DNA from: Novisyntrophococcus fermenticellae
Lineage (GTDB): Bacteria; Bacillota; Clostridia; Lachnospirales; Lachnospiraceae
Length of the DNA: 64,000 nucleotides
Assembly: GCF_018866245.1 (NCBI RefSeq)
Contig: NZ_CP076458.1
Location: forward strand, 124,001-188,000
Direction of reading: 5' to 3'
Part shown: piece after piece, positions 1 to 64,000 of the stretch
Position numbering within the stretch: position 1 is the first letter of the stretch
Layout of the letters: each line of letters starts with the position of its first letter
Notes under the pieces: model-generated
Seen by the model: only the letters and a program-made list of their open reading frames with translations
What the model was told of the DNA's origin: nothing
The model's database searches: none
Made by a program: the position numbers and the translations under genes

Positions 1-148
1 TGCGTAAGCGATTCTTTTCTGTAATCGTGAGGGGGGTATCCTTTCCGTCTTTTAACACCAGTTCATCAATGCAGTCCAGAATTTCCTGATCATCAATTTC
101 TCTGCTCATATCAAGCTGCTGCAGTAGTTGGTTTCTAAGTTCCTCCAT
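1..148 (-). CDS. CpaF/TadA-type pilus ATPase, N-terminal fragment
   Basis: Only the first 49 codons are inside the window; the gene continues past the left edge. The start is an ATG at 148 preceded on the minus strand by a GGGAGAA-like ribosome binding site, 5 bases after the stop codon of the CpaE-like gene. The visible protein begins MEELRNQLLQQLDMSR and is acidic and helical, like the region ahead of the secretion-ATPase core in CpaF proteins. No Walker motif is visible. The assignment rests mainly on position behind a CpaE-like ATPase and an A24 prepilin peptidase, the usual order of Tad/Flp pilus clusters. It could be another protein of the same cluster. Confidence 0.5.
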   Translation of the reverse strand, partial: MEELRNQLLQQLDMSREIDDQEILDCIDELVLKDGKDTPLTITEKNRLR

Positions 149-153
149 GTGTT

Positions 154-1173
154 TCAAAACAAATTCTCCCTTCTGCGCATTTCCCGAATATGGTCGCCCA
201 GCTCACTCCAAACCAGATTTTCAATATAGGATCTTCCCGTATGGTTTGTGGTATGAAATGGGGGCTTAATCTTTTGAATCTTTTTCGGCAGACTGTCGTG
301 TCCCCAGACATGCAGCAGATGTTCAAACTGTGCAATCTTAGCTATAGAAAATGCATCGCTGCGGATGGGAACATAAATTTGCTCACAGGATTCGAGAATC
401 CGGAACAGCTCATGAACACCGTCCCCAAGGTCCAATATCAAAATTTCGTAGCTGCTATCTTTAACAATCATATCTATGAGTGACATCCACTCCTCACAGG
501 TGGTGCACTGTATATCCATGGGGCATAGTGCGGGTGGGACGAAGTCCAGGTTTTGTATGCTCTGGACCATCCCTCCCAATTTGTAGGGGAGATTTACATT
601 TTCCTGACGCAGAAAATAAAGGAGATCACTTAAGGTATGATCAAAATTCTGTTCAAGCAGAAGGTCAAAGCCTGAGAAATTTTCAAGATTCAGATACAGA
701 ACGGCCCGGTCTTTTGCAAGTATCTGACCCAGAGTCAGTGCAAAGGAGGTCTTTTGCGTCCGCCCTATTGGAGAGTAGACTCCGATAATCTGTGTTTCAT
801 GTTTTAATACAGGAGTTTCCTGATGTGGTTCTTTGTCTGCTCCATAACAGCTCATAACCTCCCGGATGACGTTGTCGGAAGACTGGTACTTGTATACACT
901 TGGGTATTGATCCAGCTCTGGATGATGAACACCCTCAGATAGTACGATTAGCATATTTACCTTTAGCTGCTTCACCGCATCATTGATGGCCTTTCCAGAT
1001 ATAAGAAGAATCTCAATCGGATGCTCCCGGGCGTAGCTGCAAAGAACTTCGGGGCCGGTAAAAGCCTGAACTTCGAATGGGATATTTTTCTTATGGTTTA
1101 AGTACTCCATAAAATTATAAGCGTATTCCACCTCAAGATCACATACGGCAAATATACTTTTATGTCTGTTCAT
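154..1173 (-). CDS. CpaE/TadZ-like P-loop ATPase of a Tad pilus cluster
   Basis: 339 residues. The N-terminal third resembles a receiver-like pseudo-domain (begins MNRHKSIFAVCDLEVEYAYNF), as in TadZ/CpaE localisation factors. A MinD/ParA-like ATPase domain starts near residue 130 with GVYSPIGRTQKTSFALTLG. This is a degraded deviant Walker A: the QKTS lysine-threonine is kept but the signature lysine of KGGxGKT is missing. A later LILDLGDGVHELF stretch fits the Walker B-like strand. Family members place the Tad secretion machine at a cell site. It lies 1 base from the prepilin peptidase gene upstream and 5 bases before the CpaF-like gene, so all three are probably one operon. Family call fairly sure; ATP hydrolysis uncertain. 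Confidence 0.72.
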   Translation of the reverse strand: MNRHKSIFAVCDLEVEYAYNFMEYLNHKKNIPFEVQAFTGPEVLCSYAREHPIEILLISGKAINDAVKQLKVNMLIVLSEGVHHPELDQYPSVYKYQSSDNVIREVMSCYGADKEPHQETPVLKHETQIIGVYSPIGRTQKTSFALTLGQILAKDRAVLYLNLENFSGFDLLLEQNFDHTLSDLLYFLRQENVNLPYKLGGMVQSIQNLDFVPPALCPMDIQCTTCEEWMSLIDMIVKDSSYEILILDLGDGVHELFRILESCEQIYVPIRSDAFSIAKIAQFEHLLHVWGHDSLPKKIQKIKPPFHTTNHTGRSYIENLVWSELGDHIREMRRRENLF

Positions 1174-1174
1174 A

Positions 1175-1657
1175 TCAATAAAAACCTCCTATCCACAATA
1201 GAACTCCTATTAAGACTGCCACGGAAAAGTGCAGATGCTCCGGGCGGTTCTTGCCAGGCAGACGGTATGAAATTCTCTGCTTTAAGTGAATAAACCGCTG
1301 GAAATAAGTTATGAAATATTGCATGCGGTCGAATAACGAATGACAGAAAATTAAGAATGCGAAGGAAAGTATCGCTCCACATAAAAAAGAATAGAGAATG
1401 CATATAAATATCTTACCAGGCCCCATAAATACGCCCAGAACAGATAAAAGCTTAATATCACCCGCGCCTAACATTCTTGCAGTAAACAACGGGAACAGCA
1501 TCACTATGGGGAGCAGGGCTCCGGACAGAAGATAAGGAATCTGGACAGCTCCGTTCAGAAAGAGCTGAAACAAAATGCCGGCAGTCCAGCCTGTCAGAAT
1601 CCAGTTATTGGGTATCTTCTCGTCTTTTAAATCCATATATACCGCTGCAGTAGTCAA
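1175..1657 (-). CDS. A24 family prepilin peptidase (TadV/CpaA-like), 5' end apparently shifted by one base
   Basis: A membrane protein of about 160 residues with both A24 aspartates: the first in YMDLKDEKIPN and the second in GAGDIKLL. Such enzymes cut the leader peptide of Flp-type prepilins at the inner face of the membrane. The open frame begins at a TTG (1657) with no ribosome binding site. A well placed AGGAGG (1694-1689) with 8-nt spacing points instead to ATG at 1680, but that frame hits a stop after eight codons. One more G in the GGGG run at 1680-1675 would join this ATG to the long frame and give MGEFLALLL..., a normal first helix. So either a base is missing or the gene is damaged. 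Confidence 0.75.
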   Translation of the reverse strand: MTTAAVYMDLKDEKIPNNWILTGWTAGILFQLFLNGAVQIPYLLSGALLPIVMLFPLFTARMLGAGDIKLLSVLGVFMGPGKIFICILYSFLCGAILSFAFLIFCHSLFDRMQYFITYFQRFIHLKQRISYRLPGKNRPEHLHFSVAVLIGVLLWIGGFY

Positions 1658-1951
1658 TAATAAAGCCAGGAATTCCCCATATACATCACCTCCTGTGAAA
1701 TTATTAAAAAAGGATGATTCATCTTGCAGATAAAATGCAGATTAGAAAAGAAATCAATGATTTGCAATTGGAATGTTTTGGATGAAGTTGATTATACCCA
1801 GATTTTAGCATTTTGTCCAGCAAAATAATGCACAAAAAAATAGGAAAATTTTCTCTCTATTTTTTTTATCTATATATAATTTCTAATAGATTGATTTTTA
1901 ACAAATTATTCATTATAATCATAGTGAATAACAATTTTCAGAGGTAGATAC

Positions 1952-2587
1952 ATGGGATCAGAGAACTATAATGAAGATATCATAGACGAGATGCGAAGAA
2001 GTCCGGTATGCTGGATGAATTATATTATAATTGGGATCAATATTGTGGTATTTGCGTTGGTGGAGGCAACAGGAAGTTCACTGGATGCAGCGCATATGGT
2101 GGATTGGGGGGCCGCATATACTCCACTGATTAAGCAGGGAGAATTTTACCGTTTGTTTACCTGCATGTTTCTTCACTTTGGAATTGAGCATTTGTTTAAT
2201 AATATGTTTTTGCTGTTTTTTGTGGGATATTATCTGGAACAATATGTGGGAAAGATAAGGTATTTGATTATCTATCTGGGAGGTGGGCTGCTGGGCAGCC
2301 TCGGTTCCTGGGCAATGGAAGTGTCACAGGGAACAGAAATTGTATCGGCGGGCGCATCGGGAGCAATATTTTCTGTGCTGGGAGCCCTTGTTATTATAGT
2401 CTGGCACTACAGGGGCCATAAAGGGAATCTCAGTGTGAGACGTTTACTTGCAATGATTGCATTATCTGTCTATGTAGGATTCCGTTCTACGGGTGTAGAT
2501 AATCTGGCCCATGTAGGCGGACTTCTTGGGGGAGCCTTTCTGGCACTTTTTCCTGTTCGTTTTAAGAAATCGGAAAATGAAGTGTAA
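1952..2587 (+). CDS. Rhomboid family intramembrane serine protease
   Basis: 211 residues with six or so hydrophobic helices. The rhomboid signature is complete: HLFNNMFLLFF on the second helix (HxxxN), the nucleophile Ser in GASGAIFSVLGA, and the catalytic His in LAHVGGLLGGAF. Rhomboids cleave transmembrane segments of other membrane proteins; no substrate is evident here. The start ATG follows AGAGGT. The last 26 bases overlap the 3' end of the kinase gene on the other strand, so the two genes converge with no terminator between them. Confidence 0.9.
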   Translation: MGSENYNEDIIDEMRRSPVCWMNYIIIGINIVVFALVEATGSSLDAAHMVDWGAAYTPLIKQGEFYRLFTCMFLHFGIEHLFNNMFLLFFVGYYLEQYVGKIRYLIIYLGGGLLGSLGSWAMEVSQGTEIVSAGASGAIFSVLGALVIIVWHYRGHKGNLSVRRLLAMIALSVYVGFRSTGVDNLAHVGGLLGGAFLALFPVRFKKSENEV

Positions 2588-3218
2588 ACTCTGTCCCCTC
2601 TTCTGGAACGGATATTACGGATATGGAACCGTTGTGCCCTTTCATGATCTCTTCACAAATAGCCAGACCAAGCCCGTTTCCGTCTTTTTTATAGGTTACG
2701 AAAGGATGGAAGATGGTATCCATCTGTTCTTGCGTAATGCCGCAGCCATTGTCAGAGCATTTGATATCAATATTATCACCATCGCAAGTCAGGCTGATAG
2801 TGATTCTCCCCTCATTTGGGGCGATAGCCTCTGCAGCATTGCGAATCAAATTTGAAAACAGCTGATTCATTTTAACAGGATCCAGTTTGATTCTTGGGAT
2901 AGCGGATTCTTTTTGAAGCACAAGATCTATACCATCCTTTTTTAACATTTCCCGTGCAGATTCAGTAAATTTCACAAGAAACAGGTAAAGATTTATCTCA
3001 TCTTTGCAAAGATTGGCTGCGTGGTTATAATCTGTAAGCTCGTCCAACAGAGATCGAAGAATCGTCATATTTTCTTCGATTTTGTCATAATAATTGTACG
3101 TGGCGACTTCCGGATGATCTTGTACCATTAGCTGCAGGAAACTGTTGATCAGTGTTACCGGATTTCTCACCTCGTGTGAGAATTTTGACAATGTGTAGTT
3201 ATATTTTTCATCTTTCAT
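2562..3218 (-). CDS. Soluble sensor histidine kinase without a sensor domain
   Basis: About 218 residues, cytoplasmic, no membrane segment. The DHp helix carries the H-box FSHEVRNPVTLI, followed by the N-box NLIRNAAEAI, the G1 box CSDNGCGIT and the G2 box GNGLGLAI. It is therefore a bare DHp plus HATPase_c unit, similar in plan to small sporulation-type kinases (KinB/Spo0B-like C termini). No response regulator is adjacent, so the partner is unknown. I chose ATG 3218 over the GTG at 3227 because GAGGTG lies 6 bases before it. Converges on, and overlaps by 26 bases, the rhomboid gene. Confidence 0.85.
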   Translation of the reverse strand: MKDEKYNYTLSKFSHEVRNPVTLINSFLQLMVQDHPEVATYNYYDKIEENMTILRSLLDELTDYNHAANLCKDEINLYLFLVKFTESAREMLKKDGIDLVLQKESAIPRIKLDPVKMNQLFSNLIRNAAEAIAPNEGRITISLTCDGDNIDIKCSDNGCGITQEQMDTIFHPFVTYKKDGNGLGLAICEEIMKGHNGSISVISVPEEGTEFTLHFPIS

Positions 3219-3288
3219 GTATATCACCTCTTTAAGTACAGTTTAGCACCTGAAGGCATAATAATCAAACAAAAAAGTTTTTGTTTTT

Positions 3289-3317
3289 TTGACAAAAAGT
3301 GACAAAAAGATGATAAG
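3289..3317 (+). promoter_or_regulatory. Putative sigma-A promoter for the HIT/sigma-factor pair
   Basis: TTGACA at 3289-3294, a 17-bp spacer and GATAAG at 3312-3317, about 75 bases before the HIT start. The -10 box matches consensus at 4 of 6 positions. A direct repeat of TGACAAAAAG overlaps the spacer. Confidence 0.5.
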
Positions 3318-3390
3318 ATAGAAACAAAAGAGTTGTATTTTATGCTTTTTTACAGATACTTAATGCAAATATAAAATTGGAGGTAAAATT

Positions 3391-3798
3391 ATGGACTGTA
3401 TTTTTTGCAAAATTGCCAATGGCGAGATTCCTTCTGCAACATTGTATGAAGATGAGAATTTTCGGGTGGTGTTGGATATAGGACCGGCATCCGTTGGGCA
3501 TACACTGATTCTACCTAAAAAACATTATGAAGATGTTTATGAGTTGCCGGATGAGCTGGCAGCTAATGCGTTCTGCCTGGCTAAGAGGACTGCAAATGCT
3601 TTGAAGCGGGGGCTGCATCCGGAAGGGCTGAATATACTTCAGAATAATGGAAGCATGGCAGGACAGACGGTATTTCATTTTCATATTCATCTGATTCCCA
3701 GATATCGGGAGGATCAGATTGCATTGTCATGGGAACCGGGGGTGTTGGAGGAAAGTGACAAAAAAAAGATCATAAAAAAAGTAAGAGAACAATTTTAA
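3391..3798 (+). CDS. HIT family nucleotide-binding hydrolase
   Basis: 135 residues, the usual size for a Hit-type protein. The N terminus MDCIFCKIANGEIPS contains the CxxC zinc half site typical of bacterial HIT proteins, and FHFHIHLIPR gives the HxHxH histidine triad. Family members hydrolyse adenosine phosphoramidates and related nucleotide conjugates; the true substrate cannot be read from sequence. The start ATG follows GGAGG with good spacing. The sigma-factor gene starts 15 bases downstream, so the two are probably cotranscribed. Confidence 0.9.
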   Translation: MDCIFCKIANGEIPSATLYEDENFRVVLDIGPASVGHTLILPKKHYEDVYELPDELAANAFCLAKRTANALKRGLHPEGLNILQNNGSMAGQTVFHFHIHLIPRYREDQIALSWEPGVLEESDKKKIIKKVREQF

Positions 3799-3813
3799 CT
3801 TGCAGGACTTGAC

Positions 3814-4311
3814 ATGAAGAAGACAGAATTTAGGGAAATTTATGACCAGTACCATTCTCTTGTGACAAAAATTGCCTATGATGTTATTGAGGATTTTCAA
3901 TTGGCGCAGGATATCACGCAGGATGTATTTGTCAGTCTATATCTGAATAGAAACAGCATTGACATGCAAAGAGTGAAAGGATGGCTGATTACCTGTACCA
4001 CCAGAAAGGCAATCGATTACAGGAGGAAAACCTATTATGAGTGGGAAGTGGTAGGAAAAGAGGATATTACTTATTTGGGAAGTGATACCATTTCGGCAGA
4101 GTGTGAAGTTCTTAAAAGGGAGATTTTATCTCAAATATTGGCAGAGCTCTACCAAAAGAACAGACAATGGTTTTACATAATTATGAAAATTGATATTGAA
4201 GGAGAAAAACCGGAAGCTGTTGCCAATGAGATGGGCATTACTTTGAATAACCTCAGAGTCAGACATCATCGCGCAAAAAAATGGCTGAGTCATAGATATA
4301 CTGAAAAATAA
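3814..4311 (+). CDS. ECF-type RNA polymerase sigma factor
   Basis: 165 residues. The sigma-2 region reads FREIYDQYHSLVTKIAYDVIE and AQDITQDVFVSLY, which are the core-binding and -10 contacts of ECF factors. A sigma-4 helix-turn-helix lies near residue 130 (EAVANEMGITLNNLRVRHHRAK). It directs RNA polymerase to an unknown regulon. No anti-sigma factor gene follows, because the next gene (murG) is convergent; control may act elsewhere. Probably cotranscribed with the HIT gene (15-base gap). A bidirectional terminator follows. Confidence 0.85.
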   Translation: MKKTEFREIYDQYHSLVTKIAYDVIEDFQLAQDITQDVFVSLYLNRNSIDMQRVKGWLITCTTRKAIDYRRKTYYEWEVVGKEDITYLGSDTISAECEVLKREILSQILAELYQKNRQWFYIIMKIDIEGEKPEAVANEMGITLNNLRVRHHRAKKWLSHRYTEK

Positions 4312-4340
4312 GTCTTCTATGCCGGATTATCGAAGCTATG

Positions 4341-4369
4341 TTCCCCAGAGGCAGCTACTCCTCTGGGAA
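4341..4369. terminator. Bidirectional terminator hairpin
   Basis: Stem TTCCC(C)AGAGG / CCTCTGGGAA with an 8-base loop, between the convergent sigma-factor and murG stop codons. Confidence 0.65.
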
Positions 4370-4374
4370 ATTCT

Positions 4375-5436
4375 TTATGAGCAGGTTTCTATTAAATCCA
4401 TAATCACTTGAATAGAATCGGTATGACTGCTGTTTTTCATGGCGGTTATATACCGGTTTCTATCCGCATATAATTCTTTGATTGCATCTAAAAGTTTCTG
4501 GGAGGTAAGCGATTCTTCTTCAAGTACCATACTGTATCCCTGCCTTTCAAAGGAGCGGGCATTCAAAATTTGATCGCCCCTGCTAGCCTTTGCGGATAAG
4601 GGAATCAAGAGGTTTGGCTTGGCCAGAGAACTGATTTCACATATGGCGTTAGCGCCGGCGCGGGAGATCACCAGATCTGCAAGGGCAAACATATCGGGAA
4701 GCTCTTTTTTAATATATTCATACTGAACATAACCGGTAACCCCTTCCAAAGACGCATCGACCTTTCCCTTTCCACAGAGGTGTATAATCTGGAAATCTTT
4801 GAGAAGTTCGGGTAAGATGGATCGCACTGCATCATTCACAGAGGCAGACCCCAGACTTCCTCCGATTACCATAATAACAGGTTTATTGGCAGTAAAGTTG
4901 CAGAAGTTCAGCGCATTCAGTTTATTCCCTGCAAGAAGTTCACGCCGAATGGGCGTCCCGGTCAAAACAGCCTTTTCTTCAGGAAGAGAGGCGAGAGTCT
5001 CGGGGAAATTACAGCAGATTCTGGCTGCGGAGGGTATACATAATCTGTTAGCCAGGCCTGGGGTCATATCCGATTCATGTATGATGACCGGAATTTTAAG
5101 ACGCTTCGCAGCAAGAACAACAGGAACGGCAACAAATCCGCCTTTTGAAAATATAATATCGGGGGACAGGTCTTTCAGATGTTTTTTTGCATTACTGAAA
5201 CCTTTTAATACGCGAAACGGGTCCGTAAAGTTTTTTATATCAAAATAACGGCGTAATTTGCCGGACGAAATTCCATAATAGGGAATATCCAGTTCCTCTA
5301 TTAATTTTTTCTCTATCCCTTCATAAGAACCAATATAAGAGATCTGATAACCGGATTTTTTTAAGAAAGGTATTAATGCTATATTAGGTGTTACATGCCC
5401 GGCGGTACCGCCGCCTGTCAGAACAATGTGTTTCAT
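4375..5436 (-). CDS. murG: MurG, UDP-GlcNAc:lipid I N-acetylglucosaminyltransferase
   Basis: 353 residues from the ATG at 5436, which has AGGAGG 7 bases upstream. The first loop reads [13 protein letters not shown], the G-loop of MurG. Further motifs are [22 protein letters not shown] and the UDP-sugar site [11 protein letters not shown] with [11 protein letters not shown]. The enzyme adds GlcNAc to lipid I at the inner face of the membrane to make lipid II for peptidoglycan. Here it stands alone rather than in a dcw cluster. Length and motifs are normal, so the call is firm. Confidence 0.95.
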
Positions 5437-5949
5437 GAAGAGCCTCCTGGTATATACAGAATTAGTCATTACAATTCAGTATACAATCATGTGAGGAGGA
5501 GGGCAAGAGGAAAAACAAGAAGAATAATAATAAAATTTGGAGAAAAATGTAATTTATTGGAATATAAAACGTATTCTTTAAGTAATGTAAGACTAAATAT
5601 AAGATAAAGGAGGGGAAAACTTCAATTAATGGGTACCGATTAATTTGCCTGAAGTACAATCCGGTATTTGTGGCATGGGCGCTCTTACATTACTGCCGCA
5701 GAAAGGATGGTTCCGCAGGCATAAGGAAATGGGGCAAGGCGCGCCCCGATTTCAACTATAATTCCAAACACACGAATTACAGATAGCAGATGTAAGTACC
5801 TCGGCAGATGAGAATTTTCCGGGTTGTTCTTTGTCTGCTATTTGTACGTTATTATAAAAATATTTTTTAAATTTATCCAAATTCAGGGCATTTTGAGGTA
5901 TACTAAAAGTAGCTACACAATCAGACGAACTGAAAGGGGAGGTTGCTAT
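5437..5949. other. 513-bp intergenic region with no protein-coding gene
   Basis: Lies between the divergent murG and beta-CASP genes. No open frame with coding character is present. The murG-proximal third is A/T-rich and probably promoter DNA; the central part (about 5601-5850) is structured and listed separately. The last 100 bases lead into the beta-CASP gene, with a TATACT-like box near 5899. Confidence 0.6.
5601..5850 (+). ncRNA. Candidate structured non-coding RNA or leader, class unknown
   Basis: Several hairpins follow one another here. The first is ACTTC-AATTAAT (5619-5630) pairing with ATTAATT (5639-5645) and GAAGT (5651-5655). Then TGCC-GC near 5693 pairs with GC-A-GGCA near 5719, and GGGGC pairs with GCCCC near 5731-5747. 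A long closing stem ACAGATAGCAGA (5780-5791) pairs with TCTGCTATTTGT (5836-5847) at 11 of 12 positions. It is GC-richer than its flanks. I do not recognise it as a riboswitch, 6S, SRP, tmRNA or RNase P RNA. Strand is a guess. Confidence 0.3.
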
Positions 5950-7551
5950 ATGCTGATTACATTTTTAGGTGCAGCCCATGAAGTGACTGGGAGCTGTTAT
6001 TATCTGGAAGCATGCGGGAAACGTTTTCTGGTGGATTGTGGTATGGAACAGGGTCCTAACGTGTTTGAAAACGAACCGATACCGGTGCCTCCGTCAAATT
6101 TGGACTTTGTACTGCTGACCCATGCGCACATAGATCATTCCGGGAATCTTCCTGCAATTTATGCGAAGGGATTCAGGGGACTTGTATATACCACTGAGGC
6201 AACAGCGGATCTTTGCGATATCATGCTCCGTGACAGTGCCCATATACAGATGTTCGAGGCTGAATGGAGGAACAGGAAAAACAAGAGACGTGGGAAAGAA
6301 GAGTTTATCCCGGCATATACGATGCAGGATGCTATGGGAGTGATCCGTAATATAAAGGGCTACTCTTATAATCAGATTCTTGATATAAGCCCAGGCATTC
6401 AAGTGCGTTTTATCGATGCAGGGCATCTGCTTGGATCTGCAAGTATTGAACTTTGGCTTACAGAAGGAGATGTAACCAGAAAAATTGTATTTTCGGGCGA
6501 TATAGGAAATCTGAACCAGCCACTGATAAAAAACCCTACTTATATAAAAGAGGCTGATTATGTTGTAATGGAGTCCACATATGGCGATAGAAGCCACAAA
6601 GCACCGCCTGATTATGTGAAGTCCCTGGCCAATATTTTACAGGAAACCTTCTCCAAGGGAGGGAATGTTGTAATACCGTCCTTTGCCGTAGGCAGAACCC
6701 AGGAGTTGTTATATTTTATGCGGCAGATTAAGGAGCAGAAGTTAATTCAGGGAGCAGGAAACTTCAAGGTCTATGTTGACAGTCCATTGGCTGTTGAGGC
6801 AACAAATATTTTTCAGGAGCATGATGCAGAGTGTTTCGATGAGGAAGCGGCAGAACTGATCCGCAGTGGAATTGACCCCATCAGATTTCCGGGGCTTCGC
6901 ATCTCTATTACCAGTGATGAATCAAAGGAAATTAACTTCGACAATGACCCCAAGGTAATTATATCCGCCAGCGGAATGTGTGATGCAGGGCGCATCAAGC
7001 ATCACCTGAAACATAATCTCTGGAGAGAGGAGTGTACGATATTATTTGTAGGATATCAGGCAGTGGGCACTCCGGGAAGGGCTTTGACAGAAGGGGCTGA
7101 TACCATACGTTTGTTTGGTGAAGCCGTACAGGTAAATGCCAGAATTATGATGCTGCAAGGTATCAGCGGGCATGCCGATAATAAGGGGCTGATGCAGTGG
7201 GCCTCATCTTTTGAAGAACATCCGAATCAGGTTTTTGTCACGCATGGGGAAGAGAATGTCTCCGAAATTTTTGCAGAGCGGCTGAGGAGGGAACTTCAAT
7301 ATGAAGTAACTGTGCCTTACAGCGGTACAGTATATGATTTGAAGGAAAATAAAGTGGTATCCGCACCCACACCAGTCCGTATTGAAAAGGCAAGGCAGGT
7401 GGATGCCAGAAAGAGTGCTGTATATGCCCGGTTGTTAGCTGCAGGTGAACGGCTCATGGCTGTCATCCGGCATAATGAGGGAGGGGCCAATAAGGACTTG
7501 TCTAAATTCGCTGATCAGATCAATAATCTCTCCGATAAATGGGACAGATGA
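5950..7551 (+). CDS. MBL-fold beta-CASP RNA/DNA nuclease-like hydrolase
   Basis: 533 residues from ATG 5950, which follows GGGGAGG. The metallo-beta-lactamase core has THAHIDHSGNLP (residues 57-68) and AGHLLGSASIEL, with the metal Asp in VFSGDIGN. The beta-CASP part includes FAVGRTQELLYF and ISASGMCDAGRIKHHL, and the RMMBL part includes ISGHADNKGLM and FVTHGE. This is the CPSF73-like bacterial architecture, usually an exo/endoribonuclease. A charged C-terminal tail of about 60 residues, ending in NNLSDKWDR, follows. The substrate is unknown. A strong terminator follows directly. Confidence 0.88.
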   Translation: MLITFLGAAHEVTGSCYYLEACGKRFLVDCGMEQGPNVFENEPIPVPPSNLDFVLLTHAHIDHSGNLPAIYAKGFRGLVYTTEATADLCDIMLRDSAHIQMFEAEWRNRKNKRRGKEEFIPAYTMQDAMGVIRNIKGYSYNQILDISPGIQVRFIDAGHLLGSASIELWLTEGDVTRKIVFSGDIGNLNQPLIKNPTYIKEADYVVMESTYGDRSHKAPPDYVKSLANILQETFSKGGNVVIPSFAVGRTQELLYFMRQIKEQKLIQGAGNFKVYVDSPLAVEATNIFQEHDAECFDEEAAELIRSGIDPIRFPGLRISITSDESKEINFDNDPKVIISASGMCDAGRIKHHLKHNLWREECTILFVGYQAVGTPGRALTEGADTIRLFGEAVQVNARIMMLQGISGHADNKGLMQWASSFEEHPNQVFVTHGEENVSEIFAERLRRELQYEVTVPYSGTVYDLKENKVVSAPTPVRIEKARQVDARKSAVYARLLAAGERLMAVIRHNEGGANKDLSKFADQINNLSDKWDR

Positions 7552-7553
7552 TA

Positions 7554-7591
7554 TAGCAAAGGGGTTTGCATATGTGCGAACCCCTTTGCTA
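7554..7591. terminator. Bidirectional terminator
   Basis: Strong stem TAGCAAAGGGGTT / AACCCCTTTGCTA just after the beta-CASP stop, shared with the convergent TSCPD gene. Confidence 0.8.
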
Positions 7592-7599
7592 TTACTTCA

Positions 7600-7836
7600 T
7601 TATAATGCCTGCTTTAATGCCTGAGCAAGCTGATCCGGACATGAAGTTTTCTTAAAGCCGCAGGGAATCCCTTCCAGCTTTTCGATTGCTTCCTTTGCAT
7701 CCATACCTTCAATCAGCGAGCAGATGCCCTTTAAGTTCCCATCGCATCCTCCGGTAAAGTTTACATTATGGACTTTTCCGTCGGTCAGGTTAAACTCGAT
7801 TTGCTTACTGCAGGTACCATGGGTTTTATATACCAT
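7600..7836 (-). CDS. TSCPD domain protein
   Basis: 78 residues from ATG 7836, chosen because AAGGAG lies about 8 bases before it. It contains THGTCSKQIEF, GGCDGNLKGI and the name-giving TSCPD near the C terminus, with four cysteines that could bind a metal. The TSCPD domain also occurs at the C terminus of some ribonucleotide reductases; the free-standing form is common in Clostridia and has no settled function. Single gene, with a terminator shared with the convergent upstream gene. Confidence 0.85.
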   Translation of the reverse strand: MVYKTHGTCSKQIEFNLTDGKVHNVNFTGGCDGNLKGICSLIEGMDAKEAIEKLEGIPCGFKKTSCPDQLAQALKQAL

Positions 7837-7884
7837 ACCATCATCTCCTTCGTTGTAAAACAGCAAATATCATGCTATGATGTA

Positions 7885-7908
7885 AGGGTCAAAAGGTATT
7901 TTGACCCT
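7885..7908. repeat. Short palindromic repeat, GGGTCAAAAGG family
   Basis: Perfect 10-bp arms AGGGTCAAAA and TTTTGACCCT around a GGTA loop, flanked by GATGTA and ATAATAGTATC. The same core recurs at 39598-39610, 45768-45780 and, with one change, 49602-49613. Confidence 0.7.
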
Positions 7909-7981
7909 ATAATAGTATCAGTATATCAGTTATAGATAGAATATTCCAGTATTAATTAAAGCGGCAGGAGGATTTTGAAAG

Positions 7982-8680
7982 ATGAACTTAATCGGTATCA
8001 TAGGTGCGATGGAAGAAGAAGTTGAAAAGCTAAAGCAGCAAATGACTGCGGTTTCGGTCAGGAATAAGGCTTCCATGGCATTCAATAAGGGCAGACTGAA
8101 TGGAAAAGATGTGGTAGTAGTACGTTCTGGAATTGGTAAAGTCAATGCAGGTATTTGTACCCAGATACTTATAGATGATTATAAAGTAGATGCAATCATT
8201 AATACCGGGATTGCCGGTTCTCTGAAGAACGAGATCAATATTGGAGATATCGTAGTTTCTACCGATGCGCTTCAGCACGATATGGATGCAACGAATTTCG
8301 GATATATCAGGGGACAGATTCCGAGGATGGATGTACTGGCTTTTCCGGCGGATGAAAAACTGACAAGTCTGGCCTGTGAGGTATGCCGGGAGGTAAATCC
8401 TGAGATCGCTGTATTTGCAGGCAGGGTGGTAAGCGGTGATCAGTTCATCTCCGACAAGGATGTAAAAAAACGCATTATCAATGACTTTGGAGGCTGCTGT
8501 ACAGAGATGGAGGGAGCTGCAATTGCACAGGGGGCATATCTGAATCGGATTCCCTACGTGGTGATTCGGGCGATTTCAGATAAAGCTGACGACAGTGCTT
8601 CCGTGGATTACCCAACATTCGAGCGGAAAGCTATCAGACATTGTGTCAATTTAGTGGAGAATATGGTAAAAAGGCTGTAA
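7982..8680 (+). CDS. mtnN: 5'-methylthioadenosine/S-adenosylhomocysteine nucleosidase
   Basis: 232 residues, normal for MTA/SAH nucleosidase. Typical stretches are GIIGAMEEEVEKL at the N terminus, VVRSGIGKVNAGI, NTGIAGSL, SGDQFI and EMEGAAIAQ, and the catalytic Asp in RAISDKADD. It cleaves adenine from MTA and SAH, recycling methionine and adenine and feeding the S-ribosylhomocysteine branch. No luxS is nearby. An AGGAGG lies about 11 bases before the ATG. Probably monocistronic: the next gene starts about 97 bases downstream. Confidence 0.95.
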   Translation: MNLIGIIGAMEEEVEKLKQQMTAVSVRNKASMAFNKGRLNGKDVVVVRSGIGKVNAGICTQILIDDYKVDAIINTGIAGSLKNEINIGDIVVSTDALQHDMDATNFGYIRGQIPRMDVLAFPADEKLTSLACEVCREVNPEIAVFAGRVVSGDQFISDKDVKKRIINDFGGCCTEMEGAAIAQGAYLNRIPYVVIRAISDKADDSASVDYPTFERKAIRHCVNLVENMVKRL

Positions 8681-8777
8681 AAGAAAAGAATCTGTCGGCA
8701 TTTGACGAACGATTTTTATGCAAAAAATCATATCTGCGGTATATAATGACAGTACCAAAACGCAAGGGGGTATCATA

Positions 8778-9521
8778 ATGCTGCAGATATGCATTGACAT
8801 GAATTTATTTCAATACGGTATGATAGCGGCTGGCATCGTGGGGGTATGGTGTCTGTTCTGGAGTAATCATTTTTATAATATGGCAATTCATGATCTAAAA
8901 CGAAAAGACAAGCCTAAGGGTAAGTGGACGGCCAGGATATTGGAAGAGAGTAAGGGCAGGCAGATTGATAATGCCGATTCATTTATCAGGACAAGGTTAT
9001 CAGATGCAAGACAAGGCGGCACCCAGATCGGGAGGCTGCAACAGGTAGAAAATGTTGTATTATGTATGTGTGTGGTCCTATTCGCTCTGGCGGGATACGG
9101 AGTGATTCAATATCATTATGAAATGTATGTATTATGGCGGCATGGACTGCTGGCCGGCAGCATTGCTTCAGCACTTGTGATGCTGAGGTTTTGTTTAAAT
9201 CAATCGGAGAAGGAAGAACGGTTGGTGGACGGATGGCGGGATTACTATGAAAATACGATTGTCCGGGATATGAATCTAGTCAAGGGAAGGGCCCGGGAAC
9301 GGGCGCAGCCGGAGACTTTTCCTGCTACTGACCAGGAACGGGCTAATATTAAGAAAATAAAAGAAAAACGAGCGGAGCAGCACAGCCGGACTGAGGAACA
9401 GATTACTCAGATAGAAAAGGGAATCCGGGAAGCGGCTGCATCAGACAGCCGCTTTGCAGGTGTATTGACTCCGGACGAAGAAAAGCTGTTCCGGGAGGTA
9501 ATCAGGGAGTATCTGAATTAG
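8778..9521 (+). CDS. Membrane protein of unknown function
   Basis: 247 residues from ATG 8778, preceded by GGGGGT. One helix lies near residues 8-25 (YGMIAAGIVGVWCLFW). A pair of helices lies near residues 95-145 (VVLCMCVVLFALAGYGVI and GLLAGSIASALVMLRF). The rest is strongly charged and cytoplasmic in character: a 50-residue basic region between helices and a C-terminal tail rich in Glu, Arg and Lys that may form a coiled coil. No catalytic motif is recognised. It lies between mtnN and pgi without overlap. Coding is likely because the frame is long, well started and has normal composition. Confidence 0.6.
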   Translation: MLQICIDMNLFQYGMIAAGIVGVWCLFWSNHFYNMAIHDLKRKDKPKGKWTARILEESKGRQIDNADSFIRTRLSDARQGGTQIGRLQQVENVVLCMCVVLFALAGYGVIQYHYEMYVLWRHGLLAGSIASALVMLRFCLNQSEKEERLVDGWRDYYENTIVRDMNLVKGRARERAQPETFPATDQERANIKKIKEKRAEQHSRTEEQITQIEKGIREAAASDSRFAGVLTPDEEKLFREVIREYLN

Positions 9522-9619
9522 GCCTGCTTTTGGTTGACTGAAAGGCCGGGGTTTGATAAACTAAACTTAGCCTGAACTATAATAATTGATAGAGTCCAGA
9601 GCCAAAGGAGATAAAAGAT

Positions 9620-10969
9620 ATGGGAACAAAAGTGACGTTTGATTATTCAAAGGCGATGAAGTTTATCCGCGATGAAGAAGTGGCAGCATTTGCCGGGATT
9701 ACAGATACGGCAAAGAAAGTATTAGTTTCAAAGAGCGGACAGGGAAATGATTTCCTTGGGTGGATTGACCTTCCGGTCGAGTATGACAAAGACGAGTTTG
9801 CCCGTATAAAGAAGGCAGCAAAAAAAATTCAGAATGATTCCGAGGTACTGCTGGTGATAGGTATCGGAGGCTCTTACCTGGGAGCGCGTGCAGCAGTAGA
9901 ATTTTTAAGACATGGATTTTATAATAACATATCAAGAGAACAGCGTAATACGCCTGAAATCTACTATGTGGGTAACAGCATCAGCAGCAGTTACATAAAG
10001 GCGCTGACTGATGTGGTCGGAGATAGAGATTTTTCTGTAAACATCATTTCAAAGTCCGGAACCACGACGGAGCCGGCAATTGCTTTCCGTATCTTCAAAG
10101 AGATGCTGGAAAAGCGCTATGGAAAGAAAGAAGCAGCTAAGAGGATTTATGCAACCACAGACAGTGCAAAGGGAGCGTTGAAAAATCTATCCGATGAAGA
10201 GGGATATGAAACCTTCGTAGTTCCGGATGACGTAGGGGGACGATTCTCCGTGTTGACCGCAGTAGGTCTGCTTCCGATAGCAGCAAGTGGTGCAGATATC
10301 GATAAATTAATGGAAGGTGCAGCGAGCGGACGCGAGATGGCATTGAACGCGCCATATGAAGAAAATGATGCGCTTAAGTATGCTGCAATCCGTAACATTC
10401 TTCACAGAAAAGGAAAATCTGTGGAAATACTGGCTAACTATGAGCCAAGCCTTCATTATGTATCTGAGTGGTGGAAGCAGCTCTATGGTGAGAGCGAGGG
10501 AAAAGATCAAAAAGGGATTTTTCCCGCATCTGTGGATCTGACCACAGACCTTCACTCCATGGGACAGTTCATACAGGACGGTTCCAGGATTATGTTTGAA
10601 ACTGTATTAAATATTGAAAAATCTAATGTAGAATTGAAAATCAGTGAGGAGCCCGTAGATCTGGACGGACTTAACTATCTGGCAGGGAAGACCGTAGACT
10701 TTGTCAATAAAAGCGCCATGAACGGAACGATTCTGGCCCATACAGACGGTAACGTACCCAACCTGAAGGTTGATATTCCGGAGCAGAACGAGTTCTACCT
10801 GGGACAATTGTTTTATTTCTTTGAGTTTGCCTGCGGTGTCAGCGGCTATATATCCGGCGTGAACCCATTCGATCAGCCGGGTGTGGAAAGCTATAAAAAG
10901 AACATGTTCGCACTTTTGGGCAAACCGGGATTTGAAAAAGAACGCGAGGAGTTATTAAAAAGATTATAA
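9620..10969 (+). CDS. pgi: Glucose-6-phosphate isomerase
   Basis: 449 residues, the usual size of the Gram-positive enzyme. Motifs include [15 protein letters not shown], the sugar-phosphate SIS loop [30 protein letters not shown], the [13 protein letters not shown] segment and [16 protein letters not shown] at the C terminus. It interconverts glucose-6-phosphate and fructose-6-phosphate in glycolysis. Start ATG follows AAAGGAG. Followed by about 130 bases and a terminator, so probably monocistronic. Confidence 0.97.
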
Positions 10970-11099
10970 TCGATTTTTATATACTCTGAGCAGATAACCG
11001 GATGCTCAGGGGATTCGGAGTTATTCTGTAACGTAGCCTGCAAAACCGGCAGAATATCTCCGGATTGCACATAGAAACATCCTCTATATGGTTAAACCT

Positions 11100-11125
11100 A
11101 AAAGAGGCCAATCGCGGCCTCTTTT
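11100..11125. terminator. Bidirectional terminator
   Basis: Stem AAAAGAGGCC / GGCCTCTTTT with a 6-base loop, between pgi and the convergent small gene. Confidence 0.85.
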
Positions 11126-11128
11126 AAT

Positions 11129-11395
11129 TCATCCTTCTTCTATGACCTGTATTTCCAGATAGTCAAAATCTATATGATCAATAAAATGATCCTGGTCAAA
11201 TCTGGTTTTTGCGTGTTTTTTAAATTCTGCGATATTCTTGTCCAACCATATTGGCTTACTTAAATCCCAGTTATCACAAATTTCATTTAAAGAATCAAAT
11301 ACTTTATCAGTTCTGGAATCAGAGGTATCATTACAGATTGTCTGGTCTTCCATCATTTTATTATTTTTAATTAACTTTCCCCACATACGAAACAT
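11129..11395 (-). CDS. Small conserved-looking protein of unknown function
   Basis: About 88 residues from the ATG at 11395, with AAAGGA 9 bases upstream; a TTG at 11413 is an alternative. The protein is acidic and soluble, begins MFRMWGKLIKNNKMM and contains WDLSKPIWLDKN and HFIDHIDFDYLEI. No domain is recognised. Its placement against a shared terminator and its good ribosome binding site support a real gene. Confidence 0.6.
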   Translation of the reverse strand: MFRMWGKLIKNNKMMEDQTICNDTSDSRTDKVFDSLNEICDNWDLSKPIWLDKNIAEFKKHAKTRFDQDHFIDHIDFDYLEIQVIEEG

Positions 11396-11570
11396 ATCTG
11401 TGCATCCTTTCAAATGTTCTATTATTCTAAGTATATCATGAACTTTAAAAATTCTTAATGTTTTTTTTAAATGGAAATAAATATTTACTGTTATGCTATC
11501 AGTAAATCGATATTTAAGCTATACTGTAGATGCGCACTACGGATAGCAAGTAAAATGAGGAGAGAGTGAA

Positions 11571-12263
11571 ATGAACATACTGGTATGTGATGATGACAGA
11601 GAAATTGTGGATGCAATTGAAATCTATCTGAGTCAGGAGGGATACCATATCCTGAAGGCATATGATGGGATTCAGGCTGTACAGATGCTAGAAAAGGAGG
11701 ATATACAGTTATTGATTATAGATGTAATGATGCCGAGGTTAGATGGTATTCGGGCCACTTTGAAAATAAGAGAAAAAAGCACCATACCAATTATTATCCT
11801 TTCAGCAAAATCAGAGGATGTGGATAAAATCCTGGGGTTGAATATAGGGGCTGATGACTATGTTACGAAGCCCTTTAATCCGCTTGAGCTTGTGGCAAGA
11901 GTAAAATCACAGCTGCGCCGCTATACAAAGCTGGGCAACATGGCGGGAGCAGAAGGGCAGGATATCTATCAGGTGGGAGGCCTCGTGATCAATGATGATT
12001 TGAAAGAGGTCAGTATGGAGGGAGAATCCGTAAAATTGACACCGATTGAATATAATATTCTGCTGCTTCTGGTAAAAAACCCAGGAAAAGTATTTTCTAT
12101 AGAACAGATATACGAGAGCATCTGGAATGAAGATGCAATCGGTGCCGATAATACAGTTGCTGTTCATATACGTCATATACGTGAAAAAATTGAGATTAAC
12201 CCCAAGGAACCCCGCTATCTGAAGGTGGTCTGGGGAATTGGATATAAGATTGAAAAAGTCTGA
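11571..12263 (+). CDS. OmpR-family response regulator
   Basis: 230 residues. The receiver domain has the acidic pair DDD near residue 8, the phospho-acceptor Asp in LIIDVMMPRLDG, the SAKSED Thr/Ser position and the Lys in DDYVTKPFNP. A winged-helix domain follows (VKLTPIEYNILLLL and VAVHIRHIREKIE). The start follows AGGAGAGAG. The kinase gene begins 14 bases downstream, so they form a two-component pair. Nothing in the flanks indicates the regulon. Confidence 0.95.
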   Translation: MNILVCDDDREIVDAIEIYLSQEGYHILKAYDGIQAVQMLEKEDIQLLIIDVMMPRLDGIRATLKIREKSTIPIIILSAKSEDVDKILGLNIGADDYVTKPFNPLELVARVKSQLRRYTKLGNMAGAEGQDIYQVGGLVINDDLKEVSMEGESVKLTPIEYNILLLLVKNPGKVFSIEQIYESIWNEDAIGADNTVAVHIRHIREKIEINPKEPRYLKVVWGIGYKIEKV

Positions 12264-12277
12264 GAAAGGAAAAATTA

Positions 12278-14920
12278 ATGGCAGAAGGAAATAAAGAGGG
12301 TAACATAACAAGCAGAACAAAACCGTTTTTTGGAATGCCTGCGAAGCTGCTTGTTTTTTTGGGACAGCTGCTATGTGTATTTGTCTTTGCACTTTCCATA
12401 GGGATTTTAATACTTTTACTCTATGCCGGATTCTCTCCGAATGAGATTGGCGAAAGTGAGCGTTATTTGGAGACTGAAGGCTGCGGGAAAAGGCTGTACA
12501 GTGAAATGCATAGTATCGGCGATCAACTCCGGTTGAACCGACGATTTCAGAAAGATGGCATTTTGAATGGAGATAAGGAGGTTGACATTACCCACAGCGA
12601 GGTATTGCAGGATGGTTCCGCCGCTTTGGATGAAATATCCCTGAATCCGGAGACGTCTTATACATTGGGTCAGATTCAGGAGTTTTATAATAATGGTTAT
12701 GCGGATAAATTAGAACAATTGTACTGGGACTATCAGGACGGCAATTATGTGAATACGCTTTCGGGAGACGATTATGGATATTACTATAGCCGATTGAGCA
12801 GAGATTACCTGGAAGATACTGAGACGGAATACACAAAAGAAGAGATGCAAAAAGCGGTAGATGCAGCTTTGAAATCGGAGGATTCATCTGCTGCAGCAAG
12901 CGAAGACAACTCGGAGATTATCCTGACGGACGGAGAAATTCAGCTGGCGAAAAGTATTCAGGAGCTTTCATCTAAAGATGTAACAACAGTTTCAGATGCC
13001 TTTCTATACCTATTTGAAAACGGAGAGGAGCTGGAAAAACAATATCCCAAAACGGTGGCCGGAGGAACGCTGGCAGAATATGCCGCAAGGAGTAAAGGAA
13101 ATGTTTCCTTACAGGAGCTGTATAGCAGCCTGGTGGAAACTGTAAATGCATACGGTTCTTATACCTCACATGTGGAATTTACAGATAAAACTTATGAAAA
13201 CAGCAATTTGAGATACTATATAAAAGATGAATCCGGGAATATATTTACCAATGTCTCCGAGTGGAAGGATAAGGGGGTGGATGAGAACGCCGATTTACAT
13301 GAAGTCTATATCCGATATCAGCGGAAGAATGGAGTTATGACGGATGTAAAGCAAGGAGATGGAGATACCCAGGCCGGAGTATATCTGAAAAATGTCCTTT
13401 CAAACCGTGCGGTTCTGGATCAAAATGAAACCGTGTATTTGGGCCTGGACACAAGTTTTCCATATCATGATGATATTTACCAGTTGGCTAAAACCTTCGA
13501 TACCTATATGCCCTGGGCCAGATTGCTTATTGTATTTTTAATAGTATCAGTTGTCTTGTGGCTGGTTCTGATCGTTTTAGGTACGATTCAGTCAGGACGT
13601 AACGCTTATGATAACACAATCCGGCTGTATAACGCAGACCGTATGCCCTCTGAGCTGACATTCATACTGGGGGTTTTTGGAATCGGAATTATTGCTATTG
13701 GAGCGGCGGCCGTAGGAGAAAGTGTTGGGAACGAAGCCTCTGTCTGGGTTGTTGTGTTGGCGTCTGTCCTTGCCTCACTGTGTTATGGGATTGGTTTGAC
13801 CATATACTACAGCTTTGTCCGGAGAATAAAGGGAAAGAACCTGTGGCGGAACAGTATTCTTCACAATATCGTATTTTTTTGCAGGAACATCTATGCAGAG
13901 AGAAATACTTCCACAAAGCTTATATTGATTTACGGAGGATTTGTATTTCTTCACTTTGTTTTTCTGACGGGCTTTTCAGGAGCAGGCGTCATGCTATGTC
14001 TTATCATGGATGTAATCGTATTGTTTTACCTTATAAAAGAGTCTTCTGAACGTCAGAGTGTGCTGGAAGGGCTTAAGCAGATTGGCTCAGGGGATATGGA
14101 TTATAAAGTAAGTACCACCAATCTAAACGGAGACAATTTGAAGCTTGCCGAAACAGTCAACAATTTAGGAGAGGGGCTTCAGGCTGCGGTCAATGAAAAG
14201 ATGAAAAGTGAGCGGTTAAAGGCAGATTTAATTACGAATGTCTCTCACGATATTAAGACGCCACTGACCTCTATTATCAACTATGTTGATCTGCTGAAAA
14301 GAGAGAATCTTCAGGAGCCCAGAATCAAGGGATATATTGATATACTGGATGCAAAATCTCAGAGGTTAAAGCAGCTGACGGAGGATCTGGTGGAAGCTTC
14401 GAAGGTAAGCTCCGGGAACATCCGGCTGGAATTTATAACATTGAATATTAATGAACTGGTTCAGCAAATGAATGGTGAATTTGATGAAAGATTTAACGGA
14501 CGTAACTTAAGTATGGTGACGAAACTGTCGGGTGAATTCTTATGTATATCAGCTGATGGACGGCGCATGTGGAGAGTGCTGGAGAATCTTTATGTTAATG
14601 TGGTTAAGTATGCGATGCCTGGGACCCGTGTCTATATAGAAACCGGAAGGTTGAATGGCAAGGTATTTTTTACCATAAAGAATGTATCGGAAAATCCCCT
14701 GAATATTGAAGCCAGGGAACTGACGGAACGTTTTATCAGAGGGGATGTCTCCAGAAGTACAGAAGGAAGTGGCCTGGGCCTGTCAATTGCCCAAAACCTG
14801 ACCAGACTCCAGCATGGATCCTTTGATATCTATCTGGATGGAGATCTGTTTAAAGTTACTTTGATGTTTGAAGAGGTTTATGAACAATCTGATACAGCGG
14901 AAAAAGAGATGGATGATTAA
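12278..14920 (+). CDS. Large multi-pass sensor histidine kinase
   Basis: 880 residues. An N-terminal helix near residues 25-50 is followed by an extracellular region of about 360 residues that is rich in Glu, Ser and Tyr. Then come five or so membrane helices (about residues 412-600: LLIVFLIVSVVLWLVLIVLG, LASVLASLCYGIGLTIYY, FVFLHFVFLTGF and others). A short HAMP-like linker leads to the H-box NVSHDIKTPLTSIINYV (near residue 650), an N-box NLYVNVVKYA and the G2 box GSGLGLSIAQN. It pairs with the response regulator 14 bases upstream. The long outer domain suggests an envelope or ligand sensor; the signal is unknown. Confidence 0.9.
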   Translation: MAEGNKEGNITSRTKPFFGMPAKLLVFLGQLLCVFVFALSIGILILLLYAGFSPNEIGESERYLETEGCGKRLYSEMHSIGDQLRLNRRFQKDGILNGDKEVDITHSEVLQDGSAALDEISLNPETSYTLGQIQEFYNNGYADKLEQLYWDYQDGNYVNTLSGDDYGYYYSRLSRDYLEDTETEYTKEEMQKAVDAALKSEDSSAAASEDNSEIILTDGEIQLAKSIQELSSKDVTTVSDAFLYLFENGEELEKQYPKTVAGGTLAEYAARSKGNVSLQELYSSLVETVNAYGSYTSHVEFTDKTYENSNLRYYIKDESGNIFTNVSEWKDKGVDENADLHEVYIRYQRKNGVMTDVKQGDGDTQAGVYLKNVLSNRAVLDQNETVYLGLDTSFPYHDDIYQLAKTFDTYMPWARLLIVFLIVSVVLWLVLIVLGTIQSGRNAYDNTIRLYNADRMPSELTFILGVFGIGIIAIGAAAVGESVGNEASVWVVVLASVLASLCYGIGLTIYYSFVRRIKGKNLWRNSILHNIVFFCRNIYAERNTSTKLILIYGGFVFLHFVFLTGFSGAGVMLCLIMDVIVLFYLIKESSERQSVLEGLKQIGSGDMDYKVSTTNLNGDNLKLAETVNNLGEGLQAAVNEKMKSERLKADLITNVSHDIKTPLTSIINYVDLLKRENLQEPRIKGYIDILDAKSQRLKQLTEDLVEASKVSSGNIRLEFITLNINELVQQMNGEFDERFNGRNLSMVTKLSGEFLCISADGRRMWRVLENLYVNVVKYAMPGTRVYIETGRLNGKVFFTIKNVSENPLNIEARELTERFIRGDVSRSTEGSGLGLSIAQNLTRLQHGSFDIYLDGDLFKVTLMFEEVYEQSDTAEKEMDD

Positions 14921-14932
14921 ATCGAATATGCG

Positions 14933-14980
14933 GTTACCATTCAGCCATGCGCAAAAAATAAAGCATGGCTGATAGTAACT
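14933..14980. terminator. Bidirectional hairpin between kinase and csp gene
   Basis: Arms GTTACCATTCAGCCATGC and GCATGGCTGATAGTAAC around a 12-base A-rich loop. The T-run is weak. Confidence 0.55.
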
Positions 14981-14993
14981 GAATCTATAACAG

Positions 14994-16664
14994 TCAGATA
15001 GTCATTTTCTGAAATACACCATTGATATCAATTCTCCCAAATCCCCAGATATTGTTGGGATATGTGGTAGTGTCGGCCCGGTTTGCACCACGTATAAGCA
15101 TTCTATTAATATCCCGTCCTGTTATCTGTGAATAATTTCCTCTTATAACCCCCCATTCGAGAAGCATGGCTACAATACCGGCCGAGTGGGCAGCAGCGGC
15201 ACCTGTACCTGTATAAGAGCCATAACCGCCCACAAGATTTGCGCACGTAAGCTGATAGCCGGGGGCCGCAAGGTCCGGTTTTACCAGCCCAATACTGGTA
15301 TATCCTCTGCCGGATTCGATTAATATACTGTTACTGTCCTGATTATAAGCGGAGATGGTCAGAACATTCTGTGCATTTCCCGGAGCTGTGATTGTGGTTT
15401 CCGGGGAGGACTGCAGAAAAAAAGTCTCCTTTGAAATCAGGTCTCCCGAGGGAAGCCATGAATGGAACGTAAAACTCTCAGTGCTTAAATTTTGTACCTT
15501 GAAAATCCAGATGCCTTCCAGTGGATTCCGCATGCGGACCAGAATACACTGATTGCCGGACTCTTGTTCCAGAAGAATGTTATTCACCCAGACGATACTG
15601 GATGACAGAAGAAACTCATGACTTACACAGTCTCTCAGCCTGGGATAGATGAGCTGTGTGGATTCGCCCGTGGGAGAGACAATTTCCAGGGTCAGGCTTC
15701 CTGTAGAAGAAGTCCAGATTTCCATGGAAAACATGGAATCCAGACTGCTGATCCGCAATTCAAATTCATTAGTAAAAGGGGCGGCGGTTACGTTGGCGAA
15801 GTAATGGCGGCGGGCATTTCCTTCATTGCCTGCTGCAGAGGTTATGCCGATCCAGGGATTCTTCGCCAGATAATCGAGATATGTACTGGTGGAGCCCTCC
15901 CCGCTGTGCCCGGACTGACTGCATGCCAGTGCAATACAGAGAGAGAGGGGTTGATTTAACGATCGGGAAACCTCCAGAATATATCGGGTTGCCAGCATGA
16001 TGTCGGATTCCTGGTAGCAGGTAGCTGTTGAAGGAACTAAAAACAATTTCCTAAGGTTCTGCTTGGCCTCTTTTAACTTGACAACAACCAGTCTGGACTG
16101 GGGAACTACGCCGCTGAAAGAGTTTGCAGCATCTGTATTCCCGGCCAGGACACTGGCAATCGCCGTTCCATGACCGTTTACGTCGGTAGAGGGTACAACC
16201 GAAAGCGGATTTTCATTTTGAAGAGCAATATCGATAACCTCCGAAGTGTACTCCGTACCGTAAGTAAACCCCTGGGGCGGGGTTCCGTCCTGAATTGTCT
16301 GATCCCAGATTGAAACAATACGTGTAGTTCGGTCATTATTTATGAAAGCCGGATGCTGATAGTCTATTCCTGTATCTATGATCCCTACAAGCACCCCCTG
16401 CCCATACAGAGCCAGATAGGGATTTAACTGAAGGCTTCGTACCCCGGATGCTTCCAGACTGACCAGGGATGCTAAAGTAAAGATAGAAGGAAAGGAATGA
16501 TACGGGTATCTGCCGAGCATGCACATGTCTGGATTTTCTGAACGCACATGAAGAATAGATTCACGTTCATTAATAGGGGTTATATTTTCACGAAGTTCTG
16601 TTGGGGATATAGTAGCATTGTCGACGATCAGATCAATGTATTGTTCATCCAGGATTTTGTCCAT
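14994..16664 (-). CDS. Csp-family subtilase with lost catalytic Ser (pseudoprotease)
   Basis: 556 residues with the Csp plan: a prodomain of about 85 residues, an S8 core split by a jelly-roll-like insert, and no signal peptide. The catalytic Asp97 (GIIDTGIDYQHP) and His165 (NGHGTAIASV) are present. The nucleophile position reads GTGAAAAHSAG instead of GTSxATP, so residue 488 is Gly (codon GGT at 15203-15201) where the second copy in the window has Ser. In Clostridioides difficile, CspC and CspA are pseudoproteases that sense germinants and CspB is the active one; by analogy this may be a germination receptor. That role is inference. Monocistronic, flanked by hairpins. Confidence 0.85.
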   Translation of the reverse strand: MDKILDEQYIDLIVDNATISPTELRENITPINERESILHVRSENPDMCMLGRYPYHSFPSIFTLASLVSLEASGVRSLQLNPYLALYGQGVLVGIIDTGIDYQHPAFINNDRTTRIVSIWDQTIQDGTPPQGFTYGTEYTSEVIDIALQNENPLSVVPSTDVNGHGTAIASVLAGNTDAANSFSGVVPQSRLVVVKLKEAKQNLRKLFLVPSTATCYQESDIMLATRYILEVSRSLNQPLSLCIALACSQSGHSGEGSTSTYLDYLAKNPWIGITSAAGNEGNARRHYFANVTAAPFTNEFELRISSLDSMFSMEIWTSSTGSLTLEIVSPTGESTQLIYPRLRDCVSHEFLLSSSIVWVNNILLEQESGNQCILVRMRNPLEGIWIFKVQNLSTESFTFHSWLPSGDLISKETFFLQSSPETTITAPGNAQNVLTISAYNQDSNSILIESGRGYTSIGLVKPDLAAPGYQLTCANLVGGYGSYTGTGAAAAHSAGIVAMLLEWGVIRGNYSQITGRDINRMLIRGANRADTTTYPNNIWGFGRIDINGVFQKMTI

Positions 16665-16789
16665 ATAAATCTCCTAGTTCATTTTTTAAAAAACTTTATT
16701 ACACTTTATGCCTGATGTCCGTTTAATATGAACTTGATGTTACAGTTTATCAAGAACAATGTAACTCAGCTGATGGTTGAATTGTAAAA

Positions 16790-16825
16790 GACCGGATGCA
16801 ATCCAACGCTGAATCACATCCGGCC
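16790..16825 (-). terminator. Terminator of the YesL gene
   Basis: On the minus strand GGCCGGATG pairs with CATCCGGTC and is followed by TTTT, just after the YesL stop codon. Confidence 0.75.
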
Positions 16826-16832
16826 AAAATAC

Positions 16833-17573
16833 TTATTTTATGATGTTTTGCGAGTCTGTATCTTCTGGATTTTCCCGTTCCAGTTGTTCTAATTCATCCA
16901 TATGTGCAATTACATCCTGCTCAGTCTGTTCCGCTTCTTCGGGCGGCATATAATTCCTAAAAATCTTATTCAGAAAGATAGAGTTTACATATGCCACAGC
17001 AGAAAAACCAAACAAAAACAAAAACAGAATATAAAAAGAAAATACAGTACCCGATGCAAACAGACAAATCAGAGGTGGTCCCACAATCACTGCAAGCATC
17101 AGAAGCGTATAGGGCAGATGACGTATGGAAAACAACAAAGAATTTAAAAGCGTGTGTTTAATTGTGTTGTAGAACCTGCTTTGGGATGGAAATACATATA
17201 ACAGGATAAATACGTATATCAGCAATACAAAATAAAAAACATATTTAATATTCGTAACCGCACCGGTCATGACGTTATTAACAAGATAGATATCCCACGT
17301 CAAAAACAGGCCGGCGGCCAGAAGAATCAGCCAGATGATCGTTGACTGCCTGAAGTTTTCTTTAAAAGACTTAAAATAGCTTTTAAATGTATAAGAATCT
17401 TCGTTGCGTACCATCTTAATCGTAACATAATACATAGCTGTGATATTCGCCCCAATCGTCACAATGGGAATGGACGTCACAATAAAAATAAGGTTCAGTA
17501 TCATCAGATCAAATAGTCTGCTCATGACCTGGGAAAATTTGCTGTCAATACTGAAAATTCCACCTAAGCCCAT
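16833..17573 (-). CDS. YesL family (DUF624) membrane protein
   Basis: 246 residues. It begins MGLGGIFSIDSKFSQ, then shows about five membrane helices (ILNLIFIVTSIPIVTIGA, IIWLILLAAGLFLTWDIYLV, FYFVLLIYVFILLYVF and two more) and an acidic C-terminal tail rich in Glu. This matches DUF624 proteins, which often sit beside sugar ABC transporters; an MsmK-type ATPase gene lies divergently 340 bases away. Function is not established. A terminator follows. Confidence 0.8.
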   Translation of the reverse strand: MGLGGIFSIDSKFSQVMSRLFDLMILNLIFIVTSIPIVTIGANITAMYYVTIKMVRNEDSYTFKSYFKSFKENFRQSTIIWLILLAAGLFLTWDIYLVNNVMTGAVTNIKYVFYFVLLIYVFILLYVFPSQSRFYNTIKHTLLNSLLFSIRHLPYTLLMLAVIVGPPLICLFASGTVFSFYILFLFLFGFSAVAYVNSIFLNKIFRNYMPPEEAEQTEQDVIAHMDELEQLERENPEDTDSQNIIK

Positions 17574-17911
17574 AGTTTTTTGCCTCTTTTCTCTTAATAA
17601 TTTGTAAGATTATCCGTTCCCAAATCGGAGGCGGATAAAAACCATATAGAAAAGTATAACGAAAAACAGGGAAAAATGCAAATGAATAAACTATAAAAAA
17701 AGGATTCGTCAATCTGCATACGAAAAACAGGATTGTTTGTTCAATGTGTCAGAAGTAAATATGGGCAAAGTACATGATAATCAGATTTTACAAAGGTGTC
17801 TGACAAAATTTGTTTAATAATGGCATGGTACATGAAAGAGCATTTATGTATACTGGTAGCAGAAGAAAAGATTGGGTGAAAGACCCGTAGAAGTTTAGGA
17901 GGAAATGGAAA
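17574..17911. other. 338-bp divergent intergenic region
   Basis: Between the divergent YesL and MsmK-type genes; it must hold both promoters. A TATACT box at about 17849 could serve the ABC ATPase gene, but no convincing -35 partner is seen. No gene or clear RNA structure. Confidence 0.5.
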
Positions 17912-19024
17912 ATGGCAAGCTTATCATTACAGCACATTTGTAAGAAATACCCCAATGGATTTGAAGCGGTTAAAGACTTTAATCTTGACATCGAAGACAA
18001 AGAATTTGTTATCTTTGTAGGACCTTCAGGATGTGGTAAATCTACGACCCTTCGTATGATTGCAGGGCTTGAGGAGATTTCTGACGGAACCTTAAAAATC
18101 GGTGATAAAGTTATGAACGATGTAGAGCCAAAAGACAGGGATATTGCAATGGTTTTCCAGAACTATGCGCTGTACCCCCACATGACTGTATATGACAACA
18201 TGGCTTTCGGCTTGAAATTGAGAAAAGTTCCAAAAGATCAGATTGATAAACAGGTTCGTGAGGCAGCTAAGATTCTTGATCTGGAGAAATTGTTAGACCG
18301 TAAGCCTAAAGCGCTTTCCGGTGGTCAAAGACAGCGTGTTGCTATGGGACGTGCCATTGTCCGTGATCCGAAAGTATTCCTTATGGACGAGCCGCTGTCA
18401 AACCTGGATGCAAAGCTTCGTGTTCAGATGCGTACTGAGATTTCCAAGCTGCATGAAAGACTGGGAGCTACAATTATATATGTAACACATGATCAGACTG
18501 AGGCTATGACGCTTGGTACAAGAATTGTCGTTATGAAAGACGGTGTTGTACAGCAGGTTGACACTCCACAGAACCTTTACAACGGACCAGGTAACTTATT
18601 TGTTGCGGGATTCATCGGTTCTCCTCAGATGAACCTTATGGATGCAAAAGTGAAAGTTAACGGAAGTGATGTGACACTGACTGTTGGCAAGTATACATTA
18701 AAGCTCCCGGCTTCGAAGGCAAAAGCGGTAATTGATGGCGGATATGATGGAAAGACAATTGTTATGGGAATTCGCCCTGAAAATGTCAGCGATTCTCAGA
18801 TGATGATTGAGACATCCAAAGATAGCGTGATTGAAGCTAAAATCAACGTGTATGAGTTATTAGGTGCAGAAGTTTATCTGTATTTTGACATCGAAGAATT
18901 CCCGATGACGGCTCGTGTTGATCCCCGTACGACAGCCAGAACAGGCGATTCGGTTAAATTCGCTTTGGATATGGAAAAAGTACATCTGTTTGATAAAGAG
19001 ACGGAACTTACAATTACAAACTAG
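17912..19024 (+). CDS. MsmK/UgpC-type sugar ABC transporter ATPase
   Basis: 370 residues. The nucleotide-binding domain has Walker A GPSGCGKSTTLRMIAG, the Q-loop VFQNYALYPH, signature LSGGQRQRVAMGR, Walker B VFLMDEPLSNLDAKLR and the switch His in VTHDQTEAM. The C-terminal third is the TOBE/regulatory domain (MGIRPENVSDSQ). Such subunits energise several carbohydrate importers. No permease or binding-protein gene is adjacent, which fits a shared, multi-task ATPase. Start follows AGGAGG. Monocistronic with its own terminator. Confidence 0.95.
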   Translation: MASLSLQHICKKYPNGFEAVKDFNLDIEDKEFVIFVGPSGCGKSTTLRMIAGLEEISDGTLKIGDKVMNDVEPKDRDIAMVFQNYALYPHMTVYDNMAFGLKLRKVPKDQIDKQVREAAKILDLEKLLDRKPKALSGGQRQRVAMGRAIVRDPKVFLMDEPLSNLDAKLRVQMRTEISKLHERLGATIIYVTHDQTEAMTLGTRIVVMKDGVVQQVDTPQNLYNGPGNLFVAGFIGSPQMNLMDAKVKVNGSDVTLTVGKYTLKLPASKAKAVIDGGYDGKTIVMGIRPENVSDSQMMIETSKDSVIEAKINVYELLGAEVYLYFDIEEFPMTARVDPRTTARTGDSVKFALDMEKVHLFDKETELTITN

Positions 19025-19067
19025 TATAGACGAAATTAAACAACTTGAATATGTTTGAAAGACAACC

Positions 19068-19102
19068 GAGACAGCTGCAGAATTTTGTGGCTGTCTCTTT
19101 TC
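19068..19102 (+). terminator. Rho-independent terminator
   Basis: GAGACAGC / GCTGTCTC with a 14-base loop followed by TTTTCT, downstream of the ABC ATPase gene. Confidence 0.85.
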
Positions 19103-19227
19103 TATGGGTCACAGTTCAGTTGTCAGTCCGATAACAAAAATGATTTGCCAATTTACAAAAAATACTGTATATTTATGTTAGTTCTTTTGAAAACTAAAAA
19201 TAGATTCATGGAAAGGAAGTGACTGTT

Positions 19228-20313
19228 TTGATTACAAGTCAGGTTTTACAAAAAACTATAGATGAATTGAGAAATATAACGAGGATTGATCTGTGTGTGA
19301 TGAATACGGATGGGAGTACCATCGTCACCACATTTCCGGATAATGAAGTGAATCCGGACAGTATCAGTTCTTTTGTAAATTCGGCAGCAGACAGCCAGGT
19401 GGTTCAGGATTATCATTTTTTTAAGGTGAATGATAACCAGAATGTGGAGTATGTTCTGGTAGCGAAGGGAAGCAGTGATGACGCATACATGATTGGAAAG
19501 GTAGCTGTATGTCAGATTCAGAATCTTATTATTGCATATAAAGAGCGCCTGGATAAGAATAACTTTGTTCAGAACCTGCTGCTGGACAATCTGCTTTTGG
19601 TTGACGTATATAATCGTGCAAAAAAGCTGCGAATCGATACGGAAGCCCGAAGAGTAGTGTATATGATTGAGACAAAGACGGAGAAGGATCTCGGGGCCAT
19701 GGAAACAGTAAAAACCCTGTTTGCTTCCCGGCCAAAAGACTTTATTACTGCAGTTGAGGAACACAGCATTATAATCGTCAAGGAGATAAAAGATACGGAT
19801 GATGAGGCTGAAATGGAGCAGACAGCGCACATGCTGGTGGACATGCTGAATGCAGAAGCCATGTCACAGGTTCGTGTATCTTATGGAAATCCGGTGACGG
19901 AGATCAAGGATGTATCAAAATCCTATAAAGAGGCGAAGATGGCGCTCGAAGTAGGTAAGATATTTTATGCAGAGAAGAACATTGTTCCATATAGCCGTCT
20001 TGGGATTGGTCGTTTGATCTATCAACTCCCGGTTCCACTATGCGAAATGTTTATGAGGGAAGTTTTTGGAGAAGATCTTCCGGATACATTTGATGAGGAG
20101 ACGCTTGTTACCATTAATAAGTTTTTTGAAAACAGCCTGAATGTATCGGAAACCTCCCGGCAGCTATACGTGCACCGTAATACATTGGTATATCGTCTGG
20201 AGAAACTGCAGAAAAGCACGGGTCTGGATATCAGAGTATTTGACGATGCACTGACGTTCAAAATAGCGATGATGGTTGTAAGCTATATGAAATATATGAA
20301 AGCGAATGAGTAA
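19228..20313 (+). CDS. PucR/CdaR-type transcriptional regulator
   Basis: About 361 residues. The N-terminal part (SQVLQKTIDELRNIT) resembles the sugar-diacid recognition domain of CdaR proteins. A central GGDEF-like regulatory region follows (about residues 150-260). The C terminus has the PucR helix-turn-helix (NVSETSRQLYVHRNTLVYRLEKLQK). Start is uncertain: TTG 19228 has AAGGA 10 bases upstream, while GTG 19219 lies too close to it. It follows the sugar ATPase gene behind a terminator, so it may be separately expressed. The insertion sequence lies immediately downstream and may have separated it from the hydratase gene. Confidence 0.82.
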   Translation: MITSQVLQKTIDELRNITRIDLCVMNTDGSTIVTTFPDNEVNPDSISSFVNSAADSQVVQDYHFFKVNDNQNVEYVLVAKGSSDDAYMIGKVAVCQIQNLIIAYKERLDKNNFVQNLLLDNLLLVDVYNRAKKLRIDTEARRVVYMIETKTEKDLGAMETVKTLFASRPKDFITAVEEHSIIIVKEIKDTDDEAEMEQTAHMLVDMLNAEAMSQVRVSYGNPVTEIKDVSKSYKEAKMALEVGKIFYAEKNIVPYSRLGIGRLIYQLPVPLCEMFMREVFGEDLPDTFDEETLVTINKFFENSLNVSETSRQLYVHRNTLVYRLEKLQKSTGLDIRVFDDALTFKIAMMVVSYMKYMKANE

Positions 20314-20320
20314 ATAAAAG

Positions 20321-20328
20321 ACAGAAAT
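20321..20328. repeat. Target-site duplication, left copy
   Basis: ACAGAAAT directly abuts the left terminal repeat of the insertion sequence and recurs exactly at 22247-22254. Confidence 0.9.
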
Positions 20329-20425
20329 GGTAGTGTCAAATGATTTATGAGAAAACCGAGTCAAAAAAGAGGCTCAAACGAACCTTGAAAACTGTAGATA
20401 TTGATAGCGAATAGCTCTCCGAGGG

Positions 20426-20631
20426 CTTAGGGCACTGCCCTAAGTACCCGCAAGGGACCAGTCCCTTGACCCGATACGGGCTTTGCCCGAACCCATCCTC
20501 GCCGGAAGGCAGGAAAAGGGCGCAGTTGCCCCTTTTCTGCTAGAACAGGATAATCCGTGAACCTTATGTCAAGAAACTTTCGCGGCATATCCTCGTGCGG
20601 TGCACTGTGGTATTCCACGGTTTTCTTGACA
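20426..20631. other. Cluster of five hairpins inside the insertion sequence
   Basis: GC-rich tandem hairpins downstream of the transposase gene: CTTAGGGC/GCCCTAAG (20426-20444), AAGGGAC/GTCCCTT (20452-20467), CGGGC/GCCCG (20477-20489), GCAGGAAAAGGG/CCCTTTTCTGC (20509-20540), and TGTCAAGAAA/TTTCTTGACA (20567-20631) enclosing a smaller GTGG/CCAC stem. They may end transcription entering the element or form an RNA; no function is known to me. Confidence 0.6.
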
Positions 20632-20646
20632 ACGGTTCCGCACCCT

Positions 20647-22104
20647 TTAGGCAGTTGCTTGATTTTGCATATTTAGAATTGTCTGCTGGCCAAGGAAGAT
20701 AAGGAGCTGCCATTTACCTGGCATATTCCCGGCACCTTTAAGCAGTTCAACATCATTAAGAATCTTATAGTTGTTGTGTTTGTGAGGACGGAGAAAGTTG
20801 TAATAAGCTACCCACAGAGCTAAATCATAGTTGGCACCGTCGATGTTATCAAAACCGTTGGTAGGTCTGTAAGAAGCCTTGTATGTACGGTTGAGCCTTT
20901 CAATCATCTGTTTGTATGGTCGGAATTCTTTTGATACTTCATCGTCGTTGGTAAGTCCAATTACCTGGGTAATATCGAACTTAAATTTTTCTCCAAACTC
21001 ATGGAAAAACTGTTGGGCAGCCAGAGGATAGGCACTATAACCGTCAGCAATGAATTTAAAGTGCTGCGGAAGTTCCTTCAGATGCCTGAAAGCCATTCGC
21101 ATGGCAAGAATGCAGGGACCGACTCCACGGTTATCAGATACCTGGTAACCAATAATGGAACGGCTGGCAACATCCATGATGAACCAGATATAAGCTTTGA
21201 TGCCACGGATTTTGATATAGGTCTCATCGGCAGTAAATACTTTGTCGGTTCCGTAATCATAGTTGTCAACGAAAGGCTTGATACACATAGCGGCTGATTT
21301 ACAGTAGTTGGCAATACTTTGGTGGGAGATGCCGATCCCATAGAGGTCTTTGAGAGCTTGTTTGGTTTTTCGAAGAGAGAGACCAAGGTTCACATGAAGA
21401 GTCAGGCACAGAGACATCGTATTGGAATCGAACTTAGTGAATTTAAGAGATGAGGCATTCTTTGGCAGAGAGTTTAAGTCCAGCTTAAAGAAATCCATCG
21501 TGAATTCGCGGTAGATGTAATGGAGCTTATATTTGTTTTTGCCATAGTCCTCATCCAGATGCTTTTTATCAACCTTTTTGAGGTTGTGCAGATAATAAGG
21601 GCATTTAGGATTCACACATTTATGGATGATAAAGTGTTTGCGGTCTTTCTTGTGAACAAGGCTGTGATTGCAATGAGGGCACTTCAGGACGGAGGTTTTG
21701 GAAAAACGGTTCTCCTTAGTGGGAGAAAAATGCGTTTGACAGACCTTACACAGAACCTGGCTTTTCTTCTTGCCATCATTCCACATGAGATAGTCCACAG
21801 GGGCATCACATGCAGGGCAGGTACAGTGTTTTGGAATATCACACTCCACCCGGCGAAATACAGGGCGTATAGTTTTGTGGTAGCGCTGCTGGTAATAAGC
21901 GATGAGATCCTTCCAGTTCCAGTCCTGCTTGTAGGATATGATTTTGGGAAGCTCATCAATCTTGAATTTCTGGTACTTTGGAGAATGGGAATCATCAAAA
22001 GCCCACTGCTTGAGCGGGATGAATCTACAGATAAAGTTAATAAGGTAGCAGATTTGTTTATGTTGGTATTGAATAAGTTGAAGTAAATAAAGTATAATGT
22101 CCAT
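20647..22104 (-). CDS. Insertion-sequence transposase (zinc ribbon plus DDE)
   Basis: About 485 residues from ATG 22104, which has AAAGGA 11 bases upstream and a TATAAT box further upstream at 22155-22150. The frame stays open to 22206, but that extension overlaps the TATAAT. Two CxxC pairs near residues 95-125 (CTCPACDAPVDYL, LCKVCQTHF) and a further CPHC...CVNPKCP set form zinc ribbons. The DDE core has FTADETYIKIRG (first Asp), FIADGYSAYPLA (second Asp) and MIERLNRTYKASYR (Glu). It moves the element by cut or copy and paste. No frameshift or stop, so probably active. Confidence 0.88.
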   Translation of the reverse strand: MDIILYLLQLIQYQHKQICYLINFICRFIPLKQWAFDDSHSPKYQKFKIDELPKIISYKQDWNWKDLIAYYQQRYHKTIRPVFRRVECDIPKHCTCPACDAPVDYLMWNDGKKKSQVLCKVCQTHFSPTKENRFSKTSVLKCPHCNHSLVHKKDRKHFIIHKCVNPKCPYYLHNLKKVDKKHLDEDYGKNKYKLHYIYREFTMDFFKLDLNSLPKNASSLKFTKFDSNTMSLCLTLHVNLGLSLRKTKQALKDLYGIGISHQSIANYCKSAAMCIKPFVDNYDYGTDKVFTADETYIKIRGIKAYIWFIMDVASRSIIGYQVSDNRGVGPCILAMRMAFRHLKELPQHFKFIADGYSAYPLAAQQFFHEFGEKFKFDITQVIGLTNDDEVSKEFRPYKQMIERLNRTYKASYRPTNGFDNIDGANYDLALWVAYYNFLRPHKHNNYKILNDVELLKGAGNMPGKWQLLIFLGQQTILNMQNQATA

Positions 22105-22246
22105 GAGCAATGAAATCCTTTCAGGTATTTTGGAGTTTTCGTCGAGGACATTATACCAAAAAAGGGAGGTCATTGCTCTTTTTATTGCAAACTCCCATAA
22201 AATCAAGGTTTAGAACAATAAAACAAGGTAGTTATTTGACACTACC

Positions 22247-22254
22247 ACAGAAAT
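22247..22254. repeat. Target-site duplication, right copy
   Basis: ACAGAAAT, identical to 20321-20328. It ends only 15 bases before the hydratase start codon. Confidence 0.9.
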
Positions 22255-22269
22255 AACGGAGGATAAAAG

Positions 22270-24558
22270 ATGATTCAATTGATGGGTAGCGGTGCTTATC
22301 TGGTGCACGGGGAACATCTGATTGCTGACGATTATGAAGCCCAGGCAAAGCTCAAATCTCTGACCGGTAAGGGTGCCATAAAAGAGGAGGCTTCCAGGAA
22401 TACCATTGCATATAGAATTTTAAAAGACCATAATACCTCTGATGATATGAAGAATCTGCGTATCAAATTTGATGAACTGGCTTCTCACGATATTACCTTT
22501 GTGGGCATTATTCAGACTGCCCGTGCATCGGGTTTGGAGAAGTTTCCCATACCTTATGTGTTGACGAACTGCCATAATTCGCTTTGTGCCGTAGGTGGAA
22601 CGATTAATGAAGACGATCATATGTTTGGACTTACCTGTGCAAAGAAGTATGGAGGAGTTTATGTGCCTCCTCATCAGGCTGTTATTCATCAATTTGCCCG
22701 TGAGATGATGGCCGGGGGAGGAAAGATGATTTTGGGATCTGACTCCCATACCCGATATGGTGCTCTTGGCACCATGGCTATGGGGGAAGGCGGTCCTGAG
22801 CTGGTAAAGCAGCTGCTGAATAAAACCTACGATATAGCTATGCCGGAGGTAGTGGGAGTTTATATGACCGGAAAACCTCAGCCGGGTGTAGGGCCTCAGG
22901 ATATTGCATTGGCCATTATTGGTGAGGTATTTAACAATGGATATGTAAAAAATAAGGTTATGGAGTTTGTGGGTCCGGGAGTTGCAAACCTAAGTGCTGA
23001 CTATCGGATCGGCATAGATGTTATGACGACGGAAACTACTTGCCTTTCCTCTATCTGGAAGACTGACGATAAAATCAGGGAATACTATGATATCCATGGA
23101 AGAACTGCAGAGTATAAGGAGTTGAATCCCGGAGAGATTTCATATTATGATGGGATGATTACAGTGGAACTTGATAAAGTAAAACCCATGATAGCCATGC
23201 CATTTCATCCCAGCAATACCTATACCATAGAAGAGTTGAATGCAAACCTGACGGATATCTTAGAGGATGTTGAGAAGAAAGCCCAGGTAAGCCTGGATGG
23301 TAAAGTATCATTCCATCTGAAAGACAAAGTGCGAAATGGCAGATTGTATGTGGAACAGGGAATTATTGCAGGCTGTGCAGGAGGCGGATTTGAGAATATC
23401 TGTGACGCTGCTGACATATTGAGGGGGCATAGTACAGGATCTGATGCATTTACACTCAGCGTATATCCCGCAAGCACGCCCATTTACATGAAATTAGCTA
23501 AGAATGGTACTTTGGCAACGCTTTTGGAAACAGGAGCTGTTGTAAAGACAGCGTTCTGCGGCCCCTGTTTTGGGGCAGGAGACACACCTGCTAACAATGC
23601 ATTCAGTATCCGGCATTCAACAAGAAATTTCCCGAACAGGGAAGGATCCAAGATTCAGAACGGACAGATATCTTCGGTTGCACTGATGGATGCCCGTTCT
23701 ATTGCTGCAACAGCAGCCAACAAAGGCTATTTGACTCCGGCAACAGAGTTTGCCGGTGAGTATACGCATCCGGTATATCATTTTGACAAAAATATCTATG
23801 CAAACAGAGTGTTTGACAGTAAGGGCAAGGCAGACCCGTCGGTCGAAATTCAATTTGGTCCGAATATAAAAGACTGGCCCGAGATGTCATCTCTTCCGGA
23901 AAATCTGATTTTGAAGGTAGTATCAGAAATCCATGATCCTGTTACGACAACCGATGAATTAATACCTTCCGGAGAAACCTCATCCTTTCGCTCCAATCCG
24001 CTTGGATTAGCGGAGTTTACGCTCTCCAGAAAAGACCCCGCTTATGTGGGCCGGGCGAAAGAAGTGAAAGCAGCCCAAGAGGCCCTTCGGGATGGAAATA
24101 ATCCGGTAGAGGAACTGCCGGAATTAAAAACGGTGATGGATGTGATTTCTAAATTCTATCCAGATGTGAAGATGGAAAGTATGGGGATAGGTTCTACAAT
24201 TTTTGCTGTGAAGCCAGGGGATGGTTCTGCAAGGGAGCAGGCTGCTTCCTGCCAGAAGGTACTTGGGGGATGGGCGAATATTGCAAATGAATATGCAACA
24301 AAAAGATATCGCTCCAACCTGATTAACTGGGGTATGCTGCCATTCCTGGTTTCCCCCGGGAGTCTGCCTTTTAAGAATGGGGATTATCTTTTTGTACCTG
24401 AAATTTATAAAGCGGTAAGAGAAAAAGCAGACGTCATCATCGCATATAAGGTTTCAGATAAACTTACGCCTTTTGAGATGAAATTAGGTGACCTGACAGA
24501 TAATGAGCGTGAAATTATTTTGAAAGGATGTCTGATTAATTACTACAGGGCTGAATAA
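22270..24558 (+). CDS. Aconitase-family hydratase
   Basis: 762 residues. The cluster cysteines are visible in [13 protein letters not shown] and [15 protein letters not shown], and [20 protein letters not shown] and [12 protein letters not shown] are typical aconitase-fold stretches. It lacks the normal TSCTNSS signature of true aconitase around the first Cys, so it fits the YbhJ-like hydratase group better; the substrate is not known. GGAGG lies 9 bases before the ATG. The insertion sequence ends 23 bases before the ATG, so the ribosome binding site is intact but the original promoter is displaced by 1.9 kb. Confidence 0.85.
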
Positions 24559-24588
24559 TCGAAGACTTCACACAGGTTATTTTAAATG

Positions 24589-24613
24589 GCAGGTAATCTA
24601 TAAGATTGCCTGC
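24589..24613 (+). terminator. Terminator-like hairpin after the hydratase
   Basis: GCAGGTAATC / GATTGCCTGC with a 5-base loop, followed by TGTATTTAC. Confidence 0.6.
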
Positions 24614-24734
24614 TGTATTTACATGAGAAATAGTAAGAATATTCTGACAATATAAATTGATTGTGGAATTAAACTAAATAAATTTAATTGATTGCAAAGA
24701 AGAAAAATAATAGAGGAAAAACCAAATAAATGTA

Positions 24735-24763
24735 TTGACATAATACAAACTATATGGTATTAT
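24735..24763 (+). promoter_or_regulatory. Consensus sigma-A promoter with no evident gene
   Basis: TTGACA (24735-24740), exactly 17 bp, TATTAT (24758-24763). No intact reading frame follows for 780 bases. Confidence 0.7.
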
Positions 24764-24880
24764 ACAGTTAACAAAAGACAAAACAGGTTTTATCAAACCT
24801 TCCAGAATCTTACATGATTTATATGGTGACGAGAAAACTATATAAAAGTACTTTAAGAGGAAGAAGGGAGGAGAGAAGGT

Positions 24881-24963
24881 AAAGGAGGTGCATTCCATTG
24901 GGACATGCAGATGTTGAATCAACGATCAATACAAGAGTGGTGTTGTCTGGCGGTTCCCTGTAA
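24881..24963 (+). pseudogene. Remnant of a tyrosine recombinase C terminus
   Basis: The frame ending at 24963 reads LGHADVESTINTRV followed by a short tail. This resembles the LGHxxxxTTxxYxH block of tyrosine recombinases, with the catalytic Tyr position changed to Arg and a stop upstream at 24880. AAAGGAGG at 24881-24888 lies before a TTG at 24898, so a 21-residue peptide could be made, but a decayed integrase tail seems more likely. Confidence 0.35.
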
Positions 24964-25429
24964 GAAAAACCTTTTATCAGCTAAGGCGCGATAATCCAAA
25001 AGAGGATATGAAAGATAAAAGGTAGTCTATGCTGACACTTGTATTGAATATACACCACGATAAGAAGAGATTTTCATTCATGTAAAGGAATGGATGAAAA
25101 CAGAAGGTCAGCCATTGGAATTGAAAGTGTAGATAGATAAAGAGTAAAGATAATTGCCCTTAATTGTTTGTTTAGTTTTTATCTTCACTGAGAGGAAATA
25201 TGGATATTTCATCTGGAAGTATAATATATCCGCTTATTTATTATACAGAAACTCTTACTTATCAATATAGATAGACACAAGATTTCTAAGTAAGCATCGT
25301 TTTGCAGGTTGAATGTTTATGATGCAGGGAATTATTACAGAAAGGATAAATGTAATTAATTAAACTTGAAAGGTATTAAATAAGACTAAGAAAGAAGAGA
25401 GTAAAAAAATTGAATAAAGGAAACCTTTG

Positions 25430-25469
25430 ACAGCCGTCATATCAATTATTTTTTGGATATGGCGGCTGT
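25430..25469 (+). terminator. Hairpin, possible terminator
   Basis: ACAGCCGTCATAT / ATATGGCGGCTGT with a T-rich loop, followed by TGTTATG. It could end a transcript starting at the promoter near 24763. Confidence 0.5.
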
Positions 25470-25560
25470 TGTTATGTATGAGTTGACAAATTAAAAAAAC
25501 TGCGTCATACTAATTATTCATAGAGTTGGTTTTTATGAATATAGGCAATTGGTGGAATGG

Positions 25561-26256
25561 ATGAATTTTAGTGAAAAAGATATTTTTTATGAAGATAAAG
25601 ATATAATGGTGATAAAAAAAATGGCTGGAATTCCGGTACAGCATGCAAGAACAGGGCAGATGGATCTGGAACATTTGCTTTTGAATTACCTTGCAGCTAA
25701 GGAAGATAGTAATGCAAGAAGAATACCATATCTGGGAGTGATTCACCGACTTGACCAGCCAGTGGAAGGAATTCTTGTGTTTGCAAAGAATCAGAAATCT
25801 GCAAGGATATTGAACGACCAGATGCAAAAAGGGCAGATGAAGAAAGAATATCTTGCAATTGTGCAGCATCAGCCGGAGATATCTAATGGGATATTGGTTG
25901 ATTATCTGCTGGAGAATAGCAGATCTAATATTTCAAGGGTAGTAAAAAAGGATGATCCCGGCAGTAAGAGGGCTGAACTGGAATACCGTGTATTAGAAAA
26001 GGATGAGTTATATGGGACGGCTTTGGTTCAAATCATATTAAAGACGGGCCGGCGTCACCAGATCAGAGTTCAGATGTCCCATGCAGGAATGCCTTTATGT
26101 GGAGACAGAAAATATAATATGAGTTATAATGAGAAGGAAAGTCTGGCCTTATGTGCTTATAGACTTACTTTTCGGCATCCCACATCCGGACATACTCTGA
26201 TGTATGAATCTACACCGGAAAACCCTTTGTTTTATAGATTTCATATTCAAGATTAA
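25561..26256 (+). CDS. RluA family RNA pseudouridine synthase
   Basis: 231 residues from ATG 25561 with GGTGG 5 bases upstream; starts at 25549 and 25552 are possible. The catalytic Asp lies in GVIHRLDQPVEGILVFAK, where family members usually read HRLDxxTSG. Other conserved parts are KKEYLAIV, LKTGRRHQIRVQM and GDRKY. It isomerises uridine in rRNA or tRNA; the site cannot be predicted. There is no N-terminal S4 domain, so it is the shorter form. A strong terminator follows. Confidence 0.88.
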   Translation: MNFSEKDIFYEDKDIMVIKKMAGIPVQHARTGQMDLEHLLLNYLAAKEDSNARRIPYLGVIHRLDQPVEGILVFAKNQKSARILNDQMQKGQMKKEYLAIVQHQPEISNGILVDYLLENSRSNISRVVKKDDPGSKRAELEYRVLEKDELYGTALVQIILKTGRRHQIRVQMSHAGMPLCGDRKYNMSYNEKESLALCAYRLTFRHPTSGHTLMYESTPENPLFYRFHIQD

Positions 26257-26284
26257 CGAAATCTTTAGAAAAAAATCATAAAAA

Positions 26285-26316
26285 TCCATATAAAGTTATA
26301 TGGACTATTTTTTTTG
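26285..26316 (+). terminator. Rho-independent terminator
   Basis: Perfect stem TCCATATA / TATATGGA with a 4-base loop and a run of eight T. Confidence 0.88.
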
Positions 26317-26419
26317 TTCGTGTATAATATTGCTGTAGGAAAAATACAGATGTGAGACGGCCGGAAACATGGCTGATAAAATTACAAAAGAGATTTTCAG
26401 GCAGAAAGGAAGAAAATAG

Positions 26420-27562
26420 ATGAAGTGCTTAAGAATTACAGGGTTATCAATACTTCTTCTGGTAATCTGTATTTCAGGATGTAGCAGTGAGGATAAGGCA
26501 CAAGTGGAAACATCAAAAGAGCCGATAGTCACGGTAACTCCTGCACCCACAGAGACAGACACACCCACACCTATACCAACAAAAGAGGCTGATATTGAAG
26601 TTACCTTATCTAACTCTCAGGAATTGACAGCCGACTATACAACGATGAAAGATATTCCGGTGGAGCGTGGAACTTACATAGCCGTGGTTGCGAAAGGATT
26701 GGATTCTACTTATTGGACGAATGTAAAAAAAGGTGCACAGAGGGCTATTAAAGCATTGAACGAAGAACTGGGCTACACAGGGGCTGATAAGGTTCGCATT
26801 ACGTTTGAAGGGCCGGGTGACAATTCAGATGTAGATGCTCAGATCAATACCATAGATGCCGTATTAGCGGAAAATCCATCGGTGCTGTGCCTTTCTGCTA
26901 TTGATATGCAGTCCTGTGATGCGCAGCTGGAGACTGCGGCTGAGAATGGAATACCGGTTGTGATTATTGACTCGGGTGTGCAGAATGATTTGATTTCAGC
27001 TGCATGTGCTACGAATAACTATACTGCCGGTGAGGAAGCTGCGAGGAAGATGAGTGAGGCTATCGGCGGTTCTGGTGAAATAGCGATTATGGCGCATCAA
27101 CAAAGTGCACAGAGCAGTATGGACCGCGTTGCCGGGTTCACGGACGAGATTCAGAAGAATCATCCGGATATTACAATTGTGGACACATCTTATGAGAATG
27201 AAGAGAAGACGGTGCATGATATGGTTTCAGGGGTGCTGAAAGAGCATATGAAATTGGCCGGATATTTTTGTACGAATGAAGGTATGACGAATAAAACGCT
27301 GGAAGCTTTGCAGACAGAAGAAAATACAAAAGTTCAGGTAATTGGGTTCGATTCCGGGCAGATACAGATGGATGCGGTTGCAGCAGGAAAAGAGTACGGC
27401 ATGATTTGCCAGAATCCGTATGGTATGGGATATGCGTCTATGGTAGCAGCAGCCCGCCTGGCAGCTCATCTCCCCGTAGATCCATATATCAGCTCGGGCT
27501 ATCAATGGATTGAAAAATCCAATATTGATCTGCCGGAGAATCAGCAATACTTATATAAATGA
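26420..27562 (+). CDS. Sugar-type solute-binding lipoprotein
   Basis: 380 residues. The signal peptide ends in the lipobox ISGCSS, followed by a Thr/Pro-rich linker (TPAPTETDTPTPIPT). The rest is a periplasmic-binding fold of the ribose/LacI type (YIAVVAKGLDSTYWTNVKKGAQ, VLCLSAIDMQS, IPVVIIDSGV, VQVIGFDSGQIQMDAV). Such proteins deliver a ligand to an ABC importer or to a sensor kinase. No permease gene is near, so it is an orphan. A TATAAT box at 26323-26328 is the likely -10. Terminated by a hairpin. Confidence 0.88.
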   Translation: MKCLRITGLSILLLVICISGCSSEDKAQVETSKEPIVTVTPAPTETDTPTPIPTKEADIEVTLSNSQELTADYTTMKDIPVERGTYIAVVAKGLDSTYWTNVKKGAQRAIKALNEELGYTGADKVRITFEGPGDNSDVDAQINTIDAVLAENPSVLCLSAIDMQSCDAQLETAAENGIPVVIIDSGVQNDLISAACATNNYTAGEEAARKMSEAIGGSGEIAIMAHQQSAQSSMDRVAGFTDEIQKNHPDITIVDTSYENEEKTVHDMVSGVLKEHMKLAGYFCTNEGMTNKTLEALQTEENTKVQVIGFDSGQIQMDAVAAGKEYGMICQNPYGMGYASMVAAARLAAHLPVDPYISSGYQWIEKSNIDLPENQQYLYK

Positions 27563-27572
27563 TACCACAACA

Positions 27573-27600
27573 GAGAGCATGCCTGGTTAAGCATGCTCTT
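27573..27600. terminator. Bidirectional terminator
   Basis: AGAGCATGC / GCATGCTCT with an 8-base loop followed by TATTCTTATT, between two convergent genes. Confidence 0.85.
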
Positions 27601-27604
27601 ATTC

Positions 27605-28549
27605 TTATTCACTCTTATGCTGTTCTTTATAGAAATCCTGTACCTCTTTGGATATTTCCGAGCGTATATCAGATAAATCTACTGTATAGGAGTCGTCGCC
27701 TGCCCGATCAGCCGGTAATGTGCTGCTTTGATTTAGAGGGATGGAATCGGGGTATTTTTTGACAACTGTGTTGCCGCCGGTCTCCGGGCTTGTTCTCTGT
27801 TTTTTCTGCTTTTGATCCTGGTATCCCGTTTCATGAGTTTTTCTGCCGGGTATTCTTTTTGTTTTCTTTTTGGAAGCTTTATGTTTCCCAAGAAGAGTCT
27901 TACCCTTTTTTTCTTTACGTTTCCGGGCACTTTTTGCCTCCTTCTTTTTCCAGTAGCCTTTTTTCTTCCAAGGTTTAAACTGTAAGACAAGACCCAAGGC
28001 AGAGAGGGCGGCGGCCAGAAAAATTGTTAATACAGTACTTGAATTTGAAATAATCTGCATAATCAGTTTGGCTGAAGCGATTCCACCGCATATGGAGGTA
28101 ATACAGATAACGACGGTGTGTTCTTTTATAATAGCCAAAAAACCAATCACTACCCCAAAGACTACAAAACCACAGATTGTACTGAAGGTTGGTATAGGGA
28201 ATAACTGGAATAAGGTCATGATTACAACACCGATGCACAGGAAAAACATCCCTATGCGGTAAAGGAGGAAAGCCAGTGCGGTAAAGATAAGTCCTGCTGC
28301 GACAACGGCAGCCCATATTATTTTCTCAGGAAGATTGAGGTAAAGTCCTGCTGCGAACCCTGCTGCCATGCCCAGGAGTAAACCGAAGATGCAGCTCCAG
28401 AGTTTGCGAAGCTTGTATCCAAAGAAGCAGTTTAGTAATGCAAGAACAAGGGCTCCCTTAAGAAAGTAAGAGCTATAGGCAGTATAGAATTCTTTCAGAA
28501 ATCCTCCCGAGCTATCCCATAGCGAATAAAAACTATTAAGTCCGTACAT
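27605..28549 (-). CDS. DUF4203/TMEM198-like membrane protein with basic tail
   Basis: 314 residues. About seven hydrophobic helices fill residues 25-190 (FLKGALVLALLNCFFGYKL, LGMAAGFAAGLYL, ICGFVVFGVVIGFLAII and others). The last 120 residues are highly basic (KKKEAKSARKRKEKKGKTL) and then polar and acidic. The helix pattern with repeated small residues resembles DUF4203. Function is unknown; the Lys/Arg-rich tail probably stays in the cytoplasm and might bind nucleic acid or membrane. Start ATG follows AAAGGAG. Confidence 0.72.
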   Translation of the reverse strand: MYGLNSFYSLWDSSGGFLKEFYTAYSSYFLKGALVLALLNCFFGYKLRKLWSCIFGLLLGMAAGFAAGLYLNLPEKIIWAAVVAAGLIFTALAFLLYRIGMFFLCIGVVIMTLFQLFPIPTFSTICGFVVFGVVIGFLAIIKEHTVVICITSICGGIASAKLIMQIISNSSTVLTIFLAAALSALGLVLQFKPWKKKGYWKKKEAKSARKRKEKKGKTLLGKHKASKKKTKRIPGRKTHETGYQDQKQKKQRTSPETGGNTVVKKYPDSIPLNQSSTLPADRAGDDSYTVDLSDIRSEISKEVQDFYKEQHKSE

Positions 28550-28695
28550 CTGTAATCTCCTTTATGTAAACTGAAAATTGCTATCTATCCTTGATTCTAT
28601 TACGTTTTTACAGATTTGACAAGGGGGATTTACGCTGTACCAGAATATGATGAAGATGCATATAGTATAGAAACATGAGAATTAGGAGCAGGAGT

Positions 28696-29091
28696 ATGGG
28701 TTTGAAGGAGTCTGCGTTTCCAGGGGCTGAAGCTCCATTTTGCCATGAAATGTATCAGCAGCAGGAGCGTGAAAAGGACATGCGAAAGATGCAGACATAT
28801 TATTCCAGTCATGCAGCCAGAATACAGGAATTGGTGATGCAGGAATGTGATAGAATGGAGTATGATGGGAGCATGATGTTTGATGAGTATCCGGATAAAT
28901 TGATGATGGAGAATCTTTGCCGGAAAGTTGAGGACCGCTATTATGATCAGGAAGGTCAGGATGATGCCCCTATACAGGCCATGCATAGGAACAGAAGTAA
29001 TGAAGTAAGGGATTTGATCGGGGTTCTGTTATTTAATGAAATGTTTTGCAGAAGATGCAGGCATCGTCACCGCCGTAATTACTATTATTGA
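28696..29091 (+). CDS. Small protein of unknown function
   Basis: 131 residues from ATG 28696, chosen because AGGAG precedes it; ATG 28675 is possible. It is soluble, rich in Met, Glu, Asp, Tyr and Arg, and ends in RRCRHRHRRNYYY, an unusual basic-aromatic tail. The middle reads QELVMQECDRMEYDGSMMFD. Such tails occur in some spore-coat-associated proteins, but I see no family match and make no assignment. A hairpin terminator follows. Confidence 0.6.
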   Translation: MGLKESAFPGAEAPFCHEMYQQQEREKDMRKMQTYYSSHAARIQELVMQECDRMEYDGSMMFDEYPDKLMMENLCRKVEDRYYDQEGQDDAPIQAMHRNRSNEVRDLIGVLLFNEMFCRRCRHRHRRNYYY

Positions 29092-29103
29092 TTTCAGGCA
29101 ACG

Positions 29104-29151
29104 GAGTCAGCATGAAAGAGACCTGAAATCCGGTCTGTTTTATACTGACTC
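29104..29151 (+). terminator. Two-step hairpin terminator
   Basis: Outer GAGTCAG / CTGACTC encloses AGACC / GGTCT followed by GTTTTAT. Confidence 0.6.
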
Positions 29152-29210
29152 TGGAAATGTAATGCCTTTTTTACAAAACCTTTAAAAATCTTAAATTATT
29201 TATTTTACTG

Positions 29211-29239
29211 TTGCCCTCTGAACGGAAAGCGATTACAAT
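29211..29239 (+). promoter_or_regulatory. Putative sigma-A promoter
   Basis: TTGCCC (29211-29216), 17-bp spacer, TACAAT (29234-29239), about 95 bases before the start of the 818-residue protein gene. Confidence 0.5.
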
Positions 29240-29334
29240 AGATTAAGTACAATGCTGTCAATTTCTAAGTTGACATAAAATCAGGGGGAAATAATTAACA
29301 ACGGTTATTGATAAAAGTTCAGGGGAGACATTTG

Positions 29335-31791
29335 ATGAAGAAGGGAGTCATAAAAGTTTTCGTACTTCTGGCCATTTTTGCCGCATCTATGGCAGGATTT
29401 TCGGTTTTTTTTAATAGAGAAAAAGTAGTTAATACAAGAGATTTTGAAACACCGGCACTACCGGTGGCCTATATTGGAATCGATCATATATCGGTTAACA
29501 GAATGTTTGGATACCGTCAGCAGATGGATGGGACCTCCATGCGGGGAAGCCTTACACCGCTCACTGCAGACAGGGAGTTAACCTTACAGATAAATCCTTA
29601 TGGAAAAGAAATCAGCAGTGTTGCCTATGAAGTAACATCTGCAGATGGCTTAGAACTTGTGGGCAATGCGAAGGTAAAAAGCCTTGAGGACAAGGACAGC
29701 CTAAAGGAGGCTACGTTCCGGCTGGACACACCTATTTTGATGAATCAGGAATATCTGCTGCGCTTTACGGTTAATCTGGAGGGAGAGGCTGCGCCCGTCT
29801 ACTACTACACAAGAATTATACAAAGATCAGGAATCAATATCGGTACATACCTGGAATTTGTGCAGGATTTTTATGAGAGGTGTATAAACAAAGAGTCCGC
29901 CAGTGACCTGACCGCATACATTGAGCCGGATAACACAGCATCGAACAGCAGTTTTAATAAGGTTACAATACATTCAAGCTTTGATCAATTGACCTGGGGA
30001 AGTCTGTCACCGGAAATTGTAAAAAGGGCGGTTCCGGTTATTAAGGATTTTAATGAAACTACTGCCAGCATTGCTCAGGAGTATATTATCAGTGCCAAGG
30101 ATACAGACGGAAATACCGAGTATTACAGCGTCAGTGAATTCTATCGGATGCGTTATTCTCAGTCGCGTGTTGTACTGCTGGATTTCGAAAGAAGCGCGAC
30201 TCAGATTTTTGATGCAGAGCTGCCTGTGCTTACCAGTCAGGGAATAAGCCTTGGGGTGGTGAACAGAGATGTGCAATATGTGAGTAATAAGAACGCCGAT
30301 ATTGTGGCCTTTGTAGTAGATGGAGATCTCTGGTCCTATAACAGGAGTGCCAATAAGTGCACAAAGATTTTTGGCTTTCGTAATACGAAAGAGACCGATG
30401 AAAGGGCTGAAAATACAGAACATGATATTAAAATTGTCCGTGTATCTGAGGCAGGGGACATTGCCTTTGTCGTATATGGTTATATGAATGCGGATGCCCA
30501 TGAAGGGATGGTGGGAAGCGCGGTATATCATTATTATGCAGAGAGGAATGTGACACAGGAGGAATTATTTATTCCAAGCAGCAATTCCTACGAGTTCTTA
30601 AAGCAGAATCTGTCTGTGCTGTCCTATGTCAGTAAGAAGGATCAGCTGTACCTTTTTATCGAAGGGAACCTCTACCAGGTGGATCTTGCAAGCGGCAGCT
30701 ATAAGATCGTAAAAGACAATATTTCATCTGACTGTTTTGTGATATCAAAAAGCCAGGCATCAGTGGCCTGGATGGAGGAGATGGATGAAAACAATTCCAC
30801 GCATATCACTGCCATGAGTCTTGAGACAGGAGAGGTACTACAGGTCTCGGCTCCGGAAGGACAGAAAGTTAAGGCCCTGGGTTTTATTAATGAGGATTTG
30901 ATCTATGGCCTGGCGAATGATGCGGATATCTTAAGTGATACGGCGGGTAATGTTACATTTGCCATGAATAAACTATGCATACAGAATTTTACCGGTGAGG
31001 TTATAAAAGAATACCAGCAGGATGGGGTTTATGTAACGCAGGTTAATATTCAGGAGGGTCTTATAGAACTGATACGGGCCCAAAAGGATCAGGATACGTT
31101 TATCCCGGTACCGGATGACCATATTATGAACAACCTTATGGACCGTGAAGAGACAGTAACCACGAAGCTGAGTGTCAGTAAGAGAAAAGGCACGCAGGTG
31201 GGACTTGAGTTTACAAAAACAGGAAAAACACGAAATTTGTTTGTTCAGAAGACGATGCTGATTGAAGAAGATAATACCCCTACCTTAAAAATCGAGGTTC
31301 CGAAACAGGAGACAGAACAGTATTATGTGTACGGAAAGGGAAAGCTTCTGAATGTGAGTACAAAAATCAATGATGCCATACTGGAAGCGGATCAGAATAT
31401 GGGTGTGGTATTGAACCGAAAGCAGCAATACATCTGGGAGCGGGGAAATCAGTCCGAATCCATGAAACTGGATATAAGTACGGTACCGGAATCGCTGCTT
31501 CAGGCTCCATTGGATGAAACCACAATCAAGAATGCGTTGGGTGATGAGTATACGGTCATGAACTTGAGCGGATGCAGCTTATCCAGCGTGCTGTATCAGG
31601 TCAGTGCAGGGTATCCTGTTGTTGTAAAGACAGGGGAAGGGACCAGTGCATTAATGGTAGGATACGACAAATATAATACATGGCTGTATGATATAGCAAC
31701 TCAGCAGATCTATCCTAAAGGAATGAATGACAGTACAGAGGCGTTTGCAGCCGCCGGTAACATCTTTATAAGTTACAGGGTTATTCAATGA
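29335..31791 (+). CDS. Large membrane-anchored extracellular protein of unknown function
   Basis: 818 residues from ATG 29335 (GGGGAG 8 bases upstream). One N-terminal helix (VFVLLAIFAASMAGFSVFF) anchors a long outer part. A beta-rich middle (about residues 320-560) has propeller-like repeats such as VAFVVDGDLWSYNR and LYLFIEGNLYQVDL. The last 90 residues (GCSLSSVLYQVSAGYPVVV, LMVGYDKYNTWLYD) resemble the C39/papain-like fold of surface proteins, but the usual catalytic His before the VGYD strand is absent, so it may be inactive. Convergent with the csp protease gene behind a shared hairpin. Confidence 0.65.
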   Translation: MKKGVIKVFVLLAIFAASMAGFSVFFNREKVVNTRDFETPALPVAYIGIDHISVNRMFGYRQQMDGTSMRGSLTPLTADRELTLQINPYGKEISSVAYEVTSADGLELVGNAKVKSLEDKDSLKEATFRLDTPILMNQEYLLRFTVNLEGEAAPVYYYTRIIQRSGINIGTYLEFVQDFYERCINKESASDLTAYIEPDNTASNSSFNKVTIHSSFDQLTWGSLSPEIVKRAVPVIKDFNETTASIAQEYIISAKDTDGNTEYYSVSEFYRMRYSQSRVVLLDFERSATQIFDAELPVLTSQGISLGVVNRDVQYVSNKNADIVAFVVDGDLWSYNRSANKCTKIFGFRNTKETDERAENTEHDIKIVRVSEAGDIAFVVYGYMNADAHEGMVGSAVYHYYAERNVTQEELFIPSSNSYEFLKQNLSVLSYVSKKDQLYLFIEGNLYQVDLASGSYKIVKDNISSDCFVISKSQASVAWMEEMDENNSTHITAMSLETGEVLQVSAPEGQKVKALGFINEDLIYGLANDADILSDTAGNVTFAMNKLCIQNFTGEVIKEYQQDGVYVTQVNIQEGLIELIRAQKDQDTFIPVPDDHIMNNLMDREETVTTKLSVSKRKGTQVGLEFTKTGKTRNLFVQKTMLIEEDNTPTLKIEVPKQETEQYYVYGKGKLLNVSTKINDAILEADQNMGVVLNRKQQYIWERGNQSESMKLDISTVPESLLQAPLDETTIKNALGDEYTVMNLSGCSLSSVLYQVSAGYPVVVKTGEGTSALMVGYDKYNTWLYDIATQQIYPKGMNDSTEAFAAAGNIFISYRVIQ

Positions 31792-31807
31792 TAAAATTAA
31801 ATTTCAG

Positions 31808-31867
31808 AAAAGTTATTACAGTTCAGCCATGTGAAGTCGAGTTCGCAGGCTGAGCTGTAACTTTTTT
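31808..31867. terminator. Bidirectional terminator
   Basis: AAAGTTATTACAGTTCAGCC pairs with GGCTGAGCTGTAACTTT with small bulges, followed by TTTT on the plus strand. Confidence 0.75.
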
Positions 31868-31873
31868 AAGCTC

Positions 31874-33610
31874 TTATTGAGGAAGGCTGTCTCTGAGGCA
31901 AAGTGCCCCGTATCCAACCAGGGGATTCGGATATTCATTAAATCCCGGGAGACTGCGTGCACCTTTTCGCAGGTAGGCCTTTACTTTCTCTCCATATAAA
32001 AATGTGTCATTCCCTTTTAGAATCCCCCATTCCATCATGAGAGCGGCGCTGCCCGTTACAAAAGGTGTTGCAAACGATGTTCCGGTAACTTCACTGTAGG
32101 AGGAGCCTGTTCCCGTACTGGGCGCATTGATTCGTACTCCGGGGGCAACAAGGTCAGGCTTTAATGTTGAAAGTATTCTCGTATAGCCCCGGCCGGAAAA
32201 ATCAGCATAAGTCTGGATACGGGAGTCATAAGCTCCGACAGTAAGTGCCCGAAATGCAGTGGAAGGAATAGTCAGCGTCGAGTCTGCGGTTGGTGTAAGG
32301 AATCTGGTATTCGTACCTATGGAACTGCCACTGGGAAGCCAGAGGTTGTAGGCTCCTTCTACGATATCATGAGGTACCAGACGGAAGGACCAGATACCAG
32401 AGGTAATATAGGAATTCGTACCTGAGGGCAGAAAATCAAAATAGATTTCCTGGGTAAAGGCATAAGGGGAAGGCATGCCGTAATAAACCAGAACGGATAC
32501 GCCCGGCAGTGAAAACCGCTGTGTTCCCGATATGGGATTAACAGGGCCGGCCACTGCACCTCCGGGATGCTGGAGATAAACGTCAAAGTCATCTACATAG
32601 GATTTCCAAAGCTGAACATTCAGGTTGGGTTCGTATGTCCCGACACTGAATTCAATCGTTGCTGTGGCATCATTCGTTAAAACTCCGCTTGTGTGAAGCG
32701 AGGTGTTTCCCTCATTGCCGCTTCCGATACATATTACATTCTGCCCCAGGTCTGATACCATATTGATATATGTTTCCATAATGGAGTCTCCGCTGTGGGA
32801 GCCATAATTATTACCAAAGCTTAAATTAATTGCCAGAGGCATCTGAAGGGAGAGTGAGAGCCGTACTACATAGTCAATGCCTTGAATGAGTTGGGTCGTA
32901 CGGGGAAAATCCGTACTGGTAGGGGTTCCGAGTTTTACCACAAGCAGTGTACTTTGTGTAGCCACGCCGGCGTTGACACCACCGGAAGCCCGGCCATTGC
33001 CTGCAGCAATTCCCATAACTGCGGTTCCGTGTCCGCTGTAATCGGAACTGGGTACAGCGGAAGGATTACCTTGTAGTGCCTCATTAATCTGCGTGTCTGT
33101 ATATTCAGTGCCGATATTGTAACCCTCCGGCGGTGGGCCTGTGGAAATCGTCTGATCCCACAGGCGCAGAATCCGGGTGGTGCCGTCATCATTCTGAAAG
33201 TCTGGATGCTTGTAATCAATCCCTGAATCTATACAGGCCACCAGGATTCCATTCCCGAATAATCCGTTTACGGGATCTTGCTGCAGGGGATTGATACAGG
33301 AAATTGCCCGGCCCTGGTAGGTCGCAAAGTTCAGGCGCTTGGGTTTTTCCATATAAGTGATTTGAGGAAGCATGGCGACAGTATCCACCAGTCCTGTCGG
33401 TATCACCAGGATGGCATAGTTTCCCAGCAGAGGGGTAACAACAATTCCCTCTTCTCTCAGAAAACTGATATCGCCCTGGTAACGAACGATAACTTCCCAT
33501 GCATTTTGTTCCGCTTCATATCCGAGATTCAAATTGTATGAACGCCGTCTTTCTTCGGGAGTAGCCTCGAGAGCAAGATTTAATAGATTTTCGATTTTTT
33601 GATTGGCCAT
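31874..33610 (-). CDS. Csp-family subtilisin-like serine protease, intact triad
   Basis: 578 residues from ATG 33610 (GGAGA 5 bases upstream). It has a prodomain of about 110 residues and an S8 core with Asp128 (ACIDSGIDYKHP), His194 (SGHGTAVMG) and Ser512 (VTGTSFATPFVTG), and a large insert between His and Ser. No signal peptide. Csp proteases of Clostridia cut pro-SleC to start cortex breakdown when spores germinate; the intact triad makes this the CspB-like partner of the pseudoprotease at 14994-16664. No sleC is in the window. Monocistronic. Confidence 0.88.
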   Translation of the reverse strand: MANQKIENLLNLALEATPEERRRSYNLNLGYEAEQNAWEVIVRYQGDISFLREEGIVVTPLLGNYAILVIPTGLVDTVAMLPQITYMEKPKRLNFATYQGRAISCINPLQQDPVNGLFGNGILVACIDSGIDYKHPDFQNDDGTTRILRLWDQTISTGPPPEGYNIGTEYTDTQINEALQGNPSAVPSSDYSGHGTAVMGIAAGNGRASGGVNAGVATQSTLLVVKLGTPTSTDFPRTTQLIQGIDYVVRLSLSLQMPLAINLSFGNNYGSHSGDSIMETYINMVSDLGQNVICIGSGNEGNTSLHTSGVLTNDATATIEFSVGTYEPNLNVQLWKSYVDDFDVYLQHPGGAVAGPVNPISGTQRFSLPGVSVLVYYGMPSPYAFTQEIYFDFLPSGTNSYITSGIWSFRLVPHDIVEGAYNLWLPSGSSIGTNTRFLTPTADSTLTIPSTAFRALTVGAYDSRIQTYADFSGRGYTRILSTLKPDLVAPGVRINAPSTGTGSSYSEVTGTSFATPFVTGSAALMMEWGILKGNDTFLYGEKVKAYLRKGARSLPGFNEYPNPLVGYGALCLRDSLPQ

Positions 33611-33724
33611 ATAATTCTCCATATGTATATCATTTTTAAAAGATTAATGCTATAATTAAAAGGATTTTGCCCCCTATATCATAATATGTATTTACAGTAG
33701 GTATTTATGAAAGGATTAGATGAA

Positions 33725-34789
33725 ATGAAAGAATGGGAGAAACTTGTAAGAAAAGTGACACCGTATGTGCCGGGTGAACAGCCCAATGAGCGGGATATAG
33801 TTAAGTTAAATACCAACGAGAATCCCTATCCGCCTGCACCGGGAGTTCAGCGTGTTTTACGTGAAATGAAGGCGGACGAGCTGAGATTGTATCCGGATCC
33901 TACGGCTGCCGGCCTGGTTGAATGTATAGCGCAATACTATCAGGTGAAGAGCAGCCAGGTATTTACAGGAGTTGGTTCAGACGATGTGCTGGCTATGGCT
34001 TTCATGACATTTTTTAATGGAAAAGATCCTGTCCTGTTTCCGGAAATTACGTATTCTTTCTATGATGTATGGGCAGATGTGTTTCGCATCCCTTACCAGC
34101 AGATACCGCTGGATGAGAAATTTCAAATTGTACCGTCAGACTACTTTGGTGAAAACAGGAAAAACGGGGGTATCATATTTCCGAATCCGAATGCCCCTAC
34201 AGGCGTTGAGCTTCCTCAGGAAGCTATTGAATCCATCCTGTTACATAATCCGGATGTTGTCGTGATTGTGGACGAAGCCTATGTTGATTTCGGAGCTGAA
34301 TCGGCACTGCCTTTTATCGACAAATATGAAAATCTCTTAATTGTTCAGACTTTTTCGAAATCCCGTTCCATGGCCGGCATGCGGATCGGATATGCAATCG
34401 GCAGTGAAAAACTGATTCGCTATCTGAATGATGTCAAGTATTCCGTTAATTCATATACGATGAACAGAACAGCGCTTGCGCTTGGGATAGAAGCGATAAA
34501 GGATGATGCATATTTCAAAAAAAATCTGAAGAATCTCATGGAAACCAGAGAATGGGTGAAGGATGAGCTAAAAGGACTGGGCTTTCTATTCGAAGATTCC
34601 AAAGCCAATTTTATATTTGCATCTCACAAATCCGTGCCGGCAAAAGAAATATTCGAAGAATTGAAAAAAGAACATATCTATGTGAGATATTTTCCCAAAC
34701 CCCGAATAGATAATTATCTCAGGATATCGATTGGGACCAGAGGGGAGATGGGGAAACTGTTAAATGCCATGAAGAAGTTTCTGAAATAA
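33725..34789 (+). CDS. hisC: Histidinol-phosphate aminotransferase
   Basis: 354 residues from ATG 33725 with AAAGGA 9 bases upstream; ATG 33707 is possible. Class I/II PLP aminotransferase with NTNENPYPPAP, YPDPTA, FPNPNAPTG, VDEAYVDF, the Schiff-base Lys in TFSKSRSMAGMRIG and YLRISIGT at the end, all typical of HisC. It makes histidinol phosphate in histidine synthesis and may act on aromatic keto acids as well. No other his gene is adjacent. A TATAAT box at about 33650 is a likely -10. Confidence 0.9.
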   Translation: MKEWEKLVRKVTPYVPGEQPNERDIVKLNTNENPYPPAPGVQRVLREMKADELRLYPDPTAAGLVECIAQYYQVKSSQVFTGVGSDDVLAMAFMTFFNGKDPVLFPEITYSFYDVWADVFRIPYQQIPLDEKFQIVPSDYFGENRKNGGIIFPNPNAPTGVELPQEAIESILLHNPDVVVIVDEAYVDFGAESALPFIDKYENLLIVQTFSKSRSMAGMRIGYAIGSEKLIRYLNDVKYSVNSYTMNRTALALGIEAIKDDAYFKKNLKNLMETREWVKDELKGLGFLFEDSKANFIFASHKSVPAKEIFEELKKEHIYVRYFPKPRIDNYLRISIGTRGEMGKLLNAMKKFLK

Positions 34790-34805
34790 AATGTGGGAAG
34801 TAAAT

Positions 34806-34834
34806 TCCTGCCGGATTTTTAAATTCCGGCAGGA
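34806..34834. terminator. Hairpin between hisC and mscL
   Basis: TCCTGCCGGA / TCCGGCAGGA with an A/T-rich loop; no T-run follows, so efficiency is uncertain. Confidence 0.5.
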
Positions 34835-34891
34835 TGACTTATGTATATGACAAAGTATGCAAGAGAAGCAGCCGGCGGCAGGCTTTCTGCA

Positions 34892-35371
34892 TTAAACTTC
34901 CGATGACGCTTCCGTTTCCAATATAGAAGTACAATGCGGACAACGAGTAGCTTCTATATCAATCTCTGATTTACAGTAAGGACAGATTTTGGTAACAGCC
35001 GGTTCTTCCTTTGTATCCACTTTTCGAAGACTTGCTACCCGATTCATAAATTTTACAAGCAGGAAGATTACAAATGCCATAATTACAAACTGAATCACTT
35101 CGGTGATGAACACTCCATAGTTCAAGGTAGGTGCCGCTGCATCTGACGCCTCTTTAAGGGTGCGGTATTTATTTCCATCCAGAGCGATAAACCAGTTTTC
35201 GAAATTGACACCTCCGGTTATCCTGGTCACTACCGGCATGATAATGTCGTTAACAAGAGATGTTACGATTTTTTGAAATGCACCACCAATAATAACACCG
35301 ACAGCCAGATCAATTACGTTTCCACGCATGATGAATTCTTTAAATTCACTGATAAATCCCTTCTTTTCCAT
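34892..35371 (-). CDS. mscL: Large-conductance mechanosensitive channel with zinc ribbon
   Basis: 159 residues from ATG 35371 with GGAGG upstream. The N helix and TM1 read EFKEFIMRGNVIDLAVGVIIGGAFQKIV, then IIMPVV, then TM2 (VIQFVIMAFVIFLLVKFMNR). It opens under membrane tension to release solutes during hypo-osmotic shock. The C terminus carries CPYCKSEIDIEATRCPHC, a zinc-ribbon cap in place of the usual amphipathic bundle; this is seen in some Firmicutes channels. Monocistronic. Confidence 0.95.
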   Translation of the reverse strand: MEKKGFISEFKEFIMRGNVIDLAVGVIIGGAFQKIVTSLVNDIIMPVVTRITGGVNFENWFIALDGNKYRTLKEASDAAAPTLNYGVFITEVIQFVIMAFVIFLLVKFMNRVASLRKVDTKEEPAVTKICPYCKSEIDIEATRCPHCTSILETEASSEV

Positions 35372-35517
35372 AGAATAAAGCCTCCATTCTTTTGTATAGT
35401 ATAAGAATATTTTAATGAATTTTAAAGGTATGTCAAGAGGTATAGTATTTAATTGACATATGGACATTCTGTAAAGGTATAGAATAGTAATAACTTCAGT
35501 ATAAAGAGTGGAAGATC

Positions 35518-36306
35518 ATGGATCAGAAATCTCACTACTCAATCAGAAAAGCTGCGTTTGCAATGTTTGCTGTATTGCTGGTAGCAAGCTGTATCGTGGA
35601 TGCAGTAAGATATCTGCCCGGAACAATTACCGTAAGCAAGAGTACCGTAGGAGAACGGGAATTGCCCATATATTGTGTAGAAACAGAAAAACATCAGGTG
35701 TCACTTACCTTTGACCTGACATGGGGAAATGAAAATACCCGGGAGATACTGGATATATTGTCTGCCCGTCAGGTAAAAGCTACGTTCTTTGTGACAGGAG
35801 ATTGGGTGGACAGTTATCCTGAGGAAGTTAAGCGTATCTATGAAGAAGGGCACGATGTGGGAAATTCTTCCGAAAGTCATAGAAATATGATTCCGTTGAC
35901 GGATATGCAGTGTCAGCAGGAGATATTGAGTTTACATAACAAGGTTAAAGAGCTGACCGGTCATGAGATGTATTTATTCCGGGCGCCGTTTGGGGATTAT
36001 GATAATCAGGTAATCGCGAGTGCAAAAAGCTGCGGCTATTACAGTATTAAGTGGGATGTGGACAGCTTGGACTGGAAGGACTACGGTGTGGATTCTATCG
36101 TACAGACTGTAACGCAGAATAAACATTTGGATAATGGCTCCATAATTTTGTGCCATAATGACGCAAAGTATACCGCCAAGGCTCTTGACAGCCTGATTGA
36201 CAACCTGCAGAAACAAGGCTATGAACTTGTACCGCTTTCTCAGATGATGTATCGGCAAAGTTATTATATCGATCACGAAGGACGGCAGATATCAGAAGAA
36301 GAGTAG
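35518..36306 (+). CDS. PdaB-like polysaccharide deacetylase family protein
   Basis: 262 residues, with a helix near the N terminus (AAFAMFAVLLVASCIVDAV) that serves as an anchor or signal. The NodB domain begins at LTFDLTWGNENT, like PdaB of spore formers, and contains ATFFVTGDWV and RAPFGDYD. The metal-site block reads GNSSESHRN where PdaB proteins have GNHSxxH, so the first His is Ser. Activity is therefore doubtful. PdaB proteins act in the spore cortex or in spore stability. Monocistronic with a strong terminator. Confidence 0.82.
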   Translation: MDQKSHYSIRKAAFAMFAVLLVASCIVDAVRYLPGTITVSKSTVGERELPIYCVETEKHQVSLTFDLTWGNENTREILDILSARQVKATFFVTGDWVDSYPEEVKRIYEEGHDVGNSSESHRNMIPLTDMQCQQEILSLHNKVKELTGHEMYLFRAPFGDYDNQVIASAKSCGYYSIKWDVDSLDWKDYGVDSIVQTVTQNKHLDNGSIILCHNDAKYTAKALDSLIDNLQKQGYELVPLSQMMYRQSYYIDHEGRQISEEE

Positions 36307-36311
36307 GAGAG

Positions 36312-36349
36312 AACCCACTGTTTGAGTCGTTAAAAAGCAGTGGGTTTTT
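36312..36349 (+). terminator. Rho-independent terminator
   Basis: AACCCACTG / CAGTGGGTT with an A-rich loop and TTTT. Confidence 0.88.
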
Positions 36350-36425
36350 ACTTGTGTTTTCTGCAGTGAAATAGTAAAATCATGTCAGACGGGTTGACTA
36401 CTCTGGAAAGAAATGAGGAAAAAAG

Positions 36426-37265
36426 ATGAAATTTACGAAGATGCATGGATGCGGCAATGATTACGTATATGTGAACTGTATGGAAGAAAACGTTGAGAAT
36501 CCCTCCCGGATGGCAAAGCTGGTGAGCGACCGGCATTTTGGAATCGGGTCTGATGGTCTGATTCTGATAAAGCCTTCCGATGTGGCCGATTTTGAAATGG
36601 AAATGTACAATGCGGATGGTTCCAGGGGAGCTATGTGCGGTAATGGGATTCGATGTGTGGCCAAGTATGTCTATGAATACGGACTGACGGATAAAACCTC
36701 AATCAGTGTGGATACGAAAAGTGGTATCAAGTATCTGGAGCTGACCATAAAAGATGGAAAGGCGGTACAGATTCGGGTAAATATGGGCGAGCCGATTCTG
36801 GAAACTGTAAAAATACCGGTGTTGGCCGATGAGCAGGAGCTGATTAACGCTCCTATATCAGTGGATGGGAAAGAATACCGAATGACCTGCGTTTCTATGG
36901 GAAATCCGCATGCTGTAATCTACATGGATGATTTGGAAAATCTGAATATTGAAAAGCTTGGTCCGAAATTCGAACATCATGAACGTTTTCCGGATCGGGT
37001 AAATACGGAGTTTGTCAAAGTTTTGGACAAGCATACCGTACAGATGCGGGTATGGGAAAGAGGATCGGGAGAAACCCTGGCCTGTGGCACCGGTGCATGT
37101 GCGGTTGCGGTTGCAACCATCTTGAACCGTTTGGTGGACGGAAACCAGGTTGAGGTACGGCTGCTGGGAGGTACTCTGCAGATTACCTGGGACAGAGGAG
37201 AAAATATCGTGTACATGACAGGACCTGCCGAGATTGTATTTGATGGAGAATTCAAGTGGTTTTAA
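36426..37265 (+). CDS. dapF: Diaminopimelate epimerase
   Basis: 279 residues. Begins MKFTKMHGCGNDYVYVNC. Both catalytic cysteines are present: NADGSRGAMCGNGIRC and ETLACGTGACAVAVA. It turns LL- into meso-diaminopimelate for lysine and peptidoglycan synthesis. Start follows GAGGAAA. Alone here, not in a dap operon. Confidence 0.96.
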   Translation: MKFTKMHGCGNDYVYVNCMEENVENPSRMAKLVSDRHFGIGSDGLILIKPSDVADFEMEMYNADGSRGAMCGNGIRCVAKYVYEYGLTDKTSISVDTKSGIKYLELTIKDGKAVQIRVNMGEPILETVKIPVLADEQELINAPISVDGKEYRMTCVSMGNPHAVIYMDDLENLNIEKLGPKFEHHERFPDRVNTEFVKVLDKHTVQMRVWERGSGETLACGTGACAVAVATILNRLVDGNQVEVRLLGGTLQITWDRGENIVYMTGPAEIVFDGEFKWF

Positions 37266-37291
37266 GCGTGCGCCAATGAGAATGGGGCATG

Positions 37292-37316
37292 TCCCTCAAT
37301 AAAGGGATTTTCTTTT
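37292..37316 (+). terminator. Short terminator after dapF
   Basis: TCCCT / AGGGA with a 7-base loop, then TTTTCTTTTT. Confidence 0.55.
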
Positions 37317-37331
37317 TGATAGATAAGTGAT

Positions 37332-37374
37332 ACAATATCTTGTATTGGGAAAATCAATAAGAACAATATATTGT
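37332..37374 (+). promoter_or_regulatory. Two NrdR boxes upstream of nrdD
   Basis: ACAATATCTTGT (37332-37343) and ACAATATATTGT (37363-37374) are near-palindromes close to the NrdR consensus (acaCwATATaTwGtgt). They are 31 bp apart, three helical turns, as in known tandem NrdR sites, and end 16 bases before the nrdD start. Confidence 0.8.
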
Positions 37375-37390
37375 AAAACAGGAGGACAGT

Positions 37391-39526
37391 ATGATTTGTA
37401 TTATAAAAAAAGACGGAACGAAAGAGCCTTTCGATGCCGCTAAGATTGTTCGCGCGGTAAATAAATCTGCCCACCGGATTCTATATACATTCTCTCAGGA
37501 GGAGATTGATTTTATCTGTAAGTTTGCGACTGAGCATGCAAACTCTCTGGGAAAGAAGGATATTCTGATTGCGGATATGCATAACATCGTAGAAGGAGCA
37601 CTGGAAAAGGTTAATCCATCCGTGGCCAAGAGCTACCGTGACTATCGAAATTACAAGGTAGACTTTATACATATGATGGATGAAGTCTATACCAAAAGTC
37701 AATCTATTCGTTACATTGGAGATAAGAGTAATGCCAACACAGACAGTGCGTTGGTGGCGACCAAACGAAGCCTGATTTTTAATGAATTGAATAAAGAACT
37801 GTATAGAAAATTTTTTATGAACAGGAATGAACTTCAGGCTTGTAAAGATGGATATATCTATATTCATGATCAGTCAGCCCGTCTGGATACCATGAATTGC
37901 TGCCTGTTTGACGTGGCAAATGTTTTACGTGGTGGGTTTGAGATGGGGAATGTCTGGTATAATGAACCCAAGACACTGGATACGGCCTTTGATGTCATGG
38001 GAGATATTATATTAAGCACCGCCGCCCAGCAGTACGGCGGATTTACAGTGCCTGAGGTGGATAAGATCCTGGCTCCTTATGCAAAGAGAAGCTACGATAA
38101 ATATAGAAATGAATTTCTGAAATATTCGGATGAGTCCTGGTCCGGCAGGGAAGAGAAAGCCATTGAATATGCGATAGATAAGGTCAGAAGAGATTGTGAT
38201 CAGGGATGGCAGGGAATTGAATACAAACTGAATACCGTAGGCTCTTCGCGCGGAGATTATCCATTTGTTACAGTAACTCTGGGACTCGGAACTGAGCCGT
38301 TCCAGAAGATGATTTCTGTTTCACTCTTGCAGGTACATCAAGGGGGACAGGGGAAAGAAGGACATAAGAAACCGGTACTGTTCCCTAAAATTGTATTCTT
38401 ATATGACGAGGTAATTCACGGACAGGGTGGTATCTGTGAAGATGTTTTTGAAGCCGGCGTGGAGTGTTCTTCTAAGACGATGTATCCGGATTGGCTGTCC
38501 ATGAGTGGAGAGGGATATATATCCAGCATGTATCAGAAATACGGACGGGTGATCAGTCCTATGGGCTGCCGTGCATTTTTAAGTCCCTGGTATGAGAGGG
38601 GTGGGATGGAACCAGCAGATGAAGATGACAAACCTGTTTTTGTCGGGAGGTTTAATATCGGAGCAGTATCACTTCATTTGCCAATGATTCTTGCTAAATC
38701 CAGGAGTGAGAATCAGGACTTCTACGAGGTACTGGGTTTTTATCTGGAGATGATACGGGATCTGCATCGCAGAACCTACGATTATCTGGGTGAAATGCGG
38801 GCATCTACCAATCCGCTGGGGTACTGTGAAGGTGGTTTCTACGGTGGAAACCTGAAGCCGGGAGATAAAATCAGGCCACTTCTGAAACCTATGACAGCGT
38901 CGTTCGGCATCACGGCACTCAATGAACTGCAGGAACTTTATAATGGAAAATCCATTGCAGAGGATGGGGAATTTGCCCTGGAAGTTCTTAAACATATTAA
39001 TGACAAAGTGGCAGAGTTTAAAACTGCTGACGGAATTCTCTACGCTATCTATGGAACGCCTGCAGAGTCCTTATGCGGCTTGCAGGTAGAACAATTCCGC
39101 AGGATATATGGAATTGTACATAATGTCTCTGACCGCCCCTATGTCAGCAACAGTTTCCACTGTCATGTGACTGAAGACCTGACTCCTATTGAAAAGCAGG
39201 ATAAGGAAGGACGCTTCTGGGAATATTGTAACGGTGGAAAAATCCAGTATGTCCGCTATCCAGTAAGTTATAATCGTCCGGCAATCCGCTCTTTGGTTCG
39301 AAGAGCTATGAAAAAGGGCTTTTATGAAGGAGTCAATCTATCGCTTGCCTACTGCGACGACTGCGGCCATGAGGAACTTGAGATGGATGTGTGCCCTGTC
39401 TGCGGTTCCGGTAATCTGACAAAAATAGACCGTATGAACGGTTATCTGTCCTACAGCCGCGTACATGGTGATACCCGGTTGAATGAAGCGAAGATGGCTG
39501 AGATAGCAGAGCGTAAATCAATGTAA
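37391..39526 (+). CDS. nrdD: Anaerobic (class III) ribonucleoside-triphosphate reductase
   Basis: 711 residues. An ATP-cone domain occupies the first 95 residues (KKDGTKEPFDAAKIVRAVNKS). The core is followed by a zinc site (CDDCGHEEL, CPVCGSGN) and the glycyl-radical loop RMNGYLSYSRV, Gly684. It makes deoxynucleoside triphosphates without oxygen. The activating enzyme NrdG, needed to form the radical, is not downstream and must be elsewhere. Two NrdR boxes precede the gene. The start ATG follows AGGAGG. Confidence 0.96.
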   Translation: MICIIKKDGTKEPFDAAKIVRAVNKSAHRILYTFSQEEIDFICKFATEHANSLGKKDILIADMHNIVEGALEKVNPSVAKSYRDYRNYKVDFIHMMDEVYTKSQSIRYIGDKSNANTDSALVATKRSLIFNELNKELYRKFFMNRNELQACKDGYIYIHDQSARLDTMNCCLFDVANVLRGGFEMGNVWYNEPKTLDTAFDVMGDIILSTAAQQYGGFTVPEVDKILAPYAKRSYDKYRNEFLKYSDESWSGREEKAIEYAIDKVRRDCDQGWQGIEYKLNTVGSSRGDYPFVTVTLGLGTEPFQKMISVSLLQVHQGGQGKEGHKKPVLFPKIVFLYDEVIHGQGGICEDVFEAGVECSSKTMYPDWLSMSGEGYISSMYQKYGRVISPMGCRAFLSPWYERGGMEPADEDDKPVFVGRFNIGAVSLHLPMILAKSRSENQDFYEVLGFYLEMIRDLHRRTYDYLGEMRASTNPLGYCEGGFYGGNLKPGDKIRPLLKPMTASFGITALNELQELYNGKSIAEDGEFALEVLKHINDKVAEFKTADGILYAIYGTPAESLCGLQVEQFRRIYGIVHNVSDRPYVSNSFHCHVTEDLTPIEKQDKEGRFWEYCNGGKIQYVRYPVSYNRPAIRSLVRRAMKKGFYEGVNLSLAYCDDCGHEELEMDVCPVCGSGNLTKIDRMNGYLSYSRVHGDTRLNEAKMAEIAERKSM

Positions 39527-39582
39527 ACTTATTTGAAACAAAAATTTAAGATTTATACCCTTTCTTTATTTGTAAGATACTC

Positions 39583-39670
39583 TTATAATTATGATACCAG
39601 GGTCAAAAGGTCATGCGTTTCATGCTGGCATGAAACGCATGAGTTTGGGTCTCCTACATCATAATTATAA
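39583..39670. repeat. 88-bp palindromic repeat element, GGGTCAAAAGG family
   Basis: Outer arms TTATAATTATGAT (39583-39595) and ATCATAATTATAA (39658-39670) match perfectly; inner arms TCATGCGTTTCATGC and GCATGAAACGCATGA do too. A 14-base asymmetric internal loop lies between, holding ACCAGGGTCAAAAGG on one side. It sits between nrdD and the lipoprotein gene and could act as a terminator or mobile repeat. Confidence 0.8.
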
Positions 39671-39680
39671 GGGGTAAACC

Positions 39681-40829
39681 ATGCATATATATAGAAATAA
39701 GAAAAAAAGGGACATACGAGTACAGAATCACACGTATTTCTGTGAGTTTTGTACTCGTTATTTTCGTTATGCGATCGTAGCGGCGGGAATGGGAATTATG
39801 CTGTTGTCAGGATGCGGAAATAAAAACAAAACAGAAATTGCACTGATTACAGATGCCCAGGGCATGAGTGAACAGACATCCGAATACTCTGCTCTTGCAG
39901 GTGTTAAAAAGTTTGCAGAAAAGAATAACAAAACATATGATTCTTTTGCTTCAGAGGAAAAGAGCACGAGGGGATATGAAGAAACTATCAGTAAAGCATT
40001 AAAGTCCGGCGCTGAGGTAATCATCTGTCAGGGAAAAGAGCTCGAGACAGCTGTCTACGATATGCAAAAAGCGGATTTAAGTGTCAAGTTTGTCCTCTTG
40101 GATGGTGTGCCCCATGCAGCAGACAGTGAAAAGGAGAAGCTAAGAGGCAATACCCATGCGGTATTGTTTTCCAGAGAACAGGCCGGCTATCTGGCGGGAT
40201 ATTCTGCAGTAAGGGAAGGCTTTACAAGTCTGGGATTTATGGGTGGAGAAAAGGAAAATTCCACTATACAGTATGGATCCGGATTTGTGCAGGGTGCCAA
40301 TGAGGCGGCTAAAGAAATAGGCCTCGGCGCAGAGCAGATAACAATCCGATACAGATATCTGGGTACTGAAATCACCTCTCCGGATGTGGAACAAACTGCC
40401 CAAAGCTGGTACAATGAAGGGTGCCAGGTGATATCCAGCTGTGAGTTTTCCATATTAAATGCGATTGGCAAGGCAGCAAAACAAAAGGACAAACAGGTCA
40501 TCACAATGGACAACAGCCTGAAAGCGTTTCCGGGGACTGTTCTGACATATGTGGGAAATGATTATGCTTCTGTTACATATCAGATACTAAACAGTATAAA
40601 AGAGAAATCGTATGCGGGTGGAGAAAGGGAGATCGTAGGTGTCGATACCAACAGCGTCTGCCTGGATATGAACAAATCATCCTTTCAAACGTTTACAGCA
40701 GATCAATATAATCAGCTTTGTGAAGAATTGAGCAATGGAAAACTGGAAGTGAGCAGGGAAAATGTTACTAAAGATTTAAAAAAATATAAGATAGTAAATG
40801 TGACCCTGAATATGGAAAATAACACATGA
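39681..40829 (+). CDS. BMP/PnrA-type substrate-binding lipoprotein
   Basis: 382 residues. A basic leader of about 30 residues precedes the hydrophobic part and lipobox (GIMLLSGCGN). The mature part fits the basic-membrane-protein fold: IALITDAQGM, GAEVIICQGKELETAV, AGYLAGYSAVREGF, GFVQGANEAA and EGCQVISSCE. BMP proteins bind purine nucleosides for ABC import. No transporter genes are near. GGGG lies 6 bases before the ATG. The usual acidic NDxxFN nucleoside loop is altered to TDAQGMSEQ, so the ligand may differ. Confidence 0.85.
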   Translation: MHIYRNKKKRDIRVQNHTYFCEFCTRYFRYAIVAAGMGIMLLSGCGNKNKTEIALITDAQGMSEQTSEYSALAGVKKFAEKNNKTYDSFASEEKSTRGYEETISKALKSGAEVIICQGKELETAVYDMQKADLSVKFVLLDGVPHAADSEKEKLRGNTHAVLFSREQAGYLAGYSAVREGFTSLGFMGGEKENSTIQYGSGFVQGANEAAKEIGLGAEQITIRYRYLGTEITSPDVEQTAQSWYNEGCQVISSCEFSILNAIGKAAKQKDKQVITMDNSLKAFPGTVLTYVGNDYASVTYQILNSIKEKSYAGGEREIVGVDTNSVCLDMNKSSFQTFTADQYNQLCEELSNGKLEVSRENVTKDLKKYKIVNVTLNMENNT

Positions 40830-41038
40830 AATAGTACATGATATCACAAAAAATTCTCAGGTTCTGTCCGTTTTTTTCTTTTATCTTAAGGATTATTACA
40901 AATTCATAAATTATTTACAATTTTTTCTATTTTGAGGGGTTGCATCTCCGAATGATTTATGTTACCATGTATAAGAATTGAAAAAAATGTTTCGGAAATG
41001 TTACAAACTAATTAGAAATCTGTTTTAAGGGGAACGAT

Positions 41039-42382
41039 ATGAAGAAAAAAGTATTGGCTATGAGCCTAGCTGTTGTACTTAGCTGTGCACAGGTGATGGT
41101 CGTAAACGCAGATACGATTGATGAAGTTCAGAGACAAAAGGAGCAGACAAGCAGTCAGCTGGCTGGTACAGAAGCACAGATTGACGCGCTGGAAAGCAAG
41201 AAAAATCAACTGACCAGTGAAATCAATGAGTTGGATGCAAAGTTAGTCAAAACCATTGCTTATGTCAATGAACTGAAAGACAGTATCTCTGAAAAAGAAG
41301 CTGAGATTGAAAATACGAAAACCAAGCTGGCCGCTGCCGAGGCAGACCGTGATCAGCAATACTCCGATATGAAGCGGAGAATTCAGTATCTGTATGAGAA
41401 CGGCGGTAACGGAGCCTGGGCAACCGTTCTTCTGGAAGACGGAAATATCAGCAGTATGTTAAGCAGCGTTAAGCAGACACAGGAACTGTATGATTATGAC
41501 CAGAATGCATTGGAAGACTACATATCTGTTGTACAGCAGGTGGCAGACCTTGCCGAACAGCTCGAAACAGAAAAAGCCGATTTAGTAAGTATGGAGGCAG
41601 AGCAGGAAGAAGAGCAGAAGAATCTGGAGAATATTCTTTCTGAAAAAAAGGCAACCTCTGCCGATTATGATAATCAGATTGCATCAGCAGAACAGAAAGC
41701 AGCGCAGTATCAGAGTTTGATTGAACAGCAGAATACCAAGATTAAAGAGTTGGTAGCAGAGCAGCAGAGACAGCAGGAAGAAGCGGCCAGACAACAGGCG
41801 GCAGCGGAAGAAGCAGCAAGACAGACAACTACCCGGTCGAATGCGAACAGTACAGCCGGAACCAGCTCTAACAGTAGAGGGACATCGAATGAAAATTCAG
41901 GAAGCAGAGGCAGTTCTTCAAATTCTACTCCTGCTCAGACAAATACTGGAGGAAGTGGAAATACCTCAACAGGTAAGACCGGGGGCAGCGGTTCGAAGGA
42001 TCAGGGATCTGCATCCACTGGTTCTGCTACAGGAAGTGCAATTGTAAGTTATGCATGTAATTTTATTGGTAACCCATATGTATGGGGCGGTGAAAGCTTG
42101 ACAAACGGTGCGGACTGTTCAGGATTTATTAAATCTGTATATGCTCATTTCGGATATAGCCTTCCTCGTACCTCAGGTGCTTTAAGAAGTGCAGGACGCG
42201 GAGTATCTTATGCAGAAGCACAGCCGGGAGATATTATCTGCTATGAGGGACATGTTGCCATCTATATGGGCGGCGGACAGATTGTACATGCTTCCAACAG
42301 TGCACCATATCCTCAAGGTGGAATCAAAGTAAGTTCAAATGCAGCGTACAGAACAATTCTTGCAGTAAGACGTGTGATTTAA
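41039..42382 (+). CDS. Secreted NlpC/P60 peptidoglycan hydrolase with coiled coil
   Basis: 447 residues. Signal peptide MKKKVLAMSLAVVLSCAQVM...NA, then a coiled coil of about 200 residues (CwlO/PcsB-like), then a Gln/Ala-rich and a Ser/Gly/Asn/Thr-rich low-complexity linker (about residues 235-335). The NlpC/P60 domain has the catalytic Cys in NGADCSGFIKSVY and the His residues in YEGHVAIYMGGGQIVHASN. It cuts the stem peptide bond in cell-wall turnover, probably controlled through the coiled coil. A terminator follows. Confidence 0.92.
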   Translation: MKKKVLAMSLAVVLSCAQVMVVNADTIDEVQRQKEQTSSQLAGTEAQIDALESKKNQLTSEINELDAKLVKTIAYVNELKDSISEKEAEIENTKTKLAAAEADRDQQYSDMKRRIQYLYENGGNGAWATVLLEDGNISSMLSSVKQTQELYDYDQNALEDYISVVQQVADLAEQLETEKADLVSMEAEQEEEQKNLENILSEKKATSADYDNQIASAEQKAAQYQSLIEQQNTKIKELVAEQQRQQEEAARQQAAAEEAARQTTTRSNANSTAGTSSNSRGTSNENSGSRGSSSNSTPAQTNTGGSGNTSTGKTGGSGSKDQGSASTGSATGSAIVSYACNFIGNPYVWGGESLTNGADCSGFIKSVYAHFGYSLPRTSGALRSAGRGVSYAEAQPGDIICYEGHVAIYMGGGQIVHASNSAPYPQGGIKVSSNAAYRTILAVRRVI

Positions 42383-42431
42383 TCTGAAAAAGTAAGATGC
42401 GAATATTTGTTTGAACATATAGTAAGTACAG

Positions 42432-42465
42432 AAAAGGCACGATCATCAAGTGGTCGTGCCTTTTT
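42432..42465 (+). terminator. Rho-independent terminator
   Basis: AAAAGGCACGA / TCGTGCCTTTT plus T, downstream of the NlpC/P60 gene. Confidence 0.88.
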
Positions 42466-42533
42466 GCAGCTCTTTGTTGTGAGGCGCTAATTATGTTCAA
42501 GTGTCAATGGTAAAACTAAAAAGATAAATAATA

Positions 42534-42562
42534 TTGACATATAGATCAGAATTTGCTATTAT
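42534..42562 (+). promoter_or_regulatory. Sigma-A promoter of the HPr leader
   Basis: TTGACA (42534-42539), 17-bp spacer, TATTAT (42557-42562). It puts the RNA start near 42569, just before the RAT element. Confidence 0.8.
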
Positions 42563-42583
42563 CTACACATAGAAAATATATGT

Positions 42584-42608
42584 GGATTGTTACGGAGACG
42601 GCAAAACC
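42584..42608 (+). promoter_or_regulatory. RAT antiterminator site of the BglG/LicT type
   Basis: 5' half GGATTGTTA and 3' half GCAAAACC are the exact halves of the ribonucleic antiterminator bound by LicT/BglG proteins. They enclose CG-GAGA-CG, a 2-bp upper stem with a GNRA tetraloop. The last six bases overlap the 5' arm of the terminator that follows, as in known RAT/terminator switches. Confidence 0.8.
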
Positions 42609-42655
42609 ATCTAATAAGTCAGCAAATTTCCTGATTTTATTGATGGTTTTTTTGT
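42603..42655 (+). terminator. Leader terminator controlled by the RAT
   Basis: AAAACCATC (42603-42611) pairs with GATGGTTTT (42642-42650), followed by TTT. Formation excludes the RAT fold. Confidence 0.8.
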
Positions 42656-42726
42656 TGCTTTTATTGGATAACCCACAGGAACCCGATGGAGCCAGTATGG
42701 CCATAATATGTTATAGAGGAGAACAG

Positions 42727-42984
42727 ATGAAAAGCTTTCAGTATGTGATTACCGATTCGTTAGGATTACACGCACGCCCGGCAGGGCTGCTGGTGAAAGA
42801 AGCCGGGAAACAGCAGGCAGATGTTAAGGTTACCTTTAAAGACAAGTCTGCCGACGGCAAGAAGCTGTTTGCTCTGATGCAGCTTGGCATCAAGTGCGGC
42901 GATGAGGTCACTGTGACAGTGAGCGGAGCTGATGAAGAGATTGGCTGCAAGCAGTTGGAACAGTTTTTTAAAGAGTATTTATAA
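42727..42984 (+). CDS. HPr family phosphocarrier protein lacking Ser46
   Basis: 85 residues from ATG 42727 (GAGGAGA upstream). His15 is in DSLGLHARPAG, the site phosphorylated by enzyme I. The Ser46 position, normally in KSIMGVMSLG, reads KKLFALMQLG, so residue 46 is Lys and HPr kinase could not act on it. It may be a second HPr used in transport or another phosphorelay rather than in CcpA control. A RAT/terminator leader precedes it, so its expression should need a BglG/LicT-type antiterminator. No enzyme I gene is adjacent. Confidence 0.9.
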   Translation: MKSFQYVITDSLGLHARPAGLLVKEAGKQQADVKVTFKDKSADGKKLFALMQLGIKCGDEVTVTVSGADEEIGCKQLEQFFKEYL

Positions 42985-43060
42985 AAAAGTTGATATATTT
43001 CCAACTGGAAGATAAATTCAGTAAATCTCAGTATTCCATTCTTGATAAAAACATAAAAAA

Positions 43061-43087
43061 TTAGCACTCAACCCTTGACAGTGCTAA
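43061..43087 (+). promoter_or_regulatory. CIRCE operator (HrcA site) for clpB
   Basis: TTAGCACTC, 9-base spacer, CAGTGCTAA. Only one base differs from the CIRCE consensus TTAGCACTC-N9-GAGTGCTAA. Confidence 0.9.
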
Positions 43088-43103
43088 TAATAGGTGTTAT
43101 ATT
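43075..43103 (+). promoter_or_regulatory. clpB promoter overlapping CIRCE
   Basis: TTGACA (43075-43080), 17-bp spacer, TATATT (43098-43103). The -35 box lies inside the operator, so HrcA binding would block RNA polymerase. Confidence 0.75.
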
Positions 43104-43157
43104 CTGAATAGAACATGAAAGTTATATGATTTATGTTTATAGATTGGAGGTAGAGTG

Positions 43158-45761
43158 ATGAATATAAGTAAATTCACACAGAAGTCTCTGGAAGCGGTAC
43201 AGGGTCTGGAAAAGACTGCTTACGATTTTGGAAATCAGGAAATAGAACAAGAGCATCTATTATATAATCTTTTGCATCAGGAGGATGGATTAATCCTTAA
43301 GATGATTGAAAAGATGGAGATTGATAAGCAGCATTTTCTAAATAATCTGGAGACGGTATTAAGCAACAGAGTAAAGGTACAGGGCGGCCAACCTTATATT
43401 GGTCAGCATTTGAATAAGGCATTGGTGAGTGCCGAAGACGAAGCAAAGGCCATGGGAGATGAGTATGTCTCCGTGGAACATCTGTTTCTGGCCATGCTGA
43501 AACATCCGAACCCGAACATGAAAAAGCTGTTTCAGGAATATGGAATTAACAAAGAAAGGTTTTTGCAGGCACTCAGTACAGTACGTGGTAATCAGAGGGT
43601 TACCAGCGATAATCCTGAGGATACTTATGACACCCTGGAAAAGTATGGAGTGGATCTGGTGGACAGGGCGAGAAACCAGAAGCTGGATCCGGTCATAGGA
43701 AGGGATGAGGAAATTCGTAATGTCGTCCGGATTTTGTCCAGAAAAACAAAGAATAATCCGGTTCTGATTGGAGAGCCGGGAGTCGGAAAGACTGCAGTTG
43801 TAGAAGGACTGGCTCAACGTATTGTCAAGGGAGATGTTCCGGAAGGTCTGAAGGATAAGACAATCTTTTCGCTGGATATGGGAGCCCTGGTAGCGGGTGC
43901 GAAGTATAGGGGCGAATTTGAGGAGCGTCTGAAAGCGGTTCTGGAAGAGGTGAGAAAAAGTGAAGGAAGAATCATCCTCTTTATTGATGAACTTCATCTG
44001 ATTGTCGGGGCGGGAAAAACGGAAGGAGCCATGGATGCCGGCAATATGCTGAAACCCATGCTGGCACGGGGCGAACTGCATTGCATCGGTGCGACTACCC
44101 TGGATGAATACCGGCAATACATTGAAAAGGATGCTGCTCTGGAACGGCGTTTTCAGCCGGTGTTGGTGAATGAACCGACGGTAGAGGATACAATCTCTAT
44201 TTTAAGAGGATTAAAGGAACGCTATGAAGTTTATCATGGGGTAAAGATTGCCGATGGAGCCTTGGTGGCAGCAGCCACGTTATCCGATCGTTATATCAGT
44301 GACCGTTTTCTTCCGGATAAGGCGATTGATCTTGTAGATGAAGCCTGTGCACTGATTAAGACCGAACTGGACTCCATGCCTACGGAATTGGATGAGCAGC
44401 AGCGTAAAATCATGCAGATGGAGATTGAAGAGGCGGCTTTAAAGAAGGAGACGGATAACTTAAGCAGGGAACGGCTGGAAAATCTTCAGAAAGAACTGGC
44501 TGAACTGCGGGATGCATTTAATGTGCAAAAGGCACAGTGGGAAAATGAAAAGAAGTCTGTTGAGAGGCTTTCTTCTTTACGGGAACAAATAGAAGATTTG
44601 AACCGTCAGATTCAAAATGCACAGCAAACGTATGATTTGAATAAGGCTGCAGAGCTTCAGTACGGAGAATTACCCAGATTACAGCAGCAGTTGGAAGTGG
44701 AAGAAGAGAGAGTAAAGAGCTCCGATTTGTCGCTGGTACATGAGAATGTTACGGATGAAGAGATTGCACGAATTGTGTCAAACTGGACGGGAATTCCGGT
44801 TGCAAGGCTGACAGAAGGTGAACGAATGAAAATTCTGGGTCTGGAAAGTCAACTGCATGAGAGGGTTATCGGACAGGAAGAGGCCGTCTCTCTGGTTTCT
44901 GATGCGATTATTCGTTCAAAAGCCGGAATTAAGGATCCTTCCAAACCGATTGGTTCTTTTCTGTTCTTAGGTCCTACCGGAGTAGGTAAGACAGAATTGG
45001 CAAAAACCCTTGCCAGGCAGCTTTTTGACGATGAAAACAATATGGTGCGTATTGACATGAGCGAGTATATGGAAAAGTATTCCGTATCCCGTCTGATCGG
45101 AGCACCTCCAGGATATGTAGGTTATGAAGAAGGCGGGCAGCTTACGGAAGCAGTTAGGAGGAAACCGTATTCGGTGGTGCTTTTCGATGAGATAGAAAAG
45201 GCACACCCGGATGTGTTCAATGTACTGCTGCAAGTGTTGGATGACGGGCGTATCACGGATTCTCAGGGAAGGACGGTAGACTTTAAAAATACCATATTAA
45301 TTATGACTTCCAATATAGGTTCCTCCTATCTGTTGGAGGGAATTGAGCTAAATGGCTCTATCAGTGAGGAAGCGCAGACGATGGTCAGCAATGAGCTGAA
45401 AGCGCATTTTCGTCCGGAATTTTTGAACCGGTTGGATGAAATCATTTTGTTTAAACCTTTGACAAAGGATAATATAGGTGGTATTGTAGATTTGCTTATG
45501 AAGGAATTGAATGCACGTATGAACAACCAGGAGCTATCTATCGAACTTACTTCTAAAGCCAAGGAGTTTATAATAGAAGGCGGTTATGACCCGGTGTACG
45601 GTGCACGACCATTGAAGCGATTTATACAAAAGAATGTGGAAACACTGACAGCCAGGCTGATTCTGGGAGGATCCGTAAGTACGGGAGATACGATTTTAAT
45701 CGATCTTACCTCCGGCAGGCTGGAGGCGATTATCAAGCCGGAGGTTGAGGTGATATCATAA
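43158..45761 (+). CDS. clpB: ClpB disaggregase
   Basis: 867 residues from ATG 43158 (GGAGG 7 bases upstream; GTG 43155 is possible). A Clp N domain (to about residue 145) is followed by AAA-1 ([15 protein letters not shown]), the coiled-coil M domain (about 400-520) and AAA-2 ([29 protein letters not shown]). The M domain and the lack of a ClpP-binding IGF loop mark ClpB. It rescues aggregated proteins with DnaK. Expression is very likely under HrcA through the CIRCE operator. Confidence 0.96.
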
Positions 45762-45763
45762 AG

Positions 45764-45795
45764 TACCAGGGTCAAAAGGTCATATGTATTTCATG
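45764..45795. repeat. Partial copy of the GGGTCAAAAGG repeat
   Basis: TACCAGGGTCAAAAGGTCAT begins 3 bases after the clpB stop, in the same form as the left half of the 88-bp element at 39583. The right half is absent. Confidence 0.65.
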
Positions 45796-45800
45796 TAATC

Positions 45801-45848
45801 GAACAGAGCTGCTTATCCTGTTATGAGACAGGACAGGCAACTCTGTTC
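45801..45848 (+). terminator. Terminator of clpB
   Basis: GAACAGAGCTGCTTATCCTG pairs with CAGGACAGGCAACTCTGTTC (17 of 20), then TTTACTTATTT. Confidence 0.75.
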
Positions 45849-45906
45849 TTTACTTATTTACAGCGTATACGGTATGGGTTATAATGAAAAGAATCTGGAG
45901 GTGCTT

Positions 45907-46680
45907 ATGTTTGAGAGCAAGGAAGTAGAAGCATATAAAAGCTTTGCCTATGTTTATGATTTATTTATGGACCATGTGCCTTATAAGGAGTGGTGTGAAT
46001 ATCTGGCGGAGCTTTTAAGGGAGCACGGAGTCCGGGATGGTCTGGTTCTGGAACTGGGTTGTGGAACCGGAAGTATGACGGAACTTCTGGCGGGTAAGGG
46101 CTATGACATGATTGGCATTGACAATTCCGGGGATATGCTTGAAATAGCTATGGATAAACGTGTGTCATCCGGGTATGATATTTTATATCTGATGCAGGAT
46201 ATGCGTGAGTTTGAACTTTATGGAACGGTAAAGGCGATTATCAGTGTCTGTGATTCCATGAACTATATCCTGGAAGAGGAAGAGCTTCTGCAGGTCTTTC
46301 GTCTGGTAAATAATTACCTTGATCCTGCAGGCTATTTTATCTTTGATATGAATACAATTTACAAGTATGAACAGATCGGAGATTCCACCATAGCTGAGAA
46401 CAGGGAGGAAGCCAGCTTTATCTGGGATAATTATTATGACAGGGAAACCTGTATCAACGAATATGAATTGGCCATCTTTATTCCGGAAGGGAATCAGGGG
46501 TTATATCGGAAGTACGAAGAGATCCATGAACAGAGGGGGTATCCCCTGAAAAAGATTCAAAGCTTACTTGAACAGGCGGGGATGAAGTTTGTAGCGGCTT
46601 ATGATGCGTTTTCGCATGATGAGGTAAAAGAGGACAGTGAGCGGATTTATGTGATTGCACAGGAATCCGGGAAATTATAA
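45907..46680 (+). CDS. Class I SAM-dependent methyltransferase
   Basis: 257 residues from ATG 45907, with GGAGG 5 bases upstream. The SAM site reads LVLELGCGTGSMTELL, followed by GIDNSGDML, and later motifs ISVCDSMNYI and FIFDMNT. The substrate is unknown. It starts an operon with hslO (16-base gap) and nadE. Its N terminus (YKSFAYVYDLFMDHVPYKEW) is typical of the Firmicutes YqeM-like subgroup. Confidence 0.85.
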   Translation: MFESKEVEAYKSFAYVYDLFMDHVPYKEWCEYLAELLREHGVRDGLVLELGCGTGSMTELLAGKGYDMIGIDNSGDMLEIAMDKRVSSGYDILYLMQDMREFELYGTVKAIISVCDSMNYILEEEELLQVFRLVNNYLDPAGYFIFDMNTIYKYEQIGDSTIAENREEASFIWDNYYDRETCINEYELAIFIPEGNQGLYRKYEEIHEQRGYPLKKIQSLLEQAGMKFVAAYDAFSHDEVKEDSERIYVIAQESGKL

Positions 46681-46696
46681 GGAGCGTAGGAAAGAG

Positions 46697-47575
46697 ATGG
46701 ATTATATTATAAGAGCAACAGCGGCAGGAGGCCAGATCAGGGCTTTTGCAGCGACTACAAGGGATTTGGCAGAAGCAGCAAGAGCGGCTCATAATACCAG
46801 TCCTGTGGCAACAGCGGCGTTGGGCCGCCTTCTGACTGCCGGTGCTATGATGGGAATCATGATGAAGGGGGATAAGGATATTCTGACACTCCAGGTTCGC
46901 GGTGACGGCCCCCTTGGAGGGATTACGGTTACTGCCGATTCGAAGGGCAGTGTCAAGGGGTATGTTCTGAATCCGGAGGTGTTGATTCCTGCCAACAGTA
47001 TAGGAAAACTGGATGTTGGAAGAGCCGTGGGACAAGGTTATCTTACAGCTATTAAAGACCTGGGATTAAAGGAACCATATTCCGGCCGGGTAGAGTTACA
47101 GACAGGTGAAATCGGGGACGATCTTACCTATTATTTTGCTGCCAGTGAACAGGTACCCTCTTCCGTGGGACTGGGAGTTCTGATGGAGAAACATAATACG
47201 GTAAAGCAGGCTGGTGGATTCATCATCCAGCTTATGCCGTTTACGGATGAAGAAGTGATTGAAAAGCTGGAGAAAAACCTGTCAGAAGTAACTTCAGTTA
47301 CCGATATGCTTGAAGAGGGTTTAACTCCGGAACTGATTCTGGAAAAAGTACTGAAGGGTATGGATGTGGAATTTAATGAAAAAGTGCCGGCCAGATTTTA
47401 TTGCAACTGCGACAAGCATCGTGTGGCAAAAGCATTAATCAGCATTGGAAAGAAAGAACTGGAGCATATGATCGGGGACGGAGAAGCTGTGGAACTGAAG
47501 TGCCATTTTTGCAACAGTAGTTATATCTTCAATATTGAGGAGTTAAAGGAACTTCTGGAACTCGCAAAAGGTTAA
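46697..47575 (+). CDS. hslO: Redox-regulated chaperone Hsp33
   Basis: 292 residues from ATG 46697. The N-terminal domain begins MDYIIRATAAGGQIRAFAA. The C-terminal redox switch has CNC (FYCNCDKHRV) and CHFC (KCHFCNSSY), the four zinc cysteines of Hsp33. Oxidation releases zinc and activates the holdase. Between the methyltransferase and nadE genes with short gaps, so probably cotranscribed. Confidence 0.95.
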   Translation: MDYIIRATAAGGQIRAFAATTRDLAEAARAAHNTSPVATAALGRLLTAGAMMGIMMKGDKDILTLQVRGDGPLGGITVTADSKGSVKGYVLNPEVLIPANSIGKLDVGRAVGQGYLTAIKDLGLKEPYSGRVELQTGEIGDDLTYYFAASEQVPSSVGLGVLMEKHNTVKQAGGFIIQLMPFTDEEVIEKLEKNLSEVTSVTDMLEEGLTPELILEKVLKGMDVEFNEKVPARFYCNCDKHRVAKALISIGKKELEHMIGDGEAVELKCHFCNSSYIFNIEELKELLELAKG

Positions 47576-47601
47576 GATGTAAATGGAAAATGAGGTAGAA
47601 G

Positions 47602-49512
47602 ATGAAACATGGATTTGTGAAGGTTGCCGCGGCAACACCTGAAGTAGTGGTTGCTGATTGTGTGGAGAATGCAGTAAGGATTGTGGATAACATTCGTCAG
47701 ATGGCACTTGGTGGTGCAAAACTCATGGTTTTGCCGGAACTTTGCCTGACCGGATATACCTGCAGTGATTTGTTCTGGCAGGAACGGCTTCTGGAGGAGG
47801 CAAAAGATCAGCTTGGACGTATAGCAAAGCAGACAAAGGATATCGATGGACTGATTTTTCTGGGACTTCCATGGGAAGATCAGGGAAAACTGTATAATGC
47901 TGCTGCGGTACTTTGCAGGGGAGAAGTACTTGGTATTGTCCCTAAGAAGCATCTGCCTAATTACAATGAATTTTATGAGAAAAGACATTTTGCAGAAGGC
48001 AGGGAAGCGGTTCATATGACCGGCTTTCAGGGTAAGGAAATTCCATTTGGCATGAACCTTTTGTTCCGCTGCAGACAGATGCCGCATCTTGTAACGGCGG
48101 CGGAAATCTGTGAAGACTTATGGTCTCCCAATCCCCCCGGTACAGCGCATGCCCTGGCGGGTGCGACTGTCCTTGTGAATCTTTCTGCCAGTGACGAGGT
48201 GACGGGAAAGGACGCTTACAGAAGAAGCCTGGTGAGCGCCAGCTCTGCCCGGCTTGTCTGCGGCTATATCTATGCAACGGCAGGAGAAGGCGAGTCCACG
48301 ACAGACCTGGTATTTGGCGGACAAAATCTGATATGTGAAAATGGCACGCTGCTGTCCGAATCCAAACGCTTTGAGAACGGAGTCATCTTTGCAGATCTGG
48401 ATATAGACCGTCTGATTGGGGAACGAAGGAGGATGACCACATATCCGGCCGGGAATCCGGAAGGATATCAAATTGTGGATTTTGATCTTGCATTGGTGGA
48501 GACAAGGTTAGACCGAAAGTTCCCGTCACAGCCCTTTGTACCTGCTGATATGGAGCAGAGGAATGAAAGATGCGATGAGATTTTGAATATACAGGCTATG
48601 GGTCTGAAGAAAAGGCTGGCACATACCGGATGTGAATGTGCAGTAATTGGCATTTCGGGAGGCCTGGACTCCACCCTGGCTCTTTTGGTCGCCACAAGAG
48701 CCTTTGATAAGCTGGGAATTGACCGTTCCAATATTCTCTGCGTGACAATGCCCTGTTTTGGAACTACGGACCGAACCTATCAGAATGCCTGTGAGCTTAC
48801 CCGGACGATTGGTGCAACACTCAAAGAGGTGGATATCAAAGATGCTGTGACACTGCATTTTCGGGATATCGGACAGGATATGGAGAAGCATGATGTGACC
48901 TTTGAGAATGGACAGGCCAGAGAACGGACACAGGTGTTGATGGATATTGCCAATCAGAAAAATGGTCTGGTGGTGGGAACCGGTGATTTATCAGAGCTGG
49001 CTCTTGGCTGGGCAACCTATAATGGAGATCATATGTCCATGTATGCGGTCAATGCCTCAGTGCCCAAAACTCTGGTAAGGCATCTGGTAAAATACTATGC
49101 GGAAACCTGCGGGGATGATAAACTGGAACATATCCTGATGGATGTACTGGATACACCCGTAAGTCCGGAACTGCTGCCACCAAAGGATGGAGTGATTTCA
49201 CAAAAGACGGAGGATTTGGTGGGACCGTATGAACTTCATGACTTTTATCTTTATTATATGATTCGTATGGGGTATGCGCCTGAAAAGATTTATCGGATTG
49301 CCAGGCTGACGTTTCGGGATCTGTATGATGATGAAACAATCCTGAAGTGGCTGAAAAAGTTTTATTGGCGCTTTTTTTCGCAACAGTTTAAACGCTCCTG
49401 CCTCCCGGACGGACCCAAGGTGGGATCGGTTGCGGTTTCGCCGAGAGGGGACTTAAGGATGCCCAGCGATGCCTGTGTAAGAATCTGGATCAAACAATTA
49501 GAGGAGATGTAA
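47602..49512 (+). CDS. nadE: Glutamine-dependent NAD+ synthase
   Basis: 636 residues. The N-terminal nitrilase-type glutaminase domain (to about 275) has LPELCLTGY (Glu), VPKKHLPNY (Lys) and TAAEICEDLW (Cys). The synthetase domain has the ATP P-loop ISGGLDSTLALLV and GTGDLSELALGW. It amidates nicotinic acid adenine dinucleotide to NAD+, using ammonia channelled from glutamine. Last gene of the three-gene operon. A hairpin terminator follows. Confidence 0.95.
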   Translation: MKHGFVKVAAATPEVVVADCVENAVRIVDNIRQMALGGAKLMVLPELCLTGYTCSDLFWQERLLEEAKDQLGRIAKQTKDIDGLIFLGLPWEDQGKLYNAAAVLCRGEVLGIVPKKHLPNYNEFYEKRHFAEGREAVHMTGFQGKEIPFGMNLLFRCRQMPHLVTAAEICEDLWSPNPPGTAHALAGATVLVNLSASDEVTGKDAYRRSLVSASSARLVCGYIYATAGEGESTTDLVFGGQNLICENGTLLSESKRFENGVIFADLDIDRLIGERRRMTTYPAGNPEGYQIVDFDLALVETRLDRKFPSQPFVPADMEQRNERCDEILNIQAMGLKKRLAHTGCECAVIGISGGLDSTLALLVATRAFDKLGIDRSNILCVTMPCFGTTDRTYQNACELTRTIGATLKEVDIKDAVTLHFRDIGQDMEKHDVTFENGQARERTQVLMDIANQKNGLVVGTGDLSELALGWATYNGDHMSMYAVNASVPKTLVRHLVKYYAETCGDDKLEHILMDVLDTPVSPELLPPKDGVISQKTEDLVGPYELHDFYLYYMIRMGYAPEKIYRIARLTFRDLYDDETILKWLKKFYWRFFSQQFKRSCLPDGPKVGSVAVSPRGDLRMPSDACVRIWIKQLEEM

Positions 49513-49543
49513 AGCGTTTTCCCCTTTTCATAATGTAGGACTT

Positions 49544-49585
49544 GGACGCATAAACTGATTTAGGTGTAAATCAGCTTATGCGTCC
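49544..49585 (+). terminator. Terminator of nadE
   Basis: GGACGCATAAACTGATTT pairs with AAATCAGCTTATGCGTCC (17 of 18), then ATTTTATG. It is flanked by TAATGTAGGA and by a GTCAAAAGG repeat half. Confidence 0.75.
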
Positions 49586-49592
49586 ATTTTAT

Positions 49593-49620
49593 GATGATAC
49601 CGGAGTCAAAAGGTCATGCG
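49593..49620. repeat. Partial copy of the GTCAAAAGG repeat
   Basis: GATGATACCGGAGTCAAAAG then GTCATGCG; same form as the left arm of the 88-bp element, with one base changed in the core. Confidence 0.6.
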
Positions 49621-49670
49621 CAGAAATTTGCAGGTATCAGGCATCAAGTTATATTGAAAGGGAGGGGCGA

Positions 49671-52379
49671 ATGTTAGAACAGAAGTCTTTGACAGAAGTG
49701 GAAAAGAAGTTAAATACAAATCTGCAGCAAGGGCTGTCAGAGAAAGAAGCCGGACAAAGAAGGAAGGAAGAGGGTTTCAATGTTCTGGCCGAGCCCAAGA
49801 AAAAATCTATGCTCAGTATGTTTGCAGAGCAGTTAAATGATCCGCTGATATTTATTCTTCTGGTGGCAGCAGGAATTTCCATGTTTATGAGAGAAATGAG
49901 CGATGCGGCGATTATACTTGTAGTGATTGTAATTAATGGGGCAGTAGGTGTGATACAGGAAGGAAAGGCCCTGAAAGCCCTGGAAGCTCTGAAAAAGATC
50001 ACCAGCCCTACTGCGATAGTAAAGCGGGACGGTGTCTATAGGGAGATTCCGGCAGCGGAGCTGGTGACCGGAGATGTGGTTGCGCTGGAGACAGGATGCC
50101 AGGTTCCGGCCGATCTCCGTCTGATCACTTCCTTCAGCCTAAAGGCAGAAGAATCTGCCCTGACCGGTGAATCCTTGCCGGTTCAAAAAAACTCCGGAAA
50201 GATTACAGATGAAAAGCCGTCCCTGGGTGACAGAAAGAATATGGTGTTTATGTCCACCAGTATTGTATACGGAAGAGGTGAAGGCGTTGTTGCCGCCACA
50301 GGCATGAACACTGAAATCGGAAAAATTGCCGGGATGCTGGGGGATGCCCCCCAAGAGGCTACCCCTTTGCAGAAAAGGCTTGGGGAAATTGGAAAGATTT
50401 TAAGCGCATGTGCGGTAATTTTGTGTATTGCATTGTTTGTAATTGCAGTCATTCAACACCGAAATATTCCGGAAATGCTGATAACAGCCATATCTCTCGC
50501 AGTTGCTGCAGTTCCGGAAGGACTTCCGGCTATTGTAACAATCGTACTGGCTTTAAGCGTTTCCCGCATGGTAAAGGTCAATACTATCGTTCGCAGACTG
50601 CCGGCGGTGGAGACACTTGGCTCTGTAAATATTGTATGCTCAGACAAGACGGGAACTCTGACTCAAAATAAGATGAAGGTGGTAAGGTGCTATACCAATC
50701 AGACTTATATTCCTGTTGAAAAACTAAAGCTATCGGAACACAGGGAATTTCTGGAGGGATTTACACTTTGCAATGACGCTATGATTTCCGGTGGGGTATC
50801 CATGGGGGATCCAACCGAAATCGCCTTAATGGAGATGGGAGCATTCCTTGGAATCAGTAAAAAAAATCTTGAAGAAAAGATGCCTCGTGTGGATGAATTA
50901 CCCTTTGACTCCAGACGAAAGATGATGACTACGGTCCATCAGGGCAGCGGAAAACGGGTGGCTTATACAAAAGGCTCCAGCGATGTTCTGACAAAACGCT
51001 GTACCAGAATTTTGAAAGCCGGTCAGATCGTCCCAATCTCGGGAGAAGACAAAAGGCAGATAGAAAGAGCCACAGGAGAGATGAGCAGTCAGGCACTACG
51101 GGTTCTGGGGCTGGCTATGCGCCCTGAAGCAGCAGCTCCGGAGGAAAATAATCTGGTGTTTGTAGGGCTTGTAGGAATGATGGATCCACCGAGGGAAGAG
51201 GCTTCCGAAGCTATAACCGTCTTTAAGCAGTCCGGGGTAAAGACGGTTATGATTACAGGGGACCATGTGGAAACCGCATTTGCCATCGCGAAGCAATTAG
51301 GTATTACAAGCTCAATAAAAGAATGTATTACAGGGGAAGAGTTGGAACAGATGTCAGATTCTTCACTTGAAGGGCGCTGCATGGAATTAAGTGTATTTGC
51401 CAGAGTATCCCCCCAGCATAAGGTCAGAATTGTGAAAGCGTTTCGTGCAAGGAGAAATGTGGTTGCCATGACTGGCGATGGTGTCAACGATGCCCCTTCT
51501 TTGAAAGCTGCCGACATAGGCATAGCCATGGGAAGATGTGGAACTGATGTTGCTAAAAACGCAGCCGATATTGTATTGACCGATGATAATTTTGCCACCA
51601 TTGAGCGGGCTATTGAGGAAGGAAGAGGAATCTATGAGAATATCAAGAAGTCTGTACTGTTCTTGCTGTCCTCGAATTTTGGAGAGATTATAACCATGTT
51701 TCTGGCAGTGATTGCGGGGTTAAGTTCTCCTTTAAAGGCCAGCCATATCCTTTGGATTAATCTGATTACAGATTCTCTTCCGGCACTGGCGCTTGGCGTG
51801 GACGAAAACGATGGAAAGCTACTGATGCAGAAGCCCCCCCGAAGTGCCAGGGAAAGCCTGTTTGCGGGGGGCGGGCTGTTCTGTACCTTGTTTTATGGAG
51901 GTCTGATTGCCGCTGTAAGCCTGATTGCATTTTTCAGTGTTCCTTATGCTTTTTTAAGCAGTCATAGCATGGCTGTCACGCTCGAAAACCTGAAAATTGC
52001 TTTATCACAAAGTGAGATTCTGATGCGCGCCCAGACCTATGCATTTACAGTACTGGGAATATCTGAATTATTTCACGCAGTTGGTATGAGAAATGTTGAG
52101 AAGTCATTTTTCCTCAATCATCCTCTATCCAATAAGCTGATGCTTGCGGCATTCTTTATAGGATTGGGACTGCAGATATCTGTGACTGAGATTCCGTATT
52201 TTAATGCTGTTTTTGAAACTGTACGGCTATCTTTGGGTGAATGGCTGAATTTAATCTTTTTATCCTCCATGCCTTTGTTTGCTCATGAGATGTTCCTTCT
52301 GGATCCTGCCTCCTGGTTAAAGAAACTTCATAAAAGCAAGGACAATCAGAAGAATGCCGCTGAGCCAGGAAAGATTTAG
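49671..52379 (+). CDS. P-type Ca2+-transporting ATPase (type II)
   Basis: 902 residues from ATG 49671 (GGGAGGGG upstream). Cation ATPase N domain, then the actuator TGESLPVQK, the phosphorylated Asp in [12 protein letters not shown], the nucleotide domain, and the hinge [22 protein letters not shown]. The fourth membrane helix reads [12 protein letters not shown], the PEGLP Ca2+ motif of the SERCA/PMR1 group. It exports calcium (possibly manganese) at the cost of ATP. The last 63 bases overlap the 3' end of the convergent ytaF-like gene. Confidence 0.92.
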
Positions 52380-52958
52380 GGAAAGCTTTTCTGCTATTTT
52401 ATTCCCCAGCAGGCATCCCAGCAAAATGGCACAGGCCCCTACAAGTAACGAAAGTAATATTGTAAGGGGCACATGCAGTGGGAGGACACCTGCCCCAAAG
52501 CCTACCGCAGCACTGTCCAGCGACAATGCAACTCCCAGGGAGACAGCCTCTCTGGGAGAAAGTGTATGGCTTTGATCCATATCTGCTTTATCCGGATCCG
52601 CATAGACGGTCAGGATAAAAGAAAACTGCATCAGTGAGAAATGAAATTCCGGTGCATTCTGTCCGCTTTTCCGAATCAGTGCCTTTAAGGAGCTGTCAAA
52701 AAGTTTTACAATTCCCAGCCCAAACAGTATTGCAAAGCAAAAGATCCGAATCAGATTCTCTGGGAGAAGTGGACTGATTACTTTTCCCAAAAGCAGAAAA
52801 ATCAGCAATATACCGGCGGATATCCCATCCATGATAGCTGCTGAAAGAAAAGGGATTTTAATCTTGTTCGTGCCATAGGCAAAGCAGGCCACAAAGGCAT
52901 CTATGGAAAGCGCTGTCACCAACACCAGTGATTCAAGAATAATCGTATATACTGTCAT
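52317..52958 (-). CDS. ytaF: YtaF-type sporulation membrane protein (MntP-like fold)
   Basis: 213 residues with about six membrane helices. The N-terminal LVTALSIDAFVACFAYG and the later VALSLDSAAVGFGAG are the paired Asp-containing repeats of the MntP/YtaF superfamily. YtaF is linked to spore formation; transported ion unknown. The start at 52958 has only a weak ribosome binding site. The 3' end overlaps the ATPase gene by 63 bases. Confidence 0.85.
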   Translation of the reverse strand: MTVYTIILESLVLVTALSIDAFVACFAYGTNKIKIPFLSAAIMDGISAGILLIFLLLGKVISPLLPENLIRIFCFAILFGLGIVKLFDSSLKALIRKSGQNAPEFHFSLMQFSFILTVYADPDKADMDQSHTLSPREAVSLGVALSLDSAAVGFGAGVLPLHVPLTILLSLLVGACAILLGCLLGNKIAEKLSLNLSWLSGILLIVLAFMKFL

Positions 52959-53082
52959 GTTATACCAACATACATTTTTTATTATAATATGCAGCTTATA
53001 TTAAATATGTATTGCATTCTAAGAGCTAAATTGATAAACTGGTACAAGACATACTTGAATGGTCAATCGAATGGGAGGCAAT

Positions 53083-54273
53083 ATGAAGGTATCTGATAAA
53101 ACACAGACATTAATAGATGGCAGCTCTGTTATCCGCAAACTTTTTGAGGAGGGAAAAGAACTTGCCCGGAAGGTCGGAGAAGAGAATGTATATGATTACA
53201 GCCTGGGAAATCCGTTCGCCCAAACACCACCTGTGGTAAAGAGAAGCATTACAAAACTGTTAAATGAAAAAGAGCCGGGATATCTGCATGGATATATGAA
53301 GAATGCCGGATATGATGAAGTCAGAAGTGCGGTAGCTGAATCTTTAAACAGACGTTTTGACATGAATTACAGCATGGATAATATTATAATGACAGTCGGA
53401 GCGGCGGGGGGGCTGAACTGCATCTTCAGTGCCTTACTAAACCCCGGAGATGAGGTGATCTGCTTTGCACCGTTCTTCGGCGAGTACCGGAGCTATGTGA
53501 TGAATTATTATGGGAATCTTGTGGTAATTCCGGCTCACATACCCGACTTTCAGTTAAATCTGGAACTCCTCGATGATTACATAAATGAAAGAACGAAAGT
53601 GATTCTTCTGAATAACCCCAATAACCCGTCTGGTGTTGTATATACCTCTGAAGCATTAGAAGAATTAAATCGAATTATACGAAAAGCGGAAGTGCGCATC
53701 GGCCACTCTATCTGTGTTGTCTCAGATGAACCATACCGTGAACTCGTATATGATGGCCTGCAGGTTCCCTATATGCCCAAGCATGTCAGGAACTGTATCG
53801 TATGCTATTCCTTCAGCAAATCGCTTTCTCTTCCGGGAGAAAGAATCGGGTATATGGCCATATCTCCGGACATGGAAGACTATGATCAGGTTGAGAATGG
53901 ATTGATTGTAAGCAATCGTGCTTTGGGATACGTGAATGCGCCTTCCCTGTTCCAGCTTGTGGCAAAGGACTGCCTGGAGGAAAAGGTAGATATTGAAATC
54001 TATAATAAAAACCGAATGCTGCTTTATGATAACCTGCGGGCGATGGGATTTTCCTGCGTGAAGCCTGAGGGGGCGTTTTACCTGCTTCTTAAATCACCGG
54101 AAGAAGACGAAGAGGCATTTGTCATGGAAGGGAAAAAACATAATCTCATTATGGTTTCTACCAGGTCTTTTGGATGTCCTGGCTATGTAAGACTTGCATA
54201 CTGCATTCCTTATGAAACAATTAAAAAATCCCTGGACGCTTTCCGGAAATTAGCGGAGCATTACAGAGCATGA
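53083..54273 (+). CDS. PLP-dependent aminotransferase, class I/II
   Basis: 396 residues from ATG 53083, with GGGAGG 6 bases upstream. It has YSLGNPFAQTPP, VGAAGGLNCIF, NNPNNPSGVVY, the Asp in VVSDEPYRELVY and the Schiff-base Lys in YSFSKSLSLPGERIGY. The closest generic group is aspartate-type aminotransferase; the amino acid cannot be told from sequence. Monocistronic, ended by a strong hairpin. Confidence 0.9.
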   Translation: MKVSDKTQTLIDGSSVIRKLFEEGKELARKVGEENVYDYSLGNPFAQTPPVVKRSITKLLNEKEPGYLHGYMKNAGYDEVRSAVAESLNRRFDMNYSMDNIIMTVGAAGGLNCIFSALLNPGDEVICFAPFFGEYRSYVMNYYGNLVVIPAHIPDFQLNLELLDDYINERTKVILLNNPNNPSGVVYTSEALEELNRIIRKAEVRIGHSICVVSDEPYRELVYDGLQVPYMPKHVRNCIVCYSFSKSLSLPGERIGYMAISPDMEDYDQVENGLIVSNRALGYVNAPSLFQLVAKDCLEEKVDIEIYNKNRMLLYDNLRAMGFSCVKPEGAFYLLLKSPEEDEEAFVMEGKKHNLIMVSTRSFGCPGYVRLAYCIPYETIKKSLDAFRKLAEHYRA

Positions 54274-54281
54274 AACAGGCA

Positions 54282-54325
54282 GGGGCAGATATATAATATG
54301 TGTATATCTGCCTCTGCTCCTTTTT
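54282..54325 (+). terminator. Rho-independent terminator
   Basis: GGCAGATATA (54284-54293) pairs with TATATCTGCC (54303-54312); TTTTT at 54321-54325. Confidence 0.75.
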
Positions 54326-54346
54326 AGCAAACTTCCTGTTTGTGAG

Positions 54347-54811
54347 TTACTTCTCTGCATCTACTGCTTCAGCTTTCGTCAGAGCTGATTTTACAGCTTC
54401 TAAAAGCAGCATGGAGGTATATTTATTGTCGTCGGAATAGGTGATATTTTCCGTAGATTGAGTCGTATAAATCTGACTTGCGATGTCTTCCAGGGTCGGC
54501 TCCATCAAAGGATACATGGCAGTAGTAACTTCACTTAAGTTTATCAATTCTATAGAATTGATGTGATCCTTATCTACGGTCACCTGTACGTCGAATGAGT
54601 TGCCATTAAGCTCGATGGAAGCCGTATAGATACCTGGCGTATATTGGGTTTCGGTGACTGAAGCCTGGGATGAGGCAGTCTTATCCTGGGATTCCTTACC
54701 GCCAAACATCACAAAAAGCAGGATAATGGCTACAACAGCCAGTAGAAGAAAGATCGCAGTATAGATCACTTCCTTCATATGTAGTACGACAATTTTAGTT
54801 TTTGAACTCAT
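54347..54811 (-). CDS. Small membrane-anchored FMN_bind-like protein
   Basis: 154 residues with one N-terminal helix (AIFLLLAVVAIILLFVMF) and a Ser/Thr-rich linker. The outer domain (YTPGIYTASIELNGNSFDVQV, then TSMLLLEAVKSAL) follows the FMN_bind pattern. In the acceptor block, where flavinylated proteins have SGATxTS, it reads SDDNKYTS, so the Thr acceptor is absent. It may bind FMN non-covalently or have another role. It lies 2.3 kb from the extracellular electron transfer operon, with the GH3 gene between. Confidence 0.6.
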   Translation of the reverse strand: MSSKTKIVVLHMKEVIYTAIFLLLAVVAIILLFVMFGGKESQDKTASSQASVTETQYTPGIYTASIELNGNSFDVQVTVDKDHINSIELINLSEVTTAMYPLMEPTLEDIASQIYTTQSTENITYSDDNKYTSMLLLEAVKSALTKAEAVDAEK

Positions 54812-55024
54812 AGACGGTACACTCCTTTTGCATTCTCTATAAATGATATGAGTTTATCCAAAAAAATATGCGTTATTTACCGCAATATTTGCCAGATAAA
54901 AAGCAATTATTGTAAAGCCAGAAAGGATAAAGCTTGCTATAGTATAGTTTAGTGAGTGGCCTGTAAAAAGTTCCTATTCTCGTTACAGGGCAACGAATTA
55001 TAATATTATGGCTGGAGGATTCGT

Positions 55025-57133
55025 ATGGACAGAAAAGAAGCAAGAAAGCGTGCCAAAGAGCTGGTATCTCAGATGACTTTAGAAGAGAAGGCCAGCCAGT
55101 TGAGATATGATGCACCGGCAATTCAAAGACTTAATGTACCTGCTTACAACTGGTGGAATGAAGCGCTGCATGGTGTTGCAAGAGCAGGGGTTGCTACCAG
55201 CTTTCCCCAGGCAATCGGTATGGGTGCAACCTTTGATCCGGAGCTTTTAAAGGAAGTGGCCGATGCTATCGCAGATGAGGGACGTGCAAAATACAATACC
55301 TATGCGGCACATGAAGACAGGGATATCTATAAAGGGCTGACCTTTTGGTCTCCGAATGTAAATATATTCCGGGACCCGAGATGGGGCAGGGGACATGAAA
55401 CTTATGGGGAGGATCCCTATCTGACCAGCCGTATGGGCGTGGCTTTTGTAGAAGGCCTGCAAGGTGACGGAGAGACGATGAAAGCAGCAGCCTGTGCGAA
55501 ACATTATGCGGTTCATTCCGGGCCGGAGGCAATTCGTCATGAATTTAATGCCGTGGCAACCAAGAAAGATATGGAGGAAACCTATCTGCCGGCGTTTGAG
55601 GCATTGGTAAAGGAAGCACGGGTAGAATCCGTCATGGGAGCTTATAACCGCACCAACGGAGAGCCTTGCTGTGGAAGCAAGACTTTAATCCGGGAAAGAT
55701 TGCGCGGAGCATGGGGGTTCCAGGGGCATTTTGTATCCGATTGCTGGGCAATTGCGGATTTTCACATGCATCATATGGTTACTTCAACCGCCCGGGAATC
55801 TGCGGCCATGGCCCTGAATGCAGGTTGTGACTTGAATTGTGGAAATACTTATCTGCATATTTTAAGTGCATATAAAGAGGGTCTGGTAACAGAAGAACAA
55901 ATTACAGAATCTGCCGTCAGGCTTTTTACCACCCGCTTTCTTCTGGGATTGTTCGACGGCAGTGAATTTGATGAGATCGGGTATGACCGTGTGGAATGTA
56001 AGGAGCATCTGGAACTTGCACATAAAACCGCCTTGGAAAGTATGGTTCTGTTGAAAAATGATGGTATACTGCCTTTGAAGAAAGAGGCTTTAAACGCGAT
56101 TGCCGTCATCGGTCCGAATGCAAACAGCAGAGCCGCGCTGATTGGAAACTATTACGGAACATCATCTGCGTATATTACAGTTCTGGAGGGGATCCAGAGG
56201 TATGTCGGAGAGGAGGTAAGGGTTTATTATTCAGAAGGCTGTGCTCTGTCTAAGTCCAGGACAGAGGGGTTGGCCGGGGAGAATGACCGTCTTTCCGAGG
56301 CTCAGATTGCAGCTGAAAACAGTGATGTTGTGATTCTGTGCCTGGGTTTGGATGAAACCTTAGAGGGGGAGGAAGGGGATGCCGGAAATGCGTATGCATC
56401 GGGAGACAAACAGGATCTTCTACTGCCGGAAACGCAGAGAAAACTGATGCAGACGATTGCTGCAACAGGTAAGCCGGTGATCCTTTGTCTGATGGCCGGA
56501 AGTGATATCGATATGAGCTATGCTGCGGAGCACTTTCATGGTATTCTGGGGTTGTGGTACCCGGGAGCCCGGGGAGGAAAGGCAGCGGCAGAAATCCTTT
56601 TTGGAGATGTATCTCCATCCGGAAAACTTCCTGTTACTTTTTATCAAAGTCTGGAGGAACTGCCTGCGTTCACGGACTATTCCATGGAAGGAAGAACCTA
56701 CCGATATATGAAGGGAAGAGCACAGTATCCGTTCGGATACGGTCTGACTTACAGTGAGGTTCGGGTAATGAAGGCTGACGCAGTAGAAGAAGCGTATGGA
56801 GCAAGTGTGCGGGCCGTGGTGAAGAACTGTGGAAATGTGGAAACAGATGAGGTGGTACAGGTTTACATTAAATGTATGGATTCTGCCCATGCAGTGCCGA
56901 ATCCGCAGCTTTGTGCATTTTGGCGTATACATCTGCTGCCGCAGGAAGAAACAGAGGTTGAACTTCCAATTCCAGAGAGAGCCTTTACTGTGGTGGATGA
57001 CAGCGGAAAGCGCTTTGTGGACGGAAGACAGTTTGAACTTTATACAGGTGTCAGCCAGCCGGATGAACGGAGTTTTGAACTGACGGGATCAAGACCTGTT
57101 CGGACGGAGTATACAAGGAAGTTTGTACGCTAA
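55025..57133 (+). CDS. Glycoside hydrolase family 3 beta-glycosidase
   Basis: 702 residues, no signal peptide. The catalytic domain has FWSPNVNIFRDPRWGRGHE, AKHYAVHSG, MGAYNRTNGEPCCGS and the nucleophile Asp239 in FQGHFVSDCWAI, the form seen in the beta-xylosidase/beta-glucosidase branch. The GH3 C domain (VLLKNDGILPLKK, LIGNYYG) and a fibronectin-like end follow. It should release sugars from imported short oligosaccharides in the cytoplasm. Start follows TGGAGGATTCGT. Its stop codon overlaps that of the convergent eetB gene by 4 bases. Confidence 0.92.
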   Translation: MDRKEARKRAKELVSQMTLEEKASQLRYDAPAIQRLNVPAYNWWNEALHGVARAGVATSFPQAIGMGATFDPELLKEVADAIADEGRAKYNTYAAHEDRDIYKGLTFWSPNVNIFRDPRWGRGHETYGEDPYLTSRMGVAFVEGLQGDGETMKAAACAKHYAVHSGPEAIRHEFNAVATKKDMEETYLPAFEALVKEARVESVMGAYNRTNGEPCCGSKTLIRERLRGAWGFQGHFVSDCWAIADFHMHHMVTSTARESAAMALNAGCDLNCGNTYLHILSAYKEGLVTEEQITESAVRLFTTRFLLGLFDGSEFDEIGYDRVECKEHLELAHKTALESMVLLKNDGILPLKKEALNAIAVIGPNANSRAALIGNYYGTSSAYITVLEGIQRYVGEEVRVYYSEGCALSKSRTEGLAGENDRLSEAQIAAENSDVVILCLGLDETLEGEEGDAGNAYASGDKQDLLLPETQRKLMQTIAATGKPVILCLMAGSDIDMSYAAEHFHGILGLWYPGARGGKAAAEILFGDVSPSGKLPVTFYQSLEELPAFTDYSMEGRTYRYMKGRAQYPFGYGLTYSEVRVMKADAVEEAYGASVRAVVKNCGNVETDEVVQVYIKCMDSAHAVPNPQLCAFWRIHLLPQEETEVELPIPERAFTVVDDSGKRFVDGRQFELYTGVSQPDERSFELTGSRPVRTEYTRKFVR

Positions 57134-57618
57134 TGTCTTTGTAAACTATTTATGATAATGCCGCCTAAAATTCCAATCACTGCCCCTGTAACAAGTCCCG
57201 AGATAATTAAAAATGGAAGGTAGTAGACAAGTGCGCTGCTGTTTACTACCCACATAGCCACGAGAATCTGACCGATGTTGTGTCCGACTCCCCCAATGAT
57301 ACTCACACCTGTTACTGAGAATTTTTTGCATCTGTTTGCGGTTGCCATAAGCAGCCAGCTAAGCAGTCCGCCCCCAAAGCTGAATAGCATGGTAGATAAA
57401 TTCCCGAAGGTGAACCCTACCAGGATCATCCGTACGATGGATAAGGCAAAGGCTTGCTTTGATCCCATCAGAAATAAAGCGGTAACCACAACCAGATTGG
57501 CCAGACCGAGCTTAATTCCGGGAACCGGTACAGGAATCGGGATCAGACTTTCTATATAACTTAGAATAAATGCCAGGGCAATCAGTATGCCATATGTTGC
57601 TACATTTTTTGTTTTCAT
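57130..57618 (-). CDS. eetB: EetB-like Gx transporter family membrane protein
   Basis: 162 residues from ATG 57618 with AGAGGG upstream. Five or so helices (YGILIALAFILSYIESLIPI, VPGIKLGLANLVVVTALFL, LLSWLLMATAN, LVTGAVIGILGGIIINSL) match the family once named heptaprenyl diphosphate synthase component I. In the Listeria electron-transfer locus the protein of this family is EetB, thought to help pass electrons across the membrane. Last gene of the minus-strand operon, 7 bases after eetA. Confidence 0.85.
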   Translation of the reverse strand: MKTKNVATYGILIALAFILSYIESLIPIPVPVPGIKLGLANLVVVTALFLMGSKQAFALSIVRMILVGFTFGNLSTMLFSFGGGLLSWLLMATANRCKKFSVTGVSIIGGVGHNIGQILVAMWVVNSSALVYYLPFLIISGLVTGAVIGILGGIIINSLQRH

Positions 57619-57625
57619 ATACCCT

Positions 57626-58000
57626 CTAGTGGACCATGACATCTACATCACTGTCTTCCCCGCCACGGATTTCTACTGTCACTTTATGGGGCAGGCAGAT
57701 GATGGATTCATGGTCATAGTGAATTGCCCTGTGTTCCACACAAATCTTATCCGGACAGTTTGCCTCTTTCATCCTTACCTTTCCATCCTTGATTTCAAGG
57801 ATATTGTAATCCGCCGTCTTTTCTCCGATGAGCAAAGTTGCATCTTCACTCAGCGGCAGGGTTTTATATATCTTTTTATCAACGGTTACAATAACCTCTC
57901 CACCTTCTTTTTTATTCCATGTCATACATAGTATTGCCACAAGAGCAATGATAAGGATTCCGGCAATAAGTATCCAGTCATTTTTTTTTAGTTTTATCAT
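57626..58000 (-). CDS. eetA: EetA-like NusG domain II membrane protein
   Basis: 124 residues from ATG 58000, whose ATGA overlaps the fmnB stop, so translation is probably coupled. One N-terminal helix (WILIAGILIIALVAILCM) is followed by an outer domain with VIVTVDKKIYKTLPL and NCPDKICVEHRAI...IICLPHKVTVEI, the NusG-II-like fold with a conserved Cys pair. EetA of the Listeria system has this fold. Exact role in electron transfer is not settled. Confidence 0.85.
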   Translation of the reverse strand: MIKLKKNDWILIAGILIIALVAILCMTWNKKEGGEVIVTVDKKIYKTLPLSEDATLLIGEKTADYNILEIKDGKVRMKEANCPDKICVEHRAIHYDHESIICLPHKVTVEIRGGEDSDVDVMVH

Positions 58001-59058
58001 ACATCGCACCATTTTTCAAAACCACTGCTATACTTTGTACTATAATTCGGGAATACCCACAAGGCTTCTACACCGTCCAGTTTTTCAATCAGCTTACTTC
58101 CTTCCTCATATGGCATGTTAAATACTGCCGTAGAAAGGGCATCCGCCATGCCGGAATCTTTACATATAATAGAAACAGAAAGAAAGTATTCGGCAGGCAT
58201 CAATGTTTCCGGGTCAATAATATGATGATACTGTTTTCCATCTACGGTATAATACCGTTCATAGACACCGCTGGTTACCAGTGACTCCCCTGATAAATGC
58301 AGAATATAAAGGGTTTTATCTTCACTGGATAAATCCGGATTTTGAATTCCGACACTCCAGGGAATCTCCTTTCCCTTTTCATCGAACTTGTTTCCGATTG
58401 TTCTTACATTCCCACCCACGGATATCGACCCGTTCGCAAAGCCTGCTTTTTGCAAGGTGACTGCCGTGCGCTCTACCGCATATCCTTTGGCAATGGCACC
58501 CACATCCAGGCTCATCTCGGGATCCTTCAGATAAACCGTGGATGCCTTTTCATCAATAATCATATCGTCTATATTGATGTGAAGGTTGCGTGCTTTTAAT
58601 TCCTCGTAATCAGGAAGCGTAGCGGATTCCGGGTCGCTTTGACCTGCCGTCCGGTGGTCGTGCCATAAGGAAAGCACATCCCCAAAGGCGATATTTACCT
58701 TGCCATCTGTCTTCTTATCCATTTCCCCAGAAAAGGAGAGAAGATCCAGGATTTTCTGATCCACTTTTACCGGCTTTACACCTGCATTGTCGTTAATCGT
58801 CTTTATATTATTCACGCCATCATAATCGTTATAGATGTCAAAAAGCTGATTATATACTTCCAGCTCATCATAGGCCATCTGGCTGTATCTTGTAAACACA
58901 TCCTTGTTTTCTGTATATCCCACAATTACGCTTACCGTGTCAAAAAGCTCAAGAAAGCTGGCGTCGTAACGCTTTTTTGTATGTCCCGAGCAAGCCGGAA
59001 GTGATGATAAGATTGTGAATCCTACTAAAATTGCTGCTATTGTTTTACTTAACTTCAT
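57997..59058 (-). CDS. fmnB: FmnB, FAD:protein FMN transferase (ApbE family) lipoprotein
   Basis: 353 residues from ATG 59058, preceded by AGGGAATAGGG. Signal peptide with lipobox SLPACSG. The ApbE domain has LFDTVSVIVGY, the VDVGAIAKGYAVER-like stretch (read here as LDVGAIAKGYAVER), SVGGNVRTIG and the metal site DALSTAVFNM. It attaches FMN from FAD to Thr or Ser of outer-face proteins, most likely the PplA-like protein encoded 22 bases upstream. Overlaps eetA by 4 bases. Confidence 0.95.
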   Translation of the reverse strand: MKLSKTIAAILVGFTILSSLPACSGHTKKRYDASFLELFDTVSVIVGYTENKDVFTRYSQMAYDELEVYNQLFDIYNDYDGVNNIKTINDNAGVKPVKVDQKILDLLSFSGEMDKKTDGKVNIAFGDVLSLWHDHRTAGQSDPESATLPDYEELKARNLHINIDDMIIDEKASTVYLKDPEMSLDVGAIAKGYAVERTAVTLQKAGFANGSISVGGNVRTIGNKFDEKGKEIPWSVGIQNPDLSSEDKTLYILHLSGESLVTSGVYERYYTVDGKQYHHIIDPETLMPAEYFLSVSIICKDSGMADALSTAVFNMPYEEGSKLIEKLDGVEALWVFPNYSTKYSSGFEKWCDV

Positions 59059-59080
59059 CCCTATTCCCTGTATAGTTGGA

Positions 59081-60169
59081 TTATTTTGCGTTTGCTGCAG
59101 CCTTTTCAACTACGGATATAAAAGGTGATACATGCACTGTTACAGAAGAAATTAAATCCGCATCTGCAGCAAGTCCTTCACTGTCCACGGAAATTCCGCC
59201 GACTTCTGCTGCTGTTTTTCCCGTTACATAAGCAGAAAACGCATCCGCCTCTTCATACCACTCTTTGCCGATAGAAGAAGCTTTCTTCATCCCATATGCA
59301 TTGCCAAGCTCCTGCTTTGTTTCTACAGCGGCTTTCAAATCAGAAGTGATTTTTCCTGTTGTATCAAAGTTTACATCACCTTGGGACGCGTCTACATAGC
59401 AGCTTGTTATCTTGCTGTCTGCGTCCGTGGTTACAACAGAATACATGGAATAAGCCTGTGCAAGGCCCTTTTCCTCAGCGGTTGCATCTTTTGAGCTGGA
59501 CATCTGTGTATCAATGCCCAAACCAATCGTATCTGTGCCTTTTGCACCTAAATCCTTCGCATTGGCAACAGCTTTTTCAACTGCGGAGACAAAGTCACCG
59601 ATGTGGATGGTTACAGAGGAGGTCAGATCCTCTTCCGTAGGGACGCCCTCGTCATTTACAGCGATTCCTTTGATCTCATCTACTGTTTTTCCTATCGTAT
59701 ATTCAGCAAAGGCATCCGCCTGCTCATTCCACTCCTTACCGATAGAAGAAGACTTTCCCAGTCCGTATTCAGAACCAAGTTCCTGCTTGGATTTAAAAGT
59801 GGTCGAAGCATCTGTTATAAGCTTGCCTTCTGCGGAAAAGTTGATTTTTGTCTGGGCAGAGTCAATTTTGCAATCCAGAATTTTACCATTCGCATCAACC
59901 AGCACAGCCGCTGCCGTGGAGTCTATCTGTGCCAGGCCATCCTCTGCTCCCGCAGGCGCTGAATTGGAAATAGATGTACTTACGGAAAGTCCGGTTTTCG
60001 CTGCATCAGAAGCCGGTTCAGAAGTTGAAGATTCGGGTTCCGCCGATTCAGATGTTTCTGATTTTGCATTTGAGGTTTCCGGCTTTGATGATGCATTTCC
60101 CCCTCCGCAAGCGGTGAGTGTTCCCAGTGTCAAAGTGCTGCAGATTAATAAAGCTGCTATCTTTTTCAT
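59081..60169 (-). CDS. pplA: PplA-like flavinylated lipoprotein, two domain repeats
   Basis: 362 residues. Lipobox LTACGG (Cys21), an acidic Ser/Glu linker to about residue 60, then two repeats of about 145 residues (60-205 and 216-362). Each has a KQELG.YG...SSIGKEW block, a GKT...I..I..D block and a C-terminal DLxSSVTxHxxxFxxxVEKA block. By alignment with the flavinylation motif SGAT, Thr187 and Thr344 are the likely FMN acceptors (inference). In Listeria the FMN-bearing lipoprotein PplA passes electrons to outside acceptors. GGAGG precedes the ATG. Confidence 0.85.
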   Translation of the reverse strand: MKKIAALLICSTLTLGTLTACGGGNASSKPETSNAKSETSESAEPESSTSEPASDAAKTGLSVSTSISNSAPAGAEDGLAQIDSTAAAVLVDANGKILDCKIDSAQTKINFSAEGKLITDASTTFKSKQELGSEYGLGKSSSIGKEWNEQADAFAEYTIGKTVDEIKGIAVNDEGVPTEEDLTSSVTIHIGDFVSAVEKAVANAKDLGAKGTDTIGLGIDTQMSSSKDATAEEKGLAQAYSMYSVVTTDADSKITSCYVDASQGDVNFDTTGKITSDLKAAVETKQELGNAYGMKKASSIGKEWYEEADAFSAYVTGKTAAEVGGISVDSEGLAADADLISSVTVHVSPFISVVEKAAANAK

Positions 60170-60248
60170 ATGATACCTCCATTTTATAGAGCCGTCAAGG
60201 CGGCTGAATTTTATTTCAATCCGGTTATCCGGATGAATAACGAGAAAA

Positions 60249-61157
60249 TCAGATTCTGTTCAGAACCACGGCCAGAAATACGGCCAGGGTGTCAGCACCC
60301 ATAATTAGAATAAAGTTCATGATACTGAGATTAAAGGTCGTACCCTTATCCTGCTTCCTAAAAAAGGCTCGAATATTCTTCTGCACCGGTAGGATGGTAA
60401 GAAGAGAGAGCAGCATTACCGGCGGAAGAATCTGAAACAGGACCATCAGAACTGTGGAAACATAAGTCATGTAATAAAGCCCCGCAAACAGAAAAAGAGA
60501 TTTTTTCCCGATATAATAAGGGAGTGTATGTCTCCTTACTGCAATATCTTTTTCTAAATCACAGATATTATTCGCCAACATAATGTTGGCTGTTACTGCG
60601 AAAGGTGTGATAGAAAAAAGAAGCAGAGTAAGTACCGGGAGAATCTGAATGGACAGAGAGACTGTTTTCAGACTCAAACGATAAGTTAAGAAGGTTCCCT
60701 CCGGTGAATTAATATACATCAGGAGGAAGGGAATTACTACTCCATAAAAAAATCCGGATATCACTTCTCCAAGAGGCATTCTGGAAATCGGAAGAGGACC
60801 GTAGGTATAGCATACTCCGAAAAGGAAGCAGATTCCGCCGGTAACCAGAACAACCAAATCCGTCAGAAAGGCAAGATAAAGCCCGAAAGCAGCGCTGATT
60901 CCAAACAGAACATAGATAATCAAAAGTGCCTGCCTCCGTCCAAAGGCAAGAATCTGATCATTCTCTTTTGTGTCAATATAGTTGTTAATTGCAGTAGTAG
61001 TCAGGTCAAAGAAAAACATTCCTGCAAAAAAAACCAGTGTTTTGCCCCAGTGCATTTCCTGTCCCTGATATAAAAGAAAGCCCATAGTTAGAAGGAATGT
61101 CAATGTACTTGTAATTTTTGTCTTTATCTCAATATAATCAAAGAATTTTGCAGGCAA
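60249..61157 (-). CDS. dmkA: DmkA-like prenyltransferase (UbiA family)
   Basis: About 302 residues, taking TTG 61157 (GAGAGGGG 9 bases upstream); TTG 61184 is an alternative. UbiA fold with around eight helices. The first Asp motif reads NNYIDTKENDQ and the second NNICDLEKDIAVRRHTLP. In the electron-transfer locus DmkA joins 1,4-dihydroxy-2-naphthoate (DHNA) to a polyprenyl diphosphate to make demethylmenaquinone. No DHNA-synthesis gene is in the window. It lies between dmkB and pplA with short gaps. Confidence 0.88.
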   Translation of the reverse strand: MPAKFFDYIEIKTKITSTLTFLLTMGFLLYQGQEMHWGKTLVFFAGMFFFDLTTTAINNYIDTKENDQILAFGRRQALLIIYVLFGISAAFGLYLAFLTDLVVLVTGGICFLFGVCYTYGPLPISRMPLGEVISGFFYGVVIPFLLMYINSPEGTFLTYRLSLKTVSLSIQILPVLTLLLFSITPFAVTANIMLANNICDLEKDIAVRRHTLPYYIGKKSLFLFAGLYYMTYVSTVLMVLFQILPPVMLLSLLTILPVQKNIRAFFRKQDKGTTFNLSIMNFILIMGADTLAVFLAVVLNRI

Positions 61158-61173
61158 GCTTTTTATCCCCTCT

Positions 61174-62130
61174 CTATATTTCAACTTTCAATCCAGTTGC
61201 TTTTTTAACAATTGCAGTAATTTTTAAACGCTTTTCTTCTGTTACCTCCAGCTTTTCGATCGTACGTTCCGCTTTCCTATAATAGCGTCTAATCATCTGC
61301 TTTGCGTAATCCAGGCCGCCCGACGCTTCAACCGCCTGATTGATTGTATCTCTTTCAACATTTCCGGTGGAGGCCTTCTGCTTAAAATCAGGAAGCTTCT
61401 CCAAGGCATGGATGAAAGGAAGGGTAATTACACCCTGTTCGTAATCCGACTGAACAGGTTTTTTTGCCTGCTCTATAGTCTCATCAAAATCCAGGCAGTC
61501 ATCTTGTATCTGGAAAATCAAACCGGCATAGTTTCCGATTTTTCTATATTTTTTGACCTCTGCCGGAGAAGATCCGCCTAAAATCGCACCTGCATGGAAA
61601 GAAGCTTCGAAGAGGGCAGCTGTCTTTCCGGATATGATTTTTATATATTCGTAAACACTTAAATTCAAGTTGTAGTTATTTACGTTCTGTAACAGTTCTC
61701 CGAGACACAGCCTGCTGATATAATCTGGTATATCAAGTTTTACGTAGTTCTCCCGGTCCGGAATAGCCGAAGCCATCTTTAATGCAAGGCTTAAGAGGTA
61801 ATCTCCGCAAATGACTGCTGTACGCTTTCCATACTTTTTCTGAAGTGTTTCTGCCCCCCGCCGTAAGTCTGAATTATCAATCACATCATCATGAACGAGC
61901 GAGGCCAGATGAATGGTTTCGATTGCTGCCGCTGCGTATGCTGCTCCGGAAGGGATCAGTCCTTCCGGATCTTGTGCGCAAATCAGTACGGAAACCGCAC
62001 GAATCATCTTACCCTGAGAGGTGGACAGATGCGTCAGATATTCATTGATGATGCGGGGAGATTTGGTAAGAGCCTTGTGTATCTCGGTCTTTACAAGTGT
62101 GAAGGCTTCTTCGTATGTTAATTTCTCCAT
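61174..62130 (-). CDS. dmkB: DmkB-like polyprenyl synthetase
   Basis: 318 residues from ATG 62130 (AGGTGAT upstream). Trans-isoprenyl diphosphate synthase with first Asp-rich motif LVHDDVIDNSD and second FQIQDDCLDFDE, and RRGAETLQKKYG. It makes the polyprenyl chain for the quinone. Starts 19 bases after ndh2 and runs up to dmkA with little or no gap, which supports one transcript. Confidence 0.92.
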   Translation of the reverse strand: MEKLTYEEAFTLVKTEIHKALTKSPRIINEYLTHLSTSQGKMIRAVSVLICAQDPEGLIPSGAAYAAAAIETIHLASLVHDDVIDNSDLRRGAETLQKKYGKRTAVICGDYLLSLALKMASAIPDRENYVKLDIPDYISRLCLGELLQNVNNYNLNLSVYEYIKIISGKTAALFEASFHAGAILGGSSPAEVKKYRKIGNYAGLIFQIQDDCLDFDETIEQAKKPVQSDYEQGVITLPFIHALEKLPDFKQKASTGNVERDTINQAVEASGGLDYAKQMIRRYYRKAERTIEKLEVTEEKRLKITAIVKKATGLKVEI

Positions 62131-62149
62131 GTTATCACCTATAACTTTT

Positions 62150-64000
62150 TTAGTCATGATACAGATACCACTTCCGGATCAGGGGCAGCTTTTTCCACCA
62201 TTTTTTCAGAACAGGCATCACATAGTAATCAAGACCCAGTGTTCTTCCGGCACCGATTAATACTGCAATTCCTGCAAAAACCATCCAGAAGGTACCCAGA
62301 TATAAGCCTGTGGTGCATACAAACATAAACTGTAAAACGAGGGATACCGCTGCCGCCGGTGAGGTAAAGAGTCCGCCCATCAGTGCGAGCCCGATTAAGA
62401 TTTCTGCGATTACAATCAGAATCTGCATAAACATCTGCACACCGTTATTAGGCAGAATCACCTTATCTACAAACCAGTTTATAAGAGGAACATCCAGCTT
62501 AAATGCAAAATCACTTAAGGTTGAAGCAGCAAGGTCAGCCCCGCTGACAAATATCATCTTGAAAAGCCCCAGGATGTTCCAGTTAAAAATCACGTGTCCG
62601 ACGGAGGCGGCGGCATCGGCGGCACCGGTTGCCGAACTGACAACATCTGCTGCGGAACTACTTGCAGCAGCGGTCGTTGCTGAGCTTATCGAGTCGGTGA
62701 CCGCTTTCCCGGCACCGGAGTTCAAAATACTGTTATACCAGGAGACTGCACCGCCGAAAAAGGCCTGTAGTTTTGGTTCGTTCAACCAGCCCTCTACAAT
62801 CTTCATGATTCCTTCAAACAACCATACGGCGCCCAGCCAGAATCGCAGAGGAACAAGAAGAAAACTGGGCGTTCTGTTGGAAAAATGTCCGCCTACAAAG
62901 CTTCTGCAGTTGCGGATGGTAAAAAATTCATGTTTGACATAGCTAAATATTTTATTCCAGCCCAATACCTGGATGAAATAAATAATATTAATAAAGTGTT
63001 TTGCAAACATAGCCAGGAAGGACGGTAAACGGAAGAAATGTCCCGGGAGACCCACATGAGCGACTCCGTAACGGCCTCCGATACAGACCATGACACCGTG
63101 GAAGGCCGGTTTGTATTCCTCCGGTTCACCTTTCCCCGTCAATGCACAGACAATATTGTGAGCGGCAGTTCCGGCACTTTGCTCACAGTTTTCGACCATC
63201 TGGGGAACGGATACTTCCTGCCCGTCCGGAACATAATACATGTTATCGCCGATTACATATACGGATTCATCTTTTGTAGAACGAAGATAGTTATCCACCG
63301 GGATACGTCCGCCTCTTTGCTTTTCCAAAGCATCAGCGGCAGCAGCAGCCACATTGCTGCTCTGGATTCCAGCTCCCCAGATTACAGTTCCCATGGTTCT
63401 GGTTTCATTCTTTCCGTCACAGGCTAACTCAATCGTATCTTCCGTAATACGGGCTACAGATGTACCCATACGAAGTTCAACCCCCATCTTCTGCAGCCTT
63501 TTTGCAACCTTTGCAGACAGCTTTTCCGGAAGATTCGGAATTGGCCTGCTTAAGGCATCCACATTTATAAGGGTCACTTCATCTCTGTTTACTTCATATT
63601 TTTCACAGAGAATCGGTACATATTCCGCAAGTTCTCCGATCATCTCAACGCCGGTAAAGCCTGCGCCTATTACGTAAAAGGTAAGCATTTTTCTGCGTTT
63701 TCCGGTGTCTTTTTCTGCGGAAGCCTTCCGGAATGTATTTAAAATATGATCTTTTAATACAATAGCGTCTTCATAGGACCAAAGTTTGTAAGTATACTCC
63801 TCCGCCCCAGGAATTCCGTAAAAAGTTGGTCTGGAGCCGGAAGCCAGCACCAGATAATCATATGCGTAAGAGGCGGCTTCGCCCTTTACTGTCTTTGCCT
63901 CAAAATCTACTTCGGTTACTGTATCCAGCTTCACAGCGACATCCCTGCCGGCAAATACTTTCTTTAAGCTGATTTTAATGCTGTCTTCATCCACCCTGCC
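62150..64000 (-). CDS. ndh2: Ndh2, type II NADH dehydrogenase with C-terminal membrane domain (5' part outside window)
   Basis: 616 codons are visible; the N terminus and first FAD motif lie past the right edge. Seen are the YLVLASGSRPTF strand, the NADH-binding YVIGAGFTGVEMIGEL, TVIWGAGIQSS, and VYVIGDNM, the flavin-binding motif. After about residue 370 comes a membrane region of about 240 residues with DoxX-like helices. It has an Ala/Ser/Thr-rich loop (about residues 435-490) between helices. Ndh2 of the Listeria locus also has such a membrane extension. It moves electrons from NADH to demethylmenaquinone. First visible gene of the operon. Confidence 0.92.
   Translation of the reverse strand, partial: GRVDEDSIKISLKKVFAGRDVAVKLDTVTEVDFEAKTVKGEAASYAYDYLVLASGSRPTFYGIPGAEEYTYKLWSYEDAIVLKDHILNTFRKASAEKDTGKRRKMLTFYVIGAGFTGVEMIGELAEYVPILCEKYEVNRDEVTLINVDALSRPIPNLPEKLSAKVAKRLQKMGVELRMGTSVARITEDTIELACDGKNETRTMGTVIWGAGIQSSNVAAAAADALEKQRGGRIPVDNYLRSTKDESVYVIGDNMYYVPDGQEVSVPQMVENCEQSAGTAAHNIVCALTGKGEPEEYKPAFHGVMVCIGGRYGVAHVGLPGHFFRLPSFLAMFAKHFINIIYFIQVLGWNKIFSYVKHEFFTIRNCRSFVGGHFSNRTPSFLLVPLRFWLGAVWLFEGIMKIVEGWLNEPKLQAFFGGAVSWYNSILNSGAGKAVTDSISSATTAAASSSAADVVSSATGAADAAASVGHVIFNWNILGLFKMIFVSGADLAASTLSDFAFKLDVPLINWFVDKVILPNNGVQMFMQILIVIAEILIGLALMGGLFTSPAAAVSLVLQFMFVCTTGLYLGTFWMVFAGIAVLIGAGRTLGLDYYVMPVLKKWWKKLPLIRKWYLYHD

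Follow-up and report, generated by a model that had tools for sequence, protein, structure and literature searches.

A clostridial operon predicted to encode Listeria-type flavin-based extracellular electron transfer, with a putative Rex operator upstream

Introduction

In Listeria, flavin-based extracellular electron transfer (EET) is encoded by a cluster of eight genes which includes the ECF-T gene fmnA (PMC9973259), and the bacterium makes DHNA (PMC9094743). In Lactiplantibacillus plantarum, EET is enabled by DHNA supplied from outside (PMC10746273, PMC8837199), and mutants in dmkA or dmkB retain EET (PMC10746273). A published working definition of flavin-based EET, which names KEGG K03885, is an NADH dehydrogenase with a transmembrane helix encoded in a flavinylation-associated (apbE) cluster (PMC8238504). 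In Clostridia, EetB has been described as the FAD exporter for ApbE in the supply of Rnf, and eetB adjoins rnf in 572 genomes (PMC9973259). The clostridial Rex operator has the consensus TTGTTAANNNNTTAACAA (PMC8457756).

Here we analysed a window of 64,000 nucleotides from Novisyntrophococcus fermenticellae together with its right flank, the remainder of the genome and related loci. The best overall explanation, to which we give a probability of about 0.8, is a clostridial flavin-based EET operon that would be controlled by Rex and HxlR, use DHNA from outside the cell and have FmnB and EetB in common with Rnf.

Results

The open reading frames and their motifs place seven close-set minus-strand genes at 57130-64000 of the window (eetB, eetA, fmnB, pplA-like, dmkA, dmkB and ndh2; Table 1). 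The original prediction had assigned them to flavin-based EET in the transcribed order ndh2-dmkB-dmkA-pplA-fmnB-eetA-eetB, and positions, order and assignment all stand. Six of the seven gene products exceeded their Pfam cut-offs, including EetA and EetB, whose family membership had been the point at issue; for the PplA-like ORF, in the same check, neither Pfam nor NCBIfam had a family that scored above cut-off. In the right flank, ndh2 was not drawn into another operon: it is the first gene, and the ribU or ECF genes that were to be looked for upstream were not seen in the flank, which holds a divergent HxlR-family regulator and two long ORFs resembling AddB and AddA as judged by eye. No RNA family reached the gathering threshold in locus L003.

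Table 1. Genes of the predicted EET operon, with positions in the window
Gene	Predicted product	Position	Strand	Supporting features
ndh2	type-II NADH dehydrogenase, hydrophobic C-terminal segments	62150..64000 in window; ORF to 64165, 671 aa	-	PF07992
dmkB	polyprenyl diphosphate synthase	61174..62157	-	PF00348 198.3 bits; DDxxD at residues 90 and 219
dmkA	UbiA-type prenyltransferase, DHNA polyprenyltransferase-like	60249..61184	-	PF01040 71.9 bits
pplA-like	lipoprotein, two repeats; predicted flavinylation sites Thr187, Thr344	59081..60169	-	lipobox, repeats, S-S-V-T motifs
fmnB	ApbE-type FAD:protein FMN transferase	57997..59109; likelier ATG start 59058	-	PF02424 235.9 bits
eetA	NusG domain II membrane-anchored protein	57626..58012	-	PF07009 109.8 bits
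eetB	ECF-S-like FAD exporter subunit	57130..57642	-	PF07456 149.7 bits

Exactly the same gene order, with the same divergent regulator, was found in 6 of the 80 named loci listed, and this recurrence is more than chance. The idea that the host is a strict gut anaerobe found no support: its relatives are Lachnospiraceae-type and other Clostridia and come, by record title, in part from gut and in part from digesters and soil. Judged by its sequence, the locus is a clostridial version of the Listeria type of flavin-based electron transfer, which is already known. Our literature search found no paper on flavinylation-linked EET in Lachnospiraceae.

The individual proteins agree with this assignment. 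Ndh2 matched PF07992 with 142.7 bits over the whole ORF and 121.3 bits for the part inside the window, and contains four 19-residue stretches with a mean hydropathy of at least 1.6, all beyond residue 380. Judged by PF07992, the locus therefore has the arrangement of the published EET definition, an ndh2 with four strongly hydrophobic segments in the same operon as apbE (PMC8238504). DmkA and DmkB, which also belong to the Listeria type, are encoded here next to ndh2 and exceed the cut-offs for PF01040 and PF00348; the best NCBIfam match of DmkA, NF004752, reached 238.8 bits and is under its cut-off of 289, and dmkA is the sole UbiA match in the genome. FmnB, EetA and EetB likewise exceed the cut-offs for PF02424, PF07009 and PF07456, and the best PDB match of FmnB (7esa, 139.9 bits) is the Listeria FmnB (PMC8906456).

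The PplA-like protein is assigned tentatively, from its motifs and its position beside fmnB. A lipobox-like LTAC lies at residue 18, and the protein contains two repeats that share 50% identity across 147 residues and both end in D-L-x-S-S-V-T. Among 26 sequences, S342-V343-T344 was invariant; at the first predicted site, 23 have T and 3 have S. PDB 2kzx was matched marginally by the profile (E 0.0077), with S-S-V-T opposite I-S-G-A-T, and comparison of the PplA profile with FMN_bind proteins, with only 3 sequences on the FMN_bind side, was negative. The 80 named loci listed contain no Listeria record.

The genome encodes Rex (NF003990, 319.3 bits against a cut-off of 233), and a site upstream of ndh2 agrees with 13 of 14 positions of the operator, giving the combination of Rex gene and putative consensus operator that characterises the clostridial Rex regulon. 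In 20 of the 40 ndh2 upstream regions studied, a site agrees with the Rex pattern in at least 12 of 14 positions (shuffling, p<=0.05); the four control motifs gave 0, 1, 1 and 0 out of 40. All 20 of these sites lie 52-120 bases ahead of the ndh2 start, and the other 20 relatives have no good site. Of the five one-mismatch sites in the genome, one is that of the EET operon; the others lie ahead of an Fe-ADH, a Zn-ADH, a D-lactate-dehydrogenase-like gene and a PadR gene that precedes an OYE-type enzyme. When up to two mismatches are allowed, the genome shows no enrichment of the pattern (32 places, compared with 40 for the reversed control), and the two matches with up to three mismatches in the 19.5-kb locus are no excess, as 72 of 200 shuffles also reach two. 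The Rex-type operator gives indirect support to the predicted reoxidation of NADH on outside acceptors. We found no report of an EET operon as a Rex target, including in searches for Rex with NADH dehydrogenase or ApbE in Clostridia, and the Listeria Rex paper (PMC8389512) makes no mention of the five EET terms looked for.

Two conserved dyads lie between hxlR and ndh2. Dyad 1 lacks specificity by itself, since five sites score at least 12/16 on one strand of 73.5 kb. YodB senses quinones, and YodB (5hs7, 43.2 bits) is one of the PDB matches of the HxlR-family protein, whose CPM cysteine is present in 7 of 7 loci. Together with the dyads and the divergent position of the regulator, this could suggest an operon mainly for detoxification or buffering of quinones or oxidants, in which HxlR senses these compounds, Ndh2 reduces them and outside acceptors serve as a secondary outlet. 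However, YodB is among the weaker matches, with 7kd3 (94.1 bits) and HxlR 7bze (80.3 bits) higher, and hxlR is present at only 7 of the 40 ndh2 upstreams studied. Detoxification would also leave PplA, FmnB, EetA and EetB superfluous, and the Rex-type site suits NADH overflow. We regard such a role as very improbable, and prefer an operon for electron export. No paper connecting HxlR with flavin-based EET was found.

Profile searches of the genome for quinone genes, which covered MenB, MenD and MqnA/D, gave no match for MenB or MqnA/D and a best MenD score of 69.3 bits against a cut-off of 244.2. Head-group synthesis of the Listeria type was thus not recognised by these models, and the cell probably obtains the head group of its quinone from outside, in the manner published for L. 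plantarum. Among 16 genomes, one (G038) had a MenD match above cut-off; we rejected it as evidence of quinone synthesis, since its neighbours resemble, by eye, a UDP-galactopyranose mutase and a sugar-type oxidoreductase, and that genome gave no MenB match. As L. plantarum dmkA and dmkB mutants still perform EET, DmkA and DmkB may be dispensable for this process. The locus had been called complete, which overstates the case: besides the quinone genes not recognised, fmnA is absent from the cluster and the right flank, and the four PF02361 genes of the genome lie at other places. A literature search linking DHNA and EET in gut Lachnospiraceae returned no paper.

The genome also contains rnf genes, about 1.36 Mb from the EET operon. 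Since fmnB is its sole ApbE match and eetB its sole PF07456 match, a single flavin-loading module probably serves both EET and Rnf. In five related loci the two systems are neighbours: pplA-fmnB is adjacent to rnf genes in L071, L080, L082 and L097, and L051 has EET and rnf in one cluster. These arrangements fit a scheme in which Rnf feeds PplA along with, or in place of, Ndh2 and membrane quinone, so that EET would start from ferredoxin or NADH via Rnf and quinone would be unneeded. The single ApbE and EetB and the lack of recognised DHNA genes are consistent with it. So is the lack of a UbiA match in 8 of the family's 16 genomes that carry PplA, although several of these eight are incomplete (70-97%). 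However, pplA here is grouped with ndh2, dmkB and dmkA, far from rnf, and proximity elsewhere may stem only from a shared ApbE, given the published eetB-rnf adjacency in 572 Clostridia genomes (PMC9973259). Feeding of PplA by Rnf is in our judgement unlikely, and we found no paper on PplA with Rnf in Flavonifractor. Equally tentative, and improbable as a whole, is a wider proposal that joins EET and Rnf of Clostridia into a single network for electron export. ApbE and EetB would be common to both, Rex would open the EET operon at high NADH, and PplA could be fed by Rnf as well as by Ndh2, so that an anaerobe without its own quinone synthesis could use outside acceptors, and would do so better with DHNA from neighbours.

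Discussion

Gene identities and order, the single ApbE and EetB, the Rex gene, the conserved operator-like sites and the lack of a recognisable MenB, MenD or MqnA/D are seen in the sequence; from these we infer the biochemistry, DHNA uptake, Rnf supply and regulation of our preferred reading, the Rex- and HxlR-controlled EET operon. Ndh2 would oxidise cytosolic NADH and reduce a carrier of the demethylmenaquinone type. DmkA and DmkB would build this carrier using an isoprenoid chain together with a DHNA-type head group, which the cell would have to take up. Electrons would exit through the PplA lipoprotein, loaded with FMN at two Thr residues by FmnB; EetB, working with an ECF module whose genes lie elsewhere, would export the FAD for this step, and FmnB and EetB would supply the Rnf complex as well. 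At the promoter, Rex, as sensor of the NADH/NAD+ ratio, and the divergent HxlR would open the operon on NADH build-up.

The predicted NADH-sensor switch, the outside quinone building blocks and the flavin-loading parts common to another energy complex look new. They raise the questions of whether Rex controls EET in Clostridia, whether DHNA is needed from neighbours, and whether Rnf and EET would both fail on loss of the one ApbE or EetB. From the answers it should become clear whether fermenting anaerobes use outside acceptors as a regulated overflow valve for NADH, and whether quinone cross-feeding shapes it.

The gene order here differs from that of Listeria. Ndh2, DmkA, DmkB, FmnB, EetA and EetB are all common to the Listeria monocytogenes cluster (PMC9973259), as is, by prediction, PplA, which FmnB loads at two sites there; here, two sites are predicted. 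In contrast to Listeria, this cluster lacks fmnA and the genome has no recognisable DHNA synthesis, whereas a divergent hxlR and a Rex-type operator are present, and Rnf in the same genome would share ApbE. L. plantarum is similar in having ndh2, pplA and dmkA with the remaining quinone synthesis missing (PMC10746273, PMC8837199); the present locus differs in belonging to a clostridial relative with Rnf, for which DHNA use is predicted. The supply of Rnf described in Clostridia has the same EetB as FAD exporter for ApbE, with eetB linked to rnf (PMC9973259), whereas in this genome ApbE and EetB occur once each, within the EET operon and at a distance from rnf, and copy number points to their sharing. 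Finally, the clostridial Rex regulon has the same operator consensus, with NAD(H)-linked fermentation genes beside the best sites (PMC8457756), and here an EET operon is a predicted target.

Gene order of the EET operon and its relatives

Seven ORFs on the minus strand, close-set or overlapping, were confirmed in the claimed transcript order ndh2-dmkB-dmkA-pplA-fmnB-eetA-eetB. The window spans positions 124001-188000 of a 3.42-Mb single-contig genome of 98.23% completeness. Six of the seven had Pfam matches above cut-off. The original prediction had rightly recognised flavin-based extracellular electron transfer (EET) of the Listeria type, a known kind of system. The ndh2 gene is truncated by the window edge, and its full ORF in the contig encodes 671 aa. 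The original prediction had suggested looking upstream for ribU or ECF genes; the position upstream of ndh2 is occupied instead by a divergently transcribed HxlR-family regulator (PF01638, 86.6 bits).

Coordinates of the features discussed
Feature	Coordinates	Strand
Seven-gene EET operon	window 57130-64000	minus
Start of full-length ndh2	window coordinate 64165	minus
Rex-type site TCGTTAAATAATTAACAA	window coordinate 64235-64252, beyond window end	
154-aa membrane-anchored protein	window 54347-54811	minus
FMN_bind lipoprotein locus (L002)	G000:C1:2771697-2771912	

PplA matches of at least 195 bits were present in 16 of 200 same-family genomes, including that of the window (counted manually among the matches listed); the raw tally of 177/200 consisted mostly of short matches to the lipoprotein signal peptide, scoring no more than ~33 bits. 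Among the best 80 of 525 confirmed stretches, the exact order with a divergent hxlR was found at six named loci (L006-L010 and L012), the order ndh2-dmkB-dmkA-eetA-eetB-pplA-fmnB at 20, and ndh2-dmkB-dmkA-pplA-fmnB with eetA and eetB not found at eight. The remainder had different or partial orders, many truncated by contig ends. The nearest named PplA relatives in this set were from a Ruminococcus-labelled MAG (74% identity), a Clostridiales MAG (72%) and Muricomes intestini (71%). Five loci (L030, L038, L050, L052 and L083) carry PplA-type genes with neither fmnB nor ndh2 found within the flanks examined.

Predicted flavinylation of the PplA-like protein

The PplA-like protein matched no family above cut-off in Pfam or NCBIfam, and a PDB search with its sequence alone gave no chain at E ≤ 10. 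The N-terminus is hydrophobic and carries the lipobox-like sequence LTAC at residue 18, and the protein contains two repeats (50% identity across 147 residues) that both end in D-L-x-S-S-V-T. Of 8000 candidates scored for homology, 2754 had E ≤ 0.001; we aligned the window protein with 25 of the best 120 of these. All 26 resulting sequences share S342, V343 and T344; at the first predicted site, Thr187, 23 have T and three have S. The profile of this alignment gave a single marginal PDB match, 2kzx (E 0.0077), which places S-S-V-T opposite I-S-G-A-T; comparison with a profile of the three FMN_bind-type proteins of this study, built from those three sequences only, was negative. PMC10979944 includes PplA among FMN-bind proteins and describes two structural subtypes of these. 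Flavinylation of the protein at both predicted sites is therefore likely.

Predicted control by Rex

The 279-base ndh2-hxlR intergenic region contains a Rex-type site, TCGTTAAATAATTAACAA, matching the clostridial consensus TTGTTAANNNNTTAACAA (as given in PMC8457756) at 13 of 14 positions. We compared 40 ndh2 upstream regions of at most 300 bases, which come from related loci and are not independent trials, with 100 or 200 shuffles each. The Rex pattern reached p ≤ 0.05 in 19/40 (200 shuffles) or 20/40 (100 shuffles), and four control motifs did so in 0, 1, 1 and 0. Matches at 12 or more of 14 positions were found in 20/40 upstreams, all 52-120 bases ahead of ndh2, and for the controls at 12/14 in 1, 1, 1 and 0; the remaining 20 upstreams lacked a good site. 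The pattern was not in excess genome-wide at up to two mismatches (32 places versus 40 with the reversed pattern), nor at up to three within the 19.5-kb locus. Five sites in the genome have a single mismatch. One is near the EET operon, two are near ADH genes (one Fe-ADH, one Zn-ADH), one is near a D-lactate-dehydrogenase-like gene and one near a PadR gene with an OYE-type enzyme after it, which is the kind of Rex target found in Clostridia. The genome encodes Rex, which is predicted to regulate the EET operon. The literature searched yielded no report of Rex control of EET genes: it is not stated in the available portions of PMC9094743, PMC13185627 and PMC13367045, and lmo2637, lmo2638, ndh2, pplA and extracellular electron are all absent from the accessible main text of the Listeria Rex paper (PMC8389512).

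Between the Rex-type site and hxlR there are two more dyads, one near GTATCC-TAAA-GGATAC and one near AGGTACTTTAAAGTACCT. The former (at least 13/16 positions) occurs at 6/7 loci with hxlR and 0/33 others, and the latter (at least 15/18) at 5/7 and 0/33; these counts are descriptive, the strings having been taken from the same, related loci. The CPM cysteine of the HxlR protein is kept in all seven loci, and its best PDB matches were 7kd3 and HxlR itself, with YodB lower.

Supply of quinone and flavin

The dmkA gene is the sole UbiA match in the genome. Head-group synthesis was searched through MenB, MenD and MqnA/D. The window's genome gave no match to MenB or MqnA/D (the latter searched in this genome only), and at best 69.3 bits for MenD against a cut-off of 244.2. 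Of the 16 PplA-bearing genomes, none had MenB above cut-off and one had MenD: G038, whose 288.6-bit protein adjoins what look like sugar-type genes and which lacks a MenB match. G115 reached 183 bits, under the cut-off. On a plain reading, DmkA would prenylate DHNA taken in from outside. PMC10746273 argues for such prenylation of imported DHNA in L. plantarum, and reports that dmkA or dmkB mutants of this species still perform EET.

The single ApbE and single EetB matches of the genome both lie within the EET locus. The rnf genes of the genome are elsewhere (L001). RnfG, identified by PF04205, contains S-G-A-T; RnfD, RnfE and RnfA were recognised by eye, and RnfD contains S-S-A-T. A 121-aa FMN_bind (PF04205) lipoprotein with D-A-V-S-S-A-T adjoins an apparent iron-type ABC transporter, and may be a flavinylated protein that assists in taking up iron. 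Flavinylation of RnfD, RnfG and this lipoprotein, if it occurs, would also have to be carried out by FmnB. The 154-aa protein in the window aligns with the lipoprotein (26% identity, E 3e-5); it has lost the S-G-A-T-like motif and has no Pfam match above cut-off.

Among 97 loci, pplA-fmnB directly adjoins rnf genes in four (L071, L080, L082 and L097), and Anaerocolumna sp. MB42-C2 (L051) combines ndh2-dmkB-dmkA-pplA-fmnB, rnf genes and eetB in a single cluster. Linkage of eetB with rnf in many Clostridia is already published (PMC9973259). Since a UbiA match is absent in 8/16 PplA-bearing genomes, some of them incomplete, and no ndh2 is seen in 13 of the 49 PplA loci whose flanks extend at least 6 kb ahead of pplA and 3 kb beyond it, PplA-type proteins seem also to work without the Ndh2/Dmk quinone route. 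The boldest of the possible readings is a link between Rnf and PplA. Both the control and the supply of EET in this lineage appear to differ from those of the model organisms; the putative Rex link, the predicted dependence on external DHNA and the probable sharing of ApbE and EetB merit testing.
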